From Methanobrevibacter sp. (GTDB lineage Archaea; Methanobacteriota; Methanobacteria; Methanobacteriales; Methanobacteriaceae): DNA of 35,097 bases. Shown here one piece after another: positions 1 through 35,097 of this stretch. Each line of letters begins with the position of its first letter. The stretch's first letter is position 1. Where the stretch lies: contig JAUNXF010000005.1 of NCBI GenBank assembly GCA_030539935.1, positions 1 to 35,097 of the forward strand. The letters run 5' to 3'. The translations under genes were made by a program, and so were the position numbers. Under the pieces are notes generated by a model that had not been told where the DNA came from, did not search any database, and worked only from the letters and a program-made list of their open reading frames with translations.

Positions 1-62
1 AAATGGATATTGCATGGTACTTTGTACCCGTCAAAATGGATATTGCATGGTACTTTGTACCC
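1..62. repeat. Two direct repeats of 29 bp, each with a GGTAC/GTACC stem-loop
   Basis: Bases 1-29 and 34-62 are identical and are separated by only four bases, giving a 33-bp period. Each copy carries an inverted repeat, GGTAC-TTT-GTACC (16-28 and 49-61). The first copy begins at the window edge, so the array may continue upstream. The four-base gap excludes a CRISPR repeat-spacer structure. An open frame runs through the repeats, but there is no sign that it is translated. Confidence 0.85.
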
Positions 63-103
63 TTTCAATAATTTTTTTAATATCAGGAGGGAAGATTTTA
101 CAC

Positions 104-216
104 TTTAATAAGACTTTTCAATTATTAAAGGAATATTTTATACATTTTAATAACATTTCTCAATTATTAAAAGAGTATTTTATAATAGATTTTAATAACA
201 ATCTTCGATTATTAAA
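104..216. repeat. Three tandem stem-loops with the same TTTAATAA stem and different loops
   Basis: Inverted repeats TTTAATAA...TTATTAAA occur at 104-129, 145-172 and 190-216, each with a 10-base loop whose sequence differs. The start-to-start distance is about 42-45 bases. The stem is constant while the loop varies, so the unit appears to be kept as a structure or protein site. The array lies just upstream of the adhesin promoter region. Its role is unknown: transcript end of an upstream gene, regulatory array or decayed repeat family. Confidence 0.8.
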
Positions 217-248
217 GAGGTAATAATCACTTAAAAAAAATTTTGTAA

Positions 249-321
249 AATACTATATTTATTAGCAAAACTTATCATTGCAATTGAGTAACAAACTTTT
301 CAGTTTGTTTAAAAATGGTGA
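249..321 (+). promoter_or_regulatory. Probable adhesin promoter and leader
   Basis: A TATA-like run (ATACTATATTTATTA, about 250-264) lies about 65-75 bases before the adhesin start. A perfect 8-bp inverted repeat, AACAAACT-TTTC-AGTTTGTT, spans 290-309. GGTGA at 317-321 precedes the ATG at 328 and matches the downstream half of the archaeal ribosome-binding signal GGAGGTGATC. The inverted repeat may be an operator at the transcript start or a leader hairpin. Confidence 0.5.
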
Positions 322-327
322 AAATGT

Positions 328-3300
328 ATGCGTATTAAACGAACGTTATTATTCAGTTTAATACTATTTTTAATGATTTTTTCAATTTCGTTTGTAAGTG
401 CAAATGAAAATGCAGTTGGCGATGTAGACGCTAACGAACTCTCGACACTATCGGTTTCAACCGATATTCAGACTGACGAAAGCATAAATGAAGTTGTTTT
501 AGACTCTGATGATAATCAGGGTTTAGAAGACGTCTCGTCGAATTCGAATGAAGAGTCATCAACATCCAATTTGGACCTTAAGGATGGCACTTCAAACAAT
601 GATGAAATTGAAGATGATGTATCTTTGTCAAATGAAAGTGATGAGGATTCATCCATTGAAAGCGATGAATGTTTAACTAATAATGGAAAAGTCCCAACAT
701 TGCGAGCAAATCCGCTCGGTGCGGATCATGAACTGAATGGTGGTACAGCTCAACAAGTTATAGATATGATGCAGCAAATTTCCAGAGAAGGTGGAGGTAC
801 CCTCTATCTGAATGGAGGAACTTATCAAGGTAGTGCTCATGCTAGAATATGGACAGGAAACGGTTACCGTGATGTTGGCAGAAATGAAATAATAAATATT
901 GCTAATGTTAGGGTTGTTGGAGGAAGTCGAACCAATCCTAATCAGGTTGCTACATTTCAAGTTGATTCTACTAGTACTTCATTGGCCTTTAGTGGTTACG
1001 GTACTTGGGATGGGAATGGAAATAGATATTATGCTGATTCAGGTATTAATTTAACTAATGTTACTTTTGAAAGTTTAAATTGTACTGGAAGATTTTTTAG
1101 TTTTAACAGCGGAAATTTGACGGATTGTGTTTTTAATAATCTGGAGTCCTATCAACACCTTTTCTTCGTAACTGGATCTTACATAGATGAAGTGCCAATG
1201 AGACTAACTAATGTTAATTTCACTAATTCCAAACAAACTTACGTGGGTGATAGCCCTCAAGGTGGTACTGATGGTACTGGTCAGTTTGGTGTAGTGTTCG
1301 GTGCTGAAATGTATGGATGTAACTTTATTAATACAAGTTCTGCTACTCACGGTGGTGCTTTTTGTCTTTCAGACGAATGGGTAAGTTCTGCATGTGTTGC
1401 AAGTAAGTTAGTTGATTGTAATTTTATCAATATTACTTCTCGATGGTTTGCAGTTTATATACATGGAAATTACACCAATACCCCTAGATTTATTACAGAA
1501 CCTCAAGTTGTACAAAACTGTAGTTTTATTAATTGTACAGCAGAAGGGGAATATGGTGGTGCACTTGGAATAAGTCATAACAATGTAATTGTAAATAACT
1601 CTGAGTTTATCAATAACACTGGTGGAGAAGGTTCCGCTATTATGGTTGGTGGAATCAGAAATACTCATGACGGATTCTTGGGTGTTAATACTGAAGGTAA
1701 TAATATTACCATTGATAATTGTACCTTTAAGGGAAATGTTGCAAAAATTGAAGGTCAAACCAGTTCTCACAGTACTGATCCTGCGTTCGATACTGTCCCA
1801 ACTGGTAATGCAGGTGCTGTTTATGTCTATGGTAATGATACAAAAATCATAGATTCCATATTTGAAAACAACACTGCAAATGAGGCTTGTGGTGCTGCAA
1901 TCTACATTTATGGTCAAAATACCACTGTCGATGGTTCTGAGTTCTATAACCATAGCAGTATAAACGGTACTATCTTTTTAGTTGGTAACGATTGTAAGAT
2001 CAAAGATTCCATTTTCGAAGATAACAATGCATCATCTACTGGTGCTTGTATTTTCATTGAAGGAAATAGGGCGGAAATCGGAAACACTACATTTGTTAAC
2101 AACACTGCCCCTAACGGTGGATGCGTATTTATTACAGGTGACCATACCTTAATAGACAATGACACCAAATTCATAAGCAATAATGCTACAAATGGTGCTG
2201 GGGTCTATATTAATGGTTCCAACACTGCAATCCTTAACAGCAGTTTCATAAACAACACTGCAGTTAATGGTTCAGGTGCATTCATTTATGGACATGATTC
2301 AGATGTAAACGGTTCTCTATTTGAAGGTAACAATGCAACAAATGGTGGAGCAGTATTCATTGAAGGAAACATCAATATACTTTCAAACAATACATTCCTC
2401 GAAAACAATGTTACCAATCAAGGTGGAGCTGTATACATTGATGGGGATAATTCAAATCTGACATATAACAATTTCACAAGAAATGAGGCAGTCCCACATT
2501 CTGAAGAAGTTTTAACAGGTCTCGGTGGAGCAATCTATGTTAGCGGTCACAACACAACTACCGTTGCAAATTCATTCTTCCACAACAAGGCCCGTAATGG
2601 ATCTGCAATCTATACCGATGGAGAAAACTTCAGACTTCACGATGATGTATTCTTCGAAAACCAAGCTTGGAGTTATCTATTGATTACAACTGCAGTTCCT
2701 GAACAAAGTCTTTATGGCAGTGAGGATGTTGAAATTAATGTTGTCCACAGAGCTGGAGATAACATTATCAATGCGATCCATAACACTAACTCCCCTGATC
2801 AAATACACTTGTGGAATGTTACTTATGTAAACAGCAGATATGGTAACATTACAACTAATAGTAGTAGTTATGTTGAACCTGTTGATGGTGTAGAAAACAG
2901 TCAAGGCGGAACATTGTTATACCAAGATGACCGTGAAGACTATCAAACCATCGAACTCGAAGTTGAACATGAAAACGGTGATGTATATTACCCTCAAACA
3001 ACAATGCAAACTAACATTTACGGAAATGTAAATATTACATTGCCTAAATCTTCATTAAGAAAAGGTAAATACATTGTAGAGGCTGAACACATTGAGGACT
3101 GGAACTATAAGTTCATATATAATATTACTACTTTCAGAATCCTTGATGCGATGGACGTATCAGTCAACAAAACAAGTGATAAGGACGAATATTTCCAAGA
3201 TGAAATAGCTGAATGGGAAATCATTGTTCATAATGTAGATAATGGTACAGATGCGGAAGATGTAACAATCACCGATCACTTGCCAAATGTATTTGAATTG

Positions 3301-6300
3301 AACAATTTAACCTACTTCTTCTTCAGCCCAGAACGTGGAATCACAAATGGTACACTTGATTTAACTACTGGAAACCTAAGATTTGGAGTATACAACATAA
3401 GTAATAATCAATGGTTCTATGGCGATGCAAACTATGATCAGAGCACTAATACATGGACATATTATTTCCTTGATTTAGATGACGAAACCATTGTTTATAC
3501 GGTATTCAATCCTGATGATTTTGTATATAAGTTTGGACCTGTTGTATACAGCAACAGCACTGATGTCTGCTATGACAACATCAGCTACAATATTCCAGAA
3601 GAGGACTGGTATTATGATACCATTACTGTAAACGGTCAGGAAATAAGATATGGTCATTTCGATCCAACTGAATTCGAACAATATTTCGGACCAGTACACT
3701 ATGATGAAGAGAACCTTACTTGGGTCTATACACACATAGGACCTGATCCATTAAATCCTGGTGAGACTACTGAATTATATACTCTATATAATATAACCAC
3801 TGGATTATGGGTTATAGATAATGTGATACACTATCCAGAGAGAAAGACAGTTACAGAGAAAGTTACCTTAACAATAAGCAACGACACTGCCAACAACGTA
3901 ACCAATATTTCCTTATTCATGAAGGACTTTGACATAAATGAAACTGGTGTCATTAATTTCTCAACCAACTGTACCAAATCTGGAGACTACACCAACGTTG
4001 TAAATGTTACAACCCCAGACTATGAATGGGACTTGTCAAACAACGTGGCTAACAGGTCAGTGCTTGTTGATCCGCTTCCAAACAAGACAGTAAGCAACAC
4101 AACTCCTTATTATCATGACTATGTCGAGTACAACTTGACAATCATGAACACAGGTAATTCAACTTACGACCAAATATTAACTGTTGTCGACAGTTTGCCT
4201 GAAGGATTAGAGTACAATACAACTGTAATTATTATCGGAGCAGATCAAGTTGGCGATACCCTTGTGGAAAACCAAAATCGTTTAATTACTTGGAACATTA
4301 CAAATATTCCTGCAAATACAAATGCAACAATCATTGTAAGGGTATATGTAAATGCTCTTGGTAACTTGACCAACAACATGACACTCATTGCCCCAAGTGG
4401 TGACAACAGAACTGTAAATGCTACAATCACTCCAGTGCCTTACACTGATGTATACGTTAATAAATCAGTTGAAAAAGAGGAATATTTCGTAGGAGACATA
4501 GTTATTTGGACTATCACTGTAACCAATGCATACAATGGTTCAAATGCAACTAATGTAAACCTTTCAGACATATTGCCTGCTGAAGTTGAATTTATCAATG
4601 CATCTATCGGTGAATATGATAATGAAACTGGAGTATTGGAAATCGGATTCATGGAAAATGGAACTAGTGTAACATTTACCATAACTTCACGTGCAAGAGT
4701 AGTTGCAAACAATGTAACCAACAATGCAACTGTAAACTGTAGTGAAGATGAATGGGATTACACTAACAACTTTGACAACGCAACCATAGACATTATTCCT
4801 ATTCCAAACAAAACAGCAAACAACACAGCTCCAAAATTTAGTGAATATGTTGATTACAACTTGACAATCATTAATGTTGGAGGAGAAGCATATACTGATA
4901 TTCTAACAGTTATTGACAGTTTACCAGTAGGTTTAGTTTACAATAATACCGTTGCTGTTATTGGAGCTGACCAAGTTGGTGATGAGGTTGTAGATGGCCA
5001 AGTTGTTACTTGGAGAGTTACAAACATCCCTGCAAATACAAATGCAACAATAATTGTAAGGGTCCAAGCAAATGCACTTGGTACATTAGTGAACAACTAC
5101 ACACTCGTTGGTCCAAAAGGATCAAACAGAACTGTTAATGCTACAATCACTGTAGATCCAAATGTTGACTTATCAGTTAACAAGACTAGTGATAGGGTAA
5201 ATTACTTTGTGAATGATACTGTCATTTGGACCATTACTGTAAGCAATGCTTATAATGCTACCAATGCTACTAATGTCATTCTTAGGGATATTTTGCCTAG
5301 TGAAGTTGAGTTTGTAACTTCAAATGGCACTTATGATAATGAGACTGGTGAATGGTATATTGGTTTCATGGAAAACGGTACCAGCACTACTATTGTTATT
5401 TATACCCGTGCTATTGAATCCAAGACAAACGTAACTAACGTAGCAAACGTATCCTGTGATGATATTGAATGGGATTACACTAACAATGTAGACAATGCAA
5501 CTATCAACATCTATCCTTTAATCAACAAGACAGTAAGTGACCCAACTCCTGACTATCATGAGATTATTGAGTACTACTTGATTGTTGAGAACACTGGTGA
5601 TGTTATTTTCAATGATTCTGTCATTCTTGTTGACAGTCTTCCTGAAGGTGTCACATTTATAGGAATGGTTGGATACGATGGTTTAGAGATTATCAGCTTT
5701 GATAACACTACCAAGAACTTGACTTGGAATGTTACCAATATTGCTGCTAATACCAATGCGACCATTACCATAAGAGCTAGATGTGATGCTGTCGGCACTC
5801 AAATCAACAACTGGACTATTTATGCTCCAGATGGATTGAACAGAACTGTAAATGCTACAATTGATGTACAGCCAGTAGTTGATATTTCTGTTGAAAAGAC
5901 TAGTGATAGGGTAAATTACTTTGTGAATGATACTGTCATTTGGACCATTACTGTAAGCAATGCTTATAATGCTACCAATGCTACTAATGTCATTCTTAGG
6001 GATATTTTGCCTAGTGAAGTTGAGTTTGTAACTTCAAATGGCACTTATGATAATGAGACTGGTGAATGGTATATTGGTTTCATGGAAAACGGTACCAGCA
6101 CTACTATTGTTATTTATACTCGTGCTATTGAATCCAAAACAAACGTAACTAACGTAGCAAACGTAACCTGTAATGAAACCGAATGGAATTACACTAACAA
6201 TGTAGACAATGCAACAATCAACATCTATCCTTTAATCAACAAGACAGTAAGCAACCCAACTCCACAATACTCTGAAATAATTGAGTACTACTTGATTGTT

Positions 6301-9300
6301 GAGAACACTGGAGATGTTATTTTCAATGATTCTGTCATTCTCGTTGACAGTCTTCCTGCAGATGTCACATTCTTAGGAATGGTTAGTTACACTGGTTTAG
6401 AGATTATCAGCTTTGATAACACTACCAAGAACTTGACTTGGAATGTTACCAATATTGCTGCTAATACCAATGCGACCATTACCATAAGAGCTAGATGTGA
6501 TGCTGTTGGCACTCAAGTCAACAACTGGACCATTTATGCTCCTGACGGAATGAACAGAACCGTAAATGCTACAATCAATGTAGATGCTATCGTTGATGTA
6601 TCTGTTGAAAAGACTGCTGATAGCGAGTATTACTTTGTGAATGATACTGTTATTTGGACCATTACCGTTTCCAATGCTTATAATGGTACCAATGCTACAA
6701 ATGTAACTCTTAGGGATATTCTTCCTAAAGAGGTTGAGTTTGTAAGTTCCAATGGTACTTATGATAATGCTACTGGTGAATGGTATATTGGTTTCATGGA
6801 AAACGGTACCAGCACAACTATAGTAATCACTACCCGTGCTATCCAATCTAAGCCAAACGTTACTAACGTTGCAAATGTAACCTGTAATGAAGAGGAATGG
6901 AATTACACTAATAACATTGACAATGCGACAATCCATATTTACCCATTGATCAACAAGACTGTGAATAATCCTAAACCTTATTATCATGAGTTGGTTAATT
7001 TCACTATAACTGTTGAAAATACTGGTAATGCTACTTTCAATGATAGTGTAGAGTTAGTTGACAATCTCCCTGAAGGTGTTTCATTTGTCCGTATGGTAAG
7101 TTATGATGGTTTGGATATTATCAGCTTTGATAACACTACCAGCAGATTGGTTTGGAATGTAACTAATGTTACTGCTTATACTAATGCTACAATTGTTATT
7201 GAAACTAGATGTGAGTTGGTTGATCTTATTGGTCAGCCTGTGACCATTAATCGTCCTGATGGCGTGAACAGAACCGTTTATGCTGAGATTGATGTACAAC
7301 CAATAGTTGACGTATCTGTTGAAAAGTCTGCTGATGGCGAGTATTACTTTGTGAATGATACTGTTATTTGGACCATTACCGTTTCCAATGCTTATAATGG
7401 TACCAATGCTACAAATGTAACTCTTAGGGATATTCTTCCTAAAGAGGTTGAGTTTGTAAGTTCCAATGGTACTTATGATAATGCTACTGGTGAATGGTAT
7501 ATTGGTTTCATGGAAAACGGTACCAGCACAACTATAGTAATCACTACCCGTGCTATCGAATCCAAGCCAAATGTTACAAACGTTGCAAATGTGACCTGTA
7601 ATGAAACAGAATGGAATTACACTAACAACGTTGACAATGCGACTATCCATATTTACCCATTGATCAATAAGACTGTGGATAATCCTGTGCCTTATTATCA
7701 TGAGATTGTTCAGTTCACTATAACCGTTGAAAATACTGGTAATGCTACTTTCAATGATAGTATAGTTTTAGTTGACGAACTCCCTGAAGGCGTTACATTT
7801 ATCAGTATGGTAAGTTATGATGGTTTGGATATAATCAGCTTTGATAACACTACCAGCAGATTGGTTTGGAATGTAACTAATGTTACTGCTAAGACTAATG
7901 CTACAATTGTTATCGAAACTAGATGTGATTGGATTGGTCAAATTGGTAACCCAGGTACTATTAATCGTCCTGATGGTGTAAACAGAACCGTTTATGCTGA
8001 GATTGATGTACAACCAATAGTTGATGTGTCTGTAGTCAAAATAGCTGATAAAGAGGAATACAAAGTTAACGAAACTGTTGTTTGGACCATTACTGTTTCC
8101 AATGCTAATAATGGTACCAATGCTACTGACGTTTTACTTAAGGATATTCTTCCTAAAGAAGTTGAGTTTGTAAGCTGCAGTCCATCTAAAGGTAATTACG
8201 ATAATGTAACTGGTGTCTGGGATATTGGTTTCATGGAAAATGGTACTAGCGAAACATTAACTATAATCTCTAAAGCTATAACTCCTAAGTACAACATTAC
8301 CAACAATGCAACCGTAAATTGTACTGTAGACGAATGGGATTATACCAATAACTTCGATGATGCAACCATTAACATTATCCCTACAATCAATAAGACTGTA
8401 AACAACACTGAACCTTACTATCATGAGATTGTTGAGTACAACTTGACCATAATCAATTATGGAGATACAGTATACACTGATAACTTAACTGTTATTGATG
8501 TATTGGATCCTGGCTTAGAGTTTATTGGAACCGTAAGCATTACTGGTGCTAATGTTGTTGTTGGCGAAACCAGAAATGGTCAAACCATATCTTGGGTCTT
8601 AACTAACATTTCTACTTCAAATGCTGTGATAACTGTAAAGGTAAGGGCAAATGCTATTGGTGTTGAAAACAACACTATGATAATCAGGACTCCGAAAGGA
8701 ACCAATATGTCTGTAAACAGGTCAATCACTGTTAAGCCTATTGTTGATGTATCAGTTAAGAAAACAAGCGACAAGGTTGAATACTTCAAGGATGGCATTG
8801 CTATTTGGACAATAACTGTTTCCAATGCTGCGAATGGTACCAACGCAACAAATGTCGTATTGGAGGATTTATTGCCAAGTGAGTTTGGATTCATTAACTA
8901 CACTGCAACAAAAGGAACCTATAATAAGAACACTGGTATTTGGACTATCGGAACTATGTTTAACGGCACTAGTGAGAAATTAGTGATTAGGTCCTATGCG
9001 AAAGTCGCTCCAAGAACAGTTACCAATGTGGCTAATGTGTCTTGTGAGGAAGACGAATGGAACTACACTAACAATATTGCTAATAGAACCGTTAAGATAT
9101 ATGATATTCCAGACTTAAACAAGACAGTAAATAATGCAACTCCGTTCTATAATGACACAGTTGTATACACTTTGACAATTAAAAACGTAGGTAATGCTAC
9201 TTACACAGATAATTTGCGTGTAATAGACAGTTTGCCTAATGGTTTAACATTTGTTAAGACTGTAAGTTTAACCGGTGCTAAGTTAATCAAACAAGTTGTG

Positions 9301-10293
9301 AATGGTCAAACCATTACTTGGACAATTACAAACATTGCTGCAAAATCCAGTGCAGTGATTAAAGTGAAAGTCAAAGTAAAAGCGCTTGGTGAATTGACTA
9401 ACAATTTGACTATTGTAGGTCCAAGAGGCACTAACAAGACTGTTAACTGTACTATTGATCCTGTCCCATGGGCTGATTTGGCAGTATTCAAAACAAGTGA
9501 CCATTTCGGTGTTGATTGTCATAATGACACTACAGTCATTTGGACTATAAAAGTTGTCAATTATGGTCCTAATACTGCAGTCAATTCAATTGCTAAAGAT
9601 ATATTGCCTGCTGGTTTAGTCTATATTGATGATGATTCCAATGGCAAATACAACCCGGGAACTGGTGTGTGGACTATTGGTAACCTTGCGAAAGGAAAGT
9701 CAGTAGTGATACATATTAAGACTAAGGTTGACGCAATTGATACAGTTATCAATAACCCTGTTGTTGTTTCATCAGATACTTATGATCCGAATAAAACCAA
9801 TAATCGTGATAACAGTTCCATTAAAGTCATTTCAGTTGCTGACTTGGCTATCATTAAAGAGGCTAATGTGACTAAGTTGGCTATTGGGGATGAGTTCTCA
9901 TATCTTATTACTGTTATTAACTATGGTCCGGATACTGCAGTCAATGCTCGTGCGTATGATGTGTTGCCTGATGGATTGAAGCTCTTGAGCTTTGAAGCGT
10001 CTAAGGGTAGTTATAATCCGAAAAACGGTACTTGGACTATTGGTGATATGAAGAAGGGTGAAAGAGTAACTCTGAAGATTAATGTGGTTGCTGTAGTGAG
10101 AGGCACTATTATTAATGAAGCGAGGGTTGAAAGTGATACTTTTGACAATGACACTTCAAACAATTATGACTCTGCTACTGTGGTTGTTGAAACTAAAGGC
10201 CATATTCCTATGAGGCATACTGGTAATCCGTTGGTATTTGTTTTATTGTCTTTGTTCGCGATAGTGGGAATAACATTAAAAAGGAAAAGTTAA
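328..10293 (+). CDS. Giant adhesin-like surface protein: beta-helix plus alternating DUF11 repeats
   Basis: A 3321-residue secreted protein predicted to sit on the cell surface. Residues 1-26 form a signal peptide (MRIKRT, hydrophobic core, then a cleavage-like VSA). A Ser/Asp/Glu-rich low-complexity stretch follows to about 125. Residues about 132-785 carry short repeats of the type GGAVYIxG...N.F..N, typical of right-handed parallel beta-helices. A beta-rich linker of about 150 residues comes next. From about 942 to 3290 there are ten DUF11-like modules beginning VDxSVxKTxD, alternating with eight that begin NKTVxNxTP. The AB unit is 238 residues in the central part. Asn-x-Ser/Thr sites are extremely dense. 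The C-terminus has TGNP, a hydrophobic helix and KRKS. Such proteins are abundant in Methanobrevibacter and are thought to mediate attachment; the ligand is unknown. It has its own promoter and terminator. Confidence 0.93.
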   Translation: MRIKRTLLFSLILFLMIFSISFVSANENAVGDVDANELSTLSVSTDIQTDESINEVVLDSDDNQGLEDVSSNSNEESSTSNLDLKDGTSNNDEIEDDVSLSNESDEDSSIESDECLTNNGKVPTLRANPLGADHELNGGTAQQVIDMMQQISREGGGTLYLNGGTYQGSAHARIWTGNGYRDVGRNEIINIANVRVVGGSRTNPNQVATFQVDSTSTSLAFSGYGTWDGNGNRYYADSGINLTNVTFESLNCTGRFFSFNSGNLTDCVFNNLESYQHLFFVTGSYIDEVPMRLTNVNFTNSKQTYVGDSPQGGTDGTGQFGVVFGAEMYGCNFINTSSATHGGAFCLSDEWVSSACVASKLVDCNFINITSRWFAVYIHGNYTNTPRFITEPQVVQNCSFINCTAEGEYGGALGISHNNVIVNNSEFINNTGGEGSAIMVGGIRNTHDGFLGVNTEGNNITIDNCTFKGNVAKIEGQTSSHSTDPAFDTVPTGNAGAVYVYGNDTKIIDSIFENNTANEACGAAIYIYGQNTTVDGSEFYNHSSINGTIFLVGNDCKIKDSIFEDNNASSTGACIFIEGNRAEIGNTTFVNNTAPNGGCVFITGDHTLIDNDTKFISNNATNGAGVYINGSNTAILNSSFINNTAVNGSGAFIYGHDSDVNGSLFEGNNATNGGAVFIEGNINILSNNTFLENNVTNQGGAVYIDGDNSNLTYNNFTRNEAVPHSEEVLTGLGGAIYVSGHNTTTVANSFFHNKARNGSAIYTDGENFRLHDDVFFENQAWSYLLITTAVPEQSLYGSEDVEINVVHRAGDNIINAIHNTNSPDQIHLWNVTYVNSRYGNITTNSSSYVEPVDGVENSQGGTLLYQDDREDYQTIELEVEHENGDVYYPQTTMQTNIYGNVNITLPKSSLRKGKYIVEAEHIEDWNYKFIYNITTFRILDAMDVSVNKTSDKDEYFQDEIAEWEIIVHNVDNGTDAEDVTITDHLPNVFELNNLTYFFFSPERGITNGTLDLTTGNLRFGVYNISNNQWFYGDANYDQSTNTWTYYFLDLDDETIVYTVFNPDDFVYKFGPVVYSNSTDVCYDNISYNIPEEDWYYDTITVNGQEIRYGHFDPTEFEQYFGPVHYDEENLTWVYTHIGPDPLNPGETTELYTLYNITTGLWVIDNVIHYPERKTVTEKVTLTISNDTANNVTNISLFMKDFDINETGVINFSTNCTKSGDYTNVVNVTTPDYEWDLSNNVANRSVLVDPLPNKTVSNTTPYYHDYVEYNLTIMNTGNSTYDQILTVVDSLPEGLEYNTTVIIIGADQVGDTLVENQNRLITWNITNIPANTNATIIVRVYVNALGNLTNNMTLIAPSGDNRTVNATITPVPYTDVYVNKSVEKEEYFVGDIVIWTITVTNAYNGSNATNVNLSDILPAEVEFINASIGEYDNETGVLEIGFMENGTSVTFTITSRARVVANNVTNNATVNCSEDEWDYTNNFDNATIDIIPIPNKTANNTAPKFSEYVDYNLTIINVGGEAYTDILTVIDSLPVGLVYNNTVAVIGADQVGDEVVDGQVVTWRVTNIPANTNATIIVRVQANALGTLVNNYTLVGPKGSNRTVNATITVDPNVDLSVNKTSDRVNYFVNDTVIWTITVSNAYNATNATNVILRDILPSEVEFVTSNGTYDNETGEWYIGFMENGTSTTIVIYTRAIESKTNVTNVANVSCDDIEWDYTNNVDNATINIYPLINKTVSDPTPDYHEIIEYYLIVENTGDVIFNDSVILVDSLPEGVTFIGMVGYDGLEIISFDNTTKNLTWNVTNIAANTNATITIRARCDAVGTQINNWTIYAPDGLNRTVNATIDVQPVVDISVEKTSDRVNYFVNDTVIWTITVSNAYNATNATNVILRDILPSEVEFVTSNGTYDNETGEWYIGFMENGTSTTIVIYTRAIESKTNVTNVANVTCNETEWNYTNNVDNATINIYPLINKTVSNPTPQYSEIIEYYLIVENTGDVIFNDSVILVDSLPADVTFLGMVSYTGLEIISFDNTTKNLTWNVTNIAANTNATITIRARCDAVGTQVNNWTIYAPDGMNRTVNATINVDAIVDVSVEKTADSEYYFVNDTVIWTITVSNAYNGTNATNVTLRDILPKEVEFVSSNGTYDNATGEWYIGFMENGTSTTIVITTRAIQSKPNVTNVANVTCNEEEWNYTNNIDNATIHIYPLINKTVNNPKPYYHELVNFTITVENTGNATFNDSVELVDNLPEGVSFVRMVSYDGLDIISFDNTTSRLVWNVTNVTAYTNATIVIETRCELVDLIGQPVTINRPDGVNRTVYAEIDVQPIVDVSVEKSADGEYYFVNDTVIWTITVSNAYNGTNATNVTLRDILPKEVEFVSSNGTYDNATGEWYIGFMENGTSTTIVITTRAIESKPNVTNVANVTCNETEWNYTNNVDNATIHIYPLINKTVDNPVPYYHEIVQFTITVENTGNATFNDSIVLVDELPEGVTFISMVSYDGLDIISFDNTTSRLVWNVTNVTAKTNATIVIETRCDWIGQIGNPGTINRPDGVNRTVYAEIDVQPIVDVSVVKIADKEEYKVNETVVWTITVSNANNGTNATDVLLKDILPKEVEFVSCSPSKGNYDNVTGVWDIGFMENGTSETLTIISKAITPKYNITNNATVNCTVDEWDYTNNFDDATINIIPTINKTVNNTEPYYHEIVEYNLTIINYGDTVYTDNLTVIDVLDPGLEFIGTVSITGANVVVGETRNGQTISWVLTNISTSNAVITVKVRANAIGVENNTMIIRTPKGTNMSVNRSITVKPIVDVSVKKTSDKVEYFKDGIAIWTITVSNAANGTNATNVVLEDLLPSEFGFINYTATKGTYNKNTGIWTIGTMFNGTSEKLVIRSYAKVAPRTVTNVANVSCEEDEWNYTNNIANRTVKIYDIPDLNKTVNNATPFYNDTVVYTLTIKNVGNATYTDNLRVIDSLPNGLTFVKTVSLTGAKLIKQVVNGQTITWTITNIAAKSSAVIKVKVKVKALGELTNNLTIVGPRGTNKTVNCTIDPVPWADLAVFKTSDHFGVDCHNDTTVIWTIKVVNYGPNTAVNSIAKDILPAGLVYIDDDSNGKYNPGTGVWTIGNLAKGKSVVIHIKTKVDAIDTVINNPVVVSSDTYDPNKTNNRDNSSIKVISVADLAIIKEANVTKLAIGDEFSYLITVINYGPDTAVNARAYDVLPDGLKLLSFEASKGSYNPKNGTWTIGDMKKGERVTLKINVVAVVRGTIINEARVESDTFDNDTSNNYDSATVVVETKGHIPMRHTGNPLVFVLLSLFAIVGITLKRKS
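5164..8019 (+). repeat. Four consecutive 714-bp in-gene repeats
   Basis: Within the adhesin gene, four units of exactly 714 bp begin at about 5164, 5878, 6592 and 7306. The stretch 5182-5405 equals 5896-6119 base for base, and 6623-6843 equals 7337-7557. The flanking units differ in length (717 and 720) and are more diverged. This points to recent duplication or gene conversion in the centre of the array. Confidence 0.9.
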
Positions 10294-10857
10294 AAGTGTT
10301 TTTTTTGTTTGGGGAAATTTATTTTTCCCAAATCTTTTTATTTTTTTAAAAAACTAATTTTTATACTATTTTTAATTATTTTTAGAAATTTATTGAAATT
10401 CTATTTTTAAACTATTTTTAAAACTTTAACTATTTTTAATCTAATTTAAGCTTTAACATTTTTTAAACTATTTTTAGAATTATTCATTGAAAATTTTGTT
10501 AGAATATTTTCGTCTATATAATTGTTTTTTTAATTAATTATTTTAATTCTATTTCAAAATTATATAAAATAATCATGGTTAATTTAAATTAAATTAATTT
10601 GATTTAGAAACATATCTTTTAATATCTATATCATCTACCCTATAACCTATATAATATTATAATCTATATCATCCACATATCATCTACAATTTATATTTTA
10701 TTAAAATTTTAAAAAATGAATAATTAGTAAAGTTTTAGATTAAGTAAATTCAAAAATTAATCATGTAAAAGAAAAAGTTTATTATGGTGAAATAAAAGAT
10801 AGGAAAGTTAAAACGTAATGATATTGATGATAAAATAATTTATGTTATGGTGATTAG
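10294..10857. other. AT-rich intergenic region with short repeats
   Basis: No gene is supported here. It holds the adhesin terminator, at least five copies of CTATTTTTA (starting 10366, 10401, 10412, 10430 and 10468), and three copies of ATATCATCYAC (10628-10638, 10666-10676 and 10677-10687). The right end must hold the yjbQ promoter. GGTGATTAG ends directly before the yjbQ ATG. Confidence 0.6.
10308..10332 (+). terminator. Adhesin transcription terminator
   Basis: A hairpin with arms TTTGGG and CCCAAA, continued by AAA/TTT pairs, follows the adhesin stop codon by about 15 bases. It is preceded by T8 and followed by TCTTTTTATTTTTTT. In archaea the oligo-T tract is the main signal; the hairpin is extra. 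Confidence 0.6.
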
Positions 10858-11283
10858 ATGGCTGTAATTAAAAAAACTTTAAAGATTGATTCAAGTTCTG
10901 ATTTTCAGATTATAAATATTACAAATGATATTGTAACTATTTTAAATGATATAAATAAAGAAAAGAATATTAGTGTTGGAATAGTGAACATATTCACAAA
11001 ACATTCCACAAGTGCCATTTGTGTAAATGAGAATGAAAAGGGACTATTGAATGATTTTGAAAAGGTCTTAAAGGATATCGTTAAGGAAAATGATAATTAT
11101 GAGCATGATTTTATAGATAACAATGCAGCATCCCATATAAGGGCATTTTTGCTTGGTTCATCTGAAACTGTTCCAATAGTTGATGGAAGGTTGGATCTTG
11201 GAACTTGGCAATCCATATTCTTTGTGGAATTGGATGGTCCGAGAAGAGGCAGAACAATTGACTTAACTTTTATGGGCGAATAG
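10858..11283 (+). CDS. yjbQ: YjbQ / UPF0047 family protein
   Basis: 141 residues, the usual length for this family. Recognised by the pattern FTKHSTSAI near residue 48, the segment DNNAASHIRAFLLGSSETVP, and the C-terminal LDLGTWQSIFFVELDGPR followed by GRTIDLTFMGE. The bacterial member YjbQ has been linked to a low-level secondary thiamine phosphate synthase activity, but the true role in archaea is not settled. GGTGAT lies just before the ATG. The next gene starts 27 bases downstream, so the two are probably cotranscribed. Confidence 0.9.
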   Translation: MAVIKKTLKIDSSSDFQIINITNDIVTILNDINKEKNISVGIVNIFTKHSTSAICVNENEKGLLNDFEKVLKDIVKENDNYEHDFIDNNAASHIRAFLLGSSETVPIVDGRLDLGTWQSIFFVELDGPRRGRTIDLTFMGE

Positions 11284-11310
11284 CTAATTTAATTAATTGA
11301 GGAAATGTTT

Positions 11311-11559
11311 ATGGAACTCTTAAATAATTTGGATAAGGTGCACACTACAGAAATGGGTGTAGACAGAATAAAAAGAAATATCTCTGTAGATGTGGATGAC
11401 ATTGTAAAATATTGTATAGATAAGATAAAACAGGATAATGCTGTAATCGAAAGAAAAGGAAAAAACTATTATGTGACTGTTGATGGGATAATAATTACTG
11501 TAAATGCATCCAGTTATACAATCATCACTGCCCATAAAGAGAAAAATAGTAAGAATTAG
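11311..11559 (+). CDS. DUF3781 family protein
   Basis: 82 residues, recognised from HTTEMGVDRIKRNISV, ERKGKNYYVTVDG and a C-terminal NASSYTIITAHK as a DUF3781-type small protein of unknown function. The ATG at 11311 is preferred because GAGG at 11299-11302 is eight bases before it. The in-frame ATG at 11305 would leave only two bases, and would add MF at the front. It follows yjbQ by 27 bases and probably shares its transcript. No signal peptide, membrane segment or metal motif is visible. Confidence 0.75.
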   Translation: MELLNNLDKVHTTEMGVDRIKRNISVDVDDIVKYCIDKIKQDNAVIERKGKNYYVTVDGIIITVNASSYTIITAHKEKNSKN

Positions 11560-11615
11560 TTAAAGAAGATATTGATTAAAAAAAAAATAAAGTAAAGGAA
11601 GATATTAAAAAAAAT

Positions 11616-11646
11616 AAAATAAATAGAAATAAATTCTATTTATTTT
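11616..11646. terminator. Bidirectional terminator between two convergent genes
   Basis: A perfect 11-bp stem, AAAATAAATAG / CTATTTATTTT, with a 9-base loop lies between the DUF3781 gene and the HD-RyR gene. Its right arm includes the last codons and the TAG stop of the minus-strand gene (11636-11638). Being symmetric and A/T-only, with T-rich tracts on both strands, it can serve both transcripts. Confidence 0.55.
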
Positions 11647-14473
11647 TTACAATCTTCAAGCCAACTTTTTCACATAATTCTGGAAGTTGTTTAATTGTAT
11701 TCATATTTGCATCTCTGACTGTGCGTCTTAGTAAGTTCCAAGGAACTAAATTAGGGTTGATCATCTTTTCGTCATCTCTTTCTTTTCCGTATGACCAGCC
11801 TAATCTTTCTCTCATAAGACACCATTCGTTATGTTCCTTTATACATATTTCCCTAATCAGACCCTCATCATCCTTTCCAAATATGACGGCATCTCCAGGC
11901 TCATCAATAGGGACAAAATTATATCCCTCTTGAGCTAAGTTCTTGACTAGGAAATCAGTATATTTGTAATTGGAATACTTGATGTAAGGAGGCAGGTCTT
12001 TAAACAATATCTCTTCTTCATGTTTATTATGCATTTCAATGGTGAGTAGCCTAATTTTTGTTCTAACAATTTTCAGGCCAATTGATTTGGCATAAGCCGG
12101 AATGTTTCTAACAGGGTCTTTGTCATATTCCTGAATTTCAGGGTCAAGCTCAGTCCATGGAACTAAATATGGGGTGATAAGTTTTTTCTCATCTTTTTTA
12201 GGGCCTAATGTCCAACCTGTACCCTCTCTTTCCTCACACCAATCATCATGTTCCAAAATAGCCAAATCAGTTATCTCCTCTTCGGAGAATTCTAAAACAG
12301 CATCCCTCTCATCGTCTTTATGTGCAAGTTCACATCCAATCATTGCCAATTTCTTAGGAATTGATCTGGCTTGTCTAATGTTTGACATCTTAAATTGAGG
12401 AGTCAATTCATCAAAAGGAATGATTTCCTCATATTTCTTTTTGAAGTTATAGAATTTTATTCCATCAAATTCATCTTTATCCACGCCTTTTGAAATAAGC
12501 TCATCACGTCTTTCCTTTAATTTATAATATTTTAAACAGTCATCACATTCTCTGTCTATCTCTTTTTTATTTACATCATATTTTGCTTTGATGTCTTCCA
12601 TTTCTGAAATGACACTATTCAATTCACCTATTTCTTCATATTTGTTTCTTTGTTCCAAATATTCCTTTGTAAGGTAGTTGGATGCTTCTCTTCCAAATTC
12701 CTCTTCATCGTCTTTAAATTTCTTCTCCAATTCATCAACAATCTTATGATTTTTCTCGAAGTCCAAATATTCCTCGCTGAGATAAGCCAAAGCCTCTTTT
12801 TCGAATTTAACTTCCTCTGCCTTATACTCTTTTTCCAACTCTTCAATTTCCTTAAAGATAGGGTCACCTTCTTTGAAATCGAATGATTGGTATTTCATGT
12901 CACTGATCTTTTCAATATATTCCTTTCGCTTTTCCTCAAATTCAGTAGGATTTTCATGGATTTTCATTAAAAGATCAAAATACTGATTTTCAACAGTTTC
13001 ATTATATTTGTTGTGGATTTCGATTGCTAATTTTTCAACATTTCTTGCCAAGACTTCAGGGGCTTGAATATCCTTTTTAACGATATTCCTCATTGCATCC
13101 TCTTCAATGTTTCGGGTCTTGTCCTTCTCGATACGTGTATGAACTTTCAAGTCATTTCTGAAAACTTTTTTAATATCCAAAACGTCTTTCAAGTCCTTAT
13201 TCTCTTTTTTAGATGAAAAGTCGATACCCATGGACCCATGTTTGATGATATATTCAACGTTCATCATATAATCGTCAATATCGATATGGAGTTCATTCAC
13301 GTGAGACCTTTGCTTGTCTTTGAAACCGAATGGCTGGCGATTCCATTCCTGAAGTTCATCACACAATTTCAATAGGAATGCCAAAGGATTATCCCTTGGG
13401 TCCATAAGGCCTAACTGAAACTGTTCATAGTTTTTATTATTTAATGTATTGGCATAGTAATTATGCAATAATATTGCTGTTGCACTATCCACAATAGGGT
13501 AGAAGAAGAAATCTGATTTTTTCGCATATTTTTGAATCAAATATCCATAGGAGTCCAATACTAAAATTGATGAGAAGAATCCATGGTCGATGAATCCATC
13601 TTCATTCATTTGTTGAGGGAAATTATCCAAATGCTTCTTTAATGATTTTATATCAACATCAAATTCTCTAGCGATTTTATGGGCCATAATGTCTGTAGGT
13701 TTGAACAGGTCCAAACCTTCCACATCATCCCATTCATCTAAGTACTTGTCTGCAAAATTAGGGCAAATCTTAAGGATATGGTTAAATTCATCAAAGTTCT
13801 TAAAGTCTATACCCATATTAACTGAATAGTCTGGGGAGATAGGTTGAATTCCCTCTTTAATAAACTGCTTTAGTTGTTTTCCGATAATCTCAACAGGATA
13901 ACCGATATCGTGGAAAAGTGATGCAATACCCCAACGGTATAAAAATTCCTCATTAGAGAATTCACCATCGATTTTGAAGTATTTGGTATAGCCGCTGTTA
14001 ATCACATAGTCATAAAAGAAATCCTGATAATTATTGTTTTTGGAATAAATGGCCAAACCTAAAAGGAACACATTAACAGAGTGGATAAAATGGTCTCTTT
14101 GCTTTTCAATCAAATCTCCAGTGTTCTCCTCATAGCCTTTCATAATCTTTACCAAATCAAGCAGAGTGTTAGGCTCATTAATGAGATTTTTAGGGACTGA
14201 ATTGTCTTCTACAATCTTTTCAGCTCCCTCTTTTTCATTCTCCTTATCCTTTTTTGCACTTTTATTCTCAGAAGTGATTTGATAAATCATGAAAAATGTT
14301 TGATAAATATCATAAGCACTATAAGTACTTTCATTCTCTAAGAAAACATCTATAGATGCTTTTAAAAGGTCCTTATATCTGTGACCATTGTAGTAGTCAT
14401 CATATAATGTAAGCCCTTCAAAGAATTCATCCACATACTTTTTGAAATTATTTTCTCCTTCTCCTTCAGTCAT
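11636..14473 (-). CDS. HD phosphohydrolase-coiled coil-tandem RyR domain protein
   Basis: 945 residues, cytoplasmic, with no signal or membrane segment. The first half carries an HD metal-phosphohydrolase signature: H128/H131 in DHFIHS, H188-D189 in SLFHDIGYP, H297 (HGFFSSILVL), H337 (AILLHNYY) and D372 in PLAFLLKLCDELQEW. Residues about 455-690 are Glu/Lys-rich and predicted as long helices or coiled coil. Two RyR (ryanodine-receptor repeat) domains close the protein: about 733-807 with HDDWCEER, GWTLGP and YLVPW, and about 870-944 with HNEWC, GWSYG and NLVPW. Each is preceded by a short helical segment with SN near its start. HD domains of this kind hydrolyse phosphoester or nucleotide substrates; RyR domains in prokaryotes are poorly understood. 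The AGGTGG ribosome site six bases before the ATG supports the start. The gene is monocistronic. Substrate and role are not known. Confidence 0.85.
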   Translation of the reverse strand: MTEGEGENNFKKYVDEFFEGLTLYDDYYNGHRYKDLLKASIDVFLENESTYSAYDIYQTFFMIYQITSENKSAKKDKENEKEGAEKIVEDNSVPKNLINEPNTLLDLVKIMKGYEENTGDLIEKQRDHFIHSVNVFLLGLAIYSKNNNYQDFFYDYVINSGYTKYFKIDGEFSNEEFLYRWGIASLFHDIGYPVEIIGKQLKQFIKEGIQPISPDYSVNMGIDFKNFDEFNHILKICPNFADKYLDEWDDVEGLDLFKPTDIMAHKIAREFDVDIKSLKKHLDNFPQQMNEDGFIDHGFFSSILVLDSYGYLIQKYAKKSDFFFYPIVDSATAILLHNYYANTLNNKNYEQFQLGLMDPRDNPLAFLLKLCDELQEWNRQPFGFKDKQRSHVNELHIDIDDYMMNVEYIIKHGSMGIDFSSKKENKDLKDVLDIKKVFRNDLKVHTRIEKDKTRNIEEDAMRNIVKKDIQAPEVLARNVEKLAIEIHNKYNETVENQYFDLLMKIHENPTEFEEKRKEYIEKISDMKYQSFDFKEGDPIFKEIEELEKEYKAEEVKFEKEALAYLSEEYLDFEKNHKIVDELEKKFKDDEEEFGREASNYLTKEYLEQRNKYEEIGELNSVISEMEDIKAKYDVNKKEIDRECDDCLKYYKLKERRDELISKGVDKDEFDGIKFYNFKKKYEEIIPFDELTPQFKMSNIRQARSIPKKLAMIGCELAHKDDERDAVLEFSEEEITDLAILEHDDWCEEREGTGWTLGPKKDEKKLITPYLVPWTELDPEIQEYDKDPVRNIPAYAKSIGLKIVRTKIRLLTIEMHNKHEEEILFKDLPPYIKYSNYKYTDFLVKNLAQEGYNFVPIDEPGDAVIFGKDDEGLIREICIKEHNEWCLMRERLGWSYGKERDDEKMINPNLVPWNLLRRTVRDANMNTIKQLPELCEKVGLKIVKNK

Positions 14474-14862
14474 TAGACCACCTATTCATAAAGAATCATC
14501 TTAAATTTTGTTTTTTTTTAAAATTTATACTAATTTATACTATTAAATTTTGTTTTTTTTAAAACTTTACTATTATTTTTTTTTTAAAATCAGATGCTTT
14601 TAAAATTATAATATAATCCTATTTTATTTTTAGTTAATAATAAATATTATGAAAATGTTTTAGGATTCTTTTAAAAAATTGAATAAAAATATAATAATTT
14701 GGGGTTTGATTTATTGAAAGATAATGGTAGGTGGTTTGATTTTAAAAAAGAAATAAGATTTTATCAAAAAAATAAAAAAAGAAATAAGATTTAATCTAAA
14801 AAAATAAAAAAAGAAAAAGTTGGTTTAATTTTTTTAAAAAAAATAAGAAGAGGAAACTGAAT
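14474..14862. other. Intergenic region: HD-RyR promoter and pheT terminator
   Basis: No gene is supported in this 389-base stretch. The left part holds the HD-RyR promoter. The right part, read on the minus strand downstream of pheT, holds successive long oligo-T runs (TTTTTTTATTTTTTT twice, each followed by a similar GATAAAATCTTATTTC-like segment), fitting archaeal termination of pheT. The middle shows only two copies of GGTTTGATTT about 30 bases apart. Confidence 0.5.
14522..14541 (-). promoter_or_regulatory. Duplicated TATA-like element before the HD-RyR gene
   Basis: On the minus strand the ten bases AGTATAAATT occur twice back to back, 49-68 bases before the start codon at 14473. Either copy fits an archaeal TATA box, so there may be two transcript starts ten bases apart. 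Confidence 0.5.
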
Positions 14863-16515
14863 TTATATGAATTCAATTTCAAATGCTATAACGGGATATT
14901 CCAATTCAAAGTTTCTAATGACTTCCGGTGCCACTTCACCAAAGAATCCAGTTATCTTGCCGTTTTTAGACTCGCCAGTCACATCTGCAACTCTTCCTGG
15001 AATAAAGGTTGTGTTGCTTGAATCGGATATTTCCATGCTGTATCCCAAGTTGGAAAGTACGCTGGATACAGTTGATTTGATTTCAGTGAAGTTTGCAGAG
15101 CTGTGACAGATTATTCCCGCTAATTTCTTCACTTGCTTGGTTTTGTTGAATGGCTCACTATCCATATATAATACATCACCAATTTCAAAGATCTTTTGTG
15201 GAAGGTCCTCATGCTTGTTGTCTTCGAGGAATTCCATTAAACTATTGAGCAGGCTTGTTCTAATCATTGTTCCGCTGATTGTAATCGGTTTTGATACTTG
15301 AACATGGTCAATCTCTTCCTGATTCATCTTTTCATATTGGCTTTCTTCACTGGTTAGCATTAAGCTCATCACTTCTTGGAAGCCTAATCCCACCATGACT
15401 TCCCTAATGGTCTGTTCACCTTTGAACCAGTTGTTTTCATTGGCGACAGTCACAATATCCGGTAATTTTGCTTCAACCGCATTGATGTGATATTGGATTG
15501 TTATGTTTTCAACAATATCCACTTCGTGTAATATGTCTACCCTATAAGGTGGAATGAATACTTCCAATTCGTTTTCATTTATGATATTGGCATCAAATCT
15601 TGCCTTTTCAAGCAATCCCTTAATGTCTTCAGCGGTTAAATCGGTTCCGCCAATCAATTCATTGGCCAAGTCAACATGAACGTTTCTGACCTTTGGGGTG
15701 AAGTCAGGGCAGACTATGGTTTCATCTTCATAAATGACTTCCATGGATTTCACTTTTCCTCCAACTTCAGCAAAGGATGCACAGATAATGTTTAATGACT
15801 GTTCAACTGCTCTTTCATCAGTTCCAGTCACATCAACAATGATGTTTGCGGTGTCTTCCTTAAGTTTGGTCAATTCACCGTTGATGATTGGAGGCATGGA
15901 CAAGACCTGTCCATCCTTGTCAATGATGAGAGGGTATTTGTCGAATTTGTTGATTAAATGAGCATATTTCTCTCCTGTCTTATGATTTTTCAAAATCTCT
16001 TCAGGGCTCATTTCCTCTTCCATTTCGAGAGGAACAAATTTTGGTTCATCTTTAGGAGTTGCTAGGTATTTGTATGGTCCGCTTATGACATCGCTGTTGT
16101 GCACTCCAATAGCAACCTTTTTACGGTCTCTTCCGATTACCCAGTGCAGGTTTTCCTGGAAATCCATGATGTATTTGATCTTATCTCCAGAGAAATCCAC
16201 TCCTTCAATTTTTGCAAATCTTATATAAGGGCGAATTTCTGCAACATCCTTGCTTACATAAACCTTTTCGCCAGATGGCTCAATCTCATATTTCGGAAGT
16301 CCAGTTTCAAGGCCTAAGAATCCTTTGAATGACCTTGCCACCCCTTCAACAGATAAATTGTCCGGACGGTTTGGGAAGAATTCCACTTTGATTTCTTCAT
16401 CATCATAATCTTCAATATCACTTGCCATCATAGGTAAGGTATTGATCAGCTCATCTTTTTCCATATCAATACCTAAATCTTTTAAATCTTGATATTTAAA
16501 TGTAATTACAGGCAT
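14863..16515 (-). CDS. pheT: Phenylalanine-tRNA ligase beta subunit
   Basis: 550 residues, the typical archaeal length, shorter than the bacterial beta chain. The N-terminal B1 region ([11 protein letters not shown], then [20 protein letters not shown]) is followed by the B3/4 editing region ([17 protein letters not shown]), the B5 region ([18 protein letters not shown]) and the catalytic-like domain ([39 protein letters not shown]). With PheS it attaches Phe to tRNA-Phe in an alpha2-beta2 enzyme. pheS is not in the window. GGAG six bases before the ATG supports the start. No lesion is seen. Confidence 0.96.
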
Positions 16516-16612
16516 ATTATCTCCTAATACAGTTTAATAATTAATCTTATGCTATTTTTTTAAAATTGAAAATAAGAATGTATCCTTTATAATTCAATTA
16601 TGTGTGTATTTC

Positions 16613-16969
16613 TCATAATCCGAATATGCTTATAAAGAATAATGATTCAATAACAAAATGCAATGCTCTATGAGGTAACCATGGCATGTGTCTAATGACA
16701 ATTGAATGGCTTACATCCAATAGGAAATGTATTAAAGCTGCTAAGAATCCCACTTTAAATGAGAAGAATACGCAAGATATAAAAATAAAGTGGAAACACG
16801 CCTCTAAAGTTTCATGAACAATCCAGGTTTCCATTACAGAATCTAAAGCGCTACTGATGATGCCACCGAATATTATGTAAAAGTCTCTTACATAGTCCCA
16901 TACCAATCTGCTGTGGACCTCATCACTTACAGCAAGTGCAATAGCCACATAAAACCATAATACTTCCAT
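16613..16969 (-). CDS. Small conserved-looking membrane protein, unknown function
   Basis: 118 residues, with three or four hydrophobic segments (about 3-14, 27-40, 55-85 and 100-117). I do not recognise a family. It is notably rich in His and acidic residues near membrane segments: SDEVHSRLVWDYVRDFY, ETWIVHETLEACFHF, HFLLDVSHSIVIRHMPWLPH. These could bind a metal or be catalytic in the membrane. A strong ribosome site, GAGGTGAC, lies five bases before the ATG, which makes it a real gene. It lies upstream of pheT on the same strand with a 97-base gap, so cotranscription is possible. Confidence 0.8.
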   Translation of the reverse strand: MEVLWFYVAIALAVSDEVHSRLVWDYVRDFYIIFGGIISSALDSVMETWIVHETLEACFHFIFISCVFFSFKVGFLAALIHFLLDVSHSIVIRHMPWLPHRALHFVIESLFFISIFGL

Positions 16970-17331
16970 TTTGTCACCTCTTTAAAATTCTTTTTATTCT
17001 CATATAATTTAAGTAGATAAATCTAATCTATATCCTAATTATATACTATTTTAATTTTTGTTAATTATTTATTATATAATTATTGTTTTTAGTATAAGTC
17101 AGATGATCATTTTAAAATTATCTAAAATTTTCATAATTTACAACAATATTTAATTAATACTTTTAATAAATATTAAATTAGAATGTTTTATTTTGAAATA
17201 TTGATTTATTTGAACATATTTAATATGTTTTCCAAAATAGATTAATTAGGTTTAAAATACTGATTATCATGTTTCAATGAATACATTTTTATTTGATTAT
17301 TTTTATTATTCATTCTATTTGGAGGAATATT
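16970..17331. other. Divergent promoter region between the membrane protein gene and valS
   Basis: A 362-base AT-rich stretch with no supported gene. It must contain promoters for both neighbours. GGTTTAAAATACT near 17249 is a possible valS TATA box. GGAGG at 17321-17325 is the valS ribosome site. No strong inverted repeat was noticed. Confidence 0.4.
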
Positions 17332-20094
17332 TTGACAAATAAGGAAATTCCTAAAGATTATGACCATAAGAACGAAGAAAAATGGCAGAAAAAATGGGAA
17401 GATGATGAAGTTTATAAATTTATTGGTGATGGAACAAGGCCAAGATACATTATAGATACTCCACCGCCTTATCCTACTGGATTGCTTCATATGGGCCACA
17501 TCTTAAACTGGGCTTATATGGACTTCAATGCCAGATACAGAAGGGAAAAGGGCATGGATGTATTGTTCCCACAAGGTTGGGATTGTCATGGTCTTCCTAC
17601 AGAAGTTAAAGTGGAAGAGACTCACAACATTAAAAAGAATGATGTTACAAGAGCGGAATTCAGGGATATGTGCACTGAACTCACATCACATAACATTGAA
17701 GTTATGAGAGGTCAGATGCGTTCTGTAGGTTTCTCACAGGATTGGAGCAGGGAATACATTACCATGACTCCACAGTACAGAAAAAGAACCCAATTATCCT
17801 TTTTGAATATGTATGATCAAGGATTGATCTATCAAGGAATTCACCCTGTAAACTGGTGTCCAAGATGTGAAACCGCAATTGCTTTTGCAGAAGTGGAATA
17901 CAGCGACAACACCACATTCTTAAACTATGTGAATTTCCCGCCTGCAGATGTTCCAGAGGATGTGCTTTCTAATGTTGAGGGCAATTCTTATGTAAGATAT
18001 GCTGACTATCCTGAAAAAGCGGATGCAAGTGTCCCTGGTGTATTGATTGCTACCACCCGTCCTGAACTTATGTCTGCTTGTGTGGCAGTTGTTGTTCACC
18101 CTGACGATGAAAGGTACAACTCTCTTTTAGGCAAATATGTTGAAGTGCCTTTATCCGGTCAAAAGGTTAGGATCATTGCTGATGAAGAGGTTGACATGGA
18201 ATATGGTACTGGTGCAGTAATGATTTGTACTTTTGGGGACAAGACTGACGTTGCTTGGGTAAACAAATATGATTTGGATGTTATTGAAGCAATATCCGAA
18301 CAAGGCAGATTAACTGAAGCGGCAGGCAGATACGAAGGTATGGAACTTCAAGATGCCAAAAAGCAAACCATCGAAGACTTGAAGGCTGAAGGTTACTTGA
18401 CCAAGCAGGAGGAAGTTGACCAAAATGTGGGACAATGCTGGAGATGCAAGACCCCTATTGAAATTTTGGTTAAGAAGCAATGGTTTGTAGCTGTTACCAA
18501 ATTGATTGATGAAACTAAAAAGGCTTCAAACGAAATGCGCTGGGTTCCAGAACATATGGAAAGCCGTTTATTGAATTGGGCAGATTCCATGGAATGGGAT
18601 TGGTGCATTTCAAGGCAAAGATTATTTGCAACCCCTATTCCTGTATGGTATTGTAAGGACTGCGGTAAGGTAATCTTGCCAAAAGAGGAGCAATTGCCAA
18701 TAGACCCTACCGTTGATAAGCCACTTGAACCTTGTGAATGTGGCTGCAATGAGTTTATCCCAGAGGAGGATGTATTGGATACCTGGATGGACAGTTCCAT
18801 TTCACCATTGTCTGTTGCAGACTGGCCAAATCCTGGTTGGGAAGAGATTTTCCCATCAAGCATTCGTCCACAAGGACACGATATCATTAGGACTTGGGCA
18901 TTTTATACAACTCTCCGCTGTTTGGCTCTCACTGGCCAAAAGCCATTTGATGACATTGTAATCAATGGTATGGTATTTGGTGAAGATGGATATAAGATGA
19001 GTAAATCCCGTGGAAATGTAACCGGTCCTGAAGAGGTCATTGCTGAATATGGTGCAGATCCTTTAAGGTTATGGGCTGCAAACAGTGTTCCTGGTTCTGA
19101 TGTTGCATTTGATTGGAAAAACATCAAGCATGGCTATAAGTTCATTAGAAAATTCTGGAATGCATTCAGATTCATCAGCATGCACATCTTCGATGAAGAG
19201 TCTGAAAATGCTTTAAATGGTGATGTTGAAGTTATTAAAGCTAACTTAAGCCCTATGGACACTTGGATATTTGCAAAGCTCAATAAGGTCAATAAGATTG
19301 TAGATGATGCATTTTATGATTATAACTACAGCATTGCAGTAAATACAATTGAACAGTTTGTATGGCATGACTTCTGTGATGAGTACATTGAAGCCGTAAA
19401 ATATAGGTTATACAATGATGACATTAGTGAGGAGTCAAGAATTGCTGCTAAATACACTCTTAGAACTGTAATTGAAGACACCTTAAAATTGCTTGCTCCA
19501 ATTGCACCGTTCTTTGCGGAAGAGGTTTACCAATACTTTGGCCATGAAGGCAGCATTCACAATGAGCTTTGGCCTGAAATCGACCCTAACTTAGATTCCA
19601 CTCAAGTAGAGGAAGATGGTGACCTTGCTATTGAATTGATTGGTGAGGTAAGAAGATTCAAATCAGCTTCCAAAATCCCATTGAATGCAAGTGTGGCTAA
19701 TGTCAATGTTTATGTGAATGAAAAGACTCAAGACTTGAAGGATGTATTTGAGCATTACAGTGATGACATTAAGGGAACCTTGAAGATAGAGGATTTCCAA
19801 ATATTGGAAGGCAAGCCAGAAGTGCATGAGAAGGTCATTGAGATTGAGCCGGACATGAGTAAGATTGGACCAACCTTTAAGAAGAATGCAGGTCAGGTAA
19901 TAGGCTTCATAAAATCAACCGATCCTAATGAAATAGCTAAGCAATTAGAGGAAAATGGTGAAATAGCCATTGCTGATGGTGTAATCACTGAAGATTTCCT
20001 AAAGATGAAAAAGGAAATTGTAGGTGCAAGCGGCAAGAAGGTTGACATTTTACAGTCTGAAAAACTTGGAATCATTGTAGAAGTAGTCAGATAA
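17332..20094 (+). CDS. valS: Valine-tRNA ligase
   Basis: Read from TTG 17332 the product is 920 residues. This start is chosen because GGAGG at 17321-17325 has the right spacing; an in-frame TTG 13 codons earlier has no such signal and adds a hydrophobic run. Class I motifs are HMGH at 53-56 (after PYPTGLL) and KMSKS at 555-559. The editing domain contains [19 protein letters not shown]. Cys pairs typical of archaeal ValS are present: [26 protein letters not shown] and [20 protein letters not shown] also fits. The enzyme charges tRNA-Val in the cytoplasm. A strong hairpin terminator follows. Confidence 0.96.
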
Positions 20095-20433
20095 GTTAAT
20101 CATGACTATTCAAATTTTAATTTCATGAAAAGTTTAATCTTTTCATGTAAATCTTTTTTTTTTTAGTTTGTTTTTTTTTACTTTTTTAAATTGTTATTAT
20201 TCTTTTTTTTTTAAAATATTTTTTATCTTTTTTTAAATCTCCAATTCTTTTTTTAAAAAATATTATATGCCATTATTTTAAATATTATATATGATATTGA
20301 GGTATTTCATTGAATATCTCTCAAATATAAAAAAACTTTTATAATGTTTATTAATTCAATAAGCTATTTAGCAATGGGTATTGCTTTGGCTTTTTATTTT
20401 TTTTTTTTTAATCTATTGACTTTTGGTGATCTT
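20095..20433. other. Intergenic region with valS terminator and MATE gene promoter
   Basis: No gene is supported. The left part holds the valS terminator and further long T runs. TTATATATGATATTG near 20285 and ATAAAAAAACTTTTATAATG near 20328-20346 give TATA-like candidates for the transporter gene. A run of thirteen T (20397-20409) lies inside the open frame upstream of the chosen start and looks non-coding. Confidence 0.4.
20124..20147 (+). terminator. valS transcription terminator
   Basis: A perfect 9-bp stem, CATGAAAAG / CTTTTCATG, with a 6-base loop starts 30 bases after the valS stop. It is followed within five bases by an oligo-T tract of ten T. Confidence 0.75.
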
Positions 20434-21840
20434 TTGTCTCAAGCTAATGAAGAAATTATTGATGATAATGGTATGGAAACCACTGAGGACATTGACTTAA
20501 TAGTCAATCATCCTAAAAAGGCAATAAACAAATTGGTATTGCCGATTATTTTCAGCAATCTCTTCATGGTCTTGAACAATATCATTGACGGCATATGGGT
20601 TGCAGGATTAGGCTCTGACTCATTGGCGGCTGTTGGCTTTGTTACCCCTATTTTCCTGTGCATGGTTGGATTTGCAAATGGTTTGGGAGCAGGAGCAAAC
20701 AGCTTGATTTCAAGATGCATAGGCGCTGAAAGATATGAAAGTGCAGGCAACAGCGCAATTCATGCCATGATGCTAAGCATCATAACAACAGTTGTCTTAA
20801 CAGCAATTCTTTTATTATCATTAAGGTCAATATTCATTTCAATGGGTGCAGCATCAATCATCGACGAAACATTGGATTATGGTTATATTCTTCTTGCAGG
20901 AATCTTTTCCCTGTTTTTGCCTGCTATGATGGCTGCAATATTTCGTTCTCAGGGAGAGATTAAAAGGGCTTCATATCCATTGATTCTAAATGCAATCATA
21001 AATATGATTCTAGACCCTATCTTTATTTATGTATTTGGATGGGGTGTGAAGGGTGCTGCCTTTGCTACAGTCATTGCAGGAACATCTGCTCTCATTCCAA
21101 TGGGCTATTGGATGTTTGTTAAAAGGGACAGCTTCCTTGAAATCAGGATGAAGGAATATAAGACAAATCTAAAGATCTATAGGGACATCCTAGTTGTTGG
21201 AATTCCTGCCAGCCTTGAGCAGATCATTCTTTCATCAGTTGCAATCCTAATGAATTATTGGCTAAGCCTGCTTTCAGGTACAATAGCGGTGGCGGCATAT
21301 ACTGCAACATGGAGACTGATATCTCTCGGAATACCCCCGGTCATTGCAATAGGTGTGGCAGCATTGACAGTTGGTGGGGCGGCTTATGGTGCTAAAAACT
21401 TAAGGAACTTTAAAACTGCACTGAATTACAGTCTTAAATTAGGGTTGATTTCATCAATTCTCATCTGCATATTCTTCTTTGTCTTTGCAGAACCGTTGTC
21501 ATTCATATTCTCATATTCAGCAGACGGTTCCATTCTGGCTTCTAGAGTGGTTGAGGCATTGCGCATTTTATGTTTCTTTATCTTATTCATGCCACTTGGA
21601 TCCATTGCAGGAAGCCTATTCCAATCTATGGGAAAGGGAACAATTTCCTTATTCTTGACATTTTTAAGGGCAGTAATTTTGGAAATCCTTTTTGTGGTGA
21701 TTTTTGCATTTGTTTTCGAATTGGCTGATATCGGAATCTATGCTGGTCTGGTATGTGGAATGGCTGTCGGTTCATTTATTTCTTATGGATTCATTCTTTA
21801 TTATCTTAAGAAGCATGAAGATTATTTTGAAATTAAATGA
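20434..21840 (+). CDS. MATE family multidrug/sodium-type efflux transporter
   Basis: A polytopic membrane protein with about 12 hydrophobic segments. The family signature is clear: LPIIFSNLFMVLNNIIDG, WVAGLGSDSLAAVGF, ANGLGAGANSLISRCIGA, and the second-half repeat VGIPASLEQIILSS. MATE proteins export drugs or metabolites in exchange for Na+ or H+; the substrate is not predictable. TTG 20434 (468 residues) is preferred: GGTGATC at 20425-20431 fits the ribosome signal at the GGAGG-equivalent spacing. It removes a 30-residue front made of AT-rich, poly-T-encoded sequence. ATG 20344 (498 residues) or ATG 20473 remain possible. Single-gene unit. Confidence 0.9.
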   Translation: MSQANEEIIDDNGMETTEDIDLIVNHPKKAINKLVLPIIFSNLFMVLNNIIDGIWVAGLGSDSLAAVGFVTPIFLCMVGFANGLGAGANSLISRCIGAERYESAGNSAIHAMMLSIITTVVLTAILLLSLRSIFISMGAASIIDETLDYGYILLAGIFSLFLPAMMAAIFRSQGEIKRASYPLILNAIINMILDPIFIYVFGWGVKGAAFATVIAGTSALIPMGYWMFVKRDSFLEIRMKEYKTNLKIYRDILVVGIPASLEQIILSSVAILMNYWLSLLSGTIAVAAYTATWRLISLGIPPVIAIGVAALTVGGAAYGAKNLRNFKTALNYSLKLGLISSILICIFFFVFAEPLSFIFSYSADGSILASRVVEALRILCFFILFMPLGSIAGSLFQSMGKGTISLFLTFLRAVILEILFVVIFAFVFELADIGIYAGLVCGMAVGSFISYGFILYYLKKHEDYFEIK

Positions 21841-21872
21841 TTTTCTCTTTTTTTCTCTCTTTATCAATCCTC

Positions 21873-22483
21873 TTATCTATTTTTATTTAATTCAGCGCCA
21901 ATCTCAAATGCATTTTTCAAATCTTCATCAAATTCTTCCATTTTTTCTATAATTTGGGAATCAGTTTTTCTTTGACTTTTTAAACATTTATATGATACAT
22001 AAACTTTTACCTCTCCATTTAACATCTTAAATAAATCTTCTGTTGATTTAAGATAAGGGAGGACATTCTTTTTTAAAATGTTCTTTTGGAGAAATGACAC
22101 TATAAAAAATTCCAACATTTACCTTTCCTTTATAATAATAGTTTCTATCATATGAAACAATGCTGTATATAAGTCTTTCAACCAATGCCCTATAATGGCT
22201 TGTCGGTTCATTAAAGAATTCTGAGAACCTATTAAAAGGGTGTCTGCATTTAAGATCTTTTCAATGATTGGTGACAATTCATCTCTCCAATAGCATTTGA
22301 AACTTTCCTTATTTTTCCTTTTTCAGATTGAACAAAGCATGCAACCTCTCACATCTAATTTATATAAGTCAAAATATTCAACTGCACTGCCAACGGATTC
22401 GGTGCCCTCTCCTGCGGATTTCAGAAGTCTCCCTATTTTTCCTGTTTCATTTTAGGGTCTGCATTAATTACAATAGTCTTCAT
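21873..22483 (-). pseudogene. Decayed flavodoxin / iron-sulfur flavoprotein-like reductase gene
   Basis: Reading the minus strand from ATG 22483 gives MKTIVINADPKMK, a frame change near 22445, then GKIGRLLKSAGEGTESVG, EYFDLYKLDVRGCMLCSI, a TGA (22323-22325), KRKNKESFKCYWRDELSPII, and ILNADTLLIGS. Another frame change near 22217-22228 leads to FFNEPTSHYRALVERLIYSIV and YYYKGKVNVGIFYS. A third, in an A6 run near 22070-22078, leads to NVLPYLKSTEDLFKML, GEVKVYVSYKCL and DLKNAFEIGAELNK. The pieces line up in order with NADPH-dependent FMN reductase/flavodoxin-fold proteins that carry a CxxC-type cluster motif. The TGA sits where a third Cys is expected. The 81-residue fragment 21873-22118 is its only sizeable open remnant. 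It is not translatable as one protein. Confidence 0.85.
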
Positions 22484-22563
22484 AAATTCGCCACATTGAA
22501 TAAATAATTTAATGTTTGTACAATTGGATATAAATCTATTATCCATTTTCGATTTTTTAGATA

Positions 22564-22610
22564 TTTTTATAAGCAACAATGTTCATAGTATATTATATAA
22601 TTATAGGGGG
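22564..22610 (+). promoter_or_regulatory. Promoter and ribosome site of the ADP-ribosylglycohydrolase gene
   Basis: TTTTTATAAGC (about 22564-22574) is a good TATA-like element about 45 bases before the start. AGGGGG at 22605-22610 is six bases before the ATG at 22617. This element also argues against the upstream in-frame start at 22512, which lies before the TATA box. Confidence 0.55.
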
Positions 22611-22616
22611 TACAAT

Positions 22617-23402
22617 ATGAAAGGAATAATCGGTGCAATTGCCGGAGATATAATTGGATCAACTCATGAGTTCCGTCCAATTAAGACTAAGGAATTTTCT
22701 CTTTTTAATAAACGTTCTAGATTTACAGATGATACAATTATGACACTTGCTGTAGCCAAATGGTTGATTAATGATAAAGACTCTAAAGATGAGCTGGTTG
22801 ATCAGTTGCAATACTTTGGAAATGCATATCCTAATGGTGGCTATGGCAGAATGTTTAAGGAATGGCTATTGGCTGAAAATCCAACTCCTTATGGAAGCTG
22901 GGGAAATGGCTCTGCAATGAGAGTCTCTCCTGTTGCATGGGTTGGAGAGTCCCTTGAGGAGGTTCAAAAGCTTGCCAAGTTGTCTTCTATTGTAACTCAT
23001 GACCATCCAGAAGGTGTTAAAGGGGCATTAGCAACAGCAGATGCAATTTATTTGGCAAGGATTGGCTCATCTAAGGAAGAGATTAAGAATCATGTGGAAA
23101 TCAGGTATGGCTATGATTTAAACAGAACCATTGATGAAATCAGGCCATTCTATAAATTTGATGTTTCCTGTCAAGGAAGTGTTCCTGAATCAATCATTTG
23201 CTTTTTAGAGGCAGAGGACTATGAGGACACAATCAGAAACTGCATTTCATTAGGTGGAGATGCAGATACCATGGCTGCCATTGCAGGAGGAATTGCAGCC
23301 GCATATTGGGAAGTTCCCAGGGAAATCCAATATAAGGCAATAGAAAGATTGGATTATGAACTTTTAAATGTCTTAATAGAATTTGAGGATAATTTCCTAT
23401 AG
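22617..23402 (+). CDS. ADP-ribosylglycohydrolase family protein
   Basis: 261 residues from ATG 22617. The upstream open frame is rejected because MKGIIGAIAGDIIGS is the normal N-terminus of the family. Magnesium-binding signatures are visible: T37-D38-D39 in RFTDDTIM, and GGDADTMAAIAGGIAAAYW from about residue 213. The family (DraG/ARH type) removes ADP-ribose from proteins or other acceptors. The target here is unknown; no dinitrogenase reductase genes are near. A DUF1810 gene starts 57 bases downstream and is probably cotranscribed. Confidence 0.93.
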   Translation: MKGIIGAIAGDIIGSTHEFRPIKTKEFSLFNKRSRFTDDTIMTLAVAKWLINDKDSKDELVDQLQYFGNAYPNGGYGRMFKEWLLAENPTPYGSWGNGSAMRVSPVAWVGESLEEVQKLAKLSSIVTHDHPEGVKGALATADAIYLARIGSSKEEIKNHVEIRYGYDLNRTIDEIRPFYKFDVSCQGSVPESIICFLEAEDYEDTIRNCISLGGDADTMAAIAGGIAAAYWEVPREIQYKAIERLDYELLNVLIEFEDNFL

Positions 23403-23459
23403 ATTCTTATTCTTCATTTTTTCTATTTTCAAATGATTTTTATAAATTAGATGATTATT

Positions 23460-23867
23460 ATGGGTATTGAACGATTTATTGAAAAACAGAAGGAAAAGTA
23501 CGATTTAGCTTTCAATGAAATAAGAAATGGAAAAAAGACCAAACACTATATGTGGTATATATTCCCTCAAATCAAAGGTTTAGGAAATAGCTACACTTCT
23601 GAATATTATGGTATTGAAGATTTGAAAGAAGCAAGGGAATATATGGAAAATGAGTATTTAAGGGATAATCTAGTGAACATCTCCTCTGAATTATTAAAAT
23701 TGGAAACTGCGAATCCCCTTGAAATATTCAATCATATAGATAGTAAGAAATTAAGAAGTTCCATGACCTTATTTGAATTGGTCAGTGATGATGAAGTGTT
23801 CTCCCAAGTCTTGGAAAAGTATTTTGATGGGCAAAGGGATGAAAAAACTTTAAATTTAGTTAAATGA
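23460..23867 (+). CDS. DUF1810 family protein
   Basis: 135 residues. The family is recognised from IERFIEKQKEKYDLAFNEI, the strongly conserved-looking KTKHYMWYIFPQIKGLG, and the C-terminal DSKKLRSSMTLFELV. The biochemical function is not established to my knowledge. ATG 23460 is preferred over the ATG at 23451: GATGAT at 23449-23454 resembles the GGTGAT-type ribosome site used by neighbours, and MGIERF matches the usual N-terminus. It follows the ADP-ribosylglycohydrolase gene closely, which hints at a link to ADP-ribose or NAD chemistry (inference). Confidence 0.85.
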   Translation: MGIERFIEKQKEKYDLAFNEIRNGKKTKHYMWYIFPQIKGLGNSYTSEYYGIEDLKEAREYMENEYLRDNLVNISSELLKLETANPLEIFNHIDSKKLRSSMTLFELVSDDEVFSQVLEKYFDGQRDEKTLNLVK

Positions 23868-24060
23868 TATGATTTAATTTTTTATCAAGTAACATTTATT
23901 AAAATTGATTTATCAGATATGTTTATTTTAATCAGAAATTTATTTTAATTAGATAAATTTATTATAATCTTAAATCTAATATAGATATATAAGTAAAAAT
24001 TTATTTATAAAAATTTTTTGATATTAATTTTTCTTTAATAAGTCTAAAAAGGTGCTTATC

Positions 24061-25680
24061 ATGCAAAGAAAAACACTGTCACGTTTCGATGAGATTATAA
24101 AAACTTTTAGGAAATATGATATCGATAAGGTTTTAGGTCAAACCACCCGTAATAAGATAAGCCCACTTAGAAGTGATGCAGACAATAAGGAATTATTAAA
24201 GGAAGACTTCCCAGAAAGGTTAAGGCTGATGTTCCAGGAACTTGGAACTACCTTCATCAAGTTTGGTCAACTGTTAAGCTCAAGACCGGATTTAGTTGGG
24301 GAAAGAATTAGTGAAGAGCTTGCACAATTGCATGATGACAATCCTTCTATAAGCTATGAGGCAATCAAAGAGATCATTGAAACAGAGCTTGGAGGAAAAA
24401 TAGAAGACCATTTTGCTGAATTTTCACAGACTGCGCTTGCTACCGCATCCATTGCTCAAGTCCATGAGGCTAAATTGCATAGCGGTGAAAGGGTAGCGGT
24501 CAAAGTTCAGAAAACTGATGTTCAAGAAATTGTTGAAACTGATTTGTCCATTATGAGATTCATAGCAAATGAGTCTGAAAGATTCAACACTGGCTTTAGG
24601 CATCTAAATCTTCCAGCTGTCGTTCATGAGTTTGAAAGGTCCATCCATAAGGAGATGGATTTTGACAATGAATTGATGAACATTAGGCATTTAAACGATA
24701 ATTTCAAGTATAATGATAAGATAATCGTTCCTGTCATATATCCTGATTATTCAACTGAAAGGGTATTGACCATGGAATATGTCGATGGAATTAAATTGTC
24801 TGAAGTCATTGCTGGAGATGACCCAAAATACAATAAGATACTTATTGCAGATAGGATAGTTCGTTCTTACTTTAAACAGATTTTCCTTGATGGATTTTTC
24901 CATGCAGACCCTCATCCAGGAAATATCTTTGTTACAGATGACAATGCGATATGCTTCATTGATTTTGGAATGATGGGGGCTCTAGATGAAGATTTCAGGC
25001 AAAACTTGGCTGAATTGATGATCTATTTCTCTGACCGTAATATTGATGGCTTGATCAATCAGCTTATCTATATGGATATTTTGAATGAGAAAACAGACAT
25101 CAGCATTTTGAAAAGTGACCTCAATGACTTGTTTGCAAAGTATTATGGTGTAGAGCTTAGTCGTTTTAACGGTATCATTGAAGACCTTCTATTCTTGATG
25201 CAAAAGTATGATGTAAGATTGCCAAATGAGTTTGTACTAATGGCAAGAGGATTGTCAATGGTCGAAAACACTGGATTACGTTTGGATCCGGATATTGATG
25301 TTGTGGCTCTCCTTAAGCCTTTTGCCCGAAAGCTTATGGTTCAAAGGTATAATCCTAAGAAAATGGCACATAATGCTAAAAACAGCTTCTTTGCCTTTGA
25401 GCATATGATGAGAGCATTGCCAAGCCTCATTTCAAAAACATTCTATAAGATTGATGAAGGGGAAATAACCGTAAACATACAAGTTAATCAAATTAGTGAG
25501 ATTACAAACCAAATTTCCCTTGCAATTATCATTGCAGCGCTTTTGGTTGGTTCTTCCTTGGTTATGCTGATTGATGTGGGACCAACACTTTTTGATATGC
25601 CTTTGCTTGGTTTTGTAGGATTTTCAATAAGTTTGGTACTTGGTGTATTCACTGTTTTAAGATATTTCATTGACTTTTAA
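24061..25680 (+). CDS. UbiB/AarF/ABC1 atypical kinase-like protein
   Basis: 539 residues with all hallmarks of the UbiB family: K67-F-G-Q followed by LLSSRPD, the Ala-rich nucleotide loop ATASIAQVHEA, AVKVQK, the invariant-type EMDFDNE, H281-ADPHPGN with D283 and N288, and D301-F-G. Two hydrophobic segments at the C-terminus (around 484-506 and 514-535) anchor it in the membrane. In bacteria and mitochondria the family supports ubiquinone synthesis through an ATPase activity. A methanogen has no ubiquinone, so an isoprenoid-lipid role is a guess. ATG 24061 is chosen because GGTG at 24051-24054 has correct spacing; the in-frame GTG at 24052 is part of that site. Single-gene unit. Confidence 0.94.
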   Translation: MQRKTLSRFDEIIKTFRKYDIDKVLGQTTRNKISPLRSDADNKELLKEDFPERLRLMFQELGTTFIKFGQLLSSRPDLVGERISEELAQLHDDNPSISYEAIKEIIETELGGKIEDHFAEFSQTALATASIAQVHEAKLHSGERVAVKVQKTDVQEIVETDLSIMRFIANESERFNTGFRHLNLPAVVHEFERSIHKEMDFDNELMNIRHLNDNFKYNDKIIVPVIYPDYSTERVLTMEYVDGIKLSEVIAGDDPKYNKILIADRIVRSYFKQIFLDGFFHADPHPGNIFVTDDNAICFIDFGMMGALDEDFRQNLAELMIYFSDRNIDGLINQLIYMDILNEKTDISILKSDLNDLFAKYYGVELSRFNGIIEDLLFLMQKYDVRLPNEFVLMARGLSMVENTGLRLDPDIDVVALLKPFARKLMVQRYNPKKMAHNAKNSFFAFEHMMRALPSLISKTFYKIDEGEITVNIQVNQISEITNQISLAIIIAALLVGSSLVMLIDVGPTLFDMPLLGFVGFSISLVLGVFTVLRYFIDF

Positions 25681-25882
25681 CTTTTTCATATTTGGAAATC
25701 TATCTTAAAATTCTCTTATCTTTTTTCATTTTTTTATTTTTTCACTATTTTTTTCATTTTACGTTTTTTCATTTTTTTCAATCTATGTCTTTAGCATTTT
25801 CACTATTTTTATCTAATTTTAAAAAAGTTTAATTATAATCTAATTCATATAATATTTTAATAAGAAGTATTTAGTCATATAT

Positions 25883-25907
25883 GATTAATATTATAGGAAA
25901 ATTAATC
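25883..25907. promoter_or_regulatory. Inverted repeat in the aroA leader
   Basis: GATTAAT (25883-25889) and ATTAATC (25901-25907) form a 7-bp inverted repeat with an 11-base centre, ending 15 bases before the aroA ATG. It could be an operator or chance in AT-rich DNA. Confidence 0.3.
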
Positions 25908-25922
25908 AAGGGATTGTAATAA

Positions 25923-27290
25923 ATGAATCTTAAAGTAAAAAACTTTTCTAAAATAAATGGGGCTGTTAAGGCTCCTTCTTCTAAAAGTTATAGTCATAGG
26001 GCAGTTATTCTTGCATCATTATCTGAAGGCAAATCCAAATTGTTTGATGTGCTTTACTCTGAAGATGTCCTATCAACCATAAGGGCATGTGAAGCCCTTG
26101 GGGCAAGGATTGATAAAAAGAGGGAGATTATCTTAAAAGGAGATAAAAGTCAGACTGTTGACTATCTCGAAGTTTATGGAACCGGAGGCAAATTGCATAA
26201 TGTTAGTGAAAATCCATCCTCTGATATGATTGACCTTGCCAATTCAGGAACCACACTTAGAATCATGACAAGTGTAGCTGCATTATCAGATAATGAAGTT
26301 ATTTTTACAGGGGATGAATCTCTTAAGACAAGGCCTATGGGTGCATTGATTGACGCTTTAGAGTCCTTAGGCGTTAAGATAGAATCCCTAAATGATAACA
26401 ATAGGGCTCCACTTAAGATATATCCGGGTTATGCCGGTGGAGAAGCGGATATTTTAGGAAGCATCAGTTCCCAGTTTATTTCATCCATTCTCATTTCCGC
26501 TCCTTTATCAGAAAAGGGTGTTGAACTGGAGGTTTATCCTGAATTTGTATCAAAGCCTTATGTTGACATGACCATTTCCATCTTGGAAAAGTTCGGCATA
26601 ATGATTGAAGAGGAGAACTATCAGTTTCATGAAACCTGCAAGAAAGACCACACTGATTGTTTAGGCGTTAAATTCAATATAAAACCACAGAAATACATTG
26701 CAAGCGATTATATTGTGGAAGGAGACTTTTCATCTGCATCTTATTTGCTTGCAGCAACAGCCATTGCTGGAGGATATATACGAGTGGAAAATCTGTTCAG
26801 CGATTCTAAACAGGGTGATAAGTACATTTTAGATATTTTGGAAGAGATGGGTGCCAATGTAACGGTTTTTGATGATTATGTTTCTCTCAGATCAAATGGA
26901 AACTTAAAGGGGATTGATGTAAACTTATCAAATGCCCCTGATTTATTGCTTACTGTAGCTGTTCTTGGAGCGGTGGCAGAAGGAAAGACAACTATTAGGG
27001 GTGTAAAGCATGGCAGATTAAAGGAAACTGATAGGATTGACACCACCTGCAGAGAACTTGAAAGCTTAGGCTGCAAGCTAGAGGAATTTGAGGATGGAAT
27101 GACCATTTATGGAAATACAATATCTGATGGTGTTGTAGAGTCTCATGGGGACCACAGATTGGCTATGGCATTTTCACTGCTTGGATTAAAACATGATGTT
27201 GAGGTGGAAAATGGGGAATGCTTTGATGTGTCCTTCCCTAATTTCATTGAGCTTATGAGAGAGATTGGAATTGAAATGGAATTGAATTAG
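25923..27290 (+). CDS. aroA: 3-phosphoshikimate 1-carboxyvinyltransferase (EPSP synthase)
   Basis: 455 residues. It joins phosphoenolpyruvate to shikimate 3-phosphate in the shikimate pathway to aromatic amino acids. Key motifs are visible: K21-S22 and R26 in APSSKSYSHR, LANSGTTLRIMTS, KTRPMGALIDAL, SISSQFISSILISAPL, DFSSASYLLAATA, HGRLKETDRI and ESHGDHRLAMAFSLL. Residues about 205-225 (YQFHETCKKDHTDC) form a slightly longer surface loop. nth starts 13 bases after the stop, so they likely share a transcript. No other aromatic pathway gene is in the window. Confidence 0.97.
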   Translation: MNLKVKNFSKINGAVKAPSSKSYSHRAVILASLSEGKSKLFDVLYSEDVLSTIRACEALGARIDKKREIILKGDKSQTVDYLEVYGTGGKLHNVSENPSSDMIDLANSGTTLRIMTSVAALSDNEVIFTGDESLKTRPMGALIDALESLGVKIESLNDNNRAPLKIYPGYAGGEADILGSISSQFISSILISAPLSEKGVELEVYPEFVSKPYVDMTISILEKFGIMIEEENYQFHETCKKDHTDCLGVKFNIKPQKYIASDYIVEGDFSSASYLLAATAIAGGYIRVENLFSDSKQGDKYILDILEEMGANVTVFDDYVSLRSNGNLKGIDVNLSNAPDLLLTVAVLGAVAEGKTTIRGVKHGRLKETDRIDTTCRELESLGCKLEEFEDGMTIYGNTISDGVVESHGDHRLAMAFSLLGLKHDVEVENGECFDVSFPNFIELMREIGIEMELN

Positions 27291-27303
27291 TTGGGGAATT
27301 AAT

Positions 27304-27939
27304 ATGGATGATGAGAAGAGAATAAGAGAAATCTTTAGAAGATTGAATGAAATTTACACTATTCGTACTTTTCATGACTATGATCCTTATAAGGTATTGA
27401 TTAGAACTATTTTATCTCAAAGAACAAGGGATGAAAATACGGATCAAGCTGCAAATGCCTTATTTGATGTTTATCCAGACATTTATGCCGTTGCTGATGC
27501 TCCAGTTGAACATGTTCAGGAATTGATAAGGCCTGCTGGATTCTATAGGGTAAAGGCAGCACGCATATTGGAAGTTTCAAGAATATTGATTGACCAGTAT
27601 GGTGGTGAGGTTCCAAGGGAAATGGATGAAATGCTCAAGCTTCCGGGAGTAGGCAGAAAAACAGCCAATTGTGTAATTGTTTTTGCATTTCAGGATGCTG
27701 CTATTCCAGTGGATACTCATGTTCATAGAATATCCAATAGATGGGGAATTGCAGACACTAAGGAACCTGAAGAGACTGAACTTGTCTTAATGGAAAAGGT
27801 GCCTAAGGATCTTTGGGTTGATTTGAATGACTTGATGGTTCAGTTTGGCCAAACAATTTGCAGACCTATAGGTCCTCAATGTGATAAATGTCCACTTACA
27901 GACCTTTGTGACTATGATGTAAGCAAATTAGATGAATGA
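27304..27939 (+). CDS. nth: Endonuclease III, DNA glycosylase/AP lyase
   Basis: 211 residues, normal length. It removes oxidised pyrimidines and nicks abasic sites in base excision repair. LSQRTRDENTDQAANALF is the family's DNA-binding helix region. The helix-hairpin-helix LPGVGRKTAN holds the catalytic Lys (K119), and D137 lies in IPVDTHVHRI. The [4Fe-4S] ligands C186, C193, C196 and C202 show the standard C-x6-C-x2-C-x5-C spacing. It follows aroA by 13 bases. A weak hairpin (AATGAG/CTCATT, 27935-27959) plus T runs follow its stop. Confidence 0.95.
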   Translation: MDDEKRIREIFRRLNEIYTIRTFHDYDPYKVLIRTILSQRTRDENTDQAANALFDVYPDIYAVADAPVEHVQELIRPAGFYRVKAARILEVSRILIDQYGGEVPREMDEMLKLPGVGRKTANCVIVFAFQDAAIPVDTHVHRISNRWGIADTKEPEETELVLMEKVPKDLWVDLNDLMVQFGQTICRPIGPQCDKCPLTDLCDYDVSKLDE

Positions 27940-28020
27940 GGCTTTTTTCATATCTCATTATTGGCTTTTTTATTAACTTTTTTTATTTTCATTTTTTTTA
28001 TTTTCATTTTGAGTTAATTT

Positions 28021-28067
28021 TATATACTATAAGTTAAATAATATAACTACCGAACGGTAGGTAGGTA
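28021..28067 (+). promoter_or_regulatory. Promoter with TetR-type operator
   Basis: TATATACTATAAG (28021-28033) is a TATA-like element. CTACCGAACGGTAG (28047-28060) is a perfect 6-bp inverted repeat with a two-base centre and is GC-rich against its surroundings. GGTAGGTAGGTA (28056-28067) continues it into the ribosome site before ATG 28071. The operator lies where transcription should start, fitting self-repression by the adjacent TetR protein. Confidence 0.8.
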
Positions 28068-28070
28068 AAT

Positions 28071-28697
28071 ATGAACACTAAAGAGAAGATTTTTGATGTT
28101 GCTTTAGACTTATTTTCAAAAAAAGGTTATGATTCTGTTTCACTTAGGGAAATTGCAGAGGAAGTTGGAATTAAAAAAAGCTCCATATACAGTCATTATT
28201 CCTCTAAAGAGGCAATTTTAATGGATATATTTGATTACTTGACAAATCTTTTTGAATATGATGAATTGCTCAATAATAAGGAATTGGATTTGACTGCTGA
28301 TAATGAAACATTAGTTAAAAATCCTGAGCTGTTTTATCATATGGGATCTGAAGCTATTAAAGCAATGTTTTCTCAAGAGAGAAACCTTAAGATTTGGAAG
28401 CTGATCTTTATCCAAATGAATCATAATGAAACCATAAGACTATTCTTTCAAAATGAAATACTTGTTAAGCCCTTAATATTTTGGAAGGGGTTCTTTACCA
28501 TTTTGAAGGATAGGGGAATCATACGTCAAGATTGCAATCCGGAACTGCTGGCAAAAGAATACTACAGTTTTCCAATTTATCTGCTTTTAGAGATGTCTGC
28601 GAAATATGATGATATTCCTCAAAGCCAACTTGAGGATTTCTTCAAAGAAGCAGAGGAACATGCAAATTTCCTGCTTGATTGTGTAAAGGTGAAATAA
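28071..28697 (+). CDS. TetR family transcriptional regulator
   Basis: 208 residues. The N-terminus has the family DNA-binding fold: KIFDVALDLFSKKGYDSVSL, then REIAEEVGIKKSSIYSHYSS with KEAIL after it. The C-terminal ligand-binding half (about 60-208) has no recognisable specificity. It probably represses its own promoter through the palindrome that ends 11 bases before its start. Its stop codon TAA shares one base with the ATG of the radical SAM gene, so the two are translationally coupled and the regulator likely controls that enzyme. Confidence 0.94.
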   Translation: MNTKEKIFDVALDLFSKKGYDSVSLREIAEEVGIKKSSIYSHYSSKEAILMDIFDYLTNLFEYDELLNNKELDLTADNETLVKNPELFYHMGSEAIKAMFSQERNLKIWKLIFIQMNHNETIRLFFQNEILVKPLIFWKGFFTILKDRGIIRQDCNPELLAKEYYSFPIYLLLEMSAKYDDIPQSQLEDFFKEAEEHANFLLDCVKVK

Positions 28698-29788
28698 TGT
28701 CTGATGATTTTGATATTCAAGAATATTTGGCTAATGGGGCGGAAATCATTGTAAAAGATGCCATTCGCGCATCACTTAAAAATCCCAAGGAAAGCTTGTT
28801 TTTAGCTAAGTTTGCAAAATACACTAAAAATGCAACTAAGATTAGGCAAAGATATAGTGAAGAAGGTCAAAATGTTCCGATTTTTTTAATTTCCAGCATT
28901 ACAAGTAGCTGTAATCTGCATTGCACTGGATGTTATTCAAGGGCAAATAATGCCTGCAGTGATGGCATCCCTTCAAATCAGTTAAGCGGTGAAGAGTGGG
29001 AAGATATATTCAATCAGGCAAAAAATATGGGAATAAGCTTCATTGTCCTTGCTGGTGGAGAGCCTATGATTAGGGAAGACGTAATAATAAGAGCAAGCAA
29101 ATTTGATGAAATTCTATTCCCAATATTTACAAATGGAACAATGATCAATCAGGATTATTTAAAGCTATTTGATGAAAATAGAAATCTTGTCCCTATCCTA
29201 TCCCTTGAAGGAGATGAAGACGTCACTGATTCAAGAAGAGGAAAAGGAGTCTATAATCAGTTAGTTGATTCAATGCATTTGATGAAAATGAATAATATTG
29301 TCTTTGGCGCCTCACTTACATTCACTAAAGGAAACTTATCAAATTTGCTTTCAAGAGGATATATTGATAAATTGCATGATTTAGGTTGTAAGGTGATCTT
29401 TTTCATTGAATATGTTCCTGTAAATGAGGATACAATGTATTTAGCGCCAGGTGATGAAGAAAGGCTTGAACTATTAAACGAGCTTAAGGCTTTACGTAGA
29501 GAATATGAGGATATGCTATTTTTATCATTCCCTGGAGATGAAAAAACGTCTGGAGGTTGCTTAGCTGCAGGTAGAGGATTTTTCCATATAAACTCTCATG
29601 GAGGTGCAGAACCTTGTCCCGCTTCCCCTTACTCCGACATTAATGTTAGAGACAATTCCCTTCTTGAAGCATTAAACTCAAGATTATTCAAGTCTCTTCG
29701 AGATGGCGATATTCTTTTAGATGATCATGAAGGTGGCTGTGTATTATTTGAACATAGGGATGAAGTTGAAAGAATATTAGGCAAATGA
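28697..29788 (+). CDS. Radical SAM protein with SPASM-like C-terminal cysteines
   Basis: 363 residues from ATG 28697, preceded by AAAGGTGA; the stop of the TetR gene overlaps by one base. The radical SAM cluster motif C-x3-C-x2-C is C72, C76 and C79 in SSCNLHCTGCYSR. GGEP (in VLAGGEPMIREDV) is the SAM-binding motif. About 70 residues of helical extension precede it. Later Cys residues (GGCLAAG, EPCPASP, GGCVLFEH) resemble a reduced SPASM/auxiliary-cluster arrangement. Such enzymes modify peptides or make cofactors. No short precursor peptide gene was found beside it. Substrate unknown. Confidence 0.92.
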   Translation: MSDDFDIQEYLANGAEIIVKDAIRASLKNPKESLFLAKFAKYTKNATKIRQRYSEEGQNVPIFLISSITSSCNLHCTGCYSRANNACSDGIPSNQLSGEEWEDIFNQAKNMGISFIVLAGGEPMIREDVIIRASKFDEILFPIFTNGTMINQDYLKLFDENRNLVPILSLEGDEDVTDSRRGKGVYNQLVDSMHLMKMNNIVFGASLTFTKGNLSNLLSRGYIDKLHDLGCKVIFFIEYVPVNEDTMYLAPGDEERLELLNELKALRREYEDMLFLSFPGDEKTSGGCLAAGRGFFHINSHGGAEPCPASPYSDINVRDNSLLEALNSRLFKSLRDGDILLDDHEGGCVLFEHRDEVERILGK

Positions 29789-29801
29789 TATTAGGGGGCA
29801 A

Positions 29802-30407
29802 TTAAACTAACTTTGTTTGACTGGTCTTATCAAATGAAATAATGGAGCTGTCGCCAACTATCTTTCTGCCTTGAATCATTAGTCCATCCAATTCAAGAAG
29901 TGTTTTTTTAGATTCAAGCCCTTCGGCAACACCACCGAATCCTCCAATGGTTCCATCTGATTTAACGGTTCTATGGCAAGGAATTATAATTGGATATGGA
30001 TTTTTAGAAAGGGCTCTGCCGACGGATCGGTATGCTTTTGGACTGCCAGATGCTTTTGCAAGCCCCTTATAAGTATTTACAGTTCCTTTTTTTGTTTTAA
30101 ACTCTGTCTCTAAAACTTTTCTTTGAAATGGTGTAAACTTATCTAAATTAAGATATTCAAGTGAAAATTTGTAGTCTTTTTCTTTGAAGTAGTTGTCCAT
30201 TTCTTTCAATACATTATTTAATTGTTTAGATTTTTTATTGATAGCCAATTCCTCTTCTTTTTCATATTTTTCTTTAGCTATTTGTGATGATGTTTTATTT
30301 GGATTTGAAAGGATTATCTCTTCGATTAGGAATTTTGGTTTTTTCCTCCAAATTATTGTTATTTCTCCAATGGGGCTTGTATCAATAATGCATTTAAAGA
30401 GAGTCAT
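29802..30407 (-). CDS. ogt: Methylated-DNA-protein-cysteine methyltransferase
   Basis: 201 residues. It takes the methyl group from O6-methylguanine onto its own Cys (C144 in IIPCHRTV), a one-time suicide repair reaction. The C-terminal domain is complete: FTPFQRKVLETEF, GTVNTYKGLAKASGSPKAYRS, VGRALSKNPYP and GGFGG. The N-terminal half is diverged and Lys/Glu-rich. It converges on the radical SAM gene with a 13-base gap. On its strand ATGATATATAAATATTT (near 30471-30487) supplies a TATA box, and a perfect palindrome lies just upstream at 30504-30521. Confidence 0.93.
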   Translation of the reverse strand: MTLFKCIIDTSPIGEITIIWRKKPKFLIEEIILSNPNKTSSQIAKEKYEKEEELAINKKSKQLNNVLKEMDNYFKEKDYKFSLEYLNLDKFTPFQRKVLETEFKTKKGTVNTYKGLAKASGSPKAYRSVGRALSKNPYPIIIPCHRTVKSDGTIGGFGGVAEGLESKKTLLELDGLMIQGRKIVGDSSIISFDKTSQTKLV

Positions 30408-30792
30408 TTTATCAGCCGTTTAATTTTTTATTATTTTTTATAGATTTCATTGAAATTTTACAATTCTATAGAAATATTTATATATCATCATTTATTAATT
30501 ATTATATAACAATTGTTATATTTTTAACTTTTGTTGAAGATTTATAATTTTGATTCTTAAAATTATGTAATGGGAAATAATGATTAATCTTAAGGTTACA
30601 TAAAAAAATAAATTAAAATTATAAATAAAATAAATTATTAAATTAATATATTAAATATTAAAAATTGGCTATTAGAAGGGATTTGGCAATAGTTTTATTT
30701 TTTATATTTTTTAATAATATGGCTTTCTTATAAATTGTAAAATAAATAAGCAAAAAAATTTTTAACAAATTAAATTTTATGAAGTGATTATT
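30408..30792. other. Divergent ogt / cysK promoter region
   Basis: No gene is supported in this 385-base stretch. It contains the ogt TATA box (minus strand, around 30480), the palindrome 30504-30521, a cysK TATA candidate CTTATAAAT (30727-30735), and GAAGTGAT (30781-30788), which is the cysK ribosome site. Confidence 0.5.
30504..30521. promoter_or_regulatory. 18-bp perfect palindrome containing TAACAATTGTTA
   Basis: ATATAACAATTGTTATAT is a perfect palindrome. It lies directly upstream of the ogt TATA region and about 210-220 bases before the cysK TATA candidate. Its core TAACAA-TT-GTTA (30507-30518) recurs in variant form before cysE and cysS. Confidence 0.6.
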
Positions 30793-31749
30793 ATGGTAAA
30801 CATTCCAGAATTGAAAAGAGGCATAGCTAATGATATGACAGAAGCTATTGGAAACACTCCTCTTGTAAGATTAAACAGATTAACAGAAGGATTAGAAGCA
30901 GATGTACTTGTAAAAGTGGAATCTTTCAATCCAGTAAGCAGCATTAAGGATCGTATTGCAGTAAACTTGATTGAAACTGCTGAAAAGGAAGGATTGCTTA
31001 AGGAAGATTCAGTAATTATCGAACCAACAAGCGGTAATACGGGTATTGGGCTATCTTTTGTAGCGGCTGCAAAGGGATATAAGTTAATTTTAACCATGCC
31101 TGAAACCATGTCCATTGAAAGAAGAAAGCTTCTTGCAGTATTTGGTGCTGAAATAGTATTGACCCCCGGCAGTGAAGGTATGGGCGGAGCTATTGCCAAG
31201 GCAAAGGAATTGGTTGAAAACACTCCAAATTCATTCATGCCACAGCAATTTGAAAATAAGGCAAATTCAGAAATTCACAGATTGACAACAGGTCCTGAAA
31301 TCTACAGGGACACTGATGGTGAAGTGGATATTGTCGTATCTGCTGCCGGAACTGGTGGAACCGTAACTGGTATTGCACAATATATCAAGCCTTTAAAACC
31401 TGAGTTTAAAGCTGTTGCCGTTGAACCTGCAACTTCACAGACTTTAGGTAAAGGTGAAAAGGGACCTCATAAAATCCAAGGTATTGGACCGGGATTCGTT
31501 CCTGAAGTCTTGGATTTGGACTTGATTGATGAAGTCATTCCAGTAAAGGATGAGGATGCAGGCAATACCTTATTGAGATTGGCCAGAGAAGAAGGTATTT
31601 TCACAGGTATTTCTTCAGGTGCAGCTACTTGGGCAGGTATAGAACTTGCCAAACGTCCTGAGAACAAAGGAAAGACAATCGTAGTAATCTTGCCTGATAC
31701 AGGTGAAAGATACTTGTCTACCGAATGGATCTTTGGAGATTTATTTTAA
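30793..31749 (+). CDS. cysK: Cysteine synthase (O-acetylserine sulfhydrylase)
   Basis: 318 residues. This PLP enzyme makes cysteine from O-acetylserine and sulfide. The PLP Lys is K52 in [11 protein letters not shown]. The substrate/PLP loops are TSGNTG at 79-84, GTGGTVTG for phosphate binding, and [11 protein letters not shown] near the C-terminus. ATG 30793 is preferred over GTG 30784 because GAAGTGAT, the ribosome site, includes that GTG. It is followed after 242 bases by cysE, the supplier of O-acetylserine. The form is close to bacterial CysK, so an ancient transfer is possible. Confidence 0.96.
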
Positions 31750-31879
31750 ATAAATCTCTATATTTATTTTAGATGTAATCTTTATATTTATTTTATACAT
31801 TCAATATTCTAATTATTTTTAAACTACTTTTTTCCATTATTTTGAAATAGTTTATATATTATAAAATTAAAATATAACT

Positions 31880-31953
31880 TTGTTATTATAACAAATGTTA
31901 AGTTTATATTAAATTAGATATAAATATATTAATATTATTAACAATAGTTAAGT
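31880..31953. promoter_or_regulatory. cysE promoter flanked by two TAACAA-NN-GTTAAGT sites
   Basis: TAACAAATGTTAAGT (31889-31903) and TAACAATAGTTAAGT (31939-31953) are direct repeats exactly 50 bases apart. The first overlaps a perfect 7-1-7 inverted repeat, TTGTTAT-T-ATAACAA (31880-31894). A TATA-like AGATATAAATATAT (about 31916-31929) lies between them. The second copy thus falls near the predicted transcript start, as expected for a repressor operator. Confidence 0.65.
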
Positions 31954-31991
31954 CTACTTGTATTAACTTATCAATTTAAAATGGTGAATCT

Positions 31992-32732
31992 ATGTTTGAT
32001 GATTTGAAAGATGACCTCCAAGCTGCAAAAGCAAGAGATCCTGCTGCAAGAAGTAGTCTAGAGATTCTACTTTGTTATCCTGGAATATGGGCCATTATTT
32101 TCCACAGGTGGAATCATTGGCTTTGGACTCATAATCTGCCATTTTGGGGAAGATTTTTCTCTCAAATATCAAGATTCCTAACAGGTATAGAAATTCACCC
32201 TGGTGCCCAAATAGGTAAAAGGGTTTTCATTGACCATGGAATGGGTATTGTAATAGGTGAAACAGCTATTGTTGGAAATGATGTTTTAATTTATCAAGGG
32301 GTAGTTCTTGGTGGAACAAGTTTAAGTAAGGGTAAAAGACACCCTACTGTTGAAGATGCAGTTGTAATCGGTTCAGGTGCAAAAGTTTTAGGAAACATTA
32401 CTTTAGGATGTTCCTCTAAAGTAGGTGCTGGAGCAGTTGTATTGAAGGATGTTCCTAGAGGGGCCACAGCAGTTGGTGTGCCTAGCAGAATTATTCACGA
32501 AGACCGCAAATGTGTTTTGGATTTGGAGCATGAATTTCCAGACCCAGTTTCATCAGCAATTGACCTATTGTTGGAACGTCAGGATGAGCTTGAAAAAAGA
32601 ATCAATATCCTAAGCCATTTTCACGATATGGAACATGTTGAACTTAGTCATGATCCTGAAGTTGAAGGCATATTCAAGGGTGCTGATGAAAAGTTGTTCT
32701 ACAAATTAAACAATTATATTGAGGAAGAATAA
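31992..32732 (+). CDS. cysE: Serine O-acetyltransferase
   Basis: 246 residues. It acetylates L-serine with acetyl-CoA, the committed step to cysteine. The N-terminal helical part (LLCYPGIWAIIFHRWNHWLW) is followed by a left-handed beta-helix of hexapeptide repeats from about residue 70 to 165: IEIHPGAQIG, FIDHGMGIVIGETA with the catalytic-type Asp-His, GVVLGGTSLSKGKRHPTV, and GAGAVVLKDVP. The last about 60 residues are a charged tail (LLLERQDELEKRINILSHF), longer than the minimal form. GGTGA precedes the ATG. The Cys-rich regulator follows after 26 bases, so they are likely cotranscribed. Confidence 0.96.
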   Translation: MFDDLKDDLQAAKARDPAARSSLEILLCYPGIWAIIFHRWNHWLWTHNLPFWGRFFSQISRFLTGIEIHPGAQIGKRVFIDHGMGIVIGETAIVGNDVLIYQGVVLGGTSLSKGKRHPTVEDAVVIGSGAKVLGNITLGCSSKVGAGAVVLKDVPRGATAVGVPSRIIHEDRKCVLDLEHEFPDPVSSAIDLLLERQDELEKRINILSHFHDMEHVELSHDPEVEGIFKGADEKLFYKLNNYIEEE

Positions 32733-32758
32733 AACATTAATCATTTAGGAGGTATTTT

Positions 32759-33139
32759 ATGAAACCACCTTGTGAAATGGTAGTGTGGTACATTATACCA
32801 GCTATTAGATCTGAATTAGCAAAGGATTTATTGAAATTAGGTATGAAACAAAAAAAGATATCTGAATTGATGGACATTACACAGCCTGCCGTGTCCCAAT
32901 ATTTGACTGATAAAAGAGGTAGCGGCATAGTATTTACTGATGAAGTAAAGGCATTGATTCAAGATTTTGCAAATGACTTGAATGAAGGAACTGCAACCAA
33001 GTTGGATATTATTCCACGTACTTGCTATATTTGTAAAAGAATCAAAACAGAGGATGTCATTTGTCAGATTCATAAGGAAAAAGGACACATGCCTGCAGAT
33101 TGTAGGGCATGTTTAGGTTCTGAAGCACATTTATTATAA
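32759..33139 (+). CDS. Helix-turn-helix regulator with C-terminal Cys cluster
   Basis: 126 residues. A helix-turn-helix is plain at about 28-54 (MKQKKISELMDITQPAVSQY). The N-terminus PPCEMVVWYIIPAIRSELAK resembles a family of predicted archaeal regulators. The C-terminal part has C89-x2-C92, C102 and C115-x2-C118 (CYIC, VICQIH, CRACL), which could hold zinc or an Fe-S cluster; C5 is a sixth Cys. AGGAGGT before the ATG gives a strong start. It sits between cysE and cysS, and the same inverted motif occurs before cysK, cysE and cysS. Control of cysteine genes in response to sulfur, metal or redox state is therefore a reasonable inference, not shown. Confidence 0.85.
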   Translation: MKPPCEMVVWYIIPAIRSELAKDLLKLGMKQKKISELMDITQPAVSQYLTDKRGSGIVFTDEVKALIQDFANDLNEGTATKLDIIPRTCYICKRIKTEDVICQIHKEKGHMPADCRACLGSEAHLL

Positions 33140-33144
33140 TGATT

Positions 33145-33165
33145 ATTAGTTGTCTTTCAACTAAT
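33145..33165 (+). terminator. Terminator after the Cys-rich regulator
   Basis: ATTAGTTG / CAACTAAT form a perfect 8-bp stem with a 5-base loop, starting five bases after the stop codon and followed by TATTATTTTTAGG. It separates the cysE-regulator unit from cysS. Confidence 0.6.
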
Positions 33166-33188
33166 TATTATTTTTAGGATTATTTATC

Positions 33189-33241
33189 AATAAACTATAG
33201 TATAGTTTATTTTATGGACTTATTTTTATTTAACAATGTTA
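33189..33241. promoter_or_regulatory. cysS promoter with perfect palindrome and TAACA-A-TGTTA site
   Basis: A perfect 11-1-11 palindrome spans 33189-33211: arms AATAAACTATA and TATAGTTTATT around a central G. Its centre is TATA-like, so it may be both promoter and operator. Downstream, TAACA-A-TGTTA (33231-33241) is a shortened form of the motif seen before cysE. AAGGAG at 33243-33248 is the cysS ribosome site. Confidence 0.6.
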
Positions 33242-33253
33242 TAAGGAGATATA

Positions 33254-34714
33254 ATGGAAATTTATAGTACAATGTCAAGGGAAAAGGAAGAGTTGAACAC
33301 TTTATTCGAAGATAAGATCAAGCTCTTTGTTTGTGGTCCTACAGTATATGATGATGCTCATATTGGCCATGGAAGAACATACATTTCCTTTGATACCATT
33401 AAAAGATATTTGGAATTTAAGGGATATTCTGTATTCTACTTACAAAATATCACTGATATAGATGATAAGATTATCAATAGAGCAAAAGAAAGTGGTGTAG
33501 ATTCCAAATTGCTTGCAAAGAAATTCGAGAAAAGATTTATTGAAGATATGGCTGCTTTGAATGTAAGCAGCGTTAATTATTTTGCAAGGGCTACTGACCA
33601 CATGGAAGAGATTTTGGATCAGATTCAAAGATTGATTGATAAGGGCTTTGCATATGTCACTGAAACTGGAGTTTACTTTGAAGTCGCCAAGTTTAAGGAT
33701 TATGGTAAATTGGCTAATCGTAAAATTGAAGAGCTTGAAACCCACAGAATAGATATTGACAGCTCTAAGAAGAGCCCAAATGATTTTGCCTTATGGAAAA
33801 ACAGAGAAGCTCCTGAGTATGCAGGAGAACCTGTATGGGATTCTCCATGGGGTAAGGGAAGACCTGGTTGGCATATTGAGGATACAGCAATCACTGAAAA
33901 ATACTTTGGACCACAATATGACATTCATGGAGGTGGCCTTGACCTGATATTCCCTCACCATGACTCTGAGATTGCTCAAATGGAAGCCGTTTCAGGTAAG
34001 GAGCCATTGGTCCAATATTGGATGCATACAGGTTTCTTAAATGTTTCAGGAGAAAAGATGTCTAAATCCTTAGGTAACTTCATTACAATTAGGGATTTAT
34101 TGAAAGAATATTCCGGTGAAACATTCAGGTTATTTGTACTTGCGACTCATTATAGAAGCCCAATAGACTTCAGTGAAGTTAGCTTGCATCAGGCTGAAAA
34201 GAATGTGGCAAAAATCAAGAATTATATTGCGGCCATTGATGAGAAGATCAATGAGGAATTTGAAAAGGGCAATGTTTCAGATGATCTTGCTAAATTGGCA
34301 GAATTGGAGGAAAATGAACTTTTCGAAGAATTGCTTAATTTTAATTACTACGGATCCTCTTATGATGTATTGAATGATGGGGTAAAAGAGTTCTTTGATA
34401 GTATGGATGATGACTTCAGCACTCCAAAAGCTATTGCAGCTATTTTCTCATTTATTAAACAATCCAATAAGGATTTAAATGAGGATAAAATAATCATTGA
34501 CGACCTTTTAGCCATTAAGCACTGGTTTGCAGACATCAGCCAAATATTAGGCATTGACTTCTTTGCAAAAGATGATGAGACAAGCGGTGATGAAGAGGAA
34601 TTATTAAACATCATTGCTGATGTTCGTCAAAAGCTAAGGGCTGAAAAGCAATATGGTCTATCTGATGAAATAAGGGATAAGCTTGTTTCATTAGGTATTG
34701 AAGTAAGTGATTAA
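33254..34714 (+). CDS. cysS: Cysteine-tRNA ligase
   Basis: 486 residues. Class I signatures are H36-I-G-H39 in DDAHIGHGRTY and K268-M-S-K-S272 in GEKMSKSLGNF. Zinc-site positions match C27 (FVCGPTVYDD), H235 and E239 (FPHHDSEIAQME). The position that is Cys in the E. coli enzyme (HIECSAM) is Asp210 here, in GWHIEDTAI. I recall that form from other archaeal CysRS. The gene charges tRNA-Cys directly, so the cell need not rely on the SepRS/SepCysS route. It has its own promoter with a palindrome and a hairpin terminator. Confidence 0.97.
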   Translation: MEIYSTMSREKEELNTLFEDKIKLFVCGPTVYDDAHIGHGRTYISFDTIKRYLEFKGYSVFYLQNITDIDDKIINRAKESGVDSKLLAKKFEKRFIEDMAALNVSSVNYFARATDHMEEILDQIQRLIDKGFAYVTETGVYFEVAKFKDYGKLANRKIEELETHRIDIDSSKKSPNDFALWKNREAPEYAGEPVWDSPWGKGRPGWHIEDTAITEKYFGPQYDIHGGGLDLIFPHHDSEIAQMEAVSGKEPLVQYWMHTGFLNVSGEKMSKSLGNFITIRDLLKEYSGETFRLFVLATHYRSPIDFSEVSLHQAEKNVAKIKNYIAAIDEKINEEFEKGNVSDDLAKLAELEENELFEELLNFNYYGSSYDVLNDGVKEFFDSMDDDFSTPKAIAAIFSFIKQSNKDLNEDKIIIDDLLAIKHWFADISQILGIDFFAKDDETSGDEEELLNIIADVRQKLRAEKQYGLSDEIRDKLVSLGIEVSD

Positions 34715-35097
34715 TTATTTTTTAAGATGATTGGTTTTTCCAATCATTTTTCATCTATTTTTTTTATTTTTTGCACTGTTATTTATAATGTTTTATCATT
34801 ATCCAATTTCTACAATTTTTTTTAACTTTTTTTCCTACTTTTTTTATTTTTTTCTTAAATTAAAAATAAAATAATATATATTTGATTTATAAAAAATATA
34901 ATATATATAATAGTTAAAAAGTCAATCATACTTAAATAAATTTAGATAATCTAATTTCATTCATTAATATTCCTTATTTTTCTAATATTTTGAGGCTTTG
35001 AATTATTCTTGCATTGAAAATTTTTAGATAATTATAAATATTATGATTTTTAAAGTAATTAAAAATTTATATTATTTTAAATAAAATTTAAGTAATG
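34715..35097. other. AT-rich non-coding end of the window
   Basis: Apart from the cysS terminator this 383-base stretch shows no supported gene, RNA or strong inverted repeat. Several TATA-like runs around 34875-34915 could belong to a gene beginning beyond the window; the last three bases are ATG. Confidence 0.4.
34727..34747 (+). terminator. cysS transcription terminator
   Basis: ATGATTGG / CCAATCAT form a perfect 8-bp stem with a T5 loop, 13 bases after the stop codon. It is followed by TTTTCATCTATTTTTTTTATTTTTT. Confidence 0.75.

Follow-up and report, generated by a model that had tools for sequence, protein, structure and literature searches.

HD-RyR fusion proteins of methanogens and bacteria as possible nucleotide-signal responders of TIR- and STAND-linked defence or stress systems

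A 35,097-nucleotide stretch of DNA from Methanobrevibacter sp. (contig JAUNXF010000005.1; here called the window) encodes a protein in which a likely HD phosphohydrolase is joined by a linker to two RyR domains. We slightly favour, with a probability of roughly 0.55, the reading that this HD-RyR protein acts as the responder in a TIR/STAND system for defence or stress, Thoeris- or NLR-like in kind, and is gated by a nucleotide signal. Since TIR and NLR-like immune genes lie beside its relatives or are fused to them, a role as receptor-effector for an ADP-ribose-type immune signal is probable. The gene and its parts, all on the minus strand, are as follows.

11636 to 14473, (-): whole gene, predicted HD phosphohydrolase, linker, RyR, RyR; 945 aa, ATG start
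13124 to 14473, (-): predicted HD-type domain, residues 1-450; ligand candidates H131, H188, D189, H297, H337 and D372
12428 to 12988, (-): charged, helix-rich linker insertion, residues 496-682, 187 aa
12050 to 12427, (-): RyR domain 1, residues 683-808; H742, W745 and D784 match H75, W78 and D117 of the phage protein RyDEP
11639 to 12031, (-): RyR domain 2, residues 815-945; H881 and W884 are kept

The first-pass annotation had reported two tandem RyR-like domains, and profile searches bear this out. The RyR family (Pfam PF02026) matches the protein with E=4.8e-24 and 84.9 bits against a cut-off of 27.4, and a profile search of the genome found two separate places above the cut-off (45.1 and 39.4 bits), with no other RyR match in the host genome. 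A full-length model was obtained with pLDDT 78.7 and pTM 0.74. In a Foldseek comparison its tandem RyR pair aligned, over roughly the length of both repeats, with the human RyR3 Repeat12 structure that contains dantrolene and ADP (E=2.4e-6, prob 1.00), and the top structural matches are RyR3 Repeat12 with ADP, ATP or AMP-PCP. A sequence search of the PDB brought up Repeat12 structures of ryanodine receptors and bacterial RyR proteins, with 35TM as a weak match; 35TM is the crystal structure of phage RyDEP with 3'cADPR (PMC13232231). RyDEP binds 2'/3'cADPR and cleaves it through an H75/D117 pair (PMC13232231).

RyDEP (MN234187 gp78, locus L128) was used as the reference in an alignment with all RyR domains found. 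Of the 45 archaeal first RyR domains, 45 have its H75, 44 its W78 and 45 its D117; for the 41 bacterial RyR domains the corresponding counts are 40, 40 and 37, the remainder being mostly gaps. The position of H100 is relaxed (H, T or S), and the second archaeal RyR domains keep the H and W and have N at the D117 position in 42 of 45 cases. Conservation of this pocket at the sequence level supports binding of an ADPR-type signal, and the earlier idea that the RyR pair is a nucleotide-signal receptor now looks likely, as the ligand residues of a protein that binds such signals are kept. It is no proof of catalysis, because none of eight phage RyDEP homologues assayed cleaved the signals although six bound them (PMC13232231).

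That the N-terminal domain is an HD phosphohydrolase is likely, a call which rests on the ligand pattern and on sub-threshold Pfam matches, since the fold is unproven by profile or structure search. Across 60 aligned sequences, drawn from the four phyla Methanobacteriota, Bacillota, Chloroflexota and Actinomycetota, the residues H131, H188, D189, H297 and H337 never vary and D372 is kept in at least 90%; conservation is also seen in alignments of 29 and 19 sequences. The order H...HD...H...H...D is that of binuclear HD enzymes, and the ligands lie on helices or helix ends in the predicted model of the domain (pLDDT 85, pTM 0.84). The two extra histidines presumably place it in a binuclear phosphodiesterase-like subclass (YqeK, HD-GYP) and not among the SAMHD1/dGTPase types. 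No Pfam, NCBIfam or PADLOC family scored above its cut-off for the N-terminal 450 residues. The sole Pfam family to match more than two of the 60 aligned members was PF01966, with weak, sub-threshold matches in nine (E<=1; best E 0.035, window protein E 0.11). Foldseek with the HD model gave no confident HD structure, with nothing among PDB or viral structures reaching E<1e-3, and the best sensible match was exopolyphosphatase PPX (prob 0.69 and 0.54, low TM), the C-terminal part of which is HD-like. The HD profile matched nothing among PDB sequences. The HD signature described at first pass holds for its conserved ligands, but no HD profile above cut-off or confident fold match goes with it.

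HD-RyR is a stable fusion across phyla. The loci were sampled as the best 80 matches of one genome-wide scan seeded with the HD part, with patterns built from archaeal sequences; the ORF and domain calls in relatives are our own, and many contigs are short, so that neighbours are under-counted. Among these best 80 matches are 75 HD-part loci, which reach Clostridia, Chloroflexota and Actinomycetota including Coriobacteriia. Bacterial HD homologues with a complete ORF carry one RyR domain each (~580 aa), and archaeal ones carry two.

In this best-80 sample, a TIR or DUF4062(-STAND) gene lies within 200 bp of HD-RyR, always on the same strand, at 25 of the 45 bacterial loci. Within 5 kb of HD-RyR there are 38 TIR/DUF4062 genes in 344 kb, compared with 5 in 226 kb beyond that distance. 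The bacterial partners are TIR-LRR, DUF4062-NACHT/AAA-WD40 or -TPR, and TIR-NB-ARC-TPR proteins, and at four loci (L082, L087, L120, L124) TIR and HD-RyR occur with no other obvious adjacent effector. A Glu is invariant in the aligned TIRs, at what we take to be the usual NADase position. A relationship of DUF4062 to TIR was rejected on a negative hhalign profile comparison and, because DUF4062 is not detectably TIR, we make no claim that it produces an ADPR signal. RyR is also fused to a TIR pair in a 514-aa TIR-TIR-RyR protein (L146:1154-2698), and a 1728-aa protein combines DUF4062, WD40, TIR and RyR (L145:1099-6285(+)). The L145/L146 loci (8164-11966(+) in L146) also hold two proteins with four TIR domains each.

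Other arrangements are seen beside bacterial HD-RyR genes. In an Oscillospiraceae locus, a TIR-NB-ARC-TPR protein resembling plant TIR-NBS proteins lies upstream of HD-RyR and a TIR-bearing paralogue lies downstream (L109:7489-9915 and 11754-14141). A TrkA_N-RyR fusion, similar to potassium-channel regulators, immediately follows HD-RyR at L084:6937-8778 and L094:6839-8458. A predicted SLOG-SLATT membrane gene adjoins HD-RyR in about 16 loci of the best-80 sample, directly downstream at L081, L086, L089, L097, L099, L103, L105, L110, L114-L116 and others. Seven of its proteins were scanned, of which three had DUF4231 above cut-off and five had SLOG (YAcAr) below threshold; they showed no similarity to RyR, TIR or HD. 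The SLOG-SLATT protein is a possible second responder.

In Methanobacteriaceae, HD-RyR homologues are present in 33 of 139 genomes, mostly ~750 aa long and frequently arranged in tandem pairs. Two archaeal species encode TIR-TIR-HD-RyR-RyR fusions (L038:9436-12648 and L039:5843-9133; TIR_2 E ~1e-24, ThsB_TIR ~4e-7), and TIR genes lie just upstream of HD-RyR at L035, L060 and L071. Directly downstream of the two fusions, which keep the HD ligands, are HD-RyR paralogues with degraded HD ligands (L038:7166-9433, L039:9137-11365), and each fusion and paralogue are predicted to form an active/inactive pair. TIR_2 was found in 25 of the 33 HD-RyR genomes compared with 24 of the 106 others (Fisher p=5.6e-8, shared ancestry ignored); within one genus p for the co-occurrence lies between ~3e-5 and 7e-8, depending on the genus size assumed (55-70), kinship again ignored, and part of the overlap is made up of the fused or adjacent TIRs themselves. 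Eight of the 33 genomes are without TIR_2, and at most Methanobrevibacter HD-RyR loci the neighbours are kinase-HSP70/FHA or other genes, not TIR. A 1220-aa WD40-repeat protein with a C-terminal RyR domain is encoded at L046:3311-6973, and at L048:7474-9857 an HD-RyR relative is split into three ORFs and is probably a pseudogene.

No TIR was found in the window's own genome, which is 75% complete. It encodes one DUF4062 protein, on another contig (G000:C82:481-5166(-), locus L144), of 1561 aa and with a DUF4062-ATPase-WD40 (STAND) architecture. This protein has 29-34% identity over ~1000-1580 residues to proteins adjoining bacterial HD-RyR (L081, L091, L093, L101), with 31% over ~1320 aa to a bacterial DUF4062-STAND-WD40 partner. 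Its gene adjoins HSP70, Ser/Thr kinase and FHA genes, homologues of which adjoin HD-RyR in other Methanobrevibacter (44-71% identity). Because it is homologous to bacterial partners and has neighbours that adjoin HD-RyR elsewhere, it is a concrete candidate, and judging from sequence the likely partner in trans of the window protein. An immune or stress role, as had been suggested for the window gene, is thus supported by the TIR, DUF4062-STAND, TIR-LRR and TIR-NB-ARC neighbours and TIR fusions of its relatives. The suggestion of a single-protein switch fares less well, as relatives sit in multigene loci and a plausible partner is encoded elsewhere in the host genome.

The window gene itself is an intact, open reading frame in the window translation (11636-14473(-)). 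It had been described as standing alone between housekeeping genes, rightly, as only ordinary neighbours lie beside it.

11560 to 14862, no strand: insertion interval; the flanking genes are adjacent in eight congeners
14863 to 16515: PheT-like gene (name from sequence), flanks the HD-RyR gene
11305 to 11559: small conserved ORF, flanks the HD-RyR gene
10858 to 11283: YjbQ-like gene (name from sequence), ordinary neighbour

In those eight congeners the two flanking genes are ~0.1 kb apart, with no HD-RyR gene between them. Because this empty site is present, the window gene was probably inserted singly in the host lineage, which is the simplest account; repeated loss is a possible alternative. 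No clear target-site repeat or mobile element was found at the insertion edges, and GC content does not set the gene apart as foreign (34% in both gene and window). The window protein has no firm place in the tree and falls inside no starred set.

The charged helical region noted at first pass exists as the 187-aa linker, predicted to be helical at low model confidence. Only 1-38 aa occupy this position in each of 41 aligned homologues, and against these the expansion is seen in the window protein alone. The linker has self-similarity with a period of 36 (score 103, compared with a shuffle mean of 40 and a top score of 100 in 200 shuffles). It had been proposed as a long helix coupling the RyR domains to the hydrolase but, because it is absent from the homologues, it is not a general coupling device.

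In the proposed mechanism, a sensor (TIR, TIR-LRR, TIR-NB-ARC or DUF4062-STAND-WD40/TPR) would detect a trigger and make an NAD-derived ADP-ribose-type signal. The RyR pair, with its Repeat12-like fold, would bind this signal in the H/W/D pocket of the first domain, as the example of RyDEP suggests. Binding would then switch on the metal-dependent HD phosphohydrolase through its H...HD...H...H...D site, and the enzyme may degrade a nucleotide, halting growth or virus replication. In the host species, the singly inserted gene may work with the DUF4062-STAND-WD40 protein of the other contig, which is homologous to the bacterial partners and its putative partner. Several observations count against this mechanism: the HD matches in Pfam stay below threshold and no confident structure goes with them, TIR was not found in the 75% complete host genome and eight of the 33 archaeal HD-RyR genomes have none, DUF4062 does not resemble TIR by profile, most Methanobrevibacter loci have neighbours other than TIR, and the H100 position of RyDEP is relaxed.

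The protein might instead terminate the signal, as a host counterpart of ring nucleases: the first RyR domain (RyR1) would open cyclic ADPR as a glycosidase of the RyDEP kind, and HD would cut the resulting ADPR, turning TIR signalling off. We rank this as the main rival, though an unlikely one. The catalytic pair H75/D117 of RyDEP, which hydrolyses 2'/3'cADPR (PMC13232231), is kept in RyR1 and in the bacterial RyR domains, and two hydrolytic modules in one chain suit a stepwise breakdown. Yet the phage homologues that bound the signals did so with no cleavage by any of the eight (PMC13232231), the second archaeal RyR has the D to N change, and the loci at which TIR and HD-RyR lie by themselves would be left with no obvious effector, unless the TIR is itself the effector. 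We consider it less probable again that HD-RyR is a general regulator, in which the RyR pair senses ordinary adenine nucleotides and HD takes part in kinase/FHA/HSP70 phospho-signalling instead of TIR immunity. The nucleotides bound in the top Repeat12 matches are in keeping with this, as are the kinase-HSP70 and FHA genes at several Methanobrevibacter loci and in the homologous module of the host genome; against it are the fusions with TIR and the close linkage of TIR/DUF4062 genes to HD-RyR in bacteria, and a patchy presence and insertion at an otherwise empty site that look like accessory cargo.

The last alternative, that in the host species the window gene is a stranded copy with no partner or no catalysis, seems the most doubtful. 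It is a single copy with a unique linker expansion in a genome where TIR was not found, and elsewhere some paralogues have lost HD ligands and a relative is split over three ORFs. However, the HD ligands and RyR1 pocket residues of the window protein are all intact, its ORF is open, and the host genome offers the DUF4062-STAND-WD40 candidate partner.

Several known systems resemble HD-RyR in part. RyDEP (mycobacteriophage DyoEdafos gp78), like the phage RyR sponges described with it (PMC13232231), is among the closest. It has in common with HD-RyR PF02026, the H75/W78/D117 positions (in RyR1 and bacterial RyR) and the expected ADPR-type ligand, but is a 138-aa phage anti-defence homodimer, whereas HD-RyR is an HD-fused protein of host genomes, with RyR in tandem in the window protein. 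HD-RyR was not found in viral contigs (two scans) or plasmids, and a search of phage records gave one weak partial match (33%, MT836912); a phage anti-defence origin is thus not favoured. Many relatives resemble Thoeris in pairing a TIR gene with an adjacent, separately encoded responder that has a domain for binding nucleotides. However, known Thoeris sensors are domains such as SLOG or macro, whereas RyR is the only one found in the window protein; the Thoeris effector is SIR2 or a membrane protein, and here it is a predicted HD phosphohydrolase. The partners, unlike those of Thoeris, are often NLR-like (LRR-, NB-ARC- or WD40-bearing). Because the protein has no known Thoeris sensor and no TIR is adjacent in the host genome, we do not file HD-RyR as Thoeris. 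The animal ryanodine receptor Repeat12 likewise has two tandem RyR repeats per chain, but belongs to a channel, while HD-RyR is a soluble enzyme fusion with no channel. Anti-phage defence already offers a precedent for HD enzymes under the control of nucleotide signals, in CloA of Clover (PMC12265719) and other HD nucleotide hydrolases. CloA is a dGTPase-type HD, whereas the window HD is coupled to a RyR sensor and carries the additional histidines typical of binuclear HD phosphodiesterases.

HD-RyR may tentatively be regarded, at somewhat less than even odds, as a new class of host receptor-effector for TIR-made ADP-ribose signals, with NLR-like sensors, in Clostridia, Chloroflexota, Actinomycetota and methanogens. 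The repertoire of TIR immunity would gain an HD-type responder and take in methanogens, and the NLR-like sensors of bacteria (TIR-LRR, TIR-NB-ARC, DUF4062-STAND-WD40) would be linked to a nucleotide messenger. It is an old and still open question in calcium signalling whether cyclic ADP-ribose acts on ryanodine receptors and, if so, where. The question is also raised in PMC13232231. If the proposal is true, reading TIR signals is an old job of RyR domains which animals have re-used in calcium channels, and a soluble bacterial two-gene unit (TIR-LRR and HD-RyR) would let RyR domains be tested directly as receptors of TIR products. We found no description of HD-RyR with TIR in Pfam, NCBIfam, PADLOC or the literature searched, in which subscription journals and Thoeris were thinly covered, and a description elsewhere is possible; among the papers searched for RyR with TIR or HD in prokaryotes, PMC13232231 alone was relevant.

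Two further genes of the window may be mentioned. A 118-aa ORF at 16613-16969(-), membrane-like by eye, is also present next to the PheT-like gene in 13 congeners, with 66-95% conservation. At 328-10293(+) a 3321-aa secreted adhesin-like protein is encoded, which is rich in repeats and has, by eye, long near-identical tandem repeats.
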